DNA of 64,000 bases from Betaproteobacteria bacterium (GTDB lineage: Bacteria > Pseudomonadota > Gammaproteobacteria > Burkholderiales > Burkholderiaceae_C): the NCBI GenBank assembly GCA_025358155.1, contig JANYKR010000012.1, positions 1-64,000 of the forward strand, given 5' to 3'. Both the position numbers and the translations under genes were made by a program. Below, piece by piece: positions 1 to 64,000 of the stretch; positions within the stretch are counted from its first letter, which is position 1; every line of letters begins with the position of its first letter. The notes under the pieces were generated by a model. That model saw only the letters and a program-made list of their open reading frames with translations, made no database searches and was not told where the DNA came from.

Positions 1-83
1 GCCAGCACCGCCGCAAAGCCACCCCAGACCAACCAGGCCCCCAGCGGGAAGCGCGGCCGCAAACTCAAAGTAGGCAAGCTCAC
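1..83 (-). CDS. livM: LivM-type branched-chain amino acid ABC permease, N-terminal fragment
   Basis: This is the first 27 codons of a gene that continues beyond the left edge of the window. The ATG at 86-88 runs into a stop after two codons, so the start is taken as the GTG at 81-83. It gives MSLPTLSLRPRFPLGAWLVW, and the frame stays open to base 1. The short basic N-terminus followed by a Trp/Gly/Ala-rich hydrophobic stretch fits the first membrane helix of LivM, the second inner-membrane permease of branched-chain amino acid ABC importers. The start lies 1 base after the livH stop, as expected for translationally coupled livHM. The assignment rests mainly on position after livH, because the visible part is too short to diagnose alone. 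Confidence 0.7.
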   Translation of the reverse strand, partial: MSLPTLSLRPRFPLGAWLVWGGFAAVL

Positions 84-84
84 C

Positions 85-1101
85 TCATCCCTCCCGTGTG
101 CCCAGCAGACCCTTGGGCCGGAAGATCAGCATCAGCACCAGCAGCAGATACGGCAGGATCGGCGCGGCCTGCGCCAGCGTGATGCGCAGCAGCGGCCAGC
201 CCGGCGTGGTGGGGCCCACCGATGCGCCCAGGCGGTTGACTGCGTCGGCCAGCGAGGCGTCCACCGTCAACGGCAAAGTCTGCAACAGGCCGATCAGGAT
301 AGAGGCCGCAAACGCGCCGGCCAGCGAGCCCATGCCGCCCACCACCACCACCACGAAGATGATCGAGCCCACCACCGACGCCATCGCCGGCTCGGTGATG
401 AAGGTGATGCCGCCGATCACCCCGGCCAGCCCGGCCAGCGCACAGCCGCTGCCAAACACCAGCATGAAGACCTGCGGCACGTTGTGGCCAAGCGCCTCCA
501 CCGCCTCAGGGTGTGTCAGCGAGGCCTGGATCACCAGGCCGATACGGGTGCGGGTCAGCAGCAGCCAGAGGGCCACCAGCATCAGCAGCGCCACGCCCAT
601 CATGAAGGCCCGCGTCATCGGGAAGCGTGAACACTGCGCGCCCTGGCACAGCGCATCTCCAGCCGCACCGAGCACAAACGACAGACCCGAGCCCGGGCTT
701 TGGATGATGGTGAAGGCCGGGCCCTGCAGCAACTCGGGCGGGTTGAAGTTCAGCGGCGTACGGCCCCAGATCAGCTGCACCACCTCCAGCACCACGTAGC
801 TCAGGCCGAAGGTGATCAGCAACTCAGGCACATGGCCAAACTTGTGGGCGCGGCGCAGCGCGGTGCGCTCGAACAGCGCGCCCATCAGACCCACCGCCAA
901 GGGTGCCAGCAGCAGCGCCGGCCAGAAGCCGAACACGCCTGTGAAGGTGTAGGCGACATAGGCGCCAATCATGTAGAAGCTCGCGTGCGCAAAATTGAGC
1001 ACGCCCATCATGCTGAAGATCAGCGTCAGCCCGGAGCTGAGCATGAACAGCAGCAGCCCGGAGCTGACGCCGTTCAAGGTGTTGATGAGGATCTGGTCCA
1101 C
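85..1101 (-). CDS. livH: Branched-chain amino acid ABC transporter permease LivH
   Basis: A 338-residue inner-membrane permease of the LivH family. It forms the channel of a high-affinity ABC importer for branched-chain amino acids or similar organic acids. The protein is almost entirely hydrophobic with about eight membrane segments. It carries the family signatures LTLIFSMMGVLNFAHASFYM near the N-terminus and VVVVGGMGSLAGAFAASILI before the last helices, the latter being the loop that contacts the ATPase. The start is GTG at 1099-1101, preceded by a strong AGGAGG at 11 bases. The gene lies between the binding-protein gene (with a terminator hairpin in the gap) and livM. An insertion around residues 130-160 (GDALCQGAQCSR) suggests an extended periplasmic loop. 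The substrate cannot be told from sequence; the upstream acyl-CoA ligase could hint at a carboxylic acid. Confidence 0.9.
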   Translation of the reverse strand: MDQILINTLNGVSSGLLLFMLSSGLTLIFSMMGVLNFAHASFYMIGAYVAYTFTGVFGFWPALLLAPLAVGLMGALFERTALRRAHKFGHVPELLITFGLSYVVLEVVQLIWGRTPLNFNPPELLQGPAFTIIQSPGSGLSFVLGAAGDALCQGAQCSRFPMTRAFMMGVALLMLVALWLLLTRTRIGLVIQASLTHPEAVEALGHNVPQVFMLVFGSGCALAGLAGVIGGITFITEPAMASVVGSIIFVVVVVGGMGSLAGAFAASILIGLLQTLPLTVDASLADAVNRLGASVGPTTPGWPLLRITLAQAAPILPYLLLVLMLIFRPKGLLGTREG

Positions 1102-1127
1102 GGTGCGCTGGGCCTCCTGAAAAAAGC

Positions 1128-1160
1128 AAAAAGGCCCGGCAGAGGCAGCTCCGCCGGGCT
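1128..1160 (-). terminator. Intrinsic terminator between the binding-protein gene and livH
   Basis: On the minus strand GCCCGGC and GCCGGGC form a 7-bp GC-rich stem with a 12-base loop, followed by CTTTTTGC. It lies about 22 bases after the binding-protein stop and just before the livH ribosome binding site. Partial termination here would make much more binding protein than permease, a known arrangement in ABC importers. Confidence 0.75.
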
Positions 1161-1182
1161 GGACGCTGCAACAAATCCCGGT

Positions 1183-2421
1183 TTACGGGCGCTTCATCGC
1201 GCAGGAGGTGGGCGTGCTGGCCACGTAGGGCGCGTAGTACTTGACGCTCTGGAAGCTGTAGCCGGTGTTCTCCACCGAGTACGGGTTCTTGGCGTCAGCC
1301 TTTTTCCAGACTGCGACATACAGGCCTTGCTGCAACTGGTGGTCGGCCTTGCGCATCTCCACCTCACCATTGAAGCTGTTGAACTTCAGGCCCTCCATCG
1401 CCGCGGCCACCTTGACCGGGTCGGTGCTCTTGACCTTGGCCATTGCCGTGCTCAGCAGGTTGAAAGCGTGGTGCACCGCCAGCGTGTAGTAATCGTCATT
1501 GAACTTGGCCTTGAACTCGTTGGCCACCTTGCCCACTTCACCCGGCATGTTGCTTTCGGCATAGCCCACCAGGTAGACCCGGCCGGCAGCACCCGCACCC
1601 AACGCTGTGGGCGTGCCGGTGACACTGGCGTAGTAGGTCAGGAACTTGACGTTCAGACCGGCATCGTTGGAGGCCTTGATCAGCAGGGTCAAATCTGAGC
1701 CCCAGTTGCCGGTGATCACCGTGTCGGCGCCCGAGGCCTTGATCTTGGCCACGTAGGGCGCAAAGTCACGCACCGAGGCCAAGGGGTGCAGGTCGTCGCC
1801 GACAAACTGCACGTCAGGCCGCTTGCGCGCCATGATCTCCTTGGCAAAGCGGCTGACCTGCTGGCCGTGGGCGTAGTTCTGGTTGATCAGGTAGACCTTC
1901 TTGATGTCGGGCTGGTCCTTGACCCAGCTGGTCAGCGCCTCCATCTTCATCGAGGTGTCGGCGTCCAGCCTGAAGTGCCAGTAGTTGCACTTGCCGTTGG
2001 TCAGGTCAGGGTCGACCGCAGCGTAGTTGAGGTACACCGCCTCCTTGCCAGGATTGCGCTCGTTGTGCTTGCTGACCGCGTCCATGATCGCCAGCGCAGC
2101 GCCCGAGCCGTTGCCTTGCACGATGTAGCGCACCCCCTGGTCGGTCAGGCTCTTGACGGCGTTGGTGCTTTCTTGCGGGCTCAGCTTGTTGTCGATCGGC
2201 ACGATCTCGAACTTGACGCCGGCCGGGTTGCTCTTGTTGAACACCTCGGCCATGAACTGGTAGCTCTTGAGCTGGTTCTGACCGACTGGCGCCATCAGGC
2301 CCGACAGCGGATCGATCCAGCCGATCTTGACGGTTTCGCCCTTTTGGGCAACGGCCGCCGCAGCGGTCAAAAACAGGCCGCTGGCCAGGGCCAGGCGCAA
2401 TGAATTTCCAATCAAGCTCAT
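1183..2421 (-). CDS. Periplasmic branched-chain amino acid-type substrate-binding protein
   Basis: A 412-residue periplasmic binding protein of the Leu/Ile/Val type (Peripla_BP_6, type 1 fold), the substrate receptor for the LivHM importer encoded downstream. The start is ATG 2419-2421, with GGAGA about six bases upstream. The reading frame continues upstream, but only this start gives a proper Sec signal peptide (MSLIGNSLRLALASGLFLTA, cleavage near AVA-QK). The mature protein opens with VKIGWIDPLSGLMAPVGQNQ, the typical first strand of the family, and contains the hinge-region GNWGSDLTLLIKA. It is somewhat longer than E. coli LivK (about 370). The acyl-CoA ligase gene upstream on the same strand suggests the system may import an aromatic or aliphatic acid rather than an amino acid; that is inference. 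Confidence 0.9.
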   Translation of the reverse strand: MSLIGNSLRLALASGLFLTAAAAVAQKGETVKIGWIDPLSGLMAPVGQNQLKSYQFMAEVFNKSNPAGVKFEIVPIDNKLSPQESTNAVKSLTDQGVRYIVQGNGSGAALAIMDAVSKHNERNPGKEAVYLNYAAVDPDLTNGKCNYWHFRLDADTSMKMEALTSWVKDQPDIKKVYLINQNYAHGQQVSRFAKEIMARKRPDVQFVGDDLHPLASVRDFAPYVAKIKASGADTVITGNWGSDLTLLIKASNDAGLNVKFLTYYASVTGTPTALGAGAAGRVYLVGYAESNMPGEVGKVANEFKAKFNDDYYTLAVHHAFNLLSTAMAKVKSTDPVKVAAAMEGLKFNSFNGEVEMRKADHQLQQGLYVAVWKKADAKNPYSVENTGYSFQSVKYYAPYVASTPTSCAMKRP

Positions 2422-2560
2422 ACCAATCTCCGGGAGTAAATGGTGCAGTGCAACCAACGGGCGCAACGGTAACGGAAGCCGGGGGGCTTGGGGTTCAGGG
2501 ACAACCCCACGAACTTGTCGCTGTCGAGACAAGCCTGTCGCCGATGCGCCAGCCGCAAAA

Positions 2561-2580
2561 ATCCCCTGAGGGACGGGGGC
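2561..2580 (-). terminator. Weak terminator-like hairpin after the acyl-CoA ligase gene
   Basis: On the minus strand CCCC and GGGG can pair across an 8-base loop and are followed by ATTTTTG. The stem is short. It lies between the ligase stop (2661) and the binding-protein start (2421), so the two genes may be only partly co-transcribed. Nothing else recognisable was seen in the 239-base gap. Confidence 0.35.
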
Positions 2581-2660
2581 TTGACCGAGGTCAATCGGGT
2601 GAGTGGGCCCGGGCGGCGCAGTGCTTTGCCGATGTGGCCAGTGACCGCGCCCGACTGACC

Positions 2661-4289
2661 TCAGGCCGAAGCCAGCTTGTGTGACTTGAACAACTCGCGC
2701 AGCTTGTTCTTCTGCATCTTGCCGGTGGCACCCAGCGGAATGCTGTCGATGAACACCACCTCGTCGGGCACCTGCCACTTGGCAATGCGGCCGTCAAAGT
2801 GCGCCAGGATTTCTGCCTCGGTGGCCTGGGCGCCGGGTTTTTTCATCACCACCAGCAGCGGCCGTTCGTCCCATTTCGGGTGCGGCACAGCGATGCAGGC
2901 GGCCATGGCCACTGCTGGGTGGCCCATCGCGATGTTCTCGACATCGATCGAGCTGATCCACTCGCCACCGGACTTGATCACGTCCTTGCTGCGGTCGGTG
3001 ATCTGCAAGAACCCGTCGGTGTCGATGGCCGCCACGTCGCCGGTCGGAAACCAGCCGTCCACCAGCGGGTCACCGCCCTCGCCCTTGAAATAGCCGGAGA
3101 TGATCCACGGCCCCTTGACCAGCAGGTCGCCGCTGGCCTGACCATCCCAGGGCAGTTCCTTGCCGTCCGGGTCAACGATCTTCATCTCGACGCCAAACAC
3201 CGCCCGGCCCTGCTTGGCCAGGATGGCAAGCTGCTGCGCCTCGGGCAGCGAGGTCTGGTGCAGCTTCAAGGTGCACACCGTGCCCAGCGGCGACATCTCG
3301 GTCATGCCCCAGGCGTGGATCACCGTGACGCCGTAGTCTTCGCGAAAGGTCTGGATCATCGCCGGCGGGCAGGCCGAGCCGCCGATCACCGTGCGTGTCA
3401 TCGTCGTGAATTTGAGCCCCTGCTGCGCGGTGTGGTTGAGCAGGCCCAGCCAGACCGTGGGCACACCGGCGGCCATCGTCACTTGCTCGGACTCGATCAG
3501 CTCATAGACCGATTTGCCGTCCAGCGCCGCGCCCGGAAAAACCAGCTTGGCGCCGGTCATCGCCGCGCCGTACGGCAGGCCCCAGGCGTTGACGTGAAAC
3601 ATCGGCACCACCGGCAGGATGGCGTCGCGCGAAGACAGCCCCAGCGAGTCGGGCAGCGCGCCGGCAAAGGCGTGCAGCATGGTCGAGCGGTGGCTGTAGA
3701 GCGCGCCCTTGGGGTTGCCGGTGGTGCCGCTGGTGTAGCAAAGGGCGGCGGCGCTGCGCTCGTCGAACTGCGGCCAGGCGTAAGTCTCGGGCTCGTCCGC
3801 GATCCAGGCTTCGTAGCTGCGCAGACCTTTGATACCGGTGTCGGCCGGCAGCTTGTCGGCGTCACACAGCGCGATCCAGTGTTCGACCGTGGTGCATTTG
3901 GACCAGATTGCCTTGACGATCGGCAAAAACGTCATGTCGAAGCACATCACCTGGTCTTCAGCATGGTTGGCGATCCAGGCGATCTGCTCGGGCAGCAGGC
4001 GCGGGTTAACGGTGTGCACCACCCTGCCGCTGCCGGTGATGCCGAAGTACAGCTCCAGGTGGCGGTAGCCGTTCCAGGCCAGCGTGGCGACGCGGTCGCT
4101 GAAAGCCAGGCCCAGCTTGTCGAGCGCGTTGGCCACCTGGCGCGAACGCCGGGCGGCGTCGGCGTAGGTGTAGCGGTGCAGGTCGCCCTCGACCCGGCGC
4201 GACACGATCTGGGCCTCGTGGTGGTGACGGCCGGCAAACTCGATCAGGCTGGAGATCAGCAGCGGATGGTCTTGCATCTGTCCGAGCAT
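2661..4289 (-). CDS. Fatty-acid/aryl acyl-CoA synthetase (AMP-forming)
   Basis: A 542-residue member of the ANL superfamily that activates a carboxylic acid with ATP and couples it to CoA. The P-loop motif [18 protein letters not shown] lies near residue 190. The adenylate motif GWFPTGDVA, the hinge [17 protein letters not shown] and the C-terminal catalytic lysine region [15 protein letters not shown] are all intact. The start [10 protein letters not shown] (ATG 4287-4289) follows GAGGAC at a good distance; the frame extends further upstream but without a ribosome site. The sequence resembles AlkK-type medium/long-chain fatty acyl-CoA ligases. Proximity to the Liv-type importer suggests uptake and activation of the same acid. 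The exact substrate is unresolved. selO is divergent, and the 200 bases between hold both promoters, none of which I could place. Confidence 0.9.
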
Positions 4290-4489
4290 GGTGTCCTCGA
4301 AGGGTGGGGTGGAGGGGTGGGCGCGCAGTGTGGCGCAGTGCAACAGTGCGATGGTAGGGCGCGATGCTGGGGCGCGATCAGGGCATCACGGCCCGGTGCG
4401 CGAGTATCGCGTTTTGCCGCCTCGGCTGGCTTGGGGTGATTCCCGCGCCTGGCCGGACGAAGCCAGCACAAAAGCCGACAATCTGGGCA

Positions 4490-6019
4490 ATGAATGTGCA
4501 AGATCAACCCAATGTCAACGGCAGGGCAGTTGCCGCGCCCCAGTGGCGCTGCGCCGGGCTGATGGCCCGGCTGGGCCCACGGTTTGGCACCGAACTGCCG
4601 CCTGCCGCCCTGCCCAACCTGCGTTGGGTGGCGCGCAGCGACGGCTTGGCCACCCAACTGGGCCTGACGGACTGGCTGAACACCCCGGACGCGCTGGCAC
4701 TGCTGGGTGGCAATGCCTTGCCGCCCATCGGCAGCCCGCGCGCCAGCGTCTACAGCGGTCACCAGTTTGGCCAGTGGGCGGGGCAGCTGGGAGATGGCCG
4801 GGCGCTGCTGTTGGGCGAAATCGACACCCCCGCTGGCGCGCAAGAACTGCAGCTCAAGGGCGCCGGCCTGACGCCCTACTCTCGCATGGGCGACGGCCGG
4901 GCGGTGCTGCGATCGTCGATCCGCGAGTTTTTGTGCTCGGAGGCCATGGCCGCGCTCGGCATCCCCACCACCCGGGCGCTGGCCATCGTCGGTTCAACCG
5001 CGCCGGTGCGGCGGGAGTTGATGGAAACCGCAGCGGTGGTCAGCCGCGTCGCACCCAGCTTCATCCGCTTCGGTCACTTCGAGCACTTTGCCCACACCGC
5101 CAGCGACAGCCAGGCGCTGCAAGCCCTGGTCGATGCGGTGGTCGAGCAGTTTTATCCTGACTGCCAGCACGCACCCAACCCGGCGCTGGCCTTGCTGGAG
5201 GCGGTGTCACGCCGCACCGCCGTGTTGCTGGCCGACTGGCAGGCGGTCGGCTTTTGCCACGGCGTGATGAACACCGACAACATGTCGATCCTGGGCTTGA
5301 CCATTGATTACGGCCCATTCGGTTTTCTCGACGCGTTTGACCCGAGCCACATCTGCAACCACAGCGACCACCAGGGCCGCTACGCGTTTTCGCGCCAGCC
5401 CAACGTCGCTTTCTGGAACCTGCATGCGCTGGCACAAGGCCTGCAGCCGCTGGTGACTGCCGCCAACTGCGGTGGCGGCGACCCGATCGATGCGCTCAAA
5501 GCGGCGATGGAGCCCTACAAGTCGGTATTTGCCGAGACCTTGCAGGCCCGCTTGCGGGCCAAGCTGGGGCTAACGGTAGACCACGCCGATGATGCCGACC
5601 TGTTCGACGACCTGTTGCGCCTGATGGCACAAGACCGCACGGATTACACGATCACGATGCGCTTGCTGAGCCGGTTCTCCTGCGCCGAGGGTGCTGAAAA
5701 CGCCGCGCTGCAAGACCAATTCATAGATGTTGCCAAGTTCACGGCCTGGGCCGCCCGCTACGCCCAGCGCCTGCGCTGGGAGGCCAGTGTGGATGCCGAT
5801 CGGGCTGCTCGAATGGACCGTGCCAACCCCAAGTTCGTGCTGCGCAACCACCTGGCCGAATCGGCGATCCGGTCGGCCCAGGCCGGAGATTTCAGCGAGC
5901 TTGATCGCTTGCACAAAGTTCTGGCAGCGCCATACGACGAACAGCCCGATGCTCCAGCCGCCTACGCCGCGCTGCCGCCCGACTGGGCCCACCAACTCGA
6001 AGTGTCCTGCTCGTCATGA
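4490..6019 (+). CDS. selO: Protein adenylyltransferase SelO (YdiU/UPF0061)
   Basis: A 509-residue pseudokinase-fold enzyme that transfers AMP from ATP to protein Ser/Thr/Tyr residues in redox stress responses. Visible motifs are [18 protein letters not shown] (residues 88-105), the nucleotide-binding lysine in [13 protein letters not shown] (Lys123), the catalytic Asp263 in HGVMNTDN and metal-binding Asp273 in IDYGPFG. The spacing matches characterised bacterial SelO. The protein ends in SCSS: the Cys sits where eukaryotic SelO has selenocysteine, so this is the Cys form. The start ATG 4490-4492 was chosen over the upstream in-frame ATG at 4364 because the intervening 42 residues match nothing conserved. 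yciB follows 121 bases downstream. Confidence 0.94.
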
Positions 6020-6140
6020 ACCTGGTTCACAAAAGAGCCCCGACGGCCAAGCGCGAGTCCAGCAGCCAGGATGTCGACAGTGCCCCCCTTCACACCGGTC
6101 TGATCGGCGGGCAACAGGCGCCCGCTACACTGCCCACCGC

Positions 6141-6779
6141 ATGAAACTGCTGTTAGATTTCTTGCCGATCCTGCTGTTTTTCGGCACCTTCAAGTACACC
6201 GAGTCCCACAAGGAGTGGGCTGCCGCCTTTGCCACCGAGCACCTGGGCTGGATGGTGGCTGGTGGGACTGTGGGCCTCACCGAGGCGCCCGTGATGCTGG
6301 CCACCGTGGTGGTGGTGATTGCCTCGCTGGCCCAAGTGGCCTGGCTCAAGGCGCGCGGCAAGAAGGTAGACCTGATGCTGTGGATCAGCCTGGGCCTGGT
6401 GGTGGTGCTGGGCGGACTCACGGTTTGGCTGCACAGCGAGACCTTCATCAAATGGAAGCCCACCGGCCTGTACTGGGCGATGGGTTTGTCGTTCCTGATC
6501 AGCCAGACGCTGCTGGGCAAGAACCTGCTCAAGCTGATGATTGGCGAGCAGATGCAATTGCCCGATGCGGTCTGGAAGCGACTGGGCATCGCCTGGGTGG
6601 TATTTTTTGCAGCGATGGGCGTGCTCAACCTCTGGGTGGCCTACAACTTCAGTACCAGCACCTGGGTCAATTTCAAGCTGTTCGGCGGCATCGGCCTGAT
6701 GTTGCTGTTCACACTCGGCCAGGGCCTCTACATCAGTCGTCACCTGCCCGAAGGCGACAGCGTGCCGGCCAAGGAATGA
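6141..6779 (+). CDS. yciB: Inner-membrane spanning protein YciB (septation protein A family)
   Basis: A 212-residue polytopic inner-membrane protein of the YciB/IspZ family, associated with cell-envelope integrity and septation. The start MKLLLDFLPILLFFGTFKYT is the family's characteristic N-terminus, and KWKPTGLYWAMGLSFLISQ and AMGVLNLWVAYNFSTSTWVN are conserved. About five to six membrane segments are predicted. It is longer than the E. coli protein (about 180) because of the region around residues 50-80. A much longer frame exists upstream, but only this ATG gives the family start. bolA follows 1 base after the stop, and the parvulin gene comes next; this yciB-bolA-parvulin order suggests one operon. 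Confidence 0.95.
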   Translation: MKLLLDFLPILLFFGTFKYTESHKEWAAAFATEHLGWMVAGGTVGLTEAPVMLATVVVVIASLAQVAWLKARGKKVDLMLWISLGLVVVLGGLTVWLHSETFIKWKPTGLYWAMGLSFLISQTLLGKNLLKLMIGEQMQLPDAVWKRLGIAWVVFFAAMGVLNLWVAYNFSTSTWVNFKLFGGIGLMLLFTLGQGLYISRHLPEGDSVPAKE

Positions 6780-6780
6780 C

Positions 6781-7071
6781 ATGAGCGCAGGCCCCAGCCC
6801 CCAAAAGATTGAATCGGTGTTGCGCGCTGCCCTCACGCCGCTGCAGCCCGGCCCGTTGCAACGCCTGGAGGTGGTCAACGAGAGCCACCTGCACGCAGGC
6901 CATGCCGGCGCGGGTGAAGGCTCGCATTTCAGGGTCTACATCGTCGCCGATTGCATGACCGGCTTGAGCCGGGTGGCACGGCACCGGCTTGTGTATGATG
7001 CTTTGCGCGATGTGATCCCCCAGGGCATCCACGCGTTGGCGATCGAGGCGCAAGGCCCCGATCCCGCCTGA
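6781..7071 (+). CDS. bolA: BolA family protein
   Basis: A 96-residue BolA-like protein. The family partners with monothiol glutaredoxins in iron-sulfur trafficking and affects morphology under stress. The core VVNESHLHAGH followed by GSHFRVYIVADCMTGLSRVARHRLVYDAL is the canonical BolA pattern, with the conserved histidine in the HAGH segment and the RHR(L)VYDAL helix. The length is typical. The gene starts 1 base after yciB. No Cys ligand is needed in this family; the histidines are the likely cluster ligands. Confidence 0.93.
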   Translation: MSAGPSPQKIESVLRAALTPLQPGPLQRLEVVNESHLHAGHAGAGEGSHFRVYIVADCMTGLSRVARHRLVYDALRDVIPQGIHALAIEAQGPDPA

Positions 7072-7180
7072 TCCGGCAGCTCAACCCCCACCTGTGCGCA
7101 CCGTCATTTCAGTTGCACTTCTTTGCCGCCCGCTCGCCGGGTGTGCCCACCACTCCCACCCCCTGAAGATTGCCCCACCC

Positions 7181-7990
7181 ATGACCCGTTTGACGCTTGC
7201 TGCCCGCGCCTCTGTCGTCGCAGTTGCCACCGCCCTGCTGCTGCCGCTGGCCGCATCGGCCCAGAACATCGCCGTCGTCAACGGCAAGACGGTGCCCAAG
7301 GCCAGGCTCGACCTGCTGCTGCAGCAGGCCCAGCGTGCCGGCCAGCAAGTCACACCCGAGATGCAGGGCATCGCCAAGGACGAAGTGGTGCGGCGCGAAA
7401 TCTTTGCACAAGAGGCCGAGAAGCGCGGCATCGCAGGCCAGGCCGACTACAAGGCGCAGATGGAACTGGCCCGCCAGAGCATCCTGATCCGCGAGCTGTT
7501 CGAGGACTTCAAGAAAAAGAACCCTGTCACCGACGCTGAAGCCAAGGCCGAGTACGACAAGTTCAAGGCCCAGTCGACCGGCACCGAGTTCCGCGCCAGC
7601 CACATCCTGGTTGAAGGCGAAGAAGAAGCCAAGGCCTTGATCGCCCAGATCAAGGGCGGCGCCAAGTTCGAAGACCTGGCCAAGGCCAAGAGCAAGGACC
7701 CGGGCTCGGGCGCCAATGGCGGCGATCTTGACTTTGCCAAGCCCGAGTCGTACGTACCTGAATTTGGCGGCGCGATGGCCAAGCTCAAGAAGGGTGAGAT
7801 GACCGAGACGCCGATCAAGACCCAGTTTGGCTGGCACATCATCCGCCTCGACGACACCCGCGAGGCGCAGTTCCCCGAGTTCGACGCCGTCAAGCCGCAA
7901 ATCCAGCAACGCCTGGCCCAGACCAAGTTGCAGAAGTTTCAGGATGACATGCGCAAGGCTGCCAAAACGGATTACAAGTTCGCGCAGTAA
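7181..7990 (+). CDS. Periplasmic parvulin-type peptidylprolyl isomerase
   Basis: A 269-residue secreted PpiC/SurA-like foldase that isomerises prolyl bonds in exported proteins. The signal peptide MTRLTLAARASVVAVATALL ends near ASA-QN. An N-terminal helical chaperone region (residues about 25-130) precedes a single parvulin domain (about 140-235). That domain carries FRASHILVEGEEEAK, the GSGANGGDLDF loop and FGWHIIRLDDTR, all expected for an active isomerase. The upstream GTG at 7094 is in frame but lacks a signal peptide context. The gene ends with a strong terminator at 8035-8067. Paralogues with one parvulin domain are common in Burkholderiales and are annotated as PrsA/SurA-like. Confidence 0.92.
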   Translation: MTRLTLAARASVVAVATALLLPLAASAQNIAVVNGKTVPKARLDLLLQQAQRAGQQVTPEMQGIAKDEVVRREIFAQEAEKRGIAGQADYKAQMELARQSILIRELFEDFKKKNPVTDAEAKAEYDKFKAQSTGTEFRASHILVEGEEEAKALIAQIKGGAKFEDLAKAKSKDPGSGANGGDLDFAKPESYVPEFGGAMAKLKKGEMTETPIKTQFGWHIIRLDDTREAQFPEFDAVKPQIQQRLAQTKLQKFQDDMRKAAKTDYKFAQ

Positions 7991-8034
7991 ACGGGTTCAG
8001 CTGTCCCTTCGGGGGCGACCGATCCGGAGTTTCA

Positions 8035-8067
8035 GCAAGGCGCCTGCGGGCGCCTTGCTGGCTTTTT
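8035..8067 (+). terminator. Rho-independent terminator after the parvulin gene
   Basis: GCAAGGCGCC and GGCGCCTTGC form a perfect 10-bp stem with a TGCG tetraloop, followed by TGGCTTTTT. It closes the yciB-bolA-parvulin unit. The gene on the other side (ABC ATPase) converges on it. Confidence 0.9.
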
Positions 8068-8091
8068 GCTGCCGGATGGCGCTGAGCGGGC

Positions 8092-8769
8092 TCAGCCGGC
8101 GGTGACCAACCGCCCCGCCTCGATCAGCAACTGCCGGTCACAGCGCGCGGCAATGGCCCGGTCGTGCGTCACCAGCACCAAGGTTGTGCCGTGCTCGCGG
8201 TTGAGATCGAACATCAGCGACATCACCCGCTCGCCGGTGGCATGGTCCAGGCTGCCGGTGGGCTCATCGGCCAGCAGCACGGCGGGCTCGACCACAAAAG
8301 CCCGCGCCAGCGCTACCCGCTGCTGCTCGCCGCCCGAGAGGGTGCGGGGGTAATGCTTGAGCCGCTCGCCCAGCCCCACGCGCTGCAACACGGCCGCGGC
8401 GCGGTCCCTGGCATCGCTTCGGCCCAGCAGCTCAAGCGGCAGCATCACGTTCTCGAGGGCGCTGAGGTGGCTGAGCAGCTGGAAGCTCTGGAACACAAAA
8501 CCCAGCTTGCGCGCACGCAGGCCGGCACGCTCGTCTTCATTGAGCGCAAACACATCCTCGCCGTCGATGCGCACGGTGCCTGAACTCGGGTGATCCAGCC
8601 CGGCGATGATTGCCAGCAAGGTGCTCTTGCCTGAACCGGAGGCGCCGACGATGGCGGTGGACTCGCGGCGCTGCAGGCTGAAGTCGATGTCGTAGAGAAT
8701 CGTCAGTGTGCCGGTGGAATCAGTGACCGAGCGGGTGACATGGTCAACCGCGATGATGGGATCGCTCAT
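8092..8769 (-). CDS. ABC transporter ATP-binding protein (YbbA/LolD-like)
   Basis: A 225-residue ABC ATPase of the MacB/LolD/YbbA subgroup. Walker A is GASGSGKST (residues 42-50), the Q-loop lies in FVFQSFQLL, the signature is LSGGEQQRVALARAF, Walker B is VLLADEPTGSLD and the switch is LVTHD. In E. coli ybbA is divergent from tesA exactly as here, and its partner permease (ybbP) lies immediately downstream. Here no permease follows on this strand (the next gene, at 7990, is a convergent parvulin), so the cognate membrane protein must be elsewhere or the ATPase is an orphan. Its start codon (ATG complement 8767-8769) overlaps the start of the divergent esterase gene. Confidence 0.88.
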   Translation of the reverse strand: MSDPIIAVDHVTRSVTDSTGTLTILYDIDFSLQRRESTAIVGASGSGKSTLLAIIAGLDHPSSGTVRIDGEDVFALNEDERAGLRARKLGFVFQSFQLLSHLSALENVMLPLELLGRSDARDRAAAVLQRVGLGERLKHYPRTLSGGEQQRVALARAFVVEPAVLLADEPTGSLDHATGERVMSLMFDLNREHGTTLVLVTHDRAIAARCDRQLLIEAGRLVTAG

Positions 8770-9469
8770 GAGATGGATGCTGGCGCGGGGCAGAACGCGA
8801 CGAGTGGTGCTGCTGCACTGTAGCCTGCTGGCGGTGGCGGGGTTGGGCCTGGGGTCGGCGGGCTCGGCTGCCGGGGCCCCCGCAAGCTCCGCTGCCGGTC
8901 GGCCCGGCGCAGCCATCACGCTGCTGGTGCTGGGCGACAGCCTGTCGGCCGAGTACGGTCTGGCACGCGGCAGCGGCTGGGTGGCCTTGCTGGTGCAAAA
9001 GCTGGTGCAAGAAAGGCGCGCTGCCACGGTCATCAACGCCAGCATCAGCGGCGACACCACCTCGGGCGGTCGGTCTCGCCTGCCGGCGCTGCTGTTGCAG
9101 CACCGGCCCAGCCATGTGGTGATCGAGCTGGGGGGCAACGACGCCTTGCGCGGCCTGCCGCTGCAAATGACCCGCGACAACCTGCTGGCGATGGTGCGCG
9201 CGGCCAAGGCGGCGGGCGCCCGGGTGATGGTGGTCGGCATGCAGTTGCCGCCCAACTACGGCGCGCGCTACGGCCAGGACTTCTCGGCGCTGTTCGCCCG
9301 GGTGGGCCAAGACGAGGGCGCTGTGCTGGTACCGTTCTTGCTGGCCGGTGTCGCCGACAGCCCGCAGGCCGACAGCCTGTTCCAGCCGGACCGCATCCAC
9401 CCCAAGGCCGAGGCCCATCCGCGCATCCTGGCCAACATCTGGGCGGTGATGAAGCCCTGGTTGCGCTGA
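8768..9469 (+). CDS. tesA: GDSL-family arylesterase/lysophospholipase (TesA)
   Basis: A 233-residue secreted SGNH hydrolase resembling E. coli TesA (thioesterase I, protease I, lysophospholipase L1). Block I is LGDSLSAEYGL with catalytic Ser58, block III is ELGGNDALRG, and block V is DRIHPKAEAH with the Asp-His pair. An N-terminal hydrophobic stretch (about residues 11-36) acts as signal peptide. The start may be ATG 8768 or ATG 8777; 8768 has GGGA at a usable distance. The gene is divergent from the YbbA-like ATPase, and the two starts overlap by two bases, so both promoters must lie inside coding sequence. Confidence 0.9.
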   Translation: MRWMLARGRTRRVVLLHCSLLAVAGLGLGSAGSAAGAPASSAAGRPGAAITLLVLGDSLSAEYGLARGSGWVALLVQKLVQERRAATVINASISGDTTSGGRSRLPALLLQHRPSHVVIELGGNDALRGLPLQMTRDNLLAMVRAAKAAGARVMVVGMQLPPNYGARYGQDFSALFARVGQDEGAVLVPFLLAGVADSPQADSLFQPDRIHPKAEAHPRILANIWAVMKPWLR

Positions 9470-9601
9470 GTGCCTGCTGGCCGGCGCCGGGGTGCACCGC
9501 GTGCGGCGTCGCCCGATGTCGCCACCGTGGTGCCACGGATAGCGCAGCCAGCTGCAGCGGGCTATCGTGCCAGCACCCTTCCCCTCTACAGACCCAGCCC
9601 C

Positions 9602-10348
9602 ATGATTGAACACCATCTCGACATCCCCACCGCCGACGGCCTGATGAACAGCTTTGTGGTCTACCCCGACGAAGGCGGGCCCCATCCAGTGGTGCTGTTC
9701 TACATGGACGCTCCCGGCAAGCGCGAAGAGCTGCACACCATGGCGCGGCGCCTGGCGGCGGTGGGCTACTTTGTGGTGCTGCCCAACCTGTACTACCGCA
9801 GCTCGCGTGACTTCTGGCTGACCGAGCGCACCGAGGCCGCAATGGCCCGGATGTTCGGGCTGATGGGCACGCTCAATGCCCGCACCACCACCGTCGACAC
9901 CCAGGCCCTGCTGGATTTTGTTGATACCCAGCCCCACGCCGACGCCAGCCGGCTCGGCGCCGTGGGCTACTGCATGAGCGGGCCGTTTGTGGTCTGGGCG
10001 GCGGCCGCCTTCCCTGACCGGTTCAAGAGCATTGCCTCGATCTACGGCGCCAACATGGCCACCGACCAGCCCGACTCGCCGCACCGGGCGGTGGCGGGGC
10101 TGCGCTGTGAAAGCTACTTTGCCTGCGCCGAGATCGACAAATGGGCACCGCCCGCTGCGGTTGCGCAACTGCAAGCCGGGCTGGTGGCCGCCGGCATGCC
10201 GCACCGCGTCGAGTGGTACCCGGGTGTGGAGCATGGTTTTGCCTTTCCGCTGCGCGCGGGCATCTACAACCTGCCGGCCGCCGAGCGCCACTGGGCGCGT
10301 TTGTTCAGCCTGTTTGGCCGGACGCTGCGGGCAAGCGCCCCAGCATGA
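9602..10348 (+). CDS. Dienelactone hydrolase family protein
   Basis: A 248-residue cytosolic alpha/beta hydrolase of the dienelactone hydrolase family. The nucleophile motif is GYCMSGP with Cys124 (family G-x-C-x-G/S-G). An acidic residue in CAEIDKWAP and the histidine in PGVEHGFAFP complete the Cys-Asp-His triad. In the family such enzymes open lactones in chloroaromatic degradation, but many chromosomal members have unknown substrates, and no ring-cleavage genes lie nearby. The start MIEHHLDIPTADG follows about 130 bases of apparently non-coding DNA after tesA. The 3' end overlaps the convergent dusC by 44 bases. Confidence 0.9.
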   Translation: MIEHHLDIPTADGLMNSFVVYPDEGGPHPVVLFYMDAPGKREELHTMARRLAAVGYFVVLPNLYYRSSRDFWLTERTEAAMARMFGLMGTLNARTTTVDTQALLDFVDTQPHADASRLGAVGYCMSGPFVVWAAAAFPDRFKSIASIYGANMATDQPDSPHRAVAGLRCESYFACAEIDKWAPPAAVAQLQAGLVAAGMPHRVEWYPGVEHGFAFPLRAGIYNLPAAERHWARLFSLFGRTLRASAPA

Positions 10349-11285
10349 CGCCTGGTGGGCCAAACAAGCGGACCGCCACCTCGTCGGCCGCGTGAAGCAG
10401 GCGTACCGCGTCGTAGGCGGCCTGCGCCTCGGGGTGGCGCCGCCTCAGCAGGTTGAGCCATTGCTTGATCCGGCCCGGCCGGTGGCGCGGCGGGGTGTGC
10501 GCCGCAATCAAGGCCCAATAGGTCTGCAGCAACGGCAGCAGCCGGTCCCAGCCCAGTGCCGGGACCTGGGGCCGGGCGATCCGCAAGGCCAGGCCCGGGT
10601 CGGCCACCGCACCACGCCCCAGCATCAAGCTGGCGCAGCCTGACTCTGCCTGGCAGCGCTGGGCGTCGGCAAGGGTCCAGATCTCGCCGTTGGCGATCAC
10701 CGGTATCGCCACCGCCTCGCGCACCTGCCCGATGCGGTCCCAGAAGGCCGGCGGCCGGTAGCCCTGCGCCTTGGTGCGGCCATGCACCACCAGCTCACAC
10801 GCACCGCCGGCAGCCAGCGCCTGCGCCGCGTCCCGCATGCGCGAGTCGTCGTGGTTGCCCAGCCGCATCTTGGCCGAGACCGGCAGGTGCGCGGGCACGG
10901 CACGCCGCACTGCGGCGACGATGGCAAACAGCAGGTCCGGCTCGTCCAGCAGCACCGCGCCACCCCGGTGTCGGTTGACCGTCTTGGCCGGGCAGCCAAA
11001 GTTCAGGTCGATGCCCTCAGGCCCCAAGCTGGCGAGCAGGCCGGCATTCTCGGCCAGGCAGACCGGGTCCGACCCCAGCAGCTGGGCCCGCACCGGCACG
11101 CCGGACGGCGTGCGGCTGCCGTGGTCCAGCTCGGGCATCAGCCGGCGAAAGACCCGCGCTGGCAACAGCCGGTCGGTGATGCGGATGAACTCCGACACGC
11201 AACGGTCAACACCGCCAACCCGGGTCAACACGTCGCGCAGGCTGGCGTCGAGCAAGCCTTCCATCGGCGCCAGCAAGATGATCAT
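10305..11285 (-). CDS. dusC: tRNA-dihydrouridine(16) synthase
   Basis: A 326-residue FMN-dependent enzyme that reduces uridine to dihydrouridine in the tRNA D-loop. The FMN-binding TIM barrel starts with LLAPMEGLLD, and the catalytic cysteine lies in LNFGCPAKTVNRHRGGAVLL at Cys98, the same number as in E. coli DusC. The FMN phosphate region VIANGEIW and the SLMLGRGAVADP motif are present. The DusC-type MEG (rather than MAG/MSG) at the N-terminus supports position-16 specificity. The 3' end overlaps the dienelactone hydrolase gene tail to tail. The kinase gene diverges 59 bases away. Confidence 0.93.
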   Translation of the reverse strand: MIILLAPMEGLLDASLRDVLTRVGGVDRCVSEFIRITDRLLPARVFRRLMPELDHGSRTPSGVPVRAQLLGSDPVCLAENAGLLASLGPEGIDLNFGCPAKTVNRHRGGAVLLDEPDLLFAIVAAVRRAVPAHLPVSAKMRLGNHDDSRMRDAAQALAAGGACELVVHGRTKAQGYRPPAFWDRIGQVREAVAIPVIANGEIWTLADAQRCQAESGCASLMLGRGAVADPGLALRIARPQVPALGWDRLLPLLQTYWALIAAHTPPRHRPGRIKQWLNLLRRRHPEAQAAYDAVRLLHAADEVAVRLFGPPGVMLGRLPAASGQTG

Positions 11286-11344
11286 CGGGACGGCAGGGGC
11301 AACGGCTGTAGGCTCAACCCGCCAGTGTAGGCAAAATACCCTGC

Positions 11345-12193
11345 ATGAAAACCCCCGAACGGCTGCGGCCGCTGCAGGACGAAGGCCTCATCGATGAAGT
11401 GGTGCGCCAGCTGATGAGTGGCAAAGAGGCGATGGTCTACGTGGTACGCAGCGGCGGCGAGACACTGTGCGCCAAGATCTACAAAGAGGCCACCCACCGC
11501 AGCTTTCGGCAGGCGGTGGACTACACAGAAAACCGCAAGACCAAGAACAGCCGCCAGGCCCGGGCGATGGCCAAAGGCAGCAAGTTTGGCCGCCAGGCCC
11601 AGGAGGCAGCCTGGCAAAGTGCCGAGGTCGACGCGCTCTACCGCCTGGCCGCCGCCGGTGTGCGGGTGCCCAAGCCGCACAATTTTCATGAGGGCGTGCT
11701 GCTGATGGAGCTGGTCTGCGATGCCCATGGCGACGCCGCACCGCGCCTCAACGACATCAGCTTTTCTCCCGAGGACGCTCGCATCCACCACCAGACCCTG
11801 CTGCGGGAGGTGGTGCGCATGCTCAGCGCCGGGGTGGTGCATGGCGACCTGTCCGAGTTCAACATCCTGTTCGGTGCCGACGGCCCGGTCATCATCGACC
11901 TGCCCCAGGCGGTAGACGCCGCCGGCAACAACCATGCGGCCGGCATGCTGGAGCGCGACGTGGCCAACCTGCGCAACTACTTTGGCCGCTTTGCGCCCGA
12001 ACTGCTCAAGACCGACTACGGCCGCGAGATCTGGTCGCTTTACGAGAAGGGCTTGCTGCAGCCCGATGTGGTGCTGACCGGCCGTTTCGTCCGCAAGCTG
12101 GGCCGAGTGGACCTGGGTGCGGTGCTGCGAGGCATCGACGACGCCAAAGACGAAGAAGCCGCCCGGCGGCTGCGCATGCAGGAGGCCCGATGA
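11345..12193 (+). CDS. RIO1-type serine protein kinase
   Basis: A 282-residue atypical kinase of the RIO family. It has the ATP-binding loop MSGKEAMVY (residues 24-32), Lys44 in CAKIYKE, catalytic Asp168 in VVHGDLSEFNIL with Asn173, and the metal-binding Asp185 in IIDLPQAVD. All catalytic residues are intact. RIO1 in archaea and eukaryotes acts in small-subunit maturation; bacterial members are less studied. The next gene (DUF1415) starts inside the stop codon, so the two are translationally coupled. dusC is divergent. Confidence 0.92.
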   Translation: MKTPERLRPLQDEGLIDEVVRQLMSGKEAMVYVVRSGGETLCAKIYKEATHRSFRQAVDYTENRKTKNSRQARAMAKGSKFGRQAQEAAWQSAEVDALYRLAAAGVRVPKPHNFHEGVLLMELVCDAHGDAAPRLNDISFSPEDARIHHQTLLREVVRMLSAGVVHGDLSEFNILFGADGPVIIDLPQAVDAAGNNHAAGMLERDVANLRNYFGRFAPELLKTDYGREIWSLYEKGLLQPDVVLTGRFVRKLGRVDLGAVLRGIDDAKDEEAARRLRMQEAR

Positions 12194-12894
12194 GCGCCGC
12201 CCCCGCAAGCCCGACCCACCAGCCGAGTGAGGCCCTGGCCCAGGCCCTGGCCCAGGCCGAAACCCGCGCCTGGGTGGACCGCGCCGTGATCGGCCTGAAC
12301 CTGTGCCCGTTTGCCAAGGCACCGCAAATCAAGGGCCAGGTGCGCTACGTCGTCAGCGCTGCCACCGACCCCGCTGGTCTGCTGGCCGACCTGATCAACG
12401 AGCTGGAAGTGCTGGCCGAAGCCAACCCGGAGCGCATCGAGACCACCCTGCTGATCCACCCCCAGGTGCTGGGCGACTTTGCCGCGTACAACGACTTTGT
12501 GGCGGTGGCCGAGGACACCGTGGCCGAGCTGGATCTCGAAGGCATCCTGCAAGTTGCCAGCTTTCACCCCGACTACCAGTTCGACGGCACCGCGCCCACC
12601 GATATCGACAACGCCACCAACCGCTCACCCTACCCCACCCTGCACCTGATCCGCGAAGCCAGCATCGACCGGGCAGTTGCTGCTTTCCCCGAGGCCGAGG
12701 CCATCTTCAAGGTCAATATCGCGACGATGCAAAAGCTGGGGACTGCGGGCTGGGCCGCGCTGCAGCGGCAGTGCCGCGCGGATGCGGCGTTGCAGGTGCA
12801 GGTGCAGGCGCAGACGCAGGCGCAACTGCAGTCGCCACCGCAGTCGCAACGTCAGGTCAAGTCCCTGCCGCTTGACGCTGGCAGCCGCGACTGA
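12190..12894 (+). CDS. DUF1415 family protein
   Basis: A 234-residue protein of the DUF1415 family, function unknown. The conserved core includes WVDRAVIGLNLCPFAK near residues 29-44, TTLLIHPQVLGDFAAYNDF and ASFHPDYQFDGT, with NRSPYPTLHLIREASID further on. The LCPFA cysteine and the HP and FHPDYQF motifs are typical. It begins with ATGA overlapping the RIO kinase stop. Low-complexity segments sit at both ends: a 12-bp repeat encoding ALAQALAQ near residue 15 and a Gln-rich tail (QVQVQAQTQAQLQ). These look like species-specific additions outside the domain. Confidence 0.88.
   Translation: MSAAPASPTHQPSEALAQALAQAETRAWVDRAVIGLNLCPFAKAPQIKGQVRYVVSAATDPAGLLADLINELEVLAEANPERIETTLLIHPQVLGDFAAYNDFVAVAEDTVAELDLEGILQVASFHPDYQFDGTAPTDIDNATNRSPYPTLHLIREASIDRAVAAFPEAEAIFKVNIATMQKLGTAGWAALQRQCRADAALQVQVQAQTQAQLQSPPQSQRQVKSLPLDAGSRD
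12231..12258 (+). repeat. 12-bp tandem repeat in the DUF1415 gene N-terminus
   Basis: The unit GGCCCTGGCCCA is present twice, followed by a partial third copy. It encodes ALAQ repeats ahead of the conserved domain. A slippage-type expansion that keeps frame. Confidence 0.7.
12792..12833 (+). repeat. Imperfect CAGGYG hexamer array in the DUF1415 gene tail
   Basis: Six-base units (CAGGTG, CAGGCG, CAGACG) run in tandem and encode the alternating Gln-Val/Ala tail. It lies after the conserved domain. Confidence 0.7.
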
Positions 12895-13015
12895 GGCTCA
12901 AGCGGCAGCCGGCCTGTCCAAGGTCGCTGCCGCTCGGTGCGCTCTGGGACCGAGCCCCGGTCGCTGCCACTGGGCAGCGAACCGCGCTGGTCCGCTTTGC
13001 GGCACACTCTCTGCG

Positions 13016-13654
13016 ATGCCTGCCGTCAAACCCGCCATCCCGTCGGACGCCACGTCGGCCTTGTTCCGGATTGCCGAGGCTTTCGAGGATTGGCTGAAGC
13101 AGCACCACGCCACCGCCGACAGCCTCTGGCTCCAGATCGCCAAGCGCAGCGCCCATGCAATTTCCATCACCTACGCCGAGGCGGTGGAGATTGCGCTCTG
13201 CTGGGGCTGGATCGACGGCCGCAAGCAGGGCCTCGACGACCAGCACTTTCTCCAGCGCTTCACGCCGAGGCGCCCGCGCAGCGTTTGGTCCAAGATCAAT
13301 GTCGACAAGGTCGCGGCGCTCATAGCGGCCGGCCGCATGCAGGCGCCGGGCTACGCGCAGATCGAGGCTGCCAAGGCCGACGGACGCTGGGCGCAGGCCT
13401 ACGACGGCGCGCGCACGTCTGCGGTGCCCGATGACCTGTTGGCGGCGCTGGACGCAGAGCCGCGCGCCAAGGCTTTCTTTGCAACGGTCAACGCGGCCAA
13501 TCGCTACGCAGTCCTGTGGCGCATACAGACGGCCATCAAGGCCGACACACGCGCAAGGCGCATCGCCCAGCTGGTGGCGATGCTCGCTCGCGGCGAGACC
13601 CTCCACAGCATCGCGCCCGGAAAGTCAAAAGGGTCAGCTCCTTGCGAGAGCTAA
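13016..13654 (+). CDS. YdeI/OmpD-associated family protein
   Basis: A 212-residue YdeI-like (bacteriocin-protection / OmpdA) family protein. Characteristic segments are WLKQHHATADSLWLQIAKR, the pair ITYAEAVEIALCWGWIDGRK, and FTPRRPRSVWSKINVDKVAA, then LLAALDAEPRAKAFF and the C-terminal helix RYAVLWRIQTAIKADTRARR. The role in the cell is not established; relatives were linked to bacteriocin or antimicrobial resistance. The start MPAVKPAIPS at 13016 was chosen over longer in-frame extensions because the upstream translation is non-conserved. The last codons (SKGSAPCES) and the stop lie inside a hairpin, so the C-terminal tail is shaped by the terminator. Confidence 0.88.
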   Translation: MPAVKPAIPSDATSALFRIAEAFEDWLKQHHATADSLWLQIAKRSAHAISITYAEAVEIALCWGWIDGRKQGLDDQHFLQRFTPRRPRSVWSKINVDKVAALIAAGRMQAPGYAQIEAAKADGRWAQAYDGARTSAVPDDLLAALDAEPRAKAFFATVNAANRYAVLWRIQTAIKADTRARRIAQLVAMLARGETLHSIAPGKSKGSAPCES

Positions 13655-13660
13655 CCCTTT
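13628..13660. terminator. Hairpin overlapping the YdeI-like stop codon, probably bidirectional
   Basis: AAAGGGTCAGCTC and GAGCTAACCCTTT form a 13-bp stem with one mismatch and a 7-base loop. The right arm contains the TAA stop codon of the YdeI-like gene. A-rich and T-rich flanks allow termination on both strands: for this gene on plus and for tRNA-Pro on minus. Confidence 0.75.
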
Positions 13661-13678
13661 GATTTCTAGCAGATTAAA

Positions 13679-13756
<78 letters not shown>

Positions 13757-13791
13757 CTGAGCCTATCAGTATAGACTGAAAACCGCAGGGT

Positions 13792-14253
13792 TCAGACCGA
13801 CAGCAGCGCCCGGATCGACAATAGTTCAGCCCGCAACTGGGCGGGCGCAAGCCCTTCCATGTTGGCCACCGGGATCAGCAGCTCATCATCCGACAAGCCC
13901 GGGTCGTCAAATGTTGCATCGCCGCTGGCGGGGGACGCTTCTGACCCTGTAGCCTCATCACCCAGCCCGTCCACCAACATGCCGGCGCGCCCAGCACCGA
14001 CCAGCTCCCCGAGCTGGTTGCGTGCACCGCTGATGGTGAAGCCCTGGTCGTACAGCAGGTCGCGGATACGCCGAATCAACAGCACCTCGTGGTGCTGGTA
14101 GTAGCGGCGGTTGCCGCGCCGCTTCATCGGCTTGAGCTGGGTGAACTCTTGCTCCCAGTAGCGCAGCACGTAGGGCTTGACGCCACACAGCTCGCTGACC
14201 TCGCCGATGGTGAAGTAACGCTTGGCCGGGATGGCGGGCAGCAATTTCTCCAT
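13792..14253 (-). CDS. MerR family transcriptional regulator
   Basis: A 153-residue MerR-type regulator. The winged helix-turn-helix spans about residues 12-80: YFTIGEVSELCGVKPYVLRY, then WEQEFTQLKPMKRRGNRRYY. This is the MlrA/CarA-like subgroup that recognises Trp/Tyr-rich elements. The acidic C-terminus has no metal-binding cysteines. Genes of this type sit after ihfA in many Burkholderiales and some gammaproteobacteria, in the pheST-ihfA operon. The start MEKLLPAIPAKRYF (14253) is preferred to the ATG three codons upstream because the family usually begins there; neither has a clear ribosome site. Its target genes are unknown. Confidence 0.9.
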   Translation of the reverse strand: MEKLLPAIPAKRYFTIGEVSELCGVKPYVLRYWEQEFTQLKPMKRRGNRRYYQHHEVLLIRRIRDLLYDQGFTISGARNQLGELVGAGRAGMLVDGLGDEATGSEASPASGDATFDDPGLSDDELLIPVANMEGLAPAQLRAELLSIRALLSV

Positions 14254-14287
14254 GAAAATCAATGGGGTGGGGGTGAGAACTCAGACT

Positions 14288-14650
14288 CTACTCGAAGTCT
14301 TCTCCGACCGGGGCCTCTCCTTGCACGATCATCTTGAGCTTGTGGCTGGCGTGAAAGGTGACGACGTTGCGCGCCTTGATCGGGATCGCCTCGCCGGTGC
14401 GCGGGTTGCGCCCGGGGCGCGGTGCCTTTCGCCGGATATTGAAGTTGCCAAAACCCGAGAGCTTGACGTCCTGGCCTTCGGTCAAGGTGTTGTGCACCAG
14501 CTCGAAGAAGGCCTCGACCATGTCCTTGGACTCGCGCTTGTTCAAGCCCAGCCGATCAAACAGCAGTTCGGCCAGCTCGGCCTTGGTCAGCGTCGGGGTC
14601 TCCAGCGATGGCAGCATCACGCGGTCAGTTGTCTGGTCGTCTGTGCTCAT
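14288..14650 (-). CDS. ihfA: Integration host factor subunit alpha
   Basis: A 120-residue DNA-bending protein of the HU/IHF family. With IhfB it binds and sharply bends specific sites for recombination, replication and transcription. The body [40 protein letters not shown] and [20 protein letters not shown] is canonical. It has an N-terminal extension of about 20 residues relative to E. coli IHF-alpha, common in betaproteobacteria. The start MSTDDQ is preceded by GAGAGAC. It lies 29 bases after pheT, as in the conserved pheST-ihfA operon. Confidence 0.95.
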
Positions 14651-14679
14651 TGGCGGTCTCTCTGGCGAAAGGGGTGCTG

Positions 14680-17121
14680 TCACGCGCGCAGCCGGGCGCC
14701 CTGGGCCTGGGTGGCGCGGGCCAGGGCGGCAGCGGCTGCGGCGGCGATGCGGTCTTCGGTCAAGGTGGCGTGGGGGTCTTGCAATGCCAGCCGCACCGCC
14801 ATGCTGCGTTCGCCAGCGGCCAGGTCGGCATTGGGTGTGGTGGGCCGGTACACATCAAACAGGGTGACCGACTGCACCAGACCTGCAGGGTCGGCCTGCA
14901 GTGCACTGACCAGACCGTCGTGCGTGGCCTGCTCAGGCACCACCAGGGCCAGGTCGCGCCATACGCAGGGGTGGCGCGAAATCGCTTCAAACCGGGGCAC
15001 TGGCTGGGCCAGCACGGCCGCCAGTTCAAGCTCAAACAGCACGGGTGCATGCGGCAGTTCGTAGGCCTGGCGCCAGCGGGGGTGCAGCTCGCCGATGATG
15101 CCGATGTCAACCCCGTCCAGCAGGACTCGGGCGCTGCGGCCGGGGTGTAGCGACGCGTGCGGTGCGGGCACAAATTGCGGCTTGCGCGGCGCCAGCAGCG
15201 CTTCCAGATCGCCCTTGAGGTCGAAGTAGTCAACCCCACGCTCCTTGGCGCCCCATTGGGTGTCGTCCACCGGGCCGTAGGCCAGCGCGGCCACACGCAT
15301 CGGCTGGGCGATGCCCGCCACGCTGCTGTCGCCTGCCTGTACGCTGGCGTCCCGACGGGCCACCCGCCCCAGCTCAAATACCCGCACCCGCCCGGTCTTG
15401 TGCGCCAGGTTGTAGCGCAGCACCTGCACCAGACTGCCCACCAGGCTGGACCGCATCACCGCCAGCGGCGCAGCAATCGGGTTGAGCAGCTTGATCGGGT
15501 CCGGGTTGCCGTGCAACTCATGCTCCCAGCGGGTTTCGACAAAGCTGAAGTTGATGGTTTCCTGAAAGTCCAGCGCCGCCAGCGAACGGCGCACCGCAAA
15601 GGCGCTGCGCTGCGACTCTTGCCGGATGTGCGGCGTGACCGGCGCCAGCGGCGCAGTGGCGGGCAACTGGTCGTAGCCGATGACGCGGATCACTTCTTCG
15701 ATCAGGTCTTCTTCGATGGCCAAATCGAACCGCCAACTCGGCGGGCTGACGGTGAGCACGCCCGGCGCCTCGGTGAATCGCAGCCCGAGCCGGGTGAAGA
15801 CCTCTGCACACCGGGCCTGGCTGACCGGCATGCCGATCACCTTGGCGGCGCGCGCCACCCGCAGCGTGACCGGCGCCAAAGCCGGCAGCGCCAGTGTCTG
15901 GTCGTCTACCGGCCCGGCCTGGCCACCACAAACCTCGAGGATCAGCCGGGTGACGCGCTCCAGGTGGGTGACCGTCATCGCCGGGTCCACACCGCGCTCG
16001 AACCGGTGGCCGGCATCGGTGTTGAAATTGAAGCGGCGTGATCGACCCGCCACCGCCTCGGGCCACCAGAAGGCGGCCTCGACATACACATTTCGGGTGT
16101 CATCGGACACGGCGGTGGCGTCACCGCCCATGATGCCGGCAAGCGACTCCACGCCCTGGGCGTCTGCGATCACGCCCACTTGGGAGTCGAGCTCGACCGT
16201 GCTGCCATTCAGCAGTTTGAGGGTCTCGCCCGGCCTAGCCCAGCGCACCACCAGTTGCTCGTGAATCTTGTCCAGATCAAAAATGTGCGAGGGCTGGCCA
16301 AACTCGAACATCACGTAGTTCGAGATGTCCACCAGAGCGCTGACCGAGCGCTGGCCGCAGCGTACCAGGCGGTCCACCATCCAGGCAGGAGTGGCCGCCC
16401 GGGTGTTGACACCGGACACGGTGCGGCCCGAGAAGCGGCCGCACAAGTCAGGTGCCTGCACTGCTACCGGCAGCACCACCGGCTGCGTCACATCCACCGG
16501 ATGCAGGAGCGGCGTGATCAAGGGTGTGCCGGTGAGCGCGGCGACCTCGCGGGCGACGCCGTAGACACTCAGGCCATGCGCCAGGTTTGGCGTGAGCTTG
16601 AGGGTGAACACCATGTCGTCAAGCTGCAGCCACTGGCGCACATCCTGGCCCACCGGTGCGTCGGCGGCCAGCTCCAGCAGGCCGCCATGGTCGTCGCTGA
16701 GTTTGAGTTCTCGCGCAGAGCACAGCATGCCCTGACTCTCGACGCCGCGCAGCTGGCCCAGTTGGATCACAAAAGGCTTGGCACCATCGCCCTGCACGGC
16801 AGCATCGGCGGGCGGCAGCTCGGCCCCGACCAGCGCCAGCGGCACCTTGATACCCACCCGGGCGTTGGGCGCGCCACAGACCACTTGCAACAAGCCGTTG
16901 CTCGAGAACTCGCCAGCGTTGACCCGGCACACCCGCAAGCGGTCGGCGTTCGGGTGCTGCTCGGCGGAGACGATCTCACCCACCACCACCCGCGTGAACG
17001 GCGGCGCGGCCGGTCGCAGCGACTCGACCTCCAATCCAGCCATGGTTAGCAGGTCCGCCAGCGCGGTGGTGGACAGGGGCGGGTTGCAGAACTCGCGCAG
17101 CCAGGATTCAGGGAATTGCAT
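14680..17121 (-). CDS. pheT: Phenylalanyl-tRNA synthetase beta subunit
   Basis: The 813-residue beta chain of the alpha2-beta2 enzyme that charges tRNA-Phe. Domains in order: an EMAP-type tRNA-binding fold (about 40-150, [20 protein letters not shown]), B3/B4 editing domain (about 215-385), B5 (about 405-475), the catalytic-like core, and a C-terminal ferredoxin-fold anticodon-binding domain (FDX-ACB, starting near [20 protein letters not shown]). The start [14 protein letters not shown] is the family's N-terminus. It follows pheS after 139 bases without a recognisable element. The length is normal and no damage is seen. Confidence 0.97.
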
Positions 17122-17260
17122 GGTCGTGAATTTGTCGGTCGCGGTAAATCGGTTTCGATGAATCTGTGGCGGCAAGTCTGTCGCGGTGGATCTGTCGTGC
17201 GGAGCGCGGCGGCGTCTTGGTGATTGCGTAACGCAGCTTGCAGCCTGGCGCGTCAGCCGC

Positions 17261-18316
17261 TCAGCGGAACTGCTGCAAAAAGCGCAGGTCGCCGTCGAAA
17301 AACAAACGCAAGTCGTTCACGCCGTAACGCAGCATCGTCAACCGGTCCGGCCCCATGCCGAAGGCAAAGCCGATATGACGCTCGGGGTCGAGGCCGTAGT
17401 TGCGCACCACGGTCGGGTGCACCTGGCCCGAGCCGGCCACCTCCAGCCACTGGCCCTTGAGCGGGCCGGAGGCGAAGGCGATATCGATTTCAGCAGACGG
17501 TTCGGTGAACGGGAAAAACGACGGCCGAAAGCGCAATTGCAAGTCATCGCTTTCGAAGAACTTGCGACAAAAATCGGTAAACACCACCTTCAAGTCCTTG
17601 AAGCTGACGTTCTCGCCAATCCACAACCCTTCACACTGGTGAAACATCGGCGAATGGGTGGCGTCGCTGTCGATCCGGTAAGTGCGGCCCGGCGCGATCA
17701 CGCGGATCTCGGGCATCACGCCACCGCCAGCGATCAGGTCGGCATGCTTGGCCGCATGGGCGCGGGCGTAGCGCACCTGCATCGGCGAGGTGTGCGGGCG
17801 CAGATTCAACCAGTGCCCGGCCTCGTCCTTCATGTCGACGTAAAACGTGTCCTGCATCGACCGGGCTGGATGGTTCTCGGGGTTGTTCAGCGCCGTGAAG
17901 CTCATCCAATCGGTTTCGATCTCAGGGCCTTCGGCGACATCGAAGCCCATCGAGCCGAAGATCGCTTCGATCCGCTCCATCGTTCTCGACACCGGGTGCA
18001 GCCCGCCGATGCCGCGTTGGCGGCCAGGCAGCGTCACGTCCAGCGCCTCGGCCCTGAGCTGGGCATCGAGCTCAGCGTCGGCCATGGCCTGACGGCGGGC
18101 AGTGAGTGCGGCGTCGATGCGCTGCTTGGCCTGGTTGATCTCGGCGCCACGGGTTTTTTTCTCGTCATGCGAAAGTGCGCCCAGACCCTTGAGCAACTCG
18201 GTCAGGCGGCCGGCCTTGCCCAGGTAGCGGGCCTTGGCGTTTTCCAGCTCGGCGGGGGTGGGTGCGGCCGAGAAGTCGGCTTGCGCCGTGACTACGAGGG
18301 CGTCGAGATCGGTCAT
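17261..18316 (-). CDS. pheS: Phenylalanyl-tRNA synthetase alpha subunit
   Basis: The 351-residue catalytic alpha chain of PheRS, a class II synthetase. An N-terminal coiled-coil (about residues 1-90) binds tRNA. Motif 1 lies around [17 protein letters not shown], motif 2 around [20 protein letters not shown], and motif 3 at [19 protein letters not shown]. The phenylalanine-pocket stretch [15 protein letters not shown] is intact. The start is 16 bases after the T-run of a terminator hairpin, so expression may depend on read-through from rplT. Confidence 0.97.
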
Positions 18317-18330
18317 GTCAGCGTCAGAAA

Positions 18331-18361
18331 TAAAAAAGGCCGCCCACAGGTGACGGCCTTC
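18331..18361 (-). terminator. Terminator or attenuator between rplT and pheS
   Basis: On the minus strand AAGGCCG and CGGCCTT pair across an 11-base loop and are followed by TTTT. It lies 53 bases after rplT and 16 bases before the pheS start. E. coli pheST is controlled by attenuation at the same place through a Phe-rich leader peptide; no Phe-rich leader reading frame is visible here, so simple partial termination is more likely. Confidence 0.75.
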
Positions 18362-18413
18362 TAAGCTCGGCTGCAGCGCCGGCGCCGTTTGACGGGCGCA
18401 GGTGCTGCGGGGA

Positions 18414-18770
18414 TCAAGCGAGCTGGGCCTTCACCTTGGCAACGATGCTGCCAAAGGCAGCCGGGTCGTTGACCGCGAGTTCAGCCAGCATCTTGCGGTC
18501 GATGTCGATCGCAGCCTTTTTCATGCCGGCCATGAACTTGCTGTAGGTGATACCCAGACCACGCGCAGCGGCATTGATACGGGCAATCCACAAGGCGCGG
18601 AACACGCGCTTGCGGGTACGGCGGTCACGGTAGGCATATTGGCCTGCCTTCATCACCGCCTGCTTGGCGATGCGGAAGACGTTTTTGCGGCGGCCGCGAT
18701 AACCCTTGGCCAGGGCCAGAATCTTTTTGTGGCGGGCGCGTGCGGTTACACCACGTTTGACGCGAGGCAT
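18414..18770 (-). CDS. rplT: 50S ribosomal protein L20
   Basis: The 118-residue large-subunit protein L20, which binds 23S rRNA early in assembly and, in other bacteria, represses its own operon by binding the leader m[23 protein letters not shown] and the [20 protein letters not shown] stretch are diagnostic, and the length is typical. It follows rpmI by 26 bases and ends before a terminator. Confidence 0.98.
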
Positions 18771-18796
18771 GGAGTGCTCCTTTGTCCGTCAGTTGA

Positions 18797-19000
18797 TCAA
18801 AGACCGGCAAAAGGCAACATCTGGGCAATGTGCCCCATGTCGGTCTTGTGCACTGCCACAGCACCACGCAAGTGGCGCTTGTTCTTGGTGGTCTTCTTGG
18901 TCAGGATGTGGCGCTTAAACGCTTGACCGCGTTTGACGGTGCCACCCGGACGGACGCGGAATCGCTTTTTTGCGCCGCTCTTGGTCTTCATTTTGGGCAT
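18797..19000 (-). CDS. rpmI: 50S ribosomal protein L35
   Basis: The 67-residue large-subunit protein L35. [20 protein letters not shown] and [11 protein letters not shown] are family signatures; the protein is very basic and of normal length. It sits between infC and rplT as in the conserved IF3-L35-L20 operon. The 151-base gap after infC is a place where L20 could bind to autoregulate; no specific fold was identified. Confidence 0.98.
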
Positions 19001-19151
19001 GTACTGCTCCTTCTAGGTTGCCATCTGCAGGCGGACGCAACGGTTGTCGCGACACTTGTGGAGCCTGCAGCAGCTTCTTTCACACCGCCCCAGTGACCAG
19101 ACCGGGGCGCGGAATCTTCAAAATCTCAACCGCTTTTGGCGCTTGGCATTG

Positions 19152-19703
19152 TCATTGCTTCTTCTTGGGCGACAGCACCATGATCATCTGCCGGCCTTCG
19201 AGCTTCGGAAACTGCTCGACGATGGCCACATCGGCCAACTCGTCGCGGATGCGCTCGAGCATGCGCATGCCGATGTCCTGGTGGGTGATCTCGCGGCCCC
19301 GGAAGCGCAGCGTGATCTTGCCCTTGTCGCCGTCTTCAGCGATGAATCGCCGCAGGTTGCGCATCTTGATGTTGTAGTCACCATCATCGGTGCCGGGCCG
19401 GAACTTGACCTCCTTGACCTCGATGATTTTTTGTTTGGATTTGGCCTCGGCGGCCTTTTTCTGCTCTTGGTATTTGAACTTGCCGTAGTCCATCAGCCGG
19501 CAAACCGGCGGATCGGCGGTGGGCGCAATCTCGACCAGATCAACGTCAGCCTCGCCCGACAGGCGCAGCGCCTCCATGATGCTGACGATGCCCAAGGGCT
19601 CGTTTTCGATGCCGTTCAGACGCACAGTGGGCGCCATGATCTCGCGGTTGAGCCGGTGCTTGCGCTCTACGTTGGGTGTCCGGCGATCAAGAAAAGTAGC
19701 GAT
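19152..19703 (-). CDS. infC: Translation initiation factor IF-3 (non-canonical ATC start)
   Basis: A 183-residue IF-3, which keeps ribosomal subunits apart and rejects non-AUG starts. The N domain has [20 protein letters not shown] and [16 protein letters not shown]; the C domain has [20 protein letters not shown] and [13 protein letters not shown]. No ATG lies near the expected N-terminus. The codon ATC at 19701-19703 is preceded by AAGGGG at eight bases and begins the expected sequence (M)[20 protein letters not shown]. The only upstream ATG in frame, at 19746-19748, would add 15 residues with no ribosome site. infC is classically started by AUU/AUC, which lets IF-3 repress its own synthesis. 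Confidence 0.95.
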
Positions 19704-19806
19704 GGTGCAAACCCCTTCAATCCATTCGAGGCCCGAACCCCAAGGCAAGCAATGGGCTCAAGCTGAACAGAAACCAAAAACAAACATGCGCGCCAGAGGG
19801 TGACTG

Positions 19807-21722
19807 TCAACGCTTGGTGGTGATGTCGTCGGCGAGCTTGGCGATGAAGTCGCTCAACGGCATCACGCCAAGGTCGAGATTGCCCCGGGCGCGCACGGCA
19901 ATGGCCCCGCTTGCCTTTTCCTTGTCGCCAGCGACCAGGATGTACGGAACCTTTTGCAACGAATGCTCTCGGATTTTATACGTGATTTTCTCGTTGCGCA
20001 AATCGGCCTGAACTCTAAGCCCTTGTTTTTGCAGCGTTTTCACCACTTCAGCCGCGTACTCGGCCTGCGAATCGGTGATATTGGCCACCACCACCTGCAC
20101 CGGCGCCAACCAGGCCGGCATGGCGCCTGCGTGCTGCTCGATCAGAATGCCGATGAAGCGCTCCAGACTGCCGACGATGGCGCGGTGCAGCATCATCGGC
20201 GTGGCGCGCTCGCTGGCCTCGTTGACAAAGTGCGCGCCCAGTCGCTCGGGCATGTTGGGATCAACCTGGATCGTGCCGCATTGCCACTCTCGGCCGATCG
20301 CGTCTTTCAGCGTGTACTCGATCTTCGGGCCGTAAAACGCGCCCTCGCCGGGTGAGACGATGAAGTCGCAATTCGACCGGCGCAGGCTCTCCATCAGGGC
20401 GAACTCTGCCTTGTCCCACAGGGCATCTGAGCCGATGCGGGCGTCTGGCCGGGTGGCCACCTTGTAGATGATCTCGGTGAATCCGAAGTCTTGGTAGACC
20501 TTTTGCAGCAGCGCGGTGAAGGCGGCGCATTCTTCGAGCACCTGCTCTTCGGTGCAAAAAATATGGCCGTCGTCCTGGGTGAAGCCGCGCACCCGCATGA
20601 TGCCGTGCAGGCCGCCAGTGGGCTCGTTACGGTGGCACTGGCCAAACTCGCCGTAGCGCAGCGGCAGGTCGCGGTAGCTCTTGAGGCCTTGCTTGAAGAT
20701 CAGGATGTGGCCGGGGCAGTTCATGGGCTTGAGCGCGTAGTCCCGCTTTTCGCTCTCGGTCGTGAACATGTTGTCGCGGTACTTGTCCCAGTGACCGGTC
20801 TTCTCCCAGAGCGTCTTGTCCAGCAACTGCGGGCCCTTGACCTCCAGGTAGCCGTTGTCGCGGTACACCGCCCGCATGTACTGCTCGACGCCCTGCCACA
20901 CGGTCCAGCCCTTGGGGTGCCAGAACACCATGCCGGGCGCATGTTCGTCGGTGTGGAACAGATCGAGTTCACGCCCAAGCCGGCGGTGGTCGCGCTTCTC
21001 GGCCTCCTCCAACTGGGTCAGGTAGTGGGCCAGATCGTCCTTGCTGGCCCACGCCGTGCCGTAGATGCGCTGCAGTTGCTCATTGGCCTGGTCGCCACGC
21101 CAATAGGCGCCGGCCACCTTCATCAGCTTGAAGTGTTTGAGCTTGCCGGTTGAGGGCACGTGCGGGCCGCGGCACAGGTCCTCGAACGTGCCTTCGCGGT
21201 AGAGACCTCCTGCCCGGCCGGGATGCTGGCGATCAGTTCGGCCTTGTAGTGCTCGCCCAGGCCGGTGAAGTAGGCCACCGCCTCGTCGCGGGGCAGCACG
21301 CGGCGCAGCACCGGCTCGTCCTTCTTGGCCAGCGCCGTCATGCGGGCCTCGATCGCCACCAGGTCCTCGGGTGTGAAGGGCCGCTTGTAGGCAAAGTCGT
21401 AATAAAAACCGTTGTCGATCACCGGGCCGATCGTGACCTGGGCTTCCGGGAACAACGCCTTGACTGCGTAAGCCAGCAAGTGGGCGGTGGAGTGGCGGAT
21501 CAGTTCCAGCCCGTCGGCACCCTTGTCGGTGACGATGGCCAAGGACTCGTCGGCGTCGATCAGGTAGCTGGTGTCGACCAGGCGCGAGGCCTCACCGAGG
21601 CCCACCCGGCCGCCCAATGCAGCCTTGGCCAGGCCAGCGCCGATGGACGCGGCCACCTGGGCCACAGTGACGGGTTGTGCAAATTCACGTTTCGAAGCAT
21701 CGGGCAGCGTGATCGTGATCAT
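19807..21722 (-). pseudogene. thrS: Threonyl-tRNA synthetase, frameshifted as given
   Basis: Two overlapping frames together encode a full ThrRS. The upstream frame (from 21722) gives the TGS domain ([20 protein letters not shown]) and the HxxxH editing domain ([20 protein letters not shown]). The downstream frame, ending at 19807, gives the class II catalytic core ([20 protein letters not shown]) and anticodon-binding domain. The break is at 21202-21203, where the conserved ...[14 protein letters not shown]... reads GQEVS then jumps frame at YREGTFED. Between the Val and Tyr codons only two bases remain instead of six. Restoring four bases gives 639 residues, the normal size. Because thrS is essential, an assembly or sequencing error is the simplest explanation; a true mutant would need another ThrRS copy. 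Expression appears to be controlled by a leader peptide and terminator upstream. Confidence 0.9.
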
Positions 21723-21756
21723 GGGAACTCCGTAAGGCTGACAACTGAAGCGGGCA

Positions 21757-21784
21757 ACAAAAAAGCGCGGGGGGCGCCGCGCTT
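21757..21784 (-). terminator. Intrinsic terminator in the thrS leader (candidate attenuator)
   Basis: On the minus strand AAGCGCGG and CCGCGCTT form an 8-bp GC-rich stem with a 6-base loop and a run of six T. It is 35 bases upstream of the thrS start and 46 bases after the stop of a Thr-rich 15-codon frame, with no complete gene ending before it. That position is expected for a transcription attenuator. A second 6-bp hairpin (TGTTCG/CGAACA, 21789-21811) lies just upstream. Confidence 0.85.
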
Positions 21785-21830
21785 GGTGTGTTCGAAGGAA
21801 AAGGACGAACAGGCGTGGCAGCGTGGCCGC

Positions 21831-21878
21831 TCAGGCGGTGGCACTGAAGACCGGTGTAGTTCGCGGTGTCATAACCAT
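21831..21878 (-). CDS. Threonine-rich leader peptide of thrS
   Basis: A 15-codon reading frame encoding MVMTPRTTPVFSATA. Four of fifteen residues are Thr, including adjacent ACT ACA codons. A strong AGGAAGG ribosome site stands at the right distance before the ATG. It begins about 30 bases after the predicted transcription start, and a terminator follows 46 bases after its stop, before thrS. This is the layout of amino-acid leader-peptide attenuation: ribosome stalling at Thr codons when charged tRNA-Thr is scarce would favour read-through into thrS. No antiterminator pairing could be defined with confidence by eye. E. coli thrS is instead controlled by translational operator binding, so this would be a different mechanism. 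Confidence 0.75.
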   Translation of the reverse strand: MVMTPRTTPVFSATA

Positions 21879-21915
21879 GGTGCCTTCCTCGCTCTTGTGG
21901 GTCAAAGAGCGCCGG

Positions 21916-21944
21916 ATTGTAGCGGCGCGGCCACGGGCCGTCAG
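21916..21944 (-). promoter_or_regulatory. Predicted sigma-70 promoter of the thrS-infC-pheST operon
   Basis: On the minus strand the -35 is CTGACG (21939-21944) and the -10 is TACAAT (21916-21921), with a 17-base spacer. Transcription would begin near 21909, about 30 bases before the Thr-rich leader peptide. Confidence 0.65.
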
Positions 21945-22043
21945 GGCGGCAAGCGCGCGGATCGGCGGGGCAGCCAGCGCCCAGCGGCGAGCGGTCACTC
22001 GACAACGCCACCGGTCGGCGGCCTGAAGTTCAAAAGACAAAAG

Positions 22044-22084
22044 AAGCCGGCCCCGGCCGACCAAGGTCGACGGCGGGGCCGGTT
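22044..22084 (-). terminator. Terminator after the small lipoprotein gene
   Basis: On the minus strand CCGGCCCCG and CGGGGCCGG form a 9-bp stem followed by a T-rich stretch (CTTCTTTTGTC). It separates the DUF4331-lipoprotein unit from the thrS promoter. Confidence 0.7.
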
Positions 22085-22114
22085 GAGGCGGTCGGCAAAG
22101 CGACCGCTGCAGGC

Positions 22115-22378
22115 TTACAGCGCCTGAGGCTCGGTGGTGTCGCTGGTGGGCAGGACCACGGCCGTGACGTCGATGGCTTCTCGCGTCTCGGACTGGTTCT
22201 GGTTCAAGACGTTGAGGTAATCCACCGTACCGGCAATCGACTGGGTGGCCGAATCGGGTACCGCTGCCAACGGGTCGGCCACGGCGGGCGCGTCACTGCT
22301 GTCATCGCCCCAGCAGCCTGCCAAGGCCAGCGGGATGGCGGCCAGCGCCAGCCAGGTTGAGATTCGTGTCTTTGTCAT
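22115..22378 (-). CDS. Small lipoprotein, function unknown
   Basis: An 87-residue protein with a lipoprotein signal: MTKTRISTWLALAAIPLALAG followed by the lipobox cysteine (LALAGC). The mature part is acidic and Ala/Asp-rich (GDDSSDAPAVADPLAAVPDS) with no recognised domain. It starts 20 bases after the DUF4331 gene and is followed by a terminator, so the two form an operon. It may be an envelope partner of the DUF4331 protein; there is no direct evidence of function. Confidence 0.75.
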   Translation of the reverse strand: MTKTRISTWLALAAIPLALAGCWGDDSSDAPAVADPLAAVPDSATQSIAGTVDYLNVLNQNQSETREAIDVTAVVLPTSDTTEPQAL

Positions 22379-22398
22379 CTCGGGTTCTCCTCGGCGCT

Positions 22399-23922
22399 TC
22401 AGCGGGTGCCGCCGATCGGCGTGAACAGGTACGGGAATGCGCTCAACAAAGGTACCTGCGCCTGGTCCACCGCGTCATGCAGCTTGAGCGAGGTTGCGCC
22501 CAACGGCACCGCCGACGGCTTGCAGGCAGCGCCCATTGCCAGCGCGTTGTTGTCGCCGTTGGCCATGCACAGCCCGCCCATCACCGCGGCCAGCGACACG
22601 TCCACCACATCATCCTTGGGGCGGCGGCCGTTCGGGAAGCCGGCCAGGTCACCGCCCAGCACACCCAGGCGATTTTGTTTGCCTTCTGCAGTCGCGGCAA
22701 TGCTGGTGTTCAGGCGCAGCATTTCAGCGCCCACCACACCGGCAGGCTGGTTCACACCCTTGATGCCGGTCAGGAAGGCAGCGACCAGGTCGGTACGCGG
22801 GAAGTTGGTTGGCGCGATATTCGGTGCGCCGAGCGCGATCTCCAGCAGCGCCGGCAGCGACGGATTGGTCACGTAGTCGGCAAACTGGCCGTCGTCCTTG
22901 GGCTTGCTGCCGTTGAAGCGGTCCTTGTCTGGCAGACCAATCACTACCTCATTGACCAACGGCATCCCCAGCCTTGAAACCTGCACCCAGGCGCCGCCCG
23001 CTTTGGCAGTGGTCTGGTGGCCCTTGGCTGGCACCGGGTTGAGCAGCTGGCCCTGGCGCAAGCTGGCCGTGGTCCAGCCGCCGATCACCGGTTCGGTGCC
23101 TGAGGTCAGGCAGCTGGCATGAACCTCCAGGGCCAGTGTGGTGACGTTCTTGTCGTCGAGGGTATTGGGCGCGGCATTGATCAGCGTCGGGTCGGTGATG
23201 ACCGACACCGGGGCGTTGACGAGATCAAAAATCGTACCCAGGTTGACCGCAAACGGATCCTTGCGCTGGCCCACAAAAACCCGGGCCGGCATCGCGCAGC
23301 CGGGGATGTTGACGGTGTAGATGTGCTTTGCGGCATAGCCGGCGTAGTCTGGCAAGGTCTTCTTGCCGATGTTGTCGACCGGCTTGTCGAAGGTGGCCGC
23401 GCCGCCGCTGGCGTTGGTCACCGACGAGCGGGTGCCGCTGCGGCGGTCACCGCGCACCACATCGAGCGTGAAGCTCTCGTTGACGTTGAGGGTTGCTGCC
23501 TTGACGTCGGTCACAGCGCCAAACTGAATCAGTGGGATCGGGATGTCCTTGCCGCTGATCGACAGGGTCTTGGACTTGAGGGTGTTCTTGAAACGGAACT
23601 GAAAGCTCAAGTCTTCTTTGGCGTCGCCGTTGTTGTCGATATGGATTTCGTACAGCGCGTTCGGGTCGAGCGAGAAGTAGTTCGGGCCGCCGTAGCCATC
23701 TTGCAGCGGCAGGTAGTTGGCGAGCAGCGTGACATAACCGGCGCGGCCTGGCTCGTAGCTGGCAAACATGTAGAAGTCGGCGCCATCGACCTTGGGTTGG
23801 GTGGTGATGTAAGGCGCCTCGCGGTGGCTGGAGGCCTGGGCGACGGGCAATGCACCGGCGAGTGCCAGCACGGCTGCAGCCACGGGCAAGAGATGGGCAG
23901 CACAGTTGCGTTGAAAAGTCAT
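22399..23922 (-). CDS. DUF4331 family secreted protein
   Basis: A 507-residue exported protein of the DUF4331 family. The signal peptide MTFQRNCAAHLLPVAAAVLA ends near AQA-SS, directly followed by the family's SSHREAPYITTQPKVDGADFY motif. Further signatures are NGDAKEDLSFQFRF, VFVGQRKDPFAVNLG and RLGMPLVNEVVIGLPDKDRF. The C-terminus has GRRPKDDVVDVSLAAVMGGL. Function is unknown; members are often extracellular or periplasmic and encoded near sigma-factor or TPR genes. The start has a good AAGGAG ribosome site. The lipoprotein gene is co-oriented downstream. Confidence 0.9.
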   Translation of the reverse strand: MTFQRNCAAHLLPVAAAVLALAGALPVAQASSHREAPYITTQPKVDGADFYMFASYEPGRAGYVTLLANYLPLQDGYGGPNYFSLDPNALYEIHIDNNGDAKEDLSFQFRFKNTLKSKTLSISGKDIPIPLIQFGAVTDVKAATLNVNESFTLDVVRGDRRSGTRSSVTNASGGAATFDKPVDNIGKKTLPDYAGYAAKHIYTVNIPGCAMPARVFVGQRKDPFAVNLGTIFDLVNAPVSVITDPTLINAAPNTLDDKNVTTLALEVHASCLTSGTEPVIGGWTTASLRQGQLLNPVPAKGHQTTAKAGGAWVQVSRLGMPLVNEVVIGLPDKDRFNGSKPKDDGQFADYVTNPSLPALLEIALGAPNIAPTNFPRTDLVAAFLTGIKGVNQPAGVVGAEMLRLNTSIAATAEGKQNRLGVLGGDLAGFPNGRRPKDDVVDVSLAAVMGGLCMANGDNNALAMGAACKPSAVPLGATSLKLHDAVDQAQVPLLSAFPYLFTPIGGTR

Positions 23923-24061
23923 TGGAATCTCCTTGAGGGTTGGGGCAGACACCGAGCCATTTCAATGCGCCCGCCGTCCTGACAATGGTTACGCAGGGCA
24001 GCTCAGTGTGGATGCAAGCCAATGCGGCGTCGTGCTGCAGGACAGCACCTACAACCCAAGG

Positions 24062-25141
24062 CTACAAAGGCAAGGCGTGGATGGCGGGTTTCGCCAGCCA
24101 CCCGTCAGCTTCGTCGGCCAGTTGCTGTGCCGCCGCGACAGCCTGGGTCCAGGCGGCAATTCGCCCGGCCGGGTCATGCCGCCAGGTCTTGAAGTCCTGT
24201 CGGTCCGGCAGCTTGCCGCCGGGCAGGCCGCGCACCCAGTCGGGATGCGGCGCCAACACCACCACGTTGTCGAGAAAGCCGGTGGCGCCGTGGCGGTGCT
24301 TCAGGCCTTTGTCCAGCCAGCCGGGCACCAGCGCACGCTGAAAGTGCGGGTACAACACCAGGCCGTCAGTCATGCCGGCAAAGGGCAGGTGCAGGTGGTA
24401 GTCGGTGATGCCGCCGTCCCAGTAGGCACCTCTGGGCGCGCCGGCAATGTGATGCACCGGTTGCAGCACAAACGGGATCGACCCGCTGGCCAGGATCGCC
24501 GTGCACAGGTTGTCCGCCGTCAACACCACCCGCCGGGTGGCAAAGTCACCCAACCCGAACGGCAGGGCGTCCCGCGGATCGGAGAACACCACCCGTTGCA
24601 GCCAGCCCCCCAACGCGCGCCGCAGCACCAGGTTGCTGGCAAATGCAGCGGCATAGCCCAGCGGCATGACCCAGCGGGCACCCGAGCGCAGCAGCGGGCC
24701 GCGGCCTCGGCTGGTGAAGACATGCAGCCGCAAGCGGGGGTGCGCCAGCAGCCTGGCCTCCTGGCCGCAGAACTGGGCCTGCAGCAGTTGCGCAAAGACC
24801 CGGCTGACCTCGACCGCGCTGGGCCATTGGCCGGTGGGCGCGTCGAATTGCTGGTGGATGTAAGCCACGGCCAATGCGGCCAGTGCGGCATCGGCATCGG
24901 GCAGCATCGCGCAGGCCATGCGCCATGCTCCGATCGACGCGCCCAGCAAGTGCACCGTGTGCGTGCTGCCGGCCAGCCAGTGGCCAAACAGGTAGCGGTC
25001 CAGCGGGTTCAGGATCAGGCCCTTGGGGCCGCCGGCTGCGGCCGGGATCACCCGCACATCGGCGGGTTTGAGGCCCCGCTCGCGCAGGTGCAGCAGCGCG
25101 CGGGGGCCGGCAAACACTTGCAGGGCGCGGGGCATGGCCAC
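24062..25141 (-). CDS. Patatin-like phospholipase domain protein
   Basis: A 359-residue patatin-family lipid acyl hydrolase. It shows the oxyanion-loop glycines in AAAGGPKGLIL (about residues 34-44), the nucleophile elbow LGASIGAWR (G-x-S-x-G, Ser near 69) and the catalytic Asp in AYWDGGITDYHL. The Ser-Asp dyad is therefore complete. No signal peptide is evident, so it is probably cytosolic or membrane-associated. Two ATGs (25141 and 25135) are possible starts. The substrate is unknown. Tex lies about 100 bases upstream on the same strand. Confidence 0.85.
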   Translation of the reverse strand: MAMPRALQVFAGPRALLHLRERGLKPADVRVIPAAAGGPKGLILNPLDRYLFGHWLAGSTHTVHLLGASIGAWRMACAMLPDADAALAALAVAYIHQQFDAPTGQWPSAVEVSRVFAQLLQAQFCGQEARLLAHPRLRLHVFTSRGRGPLLRSGARWVMPLGYAAAFASNLVLRRALGGWLQRVVFSDPRDALPFGLGDFATRRVVLTADNLCTAILASGSIPFVLQPVHHIAGAPRGAYWDGGITDYHLHLPFAGMTDGLVLYPHFQRALVPGWLDKGLKHRHGATGFLDNVVVLAPHPDWVRGLPGGKLPDRQDFKTWRHDPAGRIAAWTQAVAAAQQLADEADGWLAKPAIHALPL

Positions 25142-25243
25142 GGTGGGGACGTCGATCCGGGCTCAGGCGCCAGCAAAGCTGCCGGTCTGACAGGCAGCAC
25201 GCCAGCGCCGGGTGTTGCTGCCGCCAGTACCCACGGCCGCAGC

Positions 25244-27631
<2,388 letters not shown>

Positions 27632-27687
27632 ATCAACCGGCCCGCGAGGGGCCCTCTCGGAAAAGCCAGGCAGTGTGCCACAGGGGC

Positions 27688-28056
27688 TCAGTTGCCCTTG
27701 GGCTTGGCGGTTGCCGGCGTCGAGTGGTCGTTGACCTGGCCCGGCATCGGCATCGCCTTGGACTCTTGGTCCCGGGACATGGCGCTGGAGGGGCTGGTTG
27801 TGGCCGCAGGCGCGGAGCCAGCAGCCGCGAGTGCGGCGGCCGTGTCGGGCAAGGAGCGGTCCTTTGCGCTGCCCAAGTTAGACACAGAGGCCGCCGGCGA
27901 TGACTGCGCTGCAGTGGCAGACGCACCCTGGGGGCGGCTTGATTCAGGCCGACTGCAGGCACTCAGGCTGCTGCCGGCTGCCAGCAGCGCCGTCCAGACC
28001 AGGGCAAATCGGTAGGGGTTGGTTCTCACGTCTTTGTCCAGGGCTGAGTGGGGCAC
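27688..28056 (-). CDS. Small Ala/Ser-rich putative lipoprotein
   Basis: A 122-residue hypothetical protein with a possible lipoprotein signal: FALVWTALLAAGSSLSACSR, with lipobox LSAC near residue 34 after an unusually long basic N-terminus. The rest is low-complexity (Ala, Ser, Pro, Thr) and lacks a domain. The frame lies between Tex and the PRC-barrel gene on the same strand. Codon use looks like its neighbours. It could be a cell-envelope linker protein or a weakly conserved frame; I do not recognise it. Confidence 0.55.
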   Translation of the reverse strand: MPHSALDKDVRTNPYRFALVWTALLAAGSSLSACSRPESSRPQGASATAAQSSPAASVSNLGSAKDRSLPDTAAALAAAGSAPAATTSPSSAMSRDQESKAMPMPGQVNDHSTPATAKPKGN

Positions 28057-28118
28057 AGGGGGCTGTGTCAGCTGGCCGAACCGCAGCGCGGCCCGGCCAG
28101 CGCGGGCCGTTGCAGGGA

Positions 28119-28562
28119 TCAGTCGCGTGGCTCGGCCGGGTAGACCTTCACGCCGTAGTAGCTGTGGATGTCGCGCGCCCAGGATTCATCGGCCATGTTG
28201 GGCCAGCAGTCCTTGTCGAAGCCGGGGGCGTTCTCGAGCCGGTCCTTGCTGACATTGAGCGTGAAGCGCTTGTTCTCGGTGTCGAGCTTGAGCGCACTCC
28301 AGGGCACGGCAAACAGTTTGTCAGCCATGCCGAGAAAGCCGCCGTAGGACAGCACCGCGTAGCCGACACGGCCGCTGCGCATGTCGAGCATGATTTCCTT
28401 GATGTCGCCCAGGTCGTCGCCCTCGCCGTTGTAGACATCGTTGCCGATCAAGGTGTCGGCACCCATCAGTTCCGGGCCGGGGCCGTGCCGACGCTCGCTG
28501 CCCACCAGGTCACCTGCAGTGACTTTGTACATGCCGTACGGGTCGTGGTCTTCGTAGCTCAT
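28119..28562 (-). CDS. PRC-barrel domain protein
   Basis: A 147-residue cytosolic protein with a PRC-barrel (photosynthetic reaction-centre H-chain-like beta-barrel). The barrel spans about residues 30-110: MGADTLIGNDVYNGEGDDLG, then IKEIMLDMRSGRVGYAVLSY and FAVPWSALKL. This subgroup is common as a stress-associated protein in proteobacteria. The start ATG 28562 (MSYEDHDPYG) is preferred to a TTG 12 codons upstream. It lies downstream of the polyketide operon, with a 207-base gap that suggests its own promoter. Confidence 0.88.
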   Translation of the reverse strand: MSYEDHDPYGMYKVTAGDLVGSERRHGPGPELMGADTLIGNDVYNGEGDDLGDIKEIMLDMRSGRVGYAVLSYGGFLGMADKLFAVPWSALKLDTENKRFTLNVSKDRLENAPGFDKDCWPNMADESWARDIHSYYGVKVYPAEPRD

Positions 28563-28769
28563 GGTCAATCCAATCAGGTCAAAGTTGATGGTGCGCAAGC
28601 TGTGCGCCGGTAGGGTCTGGCATCACCAGCCCATGCACTGCACGGTAGGCGGGTGGTGGACGACGGTCGGTGCGCCAGCGCACTGTCCATCTCACCGCCG
28701 TCAACCCGCATCCCAGACGGGTGACGTTGGCAGATCGGTCTGCGGCAGGGGCAGCGCACACGGGGGCCA

Positions 28770-30002
28770 TCAAGGCGCGGCCCGCAGCGCCAACACGGCG
28801 TTGGTGCCGCCAAAGGCAAACGAGTTCGACAGCATCGTGCGGCCGGCGGCACCCGGCCGCGCGGTGTTGGGCACGTAGTCCAGGTCGCATGACGGATCGG
28901 GCAGGTGCAGGTTCAGCGTCGGCAAGGCCACGGCTTGTTGCATCGCCAGCAGTGACAACACGCACTCGAGCGCACCGCCAGCGCCCAGCAAGTGGCCGTG
29001 CATCGCCTTGGTGGCGCTGATCGGCACCCGCTCGGCGCGCTTGCCAAACACCTCGTGGATCGCCGCCGTCTCGACACCGTCGTTGGCTTGGGTGCCGGTG
29101 CCGTGGGCGTTGATCGAATCGACCATCGACACATCGATTGCCGCCGACTTCAGGGCCGCCCGCATCGCTGCGGCCTGGCCGGCCACGCTGGGCCGGGCGA
29201 TGTGACCGGTGTCGGTGACCAGTCCGTAGCCGATCAGCTCGCCGTGGATCGGTGCACCCCGGGCGAGCGCACGCTCCCAGGTCTCGAGCACCAGCATCGC
29301 CGCACCTTCGCCCAGCACCAAGCCGCTGCGGTCCTTGGCAAAGGGCTTGCAAGAAGCGGCGGGGTCCACCGGGTCGATCGCCGCCAGGGTGTGCAAGGCC
29401 TCCCAGGCCTTCATCGAGCCCAGCGACAGCGGCGCTTCGGCACCGCCGGCCACGGCCAGGTCGAGCCCGCCATGAGCCAGCCGCAACCAGGCTTCGCCAA
29501 GGGCCACTGACGACGATGAGCAGGCTGTGGAGTAGGTCAGGTTGGGGCCACGAAAGCCGTGTTCGATGCCGATCCAGGCGGCGGGCGCGTTGTGCATGCC
29601 CATCAGGATCATCATCGGCTTGATGCGGTCGGACGGCCCGCCGTACAGCGTCTGGTAGCCCTCGTCCATGGTGTGCGAGCCGCCCATGCCGGTGCCGACA
29701 AACACACCGGCAGCCTCGCACTCGGTGGGGCTGGGGCACAGCGCGGCATCGGCCAGCGCTCGCCGGGCCGCGACCACGGCAAATTGACTGACCCGGTCGA
29801 GCAGGCGCAGTTTGGCGGCGTCAAAGTGGGCGCTGCCGTCAAAGTCCACCGGCGCGACCAGCGGTGCCAGCAAACGCTGGCTGGCTGCGGTGTCGAGCCG
29901 GCGGATGGCTGAGCGGCCGGCGCAGGCGGCCTCGAACACCTGGGCTGCGCTGTGGCCCAGCGGCGAGACCAGGCCGATGCCGGTGATCGCAACGCGCCTC
30001 AC
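28770..30002 (-). CDS. Beta-ketoacyl-ACP synthase (KAS II-like), polyketide operon
   Basis: A 410-residue thiolase-fold condensing enzyme. The triad is complete: Cys161 in TYSTACSSSS, His300 in NAHGTGTQ and His335 in KAMHGHLLGAGG with Lys332. The C-terminal SNSFAFGGTNAVL glycine loop is present. It would extend an ACP-bound acyl chain by decarboxylative condensation. It overlaps the ACP gene by four bases (ATGA) and is last in a five-gene operon with a type III PKS, methyltransferase and FAD oxidoreductase. It is not the housekeeping fabF, because fabD, fabG and acpP are absent. A likely role is making or loading the acyl starter for the type III PKS. Confidence 0.92.
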   Translation of the reverse strand: MRRVAITGIGLVSPLGHSAAQVFEAACAGRSAIRRLDTAASQRLLAPLVAPVDFDGSAHFDAAKLRLLDRVSQFAVVAARRALADAALCPSPTECEAAGVFVGTGMGGSHTMDEGYQTLYGGPSDRIKPMMILMGMHNAPAAWIGIEHGFRGPNLTYSTACSSSSVALGEAWLRLAHGGLDLAVAGGAEAPLSLGSMKAWEALHTLAAIDPVDPAASCKPFAKDRSGLVLGEGAAMLVLETWERALARGAPIHGELIGYGLVTDTGHIARPSVAGQAAAMRAALKSAAIDVSMVDSINAHGTGTQANDGVETAAIHEVFGKRAERVPISATKAMHGHLLGAGGALECVLSLLAMQQAVALPTLNLHLPDPSCDLDYVPNTARPGAAGRTMLSNSFAFGGTNAVLALRAAP

Positions 30003-30301
30003 AGGCCAGTTACCGCTGCCAGCTCGGGCTTGTCGGGCGCCATCTGGGGCGCGTGCTGCGTGGCGACAAGCCCGTCGATGAAGGCGGCCACGTCACCCAC
30101 GCTGGCCAGCGTCACCGGCTCTGCGGGCACGCTGATCTTGAACTCGTCCTCGATGTTGAACAGCAGTTCGGCCACGCCCAGCGAGTCGATGCCCAGGCTC
30201 TCCAGGGCGGCATCGGGCGTGACCGCGCTGGGTTTGATCGGGTAGTCGCGCAGCAGCACAGTGCGCAGGCGGTCGAAAGTTGGGCTGAAATTCGGGTTCA
30301 T
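29999..30301 (-). CDS. Acyl carrier protein of the polyketide operon
   Basis: A 100-residue acyl carrier protein. The phosphopantetheine serine lies in LESLGIDSLGVAELLFNIED, the canonical DSL motif. Helix III region FKISVPAEPVTLASVGDVAA follows. It is longer than AcpP because of an Ala/Pro-rich C-terminal tail. The start MNPNFSPTFDRLR has GGAGACC upstream. It lies between the FAD oxidoreductase gene and the ketoacyl synthase, which it overlaps by four bases. A dedicated ACP in a type III PKS operon is unusual, because type III enzymes normally use CoA thioesters. Confidence 0.93.
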   Translation of the reverse strand: MNPNFSPTFDRLRTVLLRDYPIKPSAVTPDAALESLGIDSLGVAELLFNIEDEFKISVPAEPVTLASVGDVAAFIDGLVATQHAPQMAPDKPELAAVTGL

Positions 30302-30323
30302 CGTGGGTCTCCAGGTCAACAGG

Positions 30324-31637
30324 TCAAGGCTGGGTCAGCGCGCGCGCCGGTCGGGCGCGCCGGCTGGCCGCATCAGCCGCCAGATGGGTGACGGCACCGG
30401 GGTCGGCCGCACAGTCGAGCTTGCCGCTCCAGCGGGTGACTTGCCCCGCACCCCAAGCCAACAGAGCCGGCCACCGCTGCAACAGCGCCAGCAGTGGCCC
30501 GGACAACGCCGGCCGCATGGCCAAGTGGGCAAAGGCAGCAGCCAGGCGCAGCCTGGGCAAAAAGTGCCGGCGCCAGTCAGCCTGGTAGCGGCGCTGCACG
30601 TCGGCCTGCCAGCGTCCGGCCTGGGCGGGCGTAACCCGGGCACCCGTGGGCCGGTCGGCCCGCAGCAGGTGCTGGCAAAGCAGCCAGGCCGACTGCATTG
30701 CCATGCTCATGCCCTCGCCAATGATCGGATGGGCCTCTCCAGCGGCATTGCCGATGCAGAACGGCGCGTCACCGAGCCGGCCGCGCCAACCCGGGTCCAG
30801 CGGCCCGGCGGCCAGCCAGGGGCCGTCGCGCTGCGCAAACTGCAGCGCTCGCGCCACGCTGGCGCAGTCCCGTTTGAGCATCGCTTCCACCACCGCTCCG
30901 GCGGACTGGCCGGGCGAGGCGCGGCGCAGCGCATCGAGCCGGTCGGCGCGGATGCAGCAGGCCAGGGTGGCGATGCCTTGCTCGGCCACCACCAGCCCGC
31001 CGTAGCCGCCGGCAAAACCCAGCACGGGCAGCAAACCATCAGCCAGGTCGGCGCCCCGAAAGTTGGCTTTGAAGGCCAGCAGATCGCTGCCGCGGCGGGG
31101 CCGCCGCGCGGCCCCCGGGTCAGCAAGCCGGTGCAGCCCGCTGCCCTGGGCCAGGATCACAACCGGGGCCCGCACGCCCTGTTGCTCACCCGTCTGGATG
31201 TCTCGCAGTTGCAAGCGCTGGTCGCCCGCCGGGCCGCTGAGCGACAGCGCGACGCCGGGCTGCATCACCCGCACCCCGACCCGGCGCGCCTGGTCGAGCA
31301 GCATGGCGTCCAGCGCTTCTCGGCCGAGGGCACGGCCCCAGGGGTGCTGCGGGTCGGTGGCGGGTGGCAGGTCCGCCACCAAGGCGGCAGCGCCCTGCCA
31401 CAGCGCCACCCGGCGCAAGGCCGGCCCGGCCAGGGCTGCAAACCGGTCGCCCAGACCGAGCGCGTCGAACAACGCAAAATTGCTCGCGGCGATGCAGTCA
31501 CCGCAGACTTTGCGCCGGGGGAATATCTGCTTCTCGACCAGCACCACTGACCAGCCGGCGCGGGCCAGCAAGATGGCAGCAGTGGACCCGGCTGGCCCGG
31601 CGCCGACGATGGCCGCGTCATAGCGGGTCGGCGTCAT
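30324..31637 (-). CDS. FAD-dependent oxidoreductase (geranylgeranyl reductase/monooxygenase type), polyketide operon
   Basis: A 437-residue flavoprotein. The N-terminal Rossmann motif is AAIVGAGPAGSTAAILLARA, ending in acidic VLVEK. Next comes FPRRKVCGDCIAASN, typical of the geranylgeranyl-reductase/halogenase-like group. The second FAD motif is FCIGNAAGEAHPIIGEGMSM, with Asn where the classical motif has Asp (GD). It may hydroxylate an aromatic ring or reduce a lipid chain. It overlaps the methyltransferase stop by four bases and precedes the ACP gene by 22. A type III PKS with a flavoprotein and a methyltransferase recalls the srs phenolic-lipid genes of Streptomyces. Confidence 0.88.
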   Translation of the reverse strand: MTPTRYDAAIVGAGPAGSTAAILLARAGWSVVLVEKQIFPRRKVCGDCIAASNFALFDALGLGDRFAALAGPALRRVALWQGAAALVADLPPATDPQHPWGRALGREALDAMLLDQARRVGVRVMQPGVALSLSGPAGDQRLQLRDIQTGEQQGVRAPVVILAQGSGLHRLADPGAARRPRRGSDLLAFKANFRGADLADGLLPVLGFAGGYGGLVVAEQGIATLACCIRADRLDALRRASPGQSAGAVVEAMLKRDCASVARALQFAQRDGPWLAAGPLDPGWRGRLGDAPFCIGNAAGEAHPIIGEGMSMAMQSAWLLCQHLLRADRPTGARVTPAQAGRWQADVQRRYQADWRRHFLPRLRLAAAFAHLAMRPALSGPLLALLQRWPALLAWGAGQVTRWSGKLDCAADPGAVTHLAADAASRRARPARALTQP

Positions 31638-32479
31638 GCGGGGGCGCCTGCAAGGTCCGGCAAGCCCCCAGGACTGGCCAGACCTGCCGCGCCGTCGCGC
31701 CGCTCGGCCGTGAAACAGTGACTGAAGAGGCCAGCAGGAAATTCATCCAACTGCCAGGGGCTGGCGGCGTCGGGCCTGTCTGCCAGCCGCGAGGGACTGG
31801 GCCACAACCCGGTCAGCTCCTGGCCGCAAAACCCGGCGCGCACGCTGAGCACGGCGTCGTCCCGGGTCACGGCATTGGCGCCGAGCAGGCCGACCAGGTG
31901 GCTGCCGGCCAGCGCCAGCGCCGCTCGCCGCGGCTCACAGGCCACAAAGCAGCGGCTGCGCGCGGCGGCGGCGACCAGCAGGCGGGCCAGGGGCGCCGCT
32001 TCAAAATGGTGCAGGAACAGGTTGACGATGATCAGGTCCCAGGGCGGTGAACTGGCGGTTGGCGAGCCGTCCCGCGCCCGCGCCGTCAGGCCGTCCGGCG
32101 GGCGGGCCCAGTCCAGCACATCCACCACCCAGGGTTTGGCGGCCCAGCCGCAGGCGGCAAATCCGGCCAAGATGGGCGGCTGCACCAGGTCGTGCTGGTC
32201 CAGCAAGCGCAGTTCGACGCTTGGCCAGGCGCCGTTCAGGGCCTGAGCCACGCCCAGCATCAGCGTGCCGTCGCCCGCGCCCAGCTCAAGCACCCGCAGC
32301 GGGCCGGCGTGCTGCCGGTACAGCCGGGTTGCCCGGAGCGCGCGCAGCAGGATGCGCCGGGTGCCCATCGCCAAATGCACCCGCCGCAGGTCGCGCCGCG
32401 ACTGCAACGCGGCCGGGTCGTCGGCCGACAAGTTGTCCAGCGCTTCGGCAACTACGGCTCTGGCCCTCATGGTGGGCAC
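31634..32479 (-). CDS. SAM-dependent class I methyltransferase, polyketide operon
   Basis: A 281-residue methyltransferase with motif I LRVLELGAGDGTLMLGVAQA, motif II acidic region VELRLLDQHDLVQ, and motif IV PWDLIIVNLFLHHFEAAPLA. The HHF motif suits a small-molecule methyltransferase. The start may be 32479 or the ATG three codons in (MRARAVVAEAL). It follows the type III PKS by about 34 bases and overlaps the FAD gene by four (ATGA). O- or C-methylation of the polyketide product is the likely role; this is inferred from context. Confidence 0.85.
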   Translation of the reverse strand: MPTMRARAVVAEALDNLSADDPAALQSRRDLRRVHLAMGTRRILLRALRATRLYRQHAGPLRVLELGAGDGTLMLGVAQALNGAWPSVELRLLDQHDLVQPPILAGFAACGWAAKPWVVDVLDWARPPDGLTARARDGSPTASSPPWDLIIVNLFLHHFEAAPLARLLVAAAARSRCFVACEPRRAALALAGSHLVGLLGANAVTRDDAVLSVRAGFCGQELTGLWPSPSRLADRPDAASPWQLDEFPAGLFSHCFTAERRDGAAGLASPGGLPDLAGAPA

Positions 32480-32513
32480 CGCGCAGCCAGCAAGTCATGC
32501 GGCGCCACGGCCA

Positions 32514-33686
32514 TCATTGCACCGCCAGCAAAGCGCCGTGGCAGGCAAAACCAGCGCCAAATGCCGACAGCCACCACCAACCCGGCGGCGCCCGATCCGC
32601 CAGCGCTGCCTGCAGCACAAAGTAGACAAAGGCACTCGACAGGTTGCCGTACTCGCGCAGCATCGCCGCGCTGTAACGCAGGGCCTCGGGCGGCAAGTCA
32701 AAGCGCCGCTGCACGGCCTGCAACACATCGCGCCCACCGGCGTGCAGGATCCAGGCCTGGATGTCGCGGCTGTCCACACCGGCACGCGCCAGCACCGTGT
32801 TTTGCACTTGCTGGGCAAAGTCGGCGGCCAGCACCGGCACGGCACGGGTCAGCACATTGCGCAACAAGCCCTGGCGCTGCTCAAACTTGAGCGCATCACG
32901 CTGCGCGGGCTCGATCAGTGAGGCGCTGTCTGTCCATTCGATGCGCCGGCCTGTCGCGCCGCTGGTGCCTGCGGTGCCTGCGGTGCCTGCGGTGTCCGCG
33001 CTGCGCGACAGCACAGCCGCACCGGCGCCGTCGCCAAACAGGCAGGCGCTGATCAGCACGCCCGGGTCGTTGTCGAGGTACATCGCGGCGCTGCTGACTT
33101 CGACGCAGACCGACAGCACCTGGGCGCAGCGGCCCGAGCCGAGCAAAGTCCAGCCCAGTTCCATGTTGGGCAGCGCGGCGCCGCAGCCCTGGCCGACCAG
33201 GTCCAGCGCCATCACATCACGGCGCAGGCCCAGGCGCTCAACCACATGGCCCGACAAGCCCGGGCAGAGGCTGCCGGTGCAGGTGCTGACCACCACCGCA
33301 TCGATCTGCTGTGCGGCCAGTCCGGCAGCGGCCAGCGCCCGCTTGGCTGCGTCGGCAGCCAGCTGCGGTGCATGCCGCGCAAAGCGTTGCGACAGGGTGT
33401 CGGGATCAATGGCAAACACCTCACCCAGGGTGTCCACCGCGAGTCGCCGGGCGTCGATGCCGTTGTCGCGTTGCAACACGCTGCGGGCAATGAAATGCGC
33501 CCGGGCGTCGAGCCGGCCGAACCAGTCGGACTGCTCAAATGCTTGCAGGCACTCGGCCTTGGTGTAACGCGCCTTGGGCGTGGCCGTTCCGACGCCCCGG
33601 ATGAACATCGGCGCAGCCGGACGCAGCCGCGGCAACAGCAAGGCGGGCGAGTTGGCGGTGGCCGTTGAAGGGATAGCGTCAGGCAC
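32514..33686 (-). CDS. Type III polyketide synthase (chalcone/stilbene synthase family)
   Basis: A 390-residue homodimeric condensing enzyme that builds tri/tetraketide products from acyl starters and malonyl-CoA. The catalytic triad of the family is visible: Cys168 in DLVGQGCGAALPN, His315 in ILHAGGRD and Asn348 in REYGNLSSAFVYF. The N-terminus has GVGTATPKARYTKAEC. The start GTG at 33684-33686 was chosen because GGAG stands eight bases upstream and the length then matches the family; a TTG at 33731 and an ATG at 33608 are alternatives. It is first in the operon. A short Thr/Ala/Gly loop at residues 231-246 comes from 9-bp repeats. The product could be an alkylresorcinol, alkylpyrone or similar lipid. 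Confidence 0.9.
   Translation of the reverse strand: MPDAIPSTATANSPALLLPRLRPAAPMFIRGVGTATPKARYTKAECLQAFEQSDWFGRLDARAHFIARSVLQRDNGIDARRLAVDTLGEVFAIDPDTLSQRFARHAPQLAADAAKRALAAAGLAAQQIDAVVVSTCTGSLCPGLSGHVVERLGLRRDVMALDLVGQGCGAALPNMELGWTLLGSGRCAQVLSVCVEVSSAAMYLDNDPGVLISACLFGDGAGAAVLSRSADTAGTAGTAGTSGATGRRIEWTDSASLIEPAQRDALKFEQRQGLLRNVLTRAVPVLAADFAQQVQNTVLARAGVDSRDIQAWILHAGGRDVLQAVQRRFDLPPEALRYSAAMLREYGNLSSAFVYFVLQAALADRAPPGWWWLSAFGAGFACHGALLAVQ
32964..32999. repeat. 9-bp tandem repeat in the type III PKS gene
   Basis: Three exact GGTGCCTGC units and a fourth degenerate one lie in tandem. On the coding strand they read TAGTAGTAGTSG-like residues in a surface loop between the SACLFGDGAGAAVL segment and GRRIEW. 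A length-variable in-frame microsatellite. Confidence 0.8.
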
Positions 33687-34052
33687 AGCATCGGCTCCGT
33701 GTAGCACCGCCAGGCTGAACCGGCGTGACAATCAGCGTGGCGCACACCGGTTGTGGGCACGCAAAACCTGCGCCGGGATGGCTAACGGAGTTGGACGGCT
33801 GCAAGTGGCGCTCTCCGAAACAAACGACCCGGACCGCACCCGCCCGCAGGCCAGCCCGGCGCGCCCCCAGGATCGAGTGAGGGGCACGTTGCCATGCTGC
33901 ACGGGCCGCCCCGCCGCGACTGTTCGCTGGCGAACACACACGGCCCGGCCCAGCCGTCGGCTTGCTCCCGCATGGGCCCTGGGCTGGGCTGGACGGCGTT
34001 GGCTCAGAATGTGGGCTCCGCTGCTGCTGCAGCCGACGCCCAACCCGTCGCC
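33687..34052. other. Divergent intergenic region of the polyketide locus
   Basis: This 366-base stretch separates the type III PKS operon (minus) from the exported orphan gene (plus). Long frames cross it, but none has a plausible start or conserved content. No clear sigma-70 or sigma-54 promoter and no regulator binding palindrome could be assigned. Both promoters must lie here, so it is the place to look for control of the pathway. Confidence 0.5.
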
Positions 34053-35018
34053 ATGCCCGAAACCCCTGTAGTTGCCACCCCTGAGCCCAGCACACTGCCG
34101 CATCGGCGCCGGCTGCTGCGCCAGCTGCTGGGTTTACCGCTGGCCGGCCTGGCGGCGGCAACGGGCACCGCCTCTGCAGCCGGCTTGCCCGACGTGCCGC
34201 CCGGCCCAGGCTCCAGCAGTGCCAAGGCACACTTGCAGGACAGCGCCGCCGCCCACGGCCTGGCTGCCTGGCGCGGCTTGCGCGACGTCAATGCCAGCTT
34301 CGACCGGATCTGGTCTCCGGCATCGGGCTGGCGGGCGGTCGGCGCAGAAGCCGTGCAATTGCGCCTGCTGCCGGCAGTCGGACTGGCGGCGCTGCGGCAA
34401 GGCACGGACCAAGGCCAGCAATACAGCCGGCACTCTCCCGGACTGACCCGGCCATCGACTGGCACTGCCGGCAGCCAGGCCGAGGCCACGGTGGCGCCAC
34501 TCACCGATCCTGGCCTGACCGCGGCCGCCGCACTCGACACCGCAGGCCTGCGCTTGCTGCTGCTCGGCCCGCTGGCCGTGCTGGACCAGACCACCGCCGT
34601 GCATTGGGCCGAGCCCGACACCCTGGACGGCCGGCGCTGCGACCAACTGCTGCTGAGCCTGAGCCCAGGCCTGGGGCTGATGGCCAGCAGCCGTATGGCC
34701 TTGTTCATCGACCGCGATGTCGGCCTGCTGCGGCGGCTGCGCCTGGCAGCCGATGGCAGTTTGGGCAACTGGCGCGGCCAGGTCGAAGTCGATTGTCTGG
34801 ACTATTTTCGGCTTCAGGGTGTGGTGTGGCCACGGCGCTTCGAGTCGCCAGCGCGTTGGCCGCTGCCGGGCGCCCCAGCGCAGACCGCGTGGCTGACCGG
34901 GCTGGACCTGGACCGCGGCTATGGCGCTGAGGCCTTGCAGGATGATCGCTGGACGGGGGATGCCGCCGCGCCGGCACGGGCCCTGCACCAGCTTGAACCC
35001 GGCCAGCAGCTATCCTGA
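34053..35018 (+). CDS. Exported protein with Tat-like signal, function unknown
   Basis: A 321-residue protein I do not recognise. The N-terminus has a twin-arginine-like segment, PHRRRLLRQLLGLPLAGLAA, followed by a small-residue cleavage region (TASAAG near residue 47). The mature part contains AWRGLRDVNASFDRIWSPAS and GRRCDQLLLSLSPGLGLMAS and ends with a Trp/Arg/Asp-rich section (GVVWPRRFESPARWP). The pattern of beta-strand-like segments resembles LolA/lipoprotein-carrier folds, but this is only an impression. It is divergent from the type III PKS operon and could bind or transport its lipid product. It is convergent with nothing; xth follows 60 bases downstream. Confidence 0.7.
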   Translation: MPETPVVATPEPSTLPHRRRLLRQLLGLPLAGLAAATGTASAAGLPDVPPGPGSSSAKAHLQDSAAAHGLAAWRGLRDVNASFDRIWSPASGWRAVGAEAVQLRLLPAVGLAALRQGTDQGQQYSRHSPGLTRPSTGTAGSQAEATVAPLTDPGLTAAAALDTAGLRLLLLGPLAVLDQTTAVHWAEPDTLDGRRCDQLLLSLSPGLGLMASSRMALFIDRDVGLLRRLRLAADGSLGNWRGQVEVDCLDYFRLQGVVWPRRFESPARWPLPGAPAQTAWLTGLDLDRGYGAEALQDDRWTGDAAAPARALHQLEPGQQLS

Positions 35019-35078
35019 GACCCCTTCCGCAGACGGTGGCGCCGGCCCGTCTGCACCCAACCATCCCTCGGGTCTGCC

Positions 35079-35846
35079 ATGAAACTTGCCACGTGGAACG
35101 TCAACTCCCTGGGCGTGCGTCTGCCCCAACTGCTGGACTGGTTGGCCGCGCAGCAACCCGACGTGGTGGTGCTGCAAGAGACCAAGCTCACCGACGACAA
35201 GTTTCCGCAGGCCGAGATTGAGGCCGCCGGCTGGCGCAGCCAATGGTTTGGCCAGAAGACCTACAACGGCGTGGCCCTGCTGTCGCGCACCGAGGCCAGC
35301 GATGTGGTGCGCAACATCCCCGGCTTTGAGGACCCGCAGGCCCGGGTGATCGCCGCCACGGTGGACGGCGTGCGGGTGGTGGGTGCCTATTTCCCAAACG
35401 GCCAGGCCCCGGGCAGTGACAAGTTTGCCTACAAGATGGCCTGGCTGGACGCGCTGCGGCTGTGGCTGCGCGCCGAGCTGGCCCGCCACCCCCGGCTGGT
35501 GCTGATGGGCGACTACAACGTGGCACCCGAGGACCGCGACGTGTTCGATCCGGTGGCGCTGGCGGGCACGATCCACTGCACCGACGAAGAACGGGCGCAC
35601 TTCCAGGGCCTGCTGGGGCTGGGGCTGATGGACGCCTTTCGGCTGTTCGAGCAGGCACCGCGCAGTTGGAGCTGGTGGGATTACCGCAACCTGGCCTTCC
35701 GCAAAAACCAGGGCTTGCGCATCGACCACATTCTTGTCAGCCAGGCCTTGCAGCCGGCGGTCACGGCCTGCCAGGTGGACAAGCTGCCGCGCAAGAATGA
35801 GCGGCCCAGCGACCACGCGCCGGTGTGGGTGGAATTGACGGGCTGA
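35079..35846 (+). CDS. xth: Exodeoxyribonuclease III
   Basis: A 255-residue AP endonuclease/3'-5' exonuclease of the EEP superfamily that repairs abasic sites. MKLATWNVNSLGVRLPQLLD carries the catalytic Asn, VVLQETKLTDDKFP has the metal-binding Glu34, LMGDYNVAPEDRDV has the Asp/Asn pair, and KNERPSDHAPVWVEL has the Asp-His end motif. All key residues are present and the length is normal. It runs convergently into ntrC with 13 bases between the stops. Confidence 0.95.
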   Translation: MKLATWNVNSLGVRLPQLLDWLAAQQPDVVVLQETKLTDDKFPQAEIEAAGWRSQWFGQKTYNGVALLSRTEASDVVRNIPGFEDPQARVIAATVDGVRVVGAYFPNGQAPGSDKFAYKMAWLDALRLWLRAELARHPRLVLMGDYNVAPEDRDVFDPVALAGTIHCTDEERAHFQGLLGLGLMDAFRLFEQAPRSWSWWDYRNLAFRKNQGLRIDHILVSQALQPAVTACQVDKLPRKNERPSDHAPVWVELTG

Positions 35847-35859
35847 CCGCCCGCCGCCC

Positions 35860-37410
<1,551 letters not shown>

Positions 37411-37447
37411 GCGGCGGCGGCCTGTCTGCTTGGCTTGCAAGCTGCCC

Positions 37448-38575
37448 TCAAGGCAGCGGGATCACGATTCGAAAAATGGTCCGGCCGGGCTCGCTGTCGC
37501 ACTCGATCATGCCCTGGTGTTGTTGCACAAAAGTCTGCGCCAGCGTCAAGCCCAGGCCCGAACCACCCTCCCGCCCCGATACCAGCGGGTAGAAGATGCG
37601 GTCGCGGATGTCGTTGGCAACTCCCGGGCCGTTGTCTTCGATATGCAATTCCAATGCCAGTCGAAAGCGCTGCTTGCCGATGGTGACCTGGCGCGCCACC
37701 CGGGTGCGCAGCACCAGGCGGGCATCACCCGCTGCGATCCGGCCCGACAAAGCCTGGGCCGCGTTGTGGGCGATGTTGAGCACCGCTTGGATCAACTGCT
37801 CGCGGTCGCCGCGAAAGTCAGGGATCGAGATGTCGTAGTCGCGCGGGACTGCCAGCCCGCGCGGAAACTCGGCCAGGATCAGCGATCGAACCCGCTCGCA
37901 GACCTCGTGGATGTTGACGTCGCTGACCACATGCGGCAAGCGGTGCGGCGCCAGCAGCCGGTCTACCAGGGCCTGCAGCCGGTCGGCCTCATGGATGATG
38001 ACGGAGGTGTACTCGCTCAACTCGCGGCTGTTGAGCTCCAGCTCCAGCAACTGGGCCGCGCCGCGGATGCCGCCGAGCGGGTTCTTGATCTCGTGCGCCA
38101 GGTTGCGGATCAGCTCCTTGTTGGCCTGCACCTGCCCGAGCGCACGCTCCTCGCGGTCTTGCCGGGTCTGCTGTTCGATCTCCAGCATCTCGACCAGCAC
38201 AAAATCGCGCCCATGTTCGATCTGGGTGACGATCACATGCACCGGCAGCAACTCATGCGCCGCCACCGGAGCACGGCGGATCGTGCCGTCGAAACGGCCG
38301 GTGGCGATGTCATTGCCGCTCACGGCAGCCAGCGTCTCACGCAAGGGGCTGCCGTCGGTAAACCAGTCGAACAGGTTGCCCCGCATCAGGGTGCGGCGTG
38401 ACAAGCTGGCCACGTCCTCGAAGCGGGCGTTGACAAACACCATCGCACCGTCGGGCCTGACCACCGCCACCATCGTGGCCAGCAGGTCAAAACTGTCGAA
38501 GCGCGAGGCCGGCGCGAGCTCGCCCAAGCTGTCTTTGGCGCTGGGTTCGAGCAGGGGCTTGACCGCAGACTTCAC
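37448..38575 (-). CDS. ntrB: Nitrogen regulation sensor histidine kinase NtrB
   Basis: A 375-residue soluble sensor kinase. An N-terminal PAS domain (about residues 25-130, DLLATMVAVVRPDGAMVFVN) precedes the dimerisation/phospho-acceptor helix with His161 in RNLAHEIKNPLGGIRGAAQL. The ATP lid shows the N box NIAHNAAQAL, G1 HIEDNGPGV and G2 GREGGSGLGL. The GNL-type kinase takes nitrogen status from PII and phosphorylates NtrC. It overlaps the upstream DUF4124 gene by four bases, so that gene, ntrB and ntrC form one unit behind glnA. Confidence 0.95.
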   Translation of the reverse strand: MKSAVKPLLEPSAKDSLGELAPASRFDSFDLLATMVAVVRPDGAMVFVNARFEDVASLSRRTLMRGNLFDWFTDGSPLRETLAAVSGNDIATGRFDGTIRRAPVAAHELLPVHVIVTQIEHGRDFVLVEMLEIEQQTRQDREERALGQVQANKELIRNLAHEIKNPLGGIRGAAQLLELELNSRELSEYTSVIIHEADRLQALVDRLLAPHRLPHVVSDVNIHEVCERVRSLILAEFPRGLAVPRDYDISIPDFRGDREQLIQAVLNIAHNAAQALSGRIAAGDARLVLRTRVARQVTIGKQRFRLALELHIEDNGPGVANDIRDRIFYPLVSGREGGSGLGLTLAQTFVQQHQGMIECDSEPGRTIFRIVIPLP

Positions 38576-39120
38576 GGCGGCAGTTTGCCGAGTTCGCGCT
38601 TGAGAGCGGCCATATCGGCCTCACTGCGGTTGATGCTCGCTTTCATCTGGGCCACCCGGTCTAGGTAGTTCTGGAAGTTGCGCTCGTCGCCACGCCGCTC
38701 GGGCTCACCGTCGTTGAATTCGCGCCGCAGCAGGGCCAGCTTGTCCTGCTCGCGGCGCAGCTCGGCCTCCAGGATGCGGCGGGCGTCGGCGTCGCGCAGG
38801 CGCTGGGCGGCGGGGTCGATACGGGTATCGGCGGCGCTGGCGGCGGGGTTGGCGGCCGGGTTTGCAGTGGACGCACCCGCCCGCGCAGGGCCCGCAGCAC
38901 TGGCCCGCGGCCGGTTGCCCTGGATCACCGTGATCGGTGCGCCTTCAATCGTGCGGCAGCCGCGCTGACGGGCTTCTTCAGCGCTGATCGCGTCGGTGTA
39001 GAGCACCGGCGGACCCGGGCAGCGGTAGACCGTTGCCACCTGCGCTGAGGCCGGCGCGCCCGCCAGCATGACAGTGCTGGCGGCCAGGGCCATGATCAAG
39101 GTACGGGGGATGCGCGTCAT
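38572..39120 (-). CDS. DUF4124 domain secreted protein
   Basis: A 182-residue exported protein. The signal peptide MTRIPRTLIMALAASTVMLA ends near ASA-QV. A short DUF4124-like domain (VYRCPGPPVLYTDAISAEEA) is followed by a disordered Ala-rich linker and a C-terminal charged coiled-coil (RLRDADARRILEAELRREQD and onward). A protein of this kind often sits between glnA and ntrB in Burkholderiales. Its function is unknown; the location suggests a link to the envelope rather than nitrogen sensing. It overlaps ntrB by ATGA. Confidence 0.85.
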   Translation of the reverse strand: MTRIPRTLIMALAASTVMLAGAPASAQVATVYRCPGPPVLYTDAISAEEARQRGCRTIEGAPITVIQGNRPRASAAGPARAGASTANPAANPAASAADTRIDPAAQRLRDADARRILEAELRREQDKLALLRREFNDGEPERRGDERNFQNYLDRVAQMKASINRSEADMAALKRELGKLPP

Positions 39121-39226
39121 CGGCTCTTTGTCGGTTTCGCCCCCGGTGGGTGGCAGGCGCGGGCATTGTCCCCCAGGGCTCGGCCGGGCCGGCGAGGCGA
39201 AAGCCTGCCCGCCGCGTCAGCGTTCA

Positions 39227-39264
39227 GGCGTGAAAAAGGCGTGAAAAAGGCGGCTTGCGCCGCC
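39227..39264 (-). terminator. glnA terminator with duplicated U-tract
   Basis: On the minus strand GGCGGC-GCAA-GCCGCC forms a tight tetraloop stem (39249-39264), followed by TTTTT. The 11-bp element GGCGTGAAAAA is present twice (39227-39248), so a second T-run lies immediately after the first. Stops glnA transcripts. Confidence 0.85.
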
Positions 39265-39301
39265 CTTGCTCAAGCTGAGGCGGCTCCAAGGCCACCCCGG
39301 C

Positions 39302-40717
39302 TTACAGCGTGTAGTACATGTCGAACTCGACCGGGTGCGTGGCCATGCGGAAGCGTGTGACCTCTTGCATCTTCAGCTCGATGTAGGCGTCGATGTAGCT
39401 GTCGGTAAAGACACCGCCCTTGGTCAGGAAGGCGCGGTCCTTGTCCAGGTAGTCCAGCGCCTGGTCGAGGCTGTTGCAGACGGTCGGGATCTTCGCGTCT
39501 TCTTCTGGCGGCAGGTGGTACAGGTCTTTGGTGGCAGCTTCGCCAGGGTGGATCTTGTTTTCCACACCGTCCAGGCCGGCCATCAGCAGCGCGGCAAAAC
39601 CCAGGTACGGGTTCATCAGCGGATCAGGGAAACGCGCCTCGACGCGGCGGCCCTTGGGGTTGGCCACATAGGGGATGCGGATCGACGCCGAGCGGTTCTT
39701 GGCCGAATAGGCCAGCTTGACCGGCGCTTCAAAACCAGGCACCAGGCGCTTGTAGCTGTTGGTGCCGGGGTTGGTGATGGCGTTGAGCGCGCGGGCGTGC
39801 TTGATGATGCCGCCAATGTAGTACAGCGCAAAGTCGCTCAGGCCGGCGTAGCCGTCACCGGCAAACAGGTTTTTGCCGTCCTTGAACACCGACTGGTGCA
39901 CATGCATGCCGCTGCCGTTGTCGCCAACGATGGGCTTGGGCATAAAGGTGGCGGTCTTGCCGTAGGCGTGGGCCACGTTGTGGATCACGTACTTTTGCAA
40001 CTGCACCCAGTCGGCGCGCTCGACCAGGGTCGAGAACTTGGTGCCGATCTCCATCTGGCCGGCGTTGGCCACCTCATGGTGGTGCACCTCGACCGGGATG
40101 CCCAGCGATTCCAGAATCAGGCACATCTCCGAGCGCAGGTCCTGGCCGCTGTCAACCGGTGGCACCGGAAAGTAGCCGCCCTTGACGCTGGGCCGAAAGC
40201 CCGAATTGCCGTGCTCGTACTCTTTGCCGGTGTTCCAGGCGGCTTCTTCCGACTCGATCTTGGAGAAACAGCCCGACATGTCGTTGCCCCAGCGCACGCT
40301 GTCGAAGACGAAGAACTCGGGCTCGGGGCCGAAATAGGCGGCATCACCCAGGCCGGTGCTCTTCATGTAGGCCTCGGCGCGCTTGGCCAGCGAGCGGGGG
40401 TCACGCTCGTAGGGCTTGCCGTCGGCCGGGTCCACCACGTCGCAGGTCAGGATGAGCGTCGGCTCTTCGAAGAACGGGTCGATGTTGGCGGTGTTGGGGT
40501 CGGGCATGAGCTGCATGTCAGAGGCTTCGATGCCCTTCCAGCCGGCAATCGACGAGCCGTCGAAAGCGTGACCGCCGGTGAATTTTTCTTCATCAAAATG
40601 CGAAACGGGTACCGAGACGTGCTGCTCTTTGCCGCGGGTATCGGTGAAACGGAAATCAACAAACTTGATTTCGTTTTCTTTCACCATGGCCATCACATCG
40701 GCGACGGTCTTTGCCAT
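39302..40717 (-). CDS. glnA: Glutamine synthetase type I
   Basis: A 471-residue dodecameric glutamine synthetase that condenses glutamate and ammonia with ATP. Signatures are [11 protein letters not shown] (N-terminal), [16 protein letters not shown] (metal site), [17 protein letters not shown] (His for glutamate), [16 protein letters not shown] (ATP) and [20 protein letters not shown]. Tyr400 in [11 protein letters not shown] is the adenylylation site of the GSI-beta class, so GlnE control is expected. It is the first gene upstream of the DUF4124-ntrB-ntrC unit. The 248 bases upstream must hold its promoter; I could not pick a convincing sigma-54 site. Confidence 0.98.
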
Positions 40718-40965
40718 CAGGAATCTCCTAGCGGGACGCGCACGGCACAGTGCTGGGCGCGAAAAACAGATGGGGGAAGAGTTGCTTGCCTGTGTGTTCT
40801 GATCGATCAGCTCCGGCCAGAACGCCCAAGAATGTAGCAGAAACCATGCCTGACTCCGGGGTGGCAGACTGGGCTGCCTTGCCGGTCTGCAAGTGGGCTG
40901 AACGCGACGGTCACATCAAGCGCGCACCAACAAGGTGCGATAAGGCGCCCTATTGCGGGGCACGT

Positions 40966-41763
40966 TCAGCGCACCATTTCAGGGCCTAGCGTGACGCCTG
41001 CGGTTTGCAAGCCGGCCAGCAAGTCCAGGAAGGCGGGTACCGTGGCATCGGGCAAACCCTTGACACCCAGTTCGATGTGCCGGCCCCACTGCGGATGGTC
41101 GACGCTGGGCAGGCTGAAGACCTTGATGCCCTCGAAGCGGGCCTCGATCGCCTCCATCAGCGGGGTCAGCGTGGCCTCCATGCCGCCCATAACGATCACC
41201 GAGCGCTCGGCCATCACCTGGCTGCCGTGCAGCGCGCGGTAGTGCTTGTCGAGCAGTGCGGCAATCATCGGGTGCGCCATCACCGGGAAACCGGGCACGA
41301 AGTGCACGTCGCCCACCGAGAAGCCCGGGATCTTGTTGAACGGATTGGCGATGATGGCAGCCCCCTGCGGGAACATGCCCATGTTGAGCCGGTGCAGGTT
41401 GTCGGGCCGGTCGGGCGCGTAGGTCAGGCCCTGCTCGACGGCCACCTCTTGCATGCGCTCGCGGATCAGCGCTGCGGCCTCGGGTTGCAGCACCAGGGGC
41501 AGGCCAAGCGCAGCTGCCGCGCACTGGCGGGTGTGGTCGTCGGGCGTAGCGCCAATGCCGCCGCAACAAAACACGATGTCACCGCTGGCAAAAGCATCCT
41601 TGAGCGCAGCGGTGATGTGGTCGCGCCGGTCACCCAGGTAGCGCGCCCAGGCCAGGCTCAGGCCACGCTCGGCCAGCAGGCTGATGACCTTGGGCAGGTG
41701 CTTGTCCTGGCGTTTGCCCGAGAGAATCTCGTCGCCGATGATGATGAGGCCGATAGTGCGCAT
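40966..41763 (-). CDS. CinA N-terminal (molybdopterin-binding/COG1058) domain protein
   Basis: A 265-residue protein of the molybdenum-cofactor-binding fold found in the N-terminal half of CinA. MRTIGLIIIGDEILSGKRQD and the nucleotide-loop CCGGIGATPDDHTRQCAAAA are diagnostic. FNKIPGFSVGDVHFVPGFPV is the conserved middle. The C-terminal deamidase half of CinA is missing, so this is the stand-alone form. Members act on ADP-ribose or NMN-related metabolites, but this one is uncharacterised. ATG 41763 has AAGG eight bases upstream; the frame extends further but without support. The EI24 gene ends 11 bases upstream of the start. Confidence 0.9.
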   Translation of the reverse strand: MRTIGLIIIGDEILSGKRQDKHLPKVISLLAERGLSLAWARYLGDRRDHITAALKDAFASGDIVFCCGGIGATPDDHTRQCAAAALGLPLVLQPEAAALIRERMQEVAVEQGLTYAPDRPDNLHRLNMGMFPQGAAIIANPFNKIPGFSVGDVHFVPGFPVMAHPMIAALLDKHYRALHGSQVMAERSVIVMGGMEATLTPLMEAIEARFEGIKVFSLPSVDHPQWGRHIELGVKGLPDATVPAFLDLLAGLQTAGVTLGPEMVR

Positions 41764-41774
41764 GGGGTCAGCCT

Positions 41775-42716
41775 TCAAAACGGCGGGGGTGGTGGAGGTG
41801 GCAGGGGCAGCCCCGCCGCAGGCGAATCGGGCGGCGACGCAGGCCGGGCGCCGGGCACGTCGATGATCTCGCCGGTGCTCTCGGGCCGGCGAGCGGTGGT
41901 CGTGGGCACCAGGTCGGACCCCGCCTGGCCCCGCAGGGCCGCCAGCGCCGCCAGGCTGTAGTGCGCGAACCACAGCGACGAGAAGCCAAACACCAGCGTG
42001 TACAGCCAGACCGAAACCACGACCAGCAGCGGCGCAAAGACCAGGGTCATCGCGCTGGCCGCCCACAGCAGCGAGGGCGCTGCGCCCAGGTAGCCCGATA
42101 TCACGCCTATGGTCAGCAACTGCAGCCGGTTCTGGCTCATCAGGGCCCGGCGCTCCGCAGCGCTGGCGTGTGCTGCGAGCACATCAAAACTCATCACCTT
42201 GAAATTGAGCCAACCCCAGATCAGCGGCGGCACCACCAGCACCAGCGGCGGGATGAACCACAGCGGCAGGCTGATGACCAGGGCCAGCAGCGCCAGAATC
42301 GTGCAGCCCAGCGCCCAGAAAACACTGCTGAACATGCCGGCACCTTGTTTGCGCTCCAGCCCCGGAAAGCGCCGTGCAGCCACCAGGTCGGCAATGGCCG
42401 GCGTCATGAACCAGGCCACCAGCAGCACCGACAGCAGCACGATCACCGGCGCGGCCAGCGCTACCACGATCAGCGGCGCCAGTACCGAGCGGAAAGCGGC
42501 GCCGATCAGCGACTCGACCCACTTCAGCCCGGCGTCCACCAGCAGCCAGTTCTCGAGCGTGGCGCGCACACCCGAAACCGCCGACTCCCAGAAGAACCAG
42601 CCCAGGCCCAGGGTCAGCGCCACGCCGATCAGCAGCGGCAGCAGCGACAGGGCTATGACCTTGGGGTGCAGGCAGTAGGCAACAGCACGCCAGAAAGCGT
42701 CGAGCAAAAGTTTCAC
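41775..42716 (-). CDS. EI24 domain (CysZ-like) membrane protein
   Basis: A 313-residue inner-membrane protein of the EI24/CysZ-like family. MKLLLDAFWRAVAYCLHPKV is the typical start. About six membrane segments follow, with FVFGFSSLWFAHYSLAALAA-like C-terminal helices and MSQNRLQLLTIGVISGYLGA in between. The CysZ relatives carry sulfate, but for this subgroup substrate is unknown. The C-terminus is Pro-rich and ends in PLPPPPPPPF. It is followed closely by the CinA-like gene. Confidence 0.85.
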   Translation of the reverse strand: MKLLLDAFWRAVAYCLHPKVIALSLLPLLIGVALTLGLGWFFWESAVSGVRATLENWLLVDAGLKWVESLIGAAFRSVLAPLIVVALAAPVIVLLSVLLVAWFMTPAIADLVAARRFPGLERKQGAGMFSSVFWALGCTILALLALVISLPLWFIPPLVLVVPPLIWGWLNFKVMSFDVLAAHASAAERRALMSQNRLQLLTIGVISGYLGAAPSLLWAASAMTLVFAPLLVVVSVWLYTLVFGFSSLWFAHYSLAALAALRGQAGSDLVPTTTARRPESTGEIIDVPGARPASPPDSPAAGLPLPPPPPPPF

Positions 42717-42767
42717 GGTGGACTCGGTTGCGGTGCAGGCCTGCGGGCGCAGGGGTGGCGCAGCGCT

Positions 42768-44129
42768 TCAGCGCAGGTTGCCGGTATGGCCCAGCGAGTA
42801 GCGCCCCGGCTGCGGCCAGACAGTCAGGCCGTGCGGCTCGCTGCCGACCTTGATTTGGATCACCGCGCCGCTGCTGGTGTCAAAACGGTAGACCACATCG
42901 TCAAAGCGCGCGGCCAGCCAGAGGTACTTGCCATCGGCGCTGACATTGCCCATGTCCGGGCTGCCGCCACCCGGCACGGCCCAGCGGGCGACGATCTTTT
43001 CGCTGGCGAAGTCGATCACCGTCACGCCGCCATCGCCCAGCTTGGGGCCGTGGATCTTGTGCGAACCGCGGTTGGCCACGTACAGCTTTTTACCGTCGCG
43101 GCTGGGGTACAGGCCGTGCGCACCCACCCCGGTGGCAATGAAGCCGACCTGGGTGAAAGACTCGGCATCGACGATGTGCACCCCGTCGGCATGCATGTCG
43201 GCAATGTAGAAGCGCTTGCCGTCGGGCGACGAGCGGATGTCCTGCGGCATGCCCTTGGTGACGGTGCAGACCTCGGTCGCGCCAGGCTCCCAGACCTTGC
43301 CAGCCGGCGTGCGCGGCGCTCCGGGCACCTCCTTGAAGCGGGTGGCGGGCATCGTGAGTTTGAGGTAGGCCATCACCTTGCGGCCGACCAGGTCGATCTT
43401 GACCACCGTGCCCGAGAACTCGCAGGTGAAGATCGCGAACTTGCCGTCAATTGAAAAATCGGCGTGGTTGATGCCCGGGCACAGCGGCGTGTCGATCGCG
43501 TACTGCAAGGCCATGGTCTTGGGGTCACGAAAGTCGAGCCGTTTGCGTGCCTCGGCCACCACGATGGCCGATTGGCCGTCGGGCGTGGCGTACATGTTGT
43601 ACGGGTCGTCTACCGGGATCGCCTTGCCGGGTTTGCCGGTGCGTGGGTCGATCGGTGTCAGGCTGCCATCGGTGCGGCCCTCGGCATTGTTGGTGACCCA
43701 CAGCGTGCGCAAGTCCCAGGACGGCACGATGTGCTGCGGGCTGATGCCGACCTTGAACTTGTCGATCACCTTGAGCGTCTGCGGGTCGATCACCGTGACA
43801 TTGTTCGAGCGCAGGTTGGGCACGTAGATGCGCTCGAGATCACCCGACAGCACCGGGCTGAACTTGCCGGCTGCAACCTCGCTGTACAGATTGCCGGCAT
43901 CGAGCACCGGCGGCATGCCTGGCAGGCCGATCACGGCTGCGCCCGCCGGGGCCGGCCCGGCGGCCCGGGCTGCACCGGTCAACAGCCACCCCGTCGCCAG
44001 CAGGCCCAGTGCGCCGGCCATCAACCAGGTAGTGACCCCCGTTGGCGCCGAGGTTGTTCCCCACGCCGCCGTACTGGCCAGCGAGCCCCCCGTTCGGCCT
44101 GCGGCCTTGTCCCCCACCCGATTCATCAC
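42768..44129 (-). CDS. Exported YVTN/YncE-type beta-propeller protein
   Basis: A 453-residue secreted protein. A long N-terminal region ends in a hydrophobic signal (TTWLMAGALGLLATGWLLTG, then ARA-AG). The mature part is a seven-bladed propeller of YVTN-like repeats: RIYVPNLRSNNVTVIDPQTL, TLWVTNNAEGR, KRFYIADMHADGVHIVD, KLYVANRGSHKIHGP and YLWLAARFDDVVYRFD. Members bind surfaces or act in periplasmic redox contexts; the role here is unknown. The creatininase-like gene lies about 100 bases upstream on the same strand. Confidence 0.85.
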   Translation of the reverse strand: MMNRVGDKAAGRTGGSLASTAAWGTTSAPTGVTTWLMAGALGLLATGWLLTGAARAAGPAPAGAAVIGLPGMPPVLDAGNLYSEVAAGKFSPVLSGDLERIYVPNLRSNNVTVIDPQTLKVIDKFKVGISPQHIVPSWDLRTLWVTNNAEGRTDGSLTPIDPRTGKPGKAIPVDDPYNMYATPDGQSAIVVAEARKRLDFRDPKTMALQYAIDTPLCPGINHADFSIDGKFAIFTCEFSGTVVKIDLVGRKVMAYLKLTMPATRFKEVPGAPRTPAGKVWEPGATEVCTVTKGMPQDIRSSPDGKRFYIADMHADGVHIVDAESFTQVGFIATGVGAHGLYPSRDGKKLYVANRGSHKIHGPKLGDGGVTVIDFASEKIVARWAVPGGGSPDMGNVSADGKYLWLAARFDDVVYRFDTSSGAVIQIKVGSEPHGLTVWPQPGRYSLGHTGNLR

Positions 44130-44231
44130 TGCTGCTCTTTCATCCCGTTGTCAGATTCATCGCACTTGCGCTCGGTATTGTCGCGCCACCGCCCTGGCCC
44201 TGGTCCAAGCGCCGGCCTGCCGGCACACGCG

Positions 44232-45140
44232 CTACCGGCCGCGCTCGCGCAGCCTGGCCGTGAGCGCAGCCACCGATGCCTCGACGATGCGCTCGGTGCC
44301 CAGCCGGCCGAGTTCGGCACTGGCGCGCCGGGGGTCACCGGTGACACCGTCCTGTGCGCCGCGGGGGCGCGCCGTGGCCACGTCCATGCGCACCATGCTG
44401 GGGTCGGTTGCCAGCATCAGCGAGGTGTCAGCCAGGCCCGCATGGCGGCCAATCTCGTCGGGCGTGAAACCGCGTGCCTTGAGGGCTTCGACGTAGTCGG
44501 TCTGGGTGACCTGGTAGTACTCGGCCAGCGCATGCACGCGGGCGGCTGGCTGTGCACCCGGTTTGGCTGGAGTGGCAGGACCGACTGACGGCCGGCCGCC
44601 CGCGCTGGCGGCAAACTCCCGGTTGAGCCTGGCCGCCACATGCTCGGTGTTCTTGAGGGTGCCACCGTGGTCGGCCAGCAAGACCAGGTCCAGAAAGCCG
44701 TGCTGGCGCAGGCTGCGCACCGCGCCTTCGAGCATCGCCTCGAAAGCGGCCTCGGGGATCGAGATCGTGCCGGTCCAGCGCATGTGCTGGGTGGGCGGGC
44801 TGATCGCCCCCTCGGGCACGTAGGCGATCACCGGCGCCACCACGGTGTGGCCCAGGCGCTCGGCAATGCGCGTGGCCAGCAGTTTGACCCGCTGGTTGTG
44901 CTTGCCCAACGCCATGTGCGGGCCGTTCTGCTCAGTGCCGCCAATCGGGATCAACACGGTGGTGGTGCCGGCGTTGATGCGGGCCCGCAGCTCGGTGGCG
45001 CTGAGGTCTTCGAGCACCACGCTGGCTGGACCAGCGGCGGGGGCCGCCGCCGCTGCTGTCGCGCTCACGGCAGCGCCAGGCAGCCAGGCCAGGCCGCTCG
45101 CCAGCAGCGCCAGCAGCAGCGCGGCCGCAGGCCTACTCAT
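44232..45140 (-). CDS. Exported creatininase-family amidohydrolase
   Basis: A 302-residue creatininase-fold protein with an N-terminal signal peptide (MSRPAAALLLALLASGLAWL, cleavage near VSA-TA), whereas most family members are cytosolic. The metal-site motif reads LIPIGGTEQNGPHMALGKHN: Glu and His of E-x-x-GPH are present, but the usual HLPLxTD aspartate is replaced by His. LLADHGGTLKNTEHVA and the C-terminal TARPRGAQDGVTGDPRRAS are conserved. It may cleave a cyclic amide or ester in the periplasm. The start overlaps the end of the AIM24-type gene by eight bases, so the two are translationally coupled. Confidence 0.85.
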   Translation of the reverse strand: MSRPAAALLLALLASGLAWLPGAAVSATAAAAAPAAGPASVVLEDLSATELRARINAGTTTVLIPIGGTEQNGPHMALGKHNQRVKLLATRIAERLGHTVVAPVIAYVPEGAISPPTQHMRWTGTISIPEAAFEAMLEGAVRSLRQHGFLDLVLLADHGGTLKNTEHVAARLNREFAASAGGRPSVGPATPAKPGAQPAARVHALAEYYQVTQTDYVEALKARGFTPDEIGRHAGLADTSLMLATDPSMVRMDVATARPRGAQDGVTGDPRRASAELGRLGTERIVEASVAALTARLRERGR

Positions 45141-45963
45141 CGTCACCGCCCAGCAAGCCGCCCAGCAGGCTGCCACCGGCCGCACCGCCCGCCAGGCCGC
45201 CCAGCAAACCGCCCTCTTCTCGCCGATGACCGCCGGCTTGCGGCGCAGCGGCAAACACCCGGCTGGCCAGGCGAGAAAAAGGCAGGCTTTGCAGCCAGAC
45301 CGTGCCGGGGCCGGTCAGCCTGGCCAGGAACAGGCCCTCGCCGCCGAACAACGCGGTCTTGATCTTGCCGACGTAACGGATCTCGAAATTGACGTTGGGC
45401 GTGCAGGCCACCAGGCAGCCGGTATCGACCATCAGGGCTTGGCCGGGCTGCAGATCGCTTTGCACGATGCTGCCGCCGGCGTGCACAAACGCAGTGCCGT
45501 CGCCTTCGAGCATTTGCATCACAAAACCCTCGCCGCCAAAAAACCCGACCGACAATTTTTGCTGGAAGAAGATGCCCAGCGAGACGCCGCGGGCGGCGCA
45601 CAGGAACGACTCCTTCTGGCAGATCAGCATGCCACCCAACCGGCGCAGGTCCATCGCCACGATCTTGCCGGGAAACGGTGCGGCAAACGCCACCCGTTGC
45701 TTCTGGTGGGTGGTGTTGGTGTAGACCGTGGTGAACAGCGACTCGCCGGTCACCAAGCGTTTGCCCGCACCCACCAGCTTGCCGAAGAAGCCACCGCCGG
45801 CGCCGCCAGAGCCATCACCAAAGACGGTGTCCATGCTGATGCCGTCGTCCATGAAAAACAGGCTGCCGGCCTCGCCCACCGCCGCCTCGCCGGGGTCGAG
45901 TTCAAGCTCGACGTACTGCATCTCTGCGCCCAGGATCCGGTAGTCCACCACGTCCATCGCCAT
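45133..45963 (-). CDS. TIGR00266/AIM24 family protein
   Basis: A 276-residue protein of the AIM24 family (TIGR00266), a beta-rich trimeric fold. Typical segments are YRILGAEMQYVELELDPGEA, GEAGSLFFMDDGISMDTVFG, and GIFFQQKLSVGFFGGEGFVM. The C-terminus is Gly-rich with GGLLGGLAGGAAGG-type repeats and ends acidic. Function is unknown; yeast Aim24 is mitochondrial. It overlaps and precedes the creatininase gene. It lies 87 bases from the MFS gene end. Confidence 0.9.
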   Translation of the reverse strand: MAMDVVDYRILGAEMQYVELELDPGEAAVGEAGSLFFMDDGISMDTVFGDGSGGAGGGFFGKLVGAGKRLVTGESLFTTVYTNTTHQKQRVAFAAPFPGKIVAMDLRRLGGMLICQKESFLCAARGVSLGIFFQQKLSVGFFGGEGFVMQMLEGDGTAFVHAGGSIVQSDLQPGQALMVDTGCLVACTPNVNFEIRYVGKIKTALFGGEGLFLARLTGPGTVWLQSLPFSRLASRVFAAAPQAGGHRREEGGLLGGLAGGAAGGSLLGGLLGGDDE

Positions 45964-46050
45964 CGGTTTTTCTCCAGAACAAGCTGTTCAACACGACAAA
46001 TTGAGATCGTACAAAAGGCCAGCGATATCACCTGCCGGGGGCGCTCCGGC

Positions 46051-47283
46051 TCAGCGGCCGGGGCTGCCCGCCGCGCTGCGTGCCACGGGCCACAAGCCCA
46101 GCAGCGCCACCGCCGCCAGCAGCGCTGGAAACCCCAGCACGGGCGCCCACTGCAACATCGCACCCCCTGCGGCCGGCGCCAGCATGCCGCCGGCGGTGTA
46201 GGCCATCACCAGCACCGCGGTGCTGTTGACCAGGGCCACACCCTGGTGGCGCTGGCCGATGTCGACCATCGCCAAGGTGTAGAGGGCCGCGCCGGCAGCG
46301 CCCCAGGTGAAGGCGATGCCCCATGCCAACCCGCCCCACTGCGGCACCCAGGGCAAGGCCAGCGTGGCCGCCAGACTGGCCAGCGCGCAGGCCTGGCGTA
46401 CCCGCGTGACGGGCAGACGGTCGGCCAGTTCACCGGCCACCGGCGCCAACAGCGTGCTGCCCAGGCCGCTGGTGGCCACCAGCAAGGCGGCGGCAGCGCT
46501 GGACCAGCCAATGCCCAGGCCGTACAACGGCAGGGTGCTGGCCAGGCCGGACTCAAAAAAGCCGCCGACAAAGCCGGTCAGCATCACCACCGGCGCGGCG
46601 CGCAAGGCGCCCCAGGTGCCGCGCCAGCCGCTGCGCGCCGCTGTGCTGGGGGCGGCGTTGGCGTTGGGCGGTTGCACCGGCAGCAGCAGCAACAAGCCCA
46701 GCGCCACCAGCGCCACTGCCACCCAACCGACGCTGTCGGTGCCCCAGCCTGCAGCCAGCAACGCGGACAGCAGCGATGGCCCGACCATGAAGGTGATGCC
46801 GATCATCATCGAGAACAGGCCCATCACCCGGCCACGCCGGTGCGCCGGTGCCAGTTCGGCCACGGCGGCCTCGGCCAGGATCCAGCGCAGCGCCGACGCC
46901 ATGCCCGCCACAAAGTACAGCAGCGACCACAGCACCAGGTGGCTGGTCAGGACCATGGCCACCATCGTCACCAAAGGCACTGCGCCGCTGGCCAACAAGG
47001 CCCGGCGCGGGCCCAGCCGCTGCGCCCAGGTCGAGGCAAAGGGCGTAGCCACCAGCAGGCCGACCCACTGCAGTGCCGCAAACGCGCCCACCGCCGCCGT
47101 GTCCAGGCCGCGCGCCTTGAGGGTGAACAGCAGCAACGGGCCGAACACGAACAGCCCGGCCAGCTGTGTAAAGGTGGCGGCAAACAGCGCCACCAGGCTG
47201 CGCAGCACGGCGTCGGGCTGCAACGGCAAGGCCGAATCAGCGTCGGTTTTCAAAACGGTCGGGGTGGGCGGCGTGCTGGCCAA
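46051..47283 (-). CDS. Major facilitator superfamily transporter
   Basis: A 410-residue inner-membrane transporter with twelve predicted helices. The motif-A region reads LRWILAEAAVAELAPAHRRG and RVMGLFSMMIGITFMVGPSL is the second conserved loop; the half-repeat has GELADRLPVTRVRQ. It looks like an efflux-type MFS (YcaD-like). Substrate unknown. The N-terminus is about 30 residues longer than needed (MASTPPTPTVLKTDADSALP); a later start is possible. Confidence 0.88.
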   Translation of the reverse strand: MASTPPTPTVLKTDADSALPLQPDAVLRSLVALFAATFTQLAGLFVFGPLLLFTLKARGLDTAAVGAFAALQWVGLLVATPFASTWAQRLGPRRALLASGAVPLVTMVAMVLTSHLVLWSLLYFVAGMASALRWILAEAAVAELAPAHRRGRVMGLFSMMIGITFMVGPSLLSALLAAGWGTDSVGWVAVALVALGLLLLLPVQPPNANAAPSTAARSGWRGTWGALRAAPVVMLTGFVGGFFESGLASTLPLYGLGIGWSSAAAALLVATSGLGSTLLAPVAGELADRLPVTRVRQACALASLAATLALPWVPQWGGLAWGIAFTWGAAGAALYTLAMVDIGQRHQGVALVNSTAVLVMAYTAGGMLAPAAGGAMLQWAPVLGFPALLAAVALLGLWPVARSAAGSPGR

Positions 47284-47301
47284 ACCTGAAATCTACCCGG
47301 G

Positions 47302-47329
47302 CCTCATCGGCGCTCATCGGCGCTCATCA
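47302..47329. repeat. 10-bp tandem repeat upstream of the MFS gene
   Basis: Nearly three copies of CGCTCATCGG lie 19-46 bases upstream of the MFS start, in the 113-base gap between upp and the transporter gene. No function is evident; could vary in length. Confidence 0.65.
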
Positions 47330-47396
47330 GCACCTGCGCCGGCAAGGTTCTCCCGCAAGCCCTGTGGCGGAAACACCAGCCCAAGCGCCAGCCGCC

Positions 47397-48038
47397 TCAA
47401 AGCGTGTCCTCGTCCTTGGTGCCGAAAATCTTGTCTCCCGCGTCTCCCAGGCCGGGGATGATGTAGCCGATCTCGTTGAGGTGGCTGTCGATGGCGGCGG
47501 TCCAGCAACGCACATCCGGGTGCGCCAGGCCCAGCGCCTGAATGCCCTCAGGGGCGGCCACCAGCACCAGGGCGCGGATGTCCTTGCAGCCGCGGGCCTT
47601 GAGCAAGTCGATGGTGGCGATCATCGAGCCGGCGGTGGCCAACATCGGGTCGACGATGATCGCGGTCCGCTCGCTGAGGTGGCCGACAAACTTTTCGAAG
47701 TAGTGCACCGGCTGCAGGGTCTCGTGGTCACGCGCCAGGCCCACCACGCTGATCTTGGCGTTGGGCACCATGTCGAGCACTCCTTCGAGCATGCCGAGCC
47801 CGGCCCGCAGAATCGGCACGATGGTGACCTTTCGGCCCGCGATCTGTTCAATCTCGACCGGGCCGCTCCAGCAGGCGATGGTGGTCTTCTCGAGCGGAAA
47901 GTCGGCGGTGGCCTCGTAAGCCAGCAGCCGCGCCAGCTCATGGGTGAGCTCGCGAAACTTTTTGGTCGAGATCTGGTCCTCGCGCAGCAGGCCGATCTTG
48001 TGGCGAACCAGGGGATGGGCAATGGCAATCACGGGCAT
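47397..48038 (-). CDS. upp: Uracil phosphoribosyltransferase
   Basis: A 213-residue pyrimidine-salvage enzyme that makes UMP from uracil and [24 protein letters not shown] is the family start, [20 protein letters not shown] is a conserved loop, [14 protein letters not shown] binds PRPP and [19 protein letters not shown] is the uracil-binding C-terminus. The length is typical. It starts 13 bases after the rlmB stop. Confidence 0.96.
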
Positions 48039-48051
48039 GGTGGCACCGGGT

Positions 48052-48834
48052 TCAGGAGGTGGACGGGCTGGCCTCAGCCGCCAGCCCGGCGGGCAGCGAC
48101 TTGGGGCGGCGCTGGCGCAGCGCCTCGTACAGGCACACGCCCGAGGCCACCGAGACATTGAGGCTCTCGACCGCGCCGGCCATCGGGATGCGCACCAGCA
48201 GGTCGCAGGTCTTGCGCGTCAAGGCGCGCAGGCCGGCGCCCTCGGCGCCCAGCACCAAGGCCACCGGGCCGGTCAGGTCGATGTCGTAAATGCTGAGTTC
48301 GGCGTCTTCGGCGGTGCCGATGACCTGGATGTCACGGTCCTTGAGCTCATTGAGGGTGCGCGCCAGGTTGGTCACCATCAGGTAGGGCACGGTCTCGGCC
48401 GCGCCGCTGGCCACCTTGGCCACGGTAGCGTTGAGGCCCACCGCATGATCCTTGGGGGCGAGCACCGCATGGGCGCCCGCGCCGTCGGCCACCCGCAGGC
48501 ACGCACCCAGGTTGTGCGGATCGGTCACACCGTCAAGTACCAGCACCAGCGGCGGGCCGCTCACCGCGTCGAGCACATCGTCGATCGAATGCAGTTGCAC
48601 CAGCGCGTTGACCTTGGCCACCACGCCCTGGTGGCGCGGGCTGCCCGACAGCCGGATCAGGTGGTCGTCGTCGCTGTCGACCAGCTTGGTGCCCGCCGCC
48701 TTGACCCGCTCGACAAACTGGCGCATGCGGGCATCGCGTCGGCTGGCATCGACATGGATCTCGACGACGGATTCAGGGGCGGTCTTCAACCGCACGGTGA
48801 CGGCGTGGAAGCCGAACAGGATCTTGGTGCTCAT
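48052..48834 (-). CDS. rlmB: 23S rRNA (guanosine(2251)-2'-O)-methyltransferase
   Basis: A 260-residue SPOUT methyltransferase that methylates G2251 in 23S rRNA. The N-terminal substrate-binding domain starts [20 protein letters not shown]. The knotted domain shows [39 protein letters not shown] and [20 protein letters not shown], the three SPOUT motifs. It is followed by upp on the same strand. Confidence 0.95.
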
Positions 48835-48869
48835 GCGGGGATGGTAGCCGCATTGCCTGCCAGGCCGGC

Positions 48870-49610
48870 TCAGCGGCGCAGCGCCGCCAAGGCGCTCAGC
48901 GCACCGATCAGCAGGGGCTGGTGCAGCATGTAGACCGTCAGCGGCCAGCGGCCCAGGCGCACCAGCGGTTGCAGCGCGGCCGGCACGGCGCCCGCCAGCA
49001 GCGCCGGCCGATGCGCCAGCAGCCACTGGCCCGCAGCCAGGCCCCACAGCATCACGCCCAGCCAGGGCAGCACGGGCACGTAGTCTTCGGTGATCGGCTT
49101 GTGCGTGACCAGACCCACCCAGTTGGTCCAGCGGGTGTCAAAAAAGGCATGGGTCGCCACCTGTGGCAAGGCCAGCGCCAGCGCCCCCAGCGGCCACAGC
49201 CAGACCCGCAGCGGTGCCAGCAACCGGGTGGCCAACAGCATCAGCACCATGCCGTGCAGCACGCCAAAGCTGATCCAGCTGGCCGGAAACATCCAGGCCG
49301 AGCCCAGCGACACCAGCAATGCGCAGCCCAGCACCTGGGCCCAACGGCGCCAGAACTGCGGCCAGGCCACGGCCGCTTGCCAGGCCAGCGCCTGACCCAG
49401 TCCGGCACACAGCAAGAACAGGCTGACGATCAGGCTGCGCTGGGTGGTCCAGAAAGGGTCACGGTAAAAATTTTGCCGCGGGATGTACCCGCCCAGGTGG
49501 TTGAGGTCAAAGCAGAAGTGAAACAGCACCATCCAGACCATCGCCGCGCCGCGCAGTGCGTCCAGGCGGTCAAAACGGTCAAGGCGGAGAGGGCGGCGGG
49601 GCAATGGCAT
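48870..49610 (-). CDS. DUF1624 (heparan-alpha-glucosaminide N-acetyltransferase-like) membrane protein
   Basis: A 246-residue multi-pass inner-membrane protein of the DUF1624 family, whose catalytic domain is shared with heparan-alpha-glucosaminide N-acetyltransferase. RLDALRGAAMVWMVLFHFCF is the diagnostic first helix, with the His for acyl transfer in FHFCFDLNHLG. About seven helices follow, ending LGRWPLTVYMLHQPLLIGAL. The start MPLPRRPLRLDRFDRLD is used because residues upstream are not conserved. It probably acetylates an envelope sugar; unproven. Confidence 0.88.
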   Translation of the reverse strand: MPLPRRPLRLDRFDRLDALRGAAMVWMVLFHFCFDLNHLGGYIPRQNFYRDPFWTTQRSLIVSLFLLCAGLGQALAWQAAVAWPQFWRRWAQVLGCALLVSLGSAWMFPASWISFGVLHGMVLMLLATRLLAPLRVWLWPLGALALALPQVATHAFFDTRWTNWVGLVTHKPITEDYVPVLPWLGVMLWGLAAGQWLLAHRPALLAGAVPAALQPLVRLGRWPLTVYMLHQPLLIGALSALAALRR

Positions 49611-49715
49611 CGCGGTGGGGGGCGAGTTGGACAGCGGGCACGGTCGTGGCACGCGCCTGGCCCTGCATTCTGACCTCGGGCGGATGCACCGCCGCCCTAG
49701 AATCCGCCCGCGTTT

Positions 49716-49792
49716 CTGACCGTAGCTCAACCGGATAGAGCACCAGCCTTCTAAGCTGGGGGTTGCAGGTTCGATCCCTGCCGGTCAGACCA
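49716..49792 (+). tRNA. tRNA-Arg (anticodon TCT)
   Basis: A 77-base cloverleaf. The acceptor CTGACCG/CGGTCAG is fully paired, the D arm is GCTC..GAGC, the anticodon arm CCAGC-CTTCTAA-GCTGG places TCT at 34-36, the T arm has GGTTCGATC, and 3' CCA is encoded. It reads AGA/AGG, rare codons in this GC-rich genome. Confidence 0.97.
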
Positions 49793-50106
49793 TTTGGCGA
49801 CCGGACCCCGCTGCGAGGCTTGCAGTCTGGCACCCCTGGGCGGTCCTGACCCGGCGCCAGTGCCGGGAGGCCCCGGCCGAGCCGGCCCGGACGGGCCATA
49901 TCCCAACGTTTTGGCGCAACAGCCGGGCCGTGGGCGGCCGCAACCGGCCTGGGGTCGGCGATTGAAGTGGGCAGCAGTTCACGCCGGGGTCCGGCGTCGC
50001 CGGTCGGGCCCTGGATTGCGGGGGACACCTTGCCGATAGGACTGGCTAACGTGCCGCCATTGCAGGTCGAGAGCTCTGCACCTCCGTTTTTTTAAGGTCA
50101 CCCACC
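49793..50106. other. Gene-free region between tRNA-Arg and the PEP-CTERM gene
   Basis: 314 bases without a supportable gene. Long frames crossing it have no conserved content. I looked for a sigma-54 promoter (typical of PEP-CTERM regulons) and found no GG-N10-GC element. A T7 run and AAGGT precede the PEP-CTERM start. GC-rich inverted repeats such as CCGGCG/CGCCGG near 49991 are too tight to call a terminator. Confidence 0.5.
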
Positions 50107-50799
50107 ATGTTCCGTACCGCACTCGTCCTGGCCGCCCTGCTCGCCGCCAACACCGCCTCTGCCGGCCCAATCAACACCGTCAACCTGAAGATGACGGGCT
50201 TTGGCTACGGTTACGCAGCGGTGCAGACCAATGTGACGAGCGGCTACATCGGCGCCGGTGAATTGCAGGGCCTGATGACCAGCAACGGCGTGACCAGCTC
50301 GTTCCTGACCTATTGCACCGACCTGGCGCAGAGCTTCTCGTGGAATACCAACTACAGCTACACGCTGGTGGCCAATGGTTCGGCAAATGGCTTCACCAAC
50401 CGACAGGCTGACCTGCTGGGCAAGCTCTACACCCTGGCCGGCCGGGACGTGGACACCACGGATGAGAGTGCGGCCTTCCAGTTGGCGGTGTGGGAGATCG
50501 TCACCGAATCGGCCGGCAACAAGCTCAATCTGCTGAATGGCGGCTTTCAGCTGACCGCGGGCGCCAGCAGCGTGCAACGCTCTCTGGCCAGCAACTGGCT
50601 CAACAGCGTCAGCGCCAGCAACGCAGCCAACACGTTTGACGCAGCCCGCCTGTACAGCAGCGTGGCGCAGGACTTTGTCGTCTTCACCGAGCGGCCGCTG
50701 ACACCCAACGGCGGCGGCAACGTGCCTGAACCGGCCAGCCTTGGCCTGGTCGGCGTGGCTTTGCTGGCTCTGGTGGCAGCGCGCCGTCGTCGGGCCTGA
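50107..50799 (+). CDS. PEP-CTERM sorting domain protein
   Basis: A 230-residue exported protein. The signal peptide MFRTALVLAALLAANTASAG is followed by an Asn/Ser/Thr-rich extracellular body with one visible cysteine (TYCTDLAQSF). The C-terminal sorting signal is VPEPASLGLVGVALLALVA followed by RRRR, the tripartite PEP motif, helix and basic tail cut by exosortase EpsH/XrtA-type enzymes. The presence implies an exosortase elsewhere in the genome and export to an exopolysaccharide matrix. The AVWEIVTES segment suggests the Cys/Trp-type family of secreted PEP-CTERM proteins. It ends at a bidirectional terminator. Confidence 0.93.
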   Translation: MFRTALVLAALLAANTASAGPINTVNLKMTGFGYGYAAVQTNVTSGYIGAGELQGLMTSNGVTSSFLTYCTDLAQSFSWNTNYSYTLVANGSANGFTNRQADLLGKLYTLAGRDVDTTDESAAFQLAVWEIVTESAGNKLNLLNGGFQLTAGASSVQRSLASNWLNSVSASNAANTFDAARLYSSVAQDFVVFTERPLTPNGGGNVPEPASLGLVGVALLALVAARRRRA

Positions 50800-50860
50800 G
50801 CGCCGGCTCACATCAGGGCACGGGTTTGCGGGCCCGATGCCACGGCCAGACTCACCAAGC

Positions 50861-50891
50861 AAAAGGGCCTCGACGATGCGAGACCCTTTTT
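50861..50891. terminator. Bidirectional terminator between PEP-CTERM gene and tRNA-Pro
   Basis: AAAAGGGCCTCG and CGAGACCCTTTT pair with one mismatch over 12 bp with a 7-base loop. T-runs flank both arms, so it can stop the PEP-CTERM transcript on plus and tRNA-Pro on minus. Confidence 0.85.
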
Positions 50892-50921
50892 GCTGGAGGC
50901 AGCTGGCTGCCGCTTGAAAGT

Positions 50922-50998
<77 letters not shown>

Positions 50999-51009
50999 AA
51001 GCGTTGATT

Positions 51010-51585
51010 CTAGCCTGGCGCCGAATCGGGTGCGCTGAGCAGCAGTTGGCGGGCCACCGCTTCGCACTGGCGGATATGCTGTTCGCAGACATACTTGAGC
51101 GCCGAGAAGGTCAACGCCGCCGACACCAGCTGCCCGGCCACCGGCAGGTACTTGGCCGCTTGCTGGGCGCTCAGGCGCAGGCCAACGGTCTTGAGCACGA
51201 CCATCACCAGCTCTCGAGTCACGATCCGTCCCAGCACCAGGCTGCTGCCTGCCGACATCGCCTTGTAGACCACCACCCGGCGGTGCGGCGCCAGCCGCTC
51301 GACCTGGGCCGGGCTGAGGCCAAAGGCGCTGGTGATCTCGGGCAGCAGCTTGACCAGCAGCCCCACGTCGGTGACCCAGTCCACACCGGGCACCGGCACC
51401 ATCGCCACGCCGGCCGCCAACAGCGCCCGCTGACTGACACGCTGGCGGCAGCGCTGGGCGGTGCGGCTCAGGGCGTCGGGGGGCGGCGGCGCCGATTTTG
51501 GGCGAGCCACACCTGCGGCCGCGAGCCCGCCCGCACCCGGGAGACGCGCTTTCAACCTCGACAGCCTGGCAGGCCAGGTACTCAT
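51010..51585 (-). CDS. EcsC/DUF697-like hypothetical membrane protein
   Basis: A 191-residue protein. After a basic N-terminal region (MSTWPARLSRLKARLPGAGG), the segment RALLAAGVAMVPVPGVDWVT and DVGLLVKLLPEITSAFGLSP resembles the EcsC/DUF697 family, followed by APHRRVVVYKAMSAGSSLVL. Ends with QHIRQCEAVARQLLL. Similar hypothetical proteins occur across Burkholderiales. Function unknown. Its start overlaps the rraA stop by four bases (ATGA), so it is coupled to rraA. Confidence 0.75.
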   Translation of the reverse strand: MSTWPARLSRLKARLPGAGGLAAAGVARPKSAPPPPDALSRTAQRCRQRVSQRALLAAGVAMVPVPGVDWVTDVGLLVKLLPEITSAFGLSPAQVERLAPHRRVVVYKAMSAGSSLVLGRIVTRELVMVVLKTVGLRLSAQQAAKYLPVAGQLVSAALTFSALKYVCEQHIRQCEAVARQLLLSAPDSAPG

Positions 51586-52088
51586 GGCCCGGGCGCGATC
51601 TTCATCACCACGATGCCGTCGGCATCGGCCACCAGCCAGTCGCCCGGCCGTACCGCCACCCCTTGCACCTGCACCGGCACATCGACATGGCCGGCATGGT
51701 GGCGATCGGTGGGCAGTGGCATCAGGGCCAGCGCGCGGATGCCGACCTGGGCCACTGCCAGCTCGGCAGCGTCGCGCACACAGCCATCCACCACCAGGCC
51801 GGCCCAGCCGTTGCGGGCGGCGGCTGCGGCCAGGTTGCCGCCCACCAGCGCATGGCGCAGCGAGCCGCCACCATCCACCACCAGCACCCGGCCATAGCCT
51901 GGCGACTCGACAGCGGCTTTTACCGAGGTGTTGTCCTCATGGCACTTGACCGTGCTGACCGTGCCGGCAAAGGCCAGGCGACCGCCGTAGGCCCGAAACA
52001 CCGGCGGCAAAACACGAAAGGCGCCGCTGTTGTCATGCCGAAAGGCGTCGCACAGGTCGCAGGTGGACAAGGGATTCGGAATGCTCAT
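51582..52088 (-). CDS. rraA: RraA family protein (RNase E regulator-like)
   Basis: A 168-residue RraA-fold protein that in E. coli inhibits RNase E. The start MSIPNPLSTCDLCDAFRHDN and the core GYGRVLVVDGGGSLRHALVG, GNLAAAAARNGWAGLVVDGC and VRDAAELAV are the family pattern. The GGG/GG loop and catalytic-like Arg in GCVRD recall the HMG-aldolase relatives, so an aldolase role is possible. ATG 52088 is chosen over upstream ATGs. It follows ccmI after a short gap, at the end of the ccm operon. Confidence 0.9.
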   Translation of the reverse strand: MSIPNPLSTCDLCDAFRHDNSGAFRVLPPVFRAYGGRLAFAGTVSTVKCHEDNTSVKAAVESPGYGRVLVVDGGGSLRHALVGGNLAAAAARNGWAGLVVDGCVRDAAELAVAQVGIRALALMPLPTDRHHAGHVDVPVQVQGVAVRPGDWLVADADGIVVMKIAPGP

Positions 52089-52123
52089 GTCAGGCTCCAG
52101 CATGCGCTTGCTTTGCGGTGAAC

Positions 52124-53380
52124 TCAAGGAAGCACCTCGCCGATTTGCAGTTGCAGACCGCGAGTGCCCACCGCCACCGCCGGCGACAAGCCCTGCAAGT
52201 CACCCGGCTGCGGCATGGCGTTACCACTCTTGCTGACGCGGGCTCCGATCACCACCTGGGTAACGGTGGACAGGCGCAGCGCCGGGCTCATCGCCATCGA
52301 GTCGTCCAGCGTGAGATCGAGTGGCAAGTCCTTGACCTGGCGGCGCTGGATCGCCAGCGGTGCCTTGAGGCCTTGCAGCGCCCGCGCAAAGATGAACACC
52401 GTGTCGTCCGGTGCAGCCTTGGCTGCCAGTGCCGGCGCCAAGCTGACGCGCACCTGCACCGCCGCGCTGGCGGCTGGCCCGGCGGCGCTGCTGCCTGGCG
52501 CAACGGTGTCGGCAGCGGCGGGTACCGCCGTCGCCAAGGCCGGTGCGGGCGGCTCGGGTGGCAGTGCCGGCAGGCCGGCGCGCTGGCGCGCTTCGTCCAC
52601 ACCGCCGCGCAAGCGCCTGGCCATCTCGCTGCCGGGTTCAGCCTTGCTCATGGCCCGCTGCCAGCGCTGGGCGGCGCCGGCAAAATCGTCTTTGTCGAAG
52701 GCGACCGTGCCTGCCAGCGACAGCGCCTTGGCGTTGTCGGGATCAAGCTGCAAGGCCTGATCGATCAGCCGCTCGGGCTCACCGGCGAGCTTGCGGCCTT
52801 GCGACATGCCAAGTGCATCGGCGTAATCGGCATAGCCTTGGGCGTCCTTGGGCCGCAATTTGATCACCCGCTGGTAGGCCACGATCGCCTGGGGATAGCG
52901 CTCCAGCACGCTGTAGGACCGGCCGAGCATGGCCCAGCCTTCGGCATCATCAGGCTGGGTCTTGAGCCGCTCGGCCAGGCGCTCGGCCATGGCCTCGAAC
53001 TGGGCCCGTCCGGCGTCCTGGCTCGCCGCTTCATTGGCGGGCGCGCCGGGCACGCCGGGTGCCACGGCCAGGGCGGCCGGGTTGCCGAGCCAGGCATAGC
53101 CTGCGACAACAAAAACCAGCGCAAACACGGCCAGCCCGAGCAGCAAACGGCCTGAAGGGCGGGCCTCTGCAGCGGGCGGCTCGGCGGCAGCGGCGGGCGC
53201 CGACCTGTCAGACGCGCCAGCCCCTGCACCCGCTCCGCTCGCCGGCAGCAACACCGAAGCCAGGATCTGCGCCTCCAGGCCATCCCGCGCCTGGCGTGCG
53301 GCCTCACCCGTGAGCACACCGCTGGTAATCAGTGCATCGAGTTCACCGAGCTGGCGTTTGAGGTCATCGAGACGCGTCAT
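52124..53380 (-). CDS. ccmI: Cytochrome c maturation protein CcmI (TPR)
   Basis: A 418-residue CcmI-type protein that delivers apocytochrome c to the heme ligation complex. A cytoplasmic N-terminal region leads into one clear membrane helix (residues about 77-97, RLLLGLAVFALVFVVAGYAW). Periplasmic TPR repeats follow (about 130-270: AEGWAMLGRSYSVLERYPQA; AQGYADYADALG; AKALSLAGTVAFDKDDFAGA). A C-terminal domain continues to residue 418. The first of the two N-terminal helices of E. coli CcmI is missing or weak. It overlaps ccmH by four bases. Confidence 0.92.
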   Translation of the reverse strand: MTRLDDLKRQLGELDALITSGVLTGEAARQARDGLEAQILASVLLPASGAGAGAGASDRSAPAAAAEPPAAEARPSGRLLLGLAVFALVFVVAGYAWLGNPAALAVAPGVPGAPANEAASQDAGRAQFEAMAERLAERLKTQPDDAEGWAMLGRSYSVLERYPQAIVAYQRVIKLRPKDAQGYADYADALGMSQGRKLAGEPERLIDQALQLDPDNAKALSLAGTVAFDKDDFAGAAQRWQRAMSKAEPGSEMARRLRGGVDEARQRAGLPALPPEPPAPALATAVPAAADTVAPGSSAAGPAASAAVQVRVSLAPALAAKAAPDDTVFIFARALQGLKAPLAIQRRQVKDLPLDLTLDDSMAMSPALRLSTVTQVVIGARVSKSGNAMPQPGDLQGLSPAVAVGTRGLQLQIGEVLP

Positions 53381-53886
53381 CGAGCGGTTTCTTCTTCAGG
53401 AATGTCGGGATCAAATGCATCGGCGCCCAGACGCTGACGCCGGCGCAGCACCAGCACCAAGGCCGTCAGTGCACCCACCATCAGCACGGCCGGCCCGACC
53501 CACAGCACCACGGTGCTGGCCTTGAACGGCGGGTTGTAGAGCACAAAATCGCCGTAGCGCTCGGTCATGTAGGTGCGGATCTGGTCTTCGGTCATGCCCT
53601 TGGCCAGCATCTCGCGGATCTGCTGGCGCAGGTCTTCGGCCAGGCCTGCATGCGAGTCGGCAATGGTCTGGTTCTGGCAGACCAGGCAACGCAGCTCGGC
53701 CGCCAGCACCATCATGCGGGCCTCAAGCTCGGGATTGGCCGAGGCCGACGGCGCTTCGCTGGCCCGGGCCTGCGGGCCGGCCAGCAGTGCGGCGCTGAGC
53801 AGCGCTGCGGCCAGCGCCAGTGCAGCGAGCAGGCGGGCCAAAGCGGCGCCCGACTTGCCAAGCAAACCGATCACGGCTTCAGGCAT
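53377..53886 (-). CDS. ccmH: Cytochrome c maturation protein CcmH
   Basis: A 169-residue thiol-disulfide protein that keeps apocytochrome c heme-binding cysteines reduced. The LRCLVCQNQ motif has Cys67 and Cys70. An N-terminal hydrophobic signal/anchor (about residues 14-38) precedes the domain, and a C-terminal anchor (TVVLWVGPAVLMVGALTALV) follows. TERYGDFVLYNPPF is conserved. It overlaps ccmI and ccmG. Confidence 0.95.
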   Translation of the reverse strand: MPEAVIGLLGKSGAALARLLAALALAAALLSAALLAGPQARASEAPSASANPELEARMMVLAAELRCLVCQNQTIADSHAGLAEDLRQQIREMLAKGMTEDQIRTYMTERYGDFVLYNPPFKASTVVLWVGPAVLMVGALTALVLVLRRRQRLGADAFDPDIPEEETAR

Positions 53887-54403
53887 TGAGCTTCCTCAGC
53901 AGCGGTTCAAGCTTGTTGCGCAGCACCTCGGGCGTGATCGGGCCGATGTGCTTGTAGCGAATGGTGCCGGCCTTGTCGATCACGAAGGTCTCGGGCACGC
54001 CGTAGACGCCATAGTCGATGCCGATGCGGCCCTCGGGGTCGAACATCGAATCGGTGTAGGGGTTGCCGAACTGCTTGAGCCAGCCCAGGCCATCCTCGCG
54101 CTTGTCCTTGTAGTTCAGGCCGTACACCGGCACGCCGCCCCGGCGCGCGTACTCGACCAGCACCGGGTGCTCGTCACGGCAGGCGCCGCACCACGACGCC
54201 CAGACATTGAGCAGCCAGACCTTGCCCAGCAGGTCGTCGCGCTTGATCACCGCGTCTGGCCGGGCCAGCGCTGCGGCCTGGAAAGGCGGCGCCGGCTTGC
54301 CCACCAGGGGCGACGGCACCTCACGCGGGTCCAGCCCCAGGCCCACCAGCAAAAAGCCGGCCAAGACCAGGAACAGCGCCAGCGGGATCAAAAAGCGCTT
54401 CAC
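53879..54403 (-). CDS. ccmG: Thiol:disulfide interchange protein CcmG/DsbE
   Basis: A 174-residue membrane-anchored periplasmic thioredoxin-fold reductant. The active site WCGAC (Cys72, Cys75) lies in VWLLNVWASWCGACRDEH. An N-terminal anchor (LIPLALFLVLAGFLLVGLGL) is followed by YGVYGVPETFVIDKAGTIRY with the cis-Pro and the acidic cluster. It reduces CcmH/apocytochrome c. It overlaps ccmH by eight bases and ccmF by four. Confidence 0.95.
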   Translation of the reverse strand: MKRFLIPLALFLVLAGFLLVGLGLDPREVPSPLVGKPAPPFQAAALARPDAVIKRDDLLGKVWLLNVWASWCGACRDEHPVLVEYARRGGVPVYGLNYKDKREDGLGWLKQFGNPYTDSMFDPEGRIGIDYGVYGVPETFVIDKAGTIRYKHIGPITPEVLRNKLEPLLRKLNA

Positions 54404-56409
54404 CGTGCGCCTCCCGCTGCCGTTGCGCTGGCTGCCAGCGGCAGCGCTGCGGCACGGGTTTGCCTGGCCCGGTAACGCCGGTCACTGGCCGCCAAGCCGC
54501 CGCCCAGCATCATCACCAGGCAACCGCCCCAGATCAGCACGATGAAGGGCTTGTGCTGCACCCGCACGATCCACTCGCCGGTGGGCAGGCGCTCGCCCAT
54601 CGAGATGTAGAGGTCGCGCAAGGGGTTGCTGTCGACCGCTGCCTCGGTCATCGGGTTGGTCTGGACCCGGTAAATGCGCTTCTCGGGCTGCAGCATGGCG
54701 ATCACCGTGCCGGCCTTGCTGACCTCGATCAAGCCTTGTGCGGCGCTGTAGTTGGGGCCTTGCACGTCCTTGACCGACAGCATGCGGAAGCGGAAGCCGG
54801 CGATCTCAGTGCTGGCATCGGGCCCCATCTTGACGTCGCGCTCGGTCTCATAGGTCTTGACCATCGCCACGCCGAAGGCAAATACCGCCACGCCCAGGTG
54901 GGCCACCATCATGCCGACCATCGCACGCGGCAACAGCCGCGCTCGGCCGAGCACCGTGCCGCCCAGACCGCGGCTTTGCCCCGGCAAGGGCCGCAGCCGC
55001 TCGACCAGGTCCACCCCGATGGCCGCCACGATCCAGTAGGCCAGGAACAGACCGCCGGTGGTGGCCGGCGCAATCCGGCCCATGGCCCAGCCGCTGAGCA
55101 GCGCTGCGCCGATGGCAAAAACAAAGGCCCAGCGCAGCCGCCGCACCAGGCTGGAGGCCTCATCCTGCTTCCAGCGCATCAGCGGCCCGACACCCATCAG
55201 CAGCAACAGCGGCGCCATCATCAGCGTGAACACGGTGTCGAAATACGGCGGTCCGACCGAAATCTTGCCGCCACCCATGGCGTCCAGAAACAGCGGGTAC
55301 ATGGTGCCCAGCAACACGCCGCCGCAGGCCGCCACCAGCAGGATGTTGTTGACCAGCAGCATCGACTCCTTGCTGAGCAGGCCCGAGCGCTGACCCAGGC
55401 CGACGCTGGGCGCACGCCAGGCGTACAGCAGCAGCGAGGCACCGATCACCACCACCAGAAAGACCAGGATGAACAGGCCTCGGCGCGGGTCAGTGGCAAA
55501 GCTGTGCACCGACGACAGCACGCCCGAGCGGACCAGAAAGGTGCCCAGCAGCGAGAGCGAAAACGCCAGGATCGCCAGCAGCACGGTCCAGACCTTGAAG
55601 CTGCCTCGCTTCTCGGTCACTGCCAACGAGTGGATCAGCGCGGTGCCCACCAACCAGGGCATGAAGGACGCGTTCTCGACCGGGTCCCAGAACCACCAGC
55701 CGCCCCAACCCAGCTCGTTGTAGGCCCACCAACTGCCCAGCCCGATGCCGAAGGTGAGAAATATCCAGGCCGCTGACGTCCAGGGCCGGGTCCAGCGGGC
55801 CCAGGTGGCGTCGAGGTTGCCGCCGATCAGCGCGGCAATCGCAAAGGCATAGGCCACCGAGAAGCCAACGTAGCCCATGTAGAGCATGGGCGGGTGGATC
55901 ACCATGCCGGGGTCTTGCAGCAACGGGTTCAGGTCGCGGCCGTCGGCAGCGGCCGGGATAAGCCGGTCGAACGGGTTGGAGGTGATCAGCATGAACAGCA
56001 AAAAGCCGACCGAGACCCAGCCCAGTACCGCCAGGATGCGGGCGACAAAAACCGCGGGCAAGCTGCGCGAGAACCGCGCCACCGCCACCGTCCAGAGGCA
56101 CAACATCAGCACCCACAACAGCAGCGAGCCCTCATGGCCGCCCCAGACGGCGGCGATGCGGTAGGGCAGCGGCAGCGCAGAGTTGGAGTTGGACGCAACG
56201 TAGAGCACCGAAAAGTCATGCCGCACAAAAGAGGCGGCCAGGCAGAGAAACGACAGCGCCACCAGCCCGCACTGCAGGTAGGCCGCAGGCCGGGCCAGCG
56301 CCATCCAGTCGGCCCGGCCGCGCTGCGCGCCTAGCATGGGCACGACACCCTGCACCAGCGCCACGGCCAGCGCCAGGATCAGGATCAGATGACCAAATTC
56401 AGGGATCAT
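54400..56409 (-). CDS. ccmF: Heme lyase CcmF
   Basis: A 669-residue membrane protein with about 14-15 helices that attaches heme to apocytochrome c. The WWD domain is [20 protein letters not shown]. Four conserved periplasmic histidines are expected; visible ones lie in [20 protein letters not shown] and in the [13 protein letters not shown] stretch after the WWD domain. The C-terminal domain with [20 protein letters not shown] is present. It overlaps ccmE and ccmG by ATGA. Confidence 0.96.
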
Positions 56410-56921
56410 GGTTTGGCTCCAGGCCCAGCAGGGGCAGCAATGGTGGCAGGGGCGGCGGTGGACTCGGACTTGGCCAAGGTGCCCGACATCTTGTTGCGCG
56501 TCTTCTCGGCTCGCTGCAGGGCGGCGGCCGCCTCGGGCGGCATGTAGTTTTCGTCGTGCTTGGCCAGCACCTCGCGGGCGGCAAATACACCGTCAGCCGC
56601 CAGCTGGCCTTGCGCCACCACACCTTTGCCCTCCTTGAACAGGTCGGGCAGCACCCCATCAAAGCGTACCGGCACGGTCTTGAGGGTGTCGGTGACGATG
56701 AAGCGCACGGTCACGCCTTCGCGCACCACGCTGCCGGCCTCCACCAGGCCGCCGACCCGGAAGGTGCGGCCTTGCGGCGCCTCTTTGGCGGCGACCTGGG
56801 TCGGGGTGTAGAAAAACACCAGATTGCTGTTGAAGGCGTTGAGAGTCAGCGCCACGGCCACACCCACCGCCGAGAGCACACCCAGCAAGATGGCAGCACG
56901 TTTGTGACGGGGTTTGATCAT
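56406..56921 (-). CDS. ccmE: Heme chaperone CcmE
   Basis: A 171-residue periplasmic OB-fold heme chaperone. The heme-binding His122 and Tyr126 lie in [11 protein letters not shown]. An N-terminal anchor ([20 protein letters not shown]) precedes the domain. The C-terminus after Pro-Pro-Glu is an extended Ala-rich tail. It overlaps ccmD by four bases. Confidence 0.96.
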
Positions 56922-57094
56922 CTTGCACTCTCCGGTTGCCAGTCATCACGCGCCGCTGCAAAGGCCTGCCGGCGGCGCTGCCGCACGACCAGCGCCTCGG
57001 CGACCAGCACTGCCAGGGTGAGGCCGTAAGAGCCCCAGACATACAGCCCGTAGCCGCCCATGCGGAAAAACTCATCCATCGATTGCCAGTTCAT
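56918..57094 (-). CDS. ccmD: Heme exporter protein CcmD
   Basis: A 58-residue membrane protein that helps release holo-CcmE from Ccm[23 protein letters not shown] starts it, followed by one helix ([17 protein letters not shown]) and a basic RQRRRQ segment facing the cytoplasm. The GGYG-YVW-SYG pattern is the family signature. It overlaps ccmC and ccmE by four bases on each side. It is easily missed because it is so short. Confidence 0.95.
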
Positions 57095-57837
57095 GCTTTG
57101 CTTTCAGCGCGCGTCAGCGCCCTCACCCACTCGGTATCCGACTCCTGCTCCAGCACGATCGCCCTGGCCCGTGTGAAGGCCACCGCAAAGCTGTAAGCCC
57201 AGAAGCACAAGGTCATCAGCAGCATCGCCGTGAGCATGGTGGCAACCATCTTGGGCGCTGAAGTCATGCTGATGCTCGACCCTTGGTGCAAGGTGTTCCA
57301 CCAGCGCACCGAGAAGTAGATGATCGGCACATTGACCACGCCCACCAGGGCCAGCAACGCGCCGGCGTTGGCGGCGCGCTTGGGGTCGTCGATCGCCTCG
57401 GTCAGGGCGATGTAGCCGCCGTACATCAGCAGCAGGATGAACTCGGAGGTGAGCCGGGCGTCCCAGACCCACCAGGTGCCCCAGGTCGGTTTGCCCCAGA
57501 GTGCGCCGGTCCACAGCGCGATGAAGGTGAACAACGCGCCGGTGGGCGCCAGGGCCCGGGCGTACATCGCCGCCATGCGGGTATTCATCATCCAGCCCAC
57601 CGCCGCCCAGAAGGCCATGATCAGGTAGATCAGCATCGACATCCAGGCCGCAGGCACATGGATGAAGATGATGCGGTAGGCATCACCCTGCTGGAAATCG
57701 GTGGGGGCGATGGCAAAGCCGGTGTAAAGGCCGGCTGCGCCCAGCAGCAAGGTGGCCGCCCAGCACCAAGGCACCAGCGCGCCGGCCAACGCGTAAAAAC
57801 GCGAGGGTGCGGCAAAAGTGGTCAAGCGCAATGTCAT
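57091..57837 (-). CDS. ccmC: Heme exporter protein CcmC
   Basis: A 248-residue, six-helix membrane protein that transfers heme to CcmE. The WWD-type motif reads TWGTWWVWDARLTSEFILLL, with conserved His in IFIHVPAAWMS and near WNTLHQGSSI. The start MTLRLTTFAAPSRFYALAG is preferred; an in-frame ATG 14 codons upstream (57879) is possible. Overlaps ccmD by ATGA. Confidence 0.95.
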   Translation of the reverse strand: MTLRLTTFAAPSRFYALAGALVPWCWAATLLLGAAGLYTGFAIAPTDFQQGDAYRIIFIHVPAAWMSMLIYLIMAFWAAVGWMMNTRMAAMYARALAPTGALFTFIALWTGALWGKPTWGTWWVWDARLTSEFILLLMYGGYIALTEAIDDPKRAANAGALLALVGVVNVPIIYFSVRWWNTLHQGSSISMTSAPKMVATMLTAMLLMTLCFWAYSFAVAFTRARAIVLEQESDTEWVRALTRAESKA

Positions 57838-57925
57838 GGTGGGGGTCAGGTCTGGGTCGGGTTCAAAAAGTTCATTCAAGCAGTTCGGGAGGGTCTGGCG
57901 GGCCGGTGATCAATGAAACGGGCGG

Positions 57926-58594
57926 TCAATCCAGCGCGATGCGCAACGCGGCAGCACTGGCCAGCGGTGCACCCAGCGCCGTGAGGATCAGCAGCGCGCC
58001 CAGCAGCGACAGGTGCGCCTGCGCCGACATGCCGGCATCGACCGCCACTACCGCGCCCGTGCCAAAGATCAGCGCCGGCACCGTCAGCGGCAAGACCAGC
58101 AAAAACACCAGCGCGGCGCCGCTGCGCAGGCCCAGTGTCAGCGCAGCGCCCACCGCGCCCAGCAGGCTGAGGATGGGCGTGCCCAGCAGCAGGCTCAAGG
58201 TCAGGGTGGCAATGGCGGGCGCCTGCATGCCAAACAGCAGGCCGATCAGCGGAGCGGCCAGCACCAGCGGCAGACCCGAGCTCAACCAGTGCGCCAGCAC
58301 CTTGCCGACGACGATCACCACCAGCGGCTGCGACGACAGCAGCATCTGCTCGATCGAGCCGTCCTGGTGGTCGCTGGCGAACATCTGCGTGACCGACAGC
58401 ATCGCCGCCAGCAGCGCGCAGACCCAGACCACACCCGGGCCGATCTGGCGCAAGGTCTGGGGCTCGGGCCCGACGCCGATCGGAAACAGGCTGGCCGCGA
58501 CGACAAAAAAGCCCAGCGGCAGCAGCGCCTCGATGCGCCGGCGGCGCGCCAGCAGCAGGTCGCGTCGGGTCACTGCCAGCAGCAGGCCGATCAT
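57926..58594 (-). CDS. ccmB: Heme exporter protein CcmB
   Basis: A 222-residue, six-helix membrane subunit that pairs with the CcmA ATPase. The motif SDHQDGSIEQMLLSSQPLVV is the CcmB hallmark (DxxDGxLEQ). It overlaps ccmA by four bases; ccmC starts 88 bases downstream. Confidence 0.95.
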   Translation of the reverse strand: MIGLLLAVTRRDLLLARRRRIEALLPLGFFVVAASLFPIGVGPEPQTLRQIGPGVVWVCALLAAMLSVTQMFASDHQDGSIEQMLLSSQPLVVIVVGKVLAHWLSSGLPLVLAAPLIGLLFGMQAPAIATLTLSLLLGTPILSLLGAVGAALTLGLRSGAALVFLLVLPLTVPALIFGTGAVVAVDAGMSAQAHLSLLGALLILTALGAPLASAAALRIALD

Positions 58595-59271
58595 GGGGCG
58601 CGAAAGGGCTCAAGGTCGAACTCGGTCGCCGCGGCCAGGTCCACGGTCTGGTGACTGGTCATCAGCACCGCCCCGCCGCGCCCGGCGTGCTCGGTGATCA
58701 GGTCCGACAGCAAGGCCACGCTGTCCCGGTCGAGTGCGTCGTAGGGCTCGTCGAGAATCCAGGTGCGCGGCGCCGGGTCCAGCGCCAGCCGGGCCAGTGC
58801 ACCGCGCCGGCGCTGGCCTTGCGACAGGGTGCGGACCGGGGCATCGCAGCGCGAGGCCAGGCCAAGCCGGTCGAGTGCTGCCCTGGCCCTTTGCGGCGCG
58901 TCGGGCACAGCCTGCAAGCGGGCCAGAAACGCCAGCGATTCGGCCAAGGTCAGGTCGTCCTTGAGCGCATTGGCGTGGCCGATGAAGACGATGGCCTGTC
59001 GGGCCGCCGCATCGCCCGGGCGTCGGGGCGTGCCGTTCCAGGTGATGTCGCCTTCAGCCGGCGATGAAAGGCCCGCCAGGATGCGCAACAGGCTGGTCTT
59101 GCCACTGCCGTTGCGGCCCCGCAGCCAGGTGATGCTGCCGGGCGCCAGTTGCAGGTCCAGACCACGAAACAGCCAGCGCCGACCCCGGCGGCAGGCCAGC
59201 GCGCGGCTGGCCAGGGTGCCGCCGGTGGGCAGGCGGGCGACAGCATCGGGGCGGTGGAATTCGAGACTCAT
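58591..59271 (-). CDS. ccmA: Heme exporter ATP-binding protein CcmA
   Basis: A 226-residue ABC ATPase. Walker A is GRNGSGKTS (residues 52-60), the signature is LSQGQRRRGALARLA, Walker B is RTWILDEPYDALD and the switch is TSHQT. The CcmA-type signature (LSxGQ) and short length fit. ATG 59271 is used; an in-frame ATG at 59364 would add 31 residues of Pro/Gly-rich sequence. First gene of the ccm operon. Confidence 0.93.
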   Translation of the reverse strand: MSLEFHRPDAVARLPTGGTLASRALACRRGRRWLFRGLDLQLAPGSITWLRGRNGSGKTSLLRILAGLSSPAEGDITWNGTPRRPGDAAARQAIVFIGHANALKDDLTLAESLAFLARLQAVPDAPQRARAALDRLGLASRCDAPVRTLSQGQRRRGALARLALDPAPRTWILDEPYDALDRDSVALLSDLITEHAGRGGAVLMTSHQTVDLAAATEFDLEPFRAP

Positions 59272-59378
59272 CGGCAACGGGCCGGCCGCAGGGGCGCTGG
59301 CACCGAAAGAAAACGGACGGATCGGCCCCGGCAGGCCCGGGCCGACCCAACGGGCAAGGCTCATATCCTAACGGCGCC

Positions 59379-59406
59379 AATCCTGACCATTCTTGAGGGA
59401 TGTCAA
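59379..59406 (-). promoter_or_regulatory. Candidate promoter of the ccm operon
   Basis: On the minus strand a perfect TTGACA (59401-59406) and AGGATT (59379-59384) are separated by 16 bases. Transcription would start near 59372, giving a leader of about 100 bases to ccmA at 59271. The -10 is weak. Confidence 0.4.
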
Positions 59407-59450
59407 ATGACACCCCCGGCCGCCGGCGTGGGGCGGCCAGGCTGGCCAAG

Positions 59451-59495
59451 GTCAGCGCGCCGCTGAGCACGGCGATTTTTCGTGCGGGCGCTGAC
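59451..59495. repeat. Two-tier inverted repeat upstream of ccmA
   Basis: GTCAGCGC and GCGCTGAC form an 8-bp outer stem, with an inner GCACG/CGTGC stem. No T-run follows on the minus strand, where it would end the 79-residue hypothetical gene. Could be a terminator variant or a binding site. Confidence 0.5.
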
Positions 59496-59512
59496 TGCTG
59501 GCCCCAGGCCGC

Positions 59513-59752
59513 TCAACCCGGCAGCAGGGACTTGGCCAGTCGCCGCAGCGCGGCGGCGTCCATCACCTTCAGACCGGGCTGCGACTCGCAGATCACCGCC
59601 ACCCGGTTCAACAAGCCGGCGGCAAAACGGTGGGCTGCGGCGATGGTTTCTTCGTCCGAGTCATAGGTGTCGTAGGCCTCGACGGCCACACCGCTGTCAT
59701 TGGCGATGGCCTTGATGTCGATCTTGGGGCTGGGCGGGGCTGAGGCGGCCAT
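59513..59752 (-). CDS. Small hypothetical protein
   Basis: A 79-residue soluble protein, MAASAPPSPKIDIKAIANDS at the N-terminus then GVAVEAYDTYDSDEETIAAA and LNRVAVICESQPGLKVMDAA. Mixed charge, no signal or membrane segment. An in-frame ATG at 59782 is an alternative start. I do not recognise the family. It lies between ccmA and the MerR gene on the same strand. Confidence 0.6.
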   Translation of the reverse strand: MAASAPPSPKIDIKAIANDSGVAVEAYDTYDSDEETIAAAHRFAAGLLNRVAVICESQPGLKVMDAAALRRLAKSLLPG

Positions 59753-59869
59753 GGGCGGCTCCTGGCAATGGCGGGCGGACAAGGTAAAGCGCTCACTCTA
59801 CCTGCAAGCCCGCAAGCCTCGGCAGGCCCAGCCCCAAGGCCATACGGCTCGGGCCCAGCCCAGCGCCGC

Positions 59870-60319
59870 TCAAGCCCGGGCGGCCAGAAAGTCGCGAACC
59901 GTCTGGTTGATCAGCCGCAACTCGGCCAGCGCGGCGTCGATGTGGGCGCGCTTTTGTTCCAGCTCGGCGATTGCCGCACCGGTACGCTCCAGCACGTAGG
60001 CCTGTTGCTGGGCCCGGCCCTCGCCGTGGCTGCCGTACAGGTCGAGGTAGGTCTTGATGTCGGCCAGCGTCGAGCCAATGGCCTTGGCCCGCAGGATCAA
60101 GCCCAGCCGTGCGCGGTCGCGCCGGGTGTAGACGCGGGTGCCGTTGATGCGGCGTGGCGCCAGCAGCGCCTTGTCCTCGTAGAAGCGGATGGCGCGAGGC
60201 GAGATGCCGAACTCGGTGCACAGCTCGGTGATGCCGAACAGCGCGCTGTTGCCGTCGTCCTGGTGCGCGGCCACCTGCTCCTGGGCGGTGGGCGCGGCGG
60301 GCGCGGCCGCGAGGCTCAT
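59870..60319 (-). CDS. MerR family regulator (LiuR-like)
   Basis: A 149-residue MerR-type regulator. The DNA-binding domain (about residues 26-98) has FGITELCTEFGISPRAIRFY, EDKALLAPRRINGTRVYTRR and DRARLGLILRAKAIG. A C-terminal coiled-coil follows (RTGAAIAELEQKRAHIDAAL). No metal-binding cysteines are present. The GISPRAIRFYEDKxLL pattern resembles LiuR/AtuR-neighbour regulators of leucine and fatty-acid catabolism. It is two bases from the SCP2 gene and probably controls the divergent SDR-carboxylase-dehydrogenase operon. Confidence 0.88.
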   Translation of the reverse strand: MSLAAAPAAPTAQEQVAAHQDDGNSALFGITELCTEFGISPRAIRFYEDKALLAPRRINGTRVYTRRDRARLGLILRAKAIGSTLADIKTYLDLYGSHGEGRAQQQAYVLERTGAAIAELEQKRAHIDAALAELRLINQTVRDFLAARA

Positions 60320-60320
60320 G

Positions 60321-60617
60321 TCAGATCACGCGCTGCAGCTTGAGCGCCACCGACATGTCGCCCGACACCTTGAACTTGCCCATCATGAAGCCGGTGGTGG
60401 GCTCCAGCTCGCCGCTGATCAGGTTGGCCAGTGTGGCGAGCGGCAGTGCCACGGTGCAGTCAGCGTCGCGGTCGGTGTTGTCCACGGTGTTGGGCGTGGC
60501 CCGGCCGTCGATCACCGCCACGCCGTCGGCGCCGCAGTCGAACTTGAGGATCGCGTTGAGGCCGCTTTGCTCGCCGACTTTGGCGCGCAGGTGTTCGGTG
60601 ATGGTGGGCAGGTCCAA
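60321..60617 (-). CDS. SCP2 sterol-binding domain protein
   Basis: A 98-residue lipid-transfer domain protein of the SCP2 family. NAILKFDCGADGVAVIDGRA, DADCTVALPLATLANLISGE and TGFMMGKFKVSGDMSVALKL are the fold's signatures. TTG at 60615-60617 is taken as start because GGAG stands five bases upstream and the length then fits the family; an upstream ATG (60668) would add 17 residues. It likely carries an acyl-CoA or isoprenoid substrate for the adjacent pathway. Co-transcribed with the MerR gene. Confidence 0.88.
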   Translation of the reverse strand: MDLPTITEHLRAKVGEQSGLNAILKFDCGADGVAVIDGRATPNTVDNTDRDADCTVALPLATLANLISGELEPTTGFMMGKFKVSGDMSVALKLQRVI

Positions 60618-60705
60618 GGCAACTCCGGGCAGAAGATTGAATGGGCCGGATGCTAGGGCAGTGCCCAAGCAAGTCCACCCGTGTAATTACCTATACGGAA
60701 TCAGA

Positions 60706-60736
60706 TTGACGTTAACGGAATGCTTGCGTCCAATAC
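60706..60736 (+). promoter_or_regulatory. Candidate MerR-type promoter/operator of the SDR operon
   Basis: TTGACG (60706-60711) and CAATAC (60731-60736) are separated by 19 bases, the long spacer typical of MerR-controlled promoters. The palindrome CGTTAACG (60710-60717) lies in the spacer, and ACGGAAT is repeated at 60695 and 60715. It is located between the divergent SCP2/MerR and SDR genes. Confidence 0.5.
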
Positions 60737-60763
60737 GGCACCTCCGCTTTGACAGGTTTTGCC

Positions 60764-61632
60764 ATGAGCACCACCGCCGGCTACCGCAGTGTTTTCACAC
60801 CCGGCCTCTTTGCCGGCCAGCGTTTCTGGGTCACCGGGGGTGGCTCGGGTATCGGCCGTTGCGTTGCGCATGAACTGGCATCGCTGGGCGCCGACGTGGT
60901 GCTGTCGGGCCGCAAGACTGAAAAATTGCAATCAGTCACCGCCGAGATCCTCGAAGACGGTGGCAAAGCCAGCTGGTACGCCTTCGACATCCGGGACGAG
61001 GATGCGGTCAGGGCCAACATCACCGAGGCGCTGAAGGCCGGGCCGATCACCGGGCTGGTCAACAACGCGGGCGGGCAATTCCCGTCGCCGCTGGCCTTCA
61101 TCAGCAAAAAGGGCTTCGACGCGGTGGTGGCCAACAACCTGACCGGCGGCTTCTTGATGATGCGCGAGCTGTTCACCCAGTGCATGCAGGCGCACGGCGG
61201 CGCGATCGTCAACATGACGGCCGACTTCAAGAACGGCATGCCGACGATGGGCCATTCGGGCGCGGCGCGTGCCGGCATGGCCAACCTGACGCAGACGGCG
61301 GCCTTCGAGTGGGCCCATGCCGGTGTACGGGTCAATGCAGTGGCGCCGGGCTGGATTGCCAGCAGTGGCATGGACAGCTACGGCGAGGCGATCCGCGAGC
61401 ACATCCGCGGTCTCAAGAAGCACGTGCCGCTGCGCCGCATGGCCGAAGAGGCCGAGGTCAGCGCGGCCATCGTGTTTTTGCTGTCGCCAGGCGCGGCCTT
61501 CATCACCGGGGTAACGCTGCAGATCGACGGCGGCTCGTCGCTGGGCCAGGCGGCGTTTCCCACCGCCGACCACCAGCGCAGCCAGCCGTTCGAGGGCTTC
61601 CACCGGGCAGTCAAACCCAAGGTGCTGAGCTG

Positions 61633-61633
<1 letters not shown>
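60764..61633 (+). CDS. Short-chain dehydrogenase/reductase with non-classical active site
   Basis: A 289-residue SDR. The cofactor motif is VTGGGSGIG (residues 23-31), with NNAGG at 100-104 and a NADP-type Arg after the second strand (SGRKTEKLQ). At the active site the classical Ser-Tyr-Lys is not seen: the region reads NMTADFKNGMPTMGHSGAAR, so the YxxxK positions are Ser165 and Arg169. This type occurs among dienoyl/enoyl-CoA reductase and citronellol-pathway SDRs. The stop overlaps the start of the carboxylase gene by one base. Likely acts on a CoA-linked intermediate. Confidence 0.88.
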
Positions 61634-63252
<1,619 letters not shown>

Positions 63253-63287
63253 GAACCCGCCGCTGACTCAACCTCTGGAGCAAGACC

Positions 63288-64000
63288 ATGAAATTCACCC
63301 CCGAACACCGCGCCCTGGCCGACACCGTGGCCAAGTTTGTCGCCAAGGAGATCAACCCGTTTGTGGCCGAGTGGGAAGCGGCCGAGATCTACCCCGCCCA
63401 CGCGGTGATGAAAAAGCTCGGCAACCTGGGCCTGCTGGGACTGAAGTACCCGGAGGAGTTTGGCGGCGCCGGGCTGGACTTCAGTTACTCGATGGTGATG
63501 GCTGAGGCGATGGGCGCAGCGGCCTGTGGCGGTGTGCCGATGAGCATCGGCGTGCACACCGACATGTGCACCCCGGCGCTGGCGCGTTTTGGCAGCGACG
63601 AGCTGCGGCGCGAGTGGCTGGTGCCGTCGATTGCCGGCGACATGGTGGGTTGCCTGGGTGTCAGCGAGGCGGGTGGCGGCAGCGACGTGGCCGCCGTCAA
63701 GACCCGTGCCCGCATCGAGGACGGCGACTACGTGATCAACGGCAGCAAGATGTGGATCACCAACGGCCTGCAGGCCGACTGGTGCTGCTTGCTGGCCAAC
63801 ACCTCCGACGCGTCAGCCACCCACTCGCCGCACAAGAACAAGAGCCTGATCATCGTGCCTATGGATGCCGCTGGCATCACCAAGCAAAAGATCAAGAAGA
63901 TCGGCATGAACTCGTCGGACACCGCCCAGCTGTTTTTTGACAACGTGCGGGTGCCCAAGAAGAACCTGATCGGCCAGGAGGGCATGGGCTTTGCCTTCCA
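63288..64000 (+). CDS. Acyl-CoA dehydrogenase (citronellyl-/isovaleryl-CoA type), 3' truncated
   Basis: The first 237 codons of an acyl-CoA dehydrogenase that continues beyond the window. The N-terminal alpha domain starts MKFTPEHRALADTVAKFVAK and reads KLGNLGLLGLKYPEEFGGAG. The FAD-binding WITNGLQADWCCLLANTS (with KMWITNG) and GCLGVSEAGGGSDVAAVKTR follow. GGAG lies eight bases before the ATG. The catalytic Glu lies outside the window. Located after the carboxylase, it would form the alpha,beta-double bond in the same pathway; AtuD-type citronellyl-CoA dehydrogenases have a similar N-terminus, but LiuA-type isovaleryl-CoA enzymes cannot be excluded. Confidence 0.92.
   Translation, partial: MKFTPEHRALADTVAKFVAKEINPFVAEWEAAEIYPAHAVMKKLGNLGLLGLKYPEEFGGAGLDFSYSMVMAEAMGAAACGGVPMSIGVHTDMCTPALARFGSDELRREWLVPSIAGDMVGCLGVSEAGGGSDVAAVKTRARIEDGDYVINGSKMWITNGLQADWCCLLANTSDASATHSPHKNKSLIIVPMDAAGITKQKIKKIGMNSSDTAQLFFDNVRVPKKNLIGQEGMGFAF

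Follow-up and report, generated by a model that had tools for sequence, protein, structure and literature searches.

A threonine-codon leader and terminator ahead of thrS in Burkholderiales, a candidate ribosome-mediated attenuator

Results

The leader of thrS in the window, by which we mean the whole stretch of 64,000 nucleotides of betaproteobacterial DNA that was analysed, is probably a ribosome-mediated transcription attenuator that answers to charged tRNA-Thr, as judged from sequence comparison. The comparison of related leaders supports a short frame, its start, its enrichment in Thr codons, the terminator behind it and the promoter motif ahead of it, and, in the set of leaders that bear a conserved core, an excess of pairing of the linker both with segment 1 and with the 5′ arm of the terminator.

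In the mechanism that we propose, RNA polymerase would start near 21909, a position taken from the −10 hexamer, and transcribe the leader, on which a ribosome would initiate MTPRTT... at the inner of two ATG codons. When charged tRNA-Thr is short, the ribosome would stall at Thr codons 5-6, right after a CGA codon, and would therefore cover the ribosome-binding site and the first codons (segment 1). With segment 1 masked, the linker (segment 2) would be free to pair with segment 3, the 5′ arm of the terminator, letting transcription proceed into thrS. When Thr-tRNA is ample, the ribosome would move on and segment 1 would sequester segment 2; the terminator (3:4) would then form and transcription would end near 21757. 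We infer that the frame is translated, that the ribosome stalls and antitermination ensues according to the supply of Thr-tRNA, and that the copy in the window remains functional.

Organisation of the leader

All leader elements lie on the minus strand between 21944 and 21757, upstream of thrS. Sequence inspection gave a sigma-70-like promoter (9/12) with the −35 hexamer CTGACG at 21939..21944 and the −10 hexamer TACAAT at 21916..21921, separated by a 17-nt spacer; the shuffle mean for the promoter was 0.0 in the 801-base region and 0.6 in the 5.4-kb region. The −10 hexamer is located 49 nt ahead of the leader start, and the Shine-Dalgarno sequence AGGAAGG of the leader, which belongs to segment 1 in relatives, is found at 21883..21889. 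The leader peptide frame, as placed by comparison of relatives, runs from the inner ATG through MTPRTTPVFSATA to its stop codon (21831..21872) and contains at 21858..21863 the Arg-Thr dicodon CGA-ACT, the element common to the leaders of other families. Between frame and gene we found the best match to segment 2 (21819..21827), which pairs weakly and with interruptions to the 5′ arm of the terminator (−8.3 kcal/mol, z +0.5), a GTTCG...CGAAC linker hairpin (21790..21810), seen by eye here and in several close relatives, and the intrinsic terminator (21757..21784), with a stem of 8 pairs at 21784-21763 (−12.7 kcal/mol) and six T at 21764-21759. In the wider region, terminator-like sites are frequent by chance (8 vs 5.7 expected; 4 vs 0.9 in the 801-base region), and the folding of the 201-nt stretch with the leader was ordinary (z −1.09), the z-score of the whole leader being uninformative. 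The ATG of thrS is at 21722; the 5′ part of the gene (TGS domain) occupies 21123..21722 and the remainder, with the class II core and anticodon-binding domains, 19807..21159, both on the minus strand. Behind thrS follow infC, rpmI, rplT and pheS.

The first-pass annotation had reported a promoter, the AGGAAGG, a Thr-rich frame and a stem with six T ahead of thrS, and this arrangement is real; the start of the frame, which had been placed at the outer ATG, did not stand. Read from the outer ATG (21878), the frame encodes MVMTPRTTPVFSATA followed by a stop, with the Thr codons ACA, ACT, ACA and ACC. In 157 core-bearing leaders, the outer codon was ATG in 31, CTG in 35, TTG in 18 and a non-start codon in the others, whereas the inner codon (21872) was ATG in 151, GTG in 4 and CTG in 2. 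Because the inner codon is nearly always ATG and the outer one mostly not, we take the inner ATG as the conserved start. A TANRAT hexamer was present upstream in 94 of the 135 core-bearing leaders with enough upstream DNA, compared to 8.8 in mononucleotide shuffles (max 16), and its commonest distance to the start was 49-50 nt, as in the window. The short frame with its Shine-Dalgarno sequence before thrS, conserved in start position and in frame, has the form expected of a leader peptide, and its translation is predicted.

Conservation among relatives

As the core we defined GGTTNTGACACCGCGAACT and its close variants. When 30 thrS loci were fetched by the thrS N-terminus alone, with the leader unused (the best 30 of 53 matching genomes; 60 searched), the core was found upstream of thrS in 26, the window counted in. 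Two of the other loci, L030 and L004 from the window's own genus, have diverged frames, and by eye L027 and L029 have none. In L004, the MTPRTT core appears by eye to be replaced by MVSTLRIILFNPDT, and its terminator has a changed 5′ arm.

An exact 21-mer scan of one genome per species (84,980 species) returned at least 119 stretches. Among the matches listed, 118 of 119 sit upstream of thrS and the last, L111, runs off its contig; the NCBI names are 47 Comamonadaceae, 36 Oxalobacteraceae, 10 Sphaerotilaceae and 7 Burkholderiaceae, the remaining matches listed carrying less precise names, with one labelled Alphaproteobacteria. The nearest relative of the window thrS among the matches listed is Paucibacter (84%). 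An exact 17-mer searched in 369 genomes was found in 0 of the 365 from other orders of the class; its 3 matches were all within the order, of which one more member was without it. A 13-base core is present a single time in the genome of the window. With up to 2 mismatches, 66 of 399 genomes of the order matched (the listing was counted as 25 exact and 21 one-mismatch), a tally that we do not use as a frequency because a reversed-pattern control also matches often.

In total, 194 loci had a core match. L111 and L127 were left out, the latter because the script had picked another site, yet this locus is also thrS, leaving 192 for examination. Without L137, which has no called terminator, 191 remained, and these were reduced by k-mer similarity to the 157 distinct leaders. 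Conservation of the core within the 157 is largely a result of selection, because 89 came from the exact-core scan and most of the remainder from the search with the core pattern; its codons are nearly fixed there (ACA in 156/157, CGA in 149/157). Both are rare codons, ACA occurring 6 and CGA 13 times among the 3176 codons of seven window genes.

Leader-peptide attenuators are expected to be rich in codons for their cognate amino acid, and such an excess was observed for Thr. From codon 7 on, the 157 leaders contain 189 Thr codons compared to 81.8 ± 8.5 in composition-preserving shuffles (max 103, 200 shuffles). Thr stands at codon 7 in 73/157, with ACC, ACG, ACT and ACA all in use, and codon 6 is Thr in 39/68 when only leaders without selection on codon 6 are counted. 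Each leader has 2-7 Thr, and 15 of the 157 have just two. A conserved Thr-rich frame, which the first-pass annotation had suggested looking for, is there in both respects, in the 26 of 30 thrS-fetched loci and in the codon counts. Loss of the Thr codons or of the terminator in relatives, named in the same annotation as an outcome against attenuation, was also looked for and is absent in the core-bearing group.

Terminator and alternative pairings

An intrinsic terminator between frame and gene was observed throughout: a hairpin with a T run was called in 191 of the 192 core-bearing leaders examined. In the 157 leaders, the linker pairs better than its shuffled versions do, both with segment 1 (22% at p ≤ 0.05, mean z −1.03) and with the 5′ arm of the terminator (18% at p ≤ 0.05, mean z −0.77); because the leaders are related, these z means are non-independent tests. 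The best sites for segment 1 and for the arm on the linker overlap by at least 3 nt in 82% of the 157. For the Shine-Dalgarno region with the linker the mean z was −0.67 (n 156), with controls at −0.22 (upstream) and +0.14 (later frame).

We also folded the RNA up to the terminator 5′ arm in three ribosome states: stalled at codon 5, at the stop codon, and free. Mean pairing of the arm with upstream RNA was 0.597 with the ribosome stalled at codon 5 and 0.461 without a ribosome. The stalled value exceeded the free value by more than 0.2 in 58 of the 157 leaders and was lower in 9, compared to 18-26 and 12-22 in twelve shuffled sets. Stalled and stop-codon states gave a weaker contrast (42 and 5; shuffles 21-35 and 10-20). 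RNAalifold on a first MAFFT alignment returned the terminator and one 4-bp hairpin only, a small yield because segment 2 differs between groups.

For the pairing that attenuation calls for, overlapping alternatives are thus present on average in the core-bearing group, but none is clear in the window's own copy. Its segment 1:linker pairing has z +0.9 beside the linker:arm value given above, no alternative pairing was detectable, and the pairing probability was 0.60-0.62 in every ribosome state. By eye, the window linker departs from close relatives in the would-be pairing segment.

Leaders in other families

Up to 430 nt of DNA upstream of thrS was collected from 130 genomes of 50 other families of the order, and from four genomes of other orders. 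In 31 of the 130 regions, and in 18 of the 50 families, we found a short leader that carries CGA-AC[T/G] (Arg-Thr) in frame; these counts are not fully independent because some genomes are close relatives. Of these leaders 27 were found by script (16 families) and four by eye (L329, L335, L323 and L251; families f20 and f49), so that 19 families are obtained from the 16, f20, f49 and f1. Script and eye found no Arg-Thr leader in the other 99 of the 130 regions, and several leader-bearing families also include genomes without one. Variants with Arg changed to Leu (MTPLT and similar) in f3, f10 and f23 were excluded from the count. Examples of the leaders are MFKRTTTTRISR, MSFRTTTTGTLNLG, MAVRTTTTHP, MQRTSTKTITYLG, MTLRTCTKH, MFRTCTTTWC and MPRTSTFGRFHHRRG.

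The hexamer CGA-AC[T/G] occurs 42 times in these regions, compared to a shuffle mean of 13.8 (max 24). Pairs of ATG and CGA 3-18 nt apart are in frame in 31 cases and out of frame in 7, with about one per frame in shuffles. These data bear on the possibility that the leader RNA chiefly provides a site for ThrRS to bind, with the frame secondary. Such a site would resemble the autoregulation of E. coli thrS through an operator, and nucleotides near the start are indeed conserved beyond the codons, for example GTT directly ahead of the start in 155 of the 157 core-bearing leaders (a set largely fetched by its core). Across families, however, little beyond CGA-AC[T/G] is kept, and it is kept in frame with a nearby ATG; Thr is enriched at varied codons, and the terminator ahead of thrS is conserved in the core-bearing set. 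We therefore regard a ThrRS site as an unlikely explanation.

Counting any codons, and nested starts apart, we found 37 Arg-Thr dipeptides in early codons of short ATG frames, 33 of which are CGA-ACT or CGA-ACG; the remaining four are CGC-ACT, CGC-ACC, CGC-ACA and CGA-ACA. This matters for another explanation, in which MTPRT acts as a nascent-chain arrest peptide that senses something besides Thr-tRNA. MTPRT is close to invariant in the core group, although that set was largely chosen by its core, and the leaders with only two Thr would also fit an arrest peptide. Between families, the residues flanking Arg-Thr vary (MFKRTTTT, MSFRTTTT, MAVRTTTT, MQRTSTKT) while the codons stay CGA and ACT or ACG, which indicates that the codons, not the peptide, are conserved. 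Together with the Thr enrichment, this makes an arrest peptide improbable, and attenuation by Thr-codon stalling is the reading that we retain.

In the 31 leaders, pairing of the Shine-Dalgarno region with the linker had a mean z of −1.05 (9/31 at p ≤ 0.05; controls −0.30 to −0.39), and its partner site usually lies right before the terminator, so that the frame is enclosed. The terminator stem varies with pairing kept, its fifth pair from the base being TA, GC, AT, CG or TG as compared without a formal alignment. Linker:arm pairing in these 31 leaders was at shuffle level (z −0.05), so that support for an antiterminator is confined to the core-bearing group. Arm pairing was 0.509 in the stalled state, within the shuffles (0.428-0.540), and 0.467 in the free state, below every shuffle (0.492-0.600). 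RNA pairing as the sole cause of the constancy of CGAAC was rejected, GTTCG being present in only 7 of the 31 linkers.

CGA is read by inosine wobble. A fixed CGA ahead of the sensing Thr codon was unexpected, and it may serve as a sensitiser. We tentatively suggest, as a possibility and not as the favoured outcome, that one order has, in at least 19 families, a class of thrS attenuators whose sensing Thr codon stands directly behind a rare CGA near the start. With CGA in its P site, the ribosome would be slowed or destabilised, so that a mild shortage of Thr-tRNA would already stall it at ACT or ACG; the ribosome-binding site would be segment 1, and the class may derive from a tRNA-Val terminator. 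If true, the fixed CGA before the sensing codon would be a design rule at codon level.

In L271, from another order (f63), the DNA ahead of thrS has by eye an MSTTTAQR frame and behind it a terminator-like hairpin, which together may be a Thr leader of independent origin.

The upstream tRNA-Val gene

A tRNA-Val gene lies upstream of thrS in 91 of the 130 other-family regions and in 43 of the 50 families, with anticodon GAC in the loci inspected for it, and 24 of the 27 scripted Arg-Thr leaders sit behind it. It is also upstream in L270 (another order) and, in seven Cupriavidus loci, upstream of the leader; L204/L230 and L306 have tRNA-Asp instead. For Cupriavidus metallidurans, Table 2 of PMC9045368 lists a promoter for Rmet_R0015 under the gene name thrS, presumably the tRNA gene ahead of thrS. 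In L240 and L344 (f24), a linker TGGTAG before the terminator is complementary, by duplex prediction, to the CTACCA 3′ end of tRNA-Val; L188, L190, L191 and L258 (f47) also have this linker, with the complementarity judged by eye.

A further explanation is that the terminator is a plain one, left over from the tRNA-Val gene found ahead of thrS in most families, and that the frame arose by chance; 67 of the 91 regions with tRNA-Val are without a scripted Arg-Thr leader. Against this, the frame and its start, the promoter motif and the Thr codons persist in lineages in which no tRNA-Val was found at the locus, and we hold a mere relic to be highly improbable.

In a rapidly built thrS tree (55 rows), the leader families were clustered (8 changes vs 15.9 in shuffles; 0/500 as low), and several early branches have tRNA-Val and a plain terminator. 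Conversion of a tRNA-Val terminator into the proposed attenuator is only a lead, because the tree labels are per family and some tips' own genomes are without a leader, the four outgroup rows do not group on a single side and 18 of the 52 inner branches have weak support. It would be a possible case of an attenuator grown from the terminator of a tRNA gene.

Extent of control and comparison with known systems

The first-pass annotation had proposed that charged tRNA-Thr controls the whole thrS-infC-rpmI-rplT-pheST operon by attenuation. The conserved frame, the Thr enrichment, the terminator and the pairings in the core group speak for attenuation, but its reach to pheST is unsupported, because an 11-pair terminator-like hairpin with a T run (18362-18334) separates rplT from pheS and, for C. 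metallidurans, section 6 and Table 2 of PMC9045368 list infC and rpmI with separate start sites. Inspection of the rplT-pheS gap by eye showed no Phe-rich frame.

In E. coli, pheST belongs to the same gene cluster as thrS and is preceded by pheM, a leader-peptide attenuator sensing Phe. It is alike in being leader-peptide attenuation of an aminoacyl-tRNA synthetase operon and differs in its place before pheST and in its amino acid. E. coli thrS itself has no leader peptide and is autoregulated via a translational, protein-binding operator; gene and autogenous logic are the same, whereas the control proposed here is transcriptional. The leader thrL of E. coli thrABC, which we take to be Rfam RF00506 (Thr_leader), likewise uses Thr-codon attenuation but controls biosynthesis genes. 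T-boxes of Firmicutes thrS also sense Thr-tRNA charging and control a terminator, but bind the tRNA directly. Rfam covariance models, applied at the gathering cut-off and at E-values of up to 10, returned no relevant hit in the leader, with no T-box or RF00506 match, and the short frame lay outside the curated RNA families searched.

For Streptomyces lividans, PMC8079986 proposes a Thr leader peptide, thrL (MKRVRPFLETTPGFVPAR), upstream of thrS, on a leaderless transcript that is described there as having no clear U-rich terminator. A proposed Thr leader peptide ahead of thrS is common to both, and by eye the peptide as given there has no resemblance to the window leader. The literature searched contained no report of a thrS leader of this kind in Betaproteobacteria. 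If the proposed attenuation is true, many Betaproteobacteria would control thrS transcriptionally through the ribosome, in contrast to the translational operator of E. coli.

Finally, the thrS frame of the window breaks near 21201-21204, where two frames with a 4-nt overlap align to one relative's protein, as if 4 nt had been lost through an assembly error or a mutation. The window's genome has no second full thrS match; one other match is weak (26% identity). On the far side of the leader, 22115-22378 encodes a protein of 87 aa that has no Pfam match and whose start looks lipoprotein-like by eye; it lies beside a DUF4331 protein (22399-23952), and a terminator-like site follows at 22062-22045.
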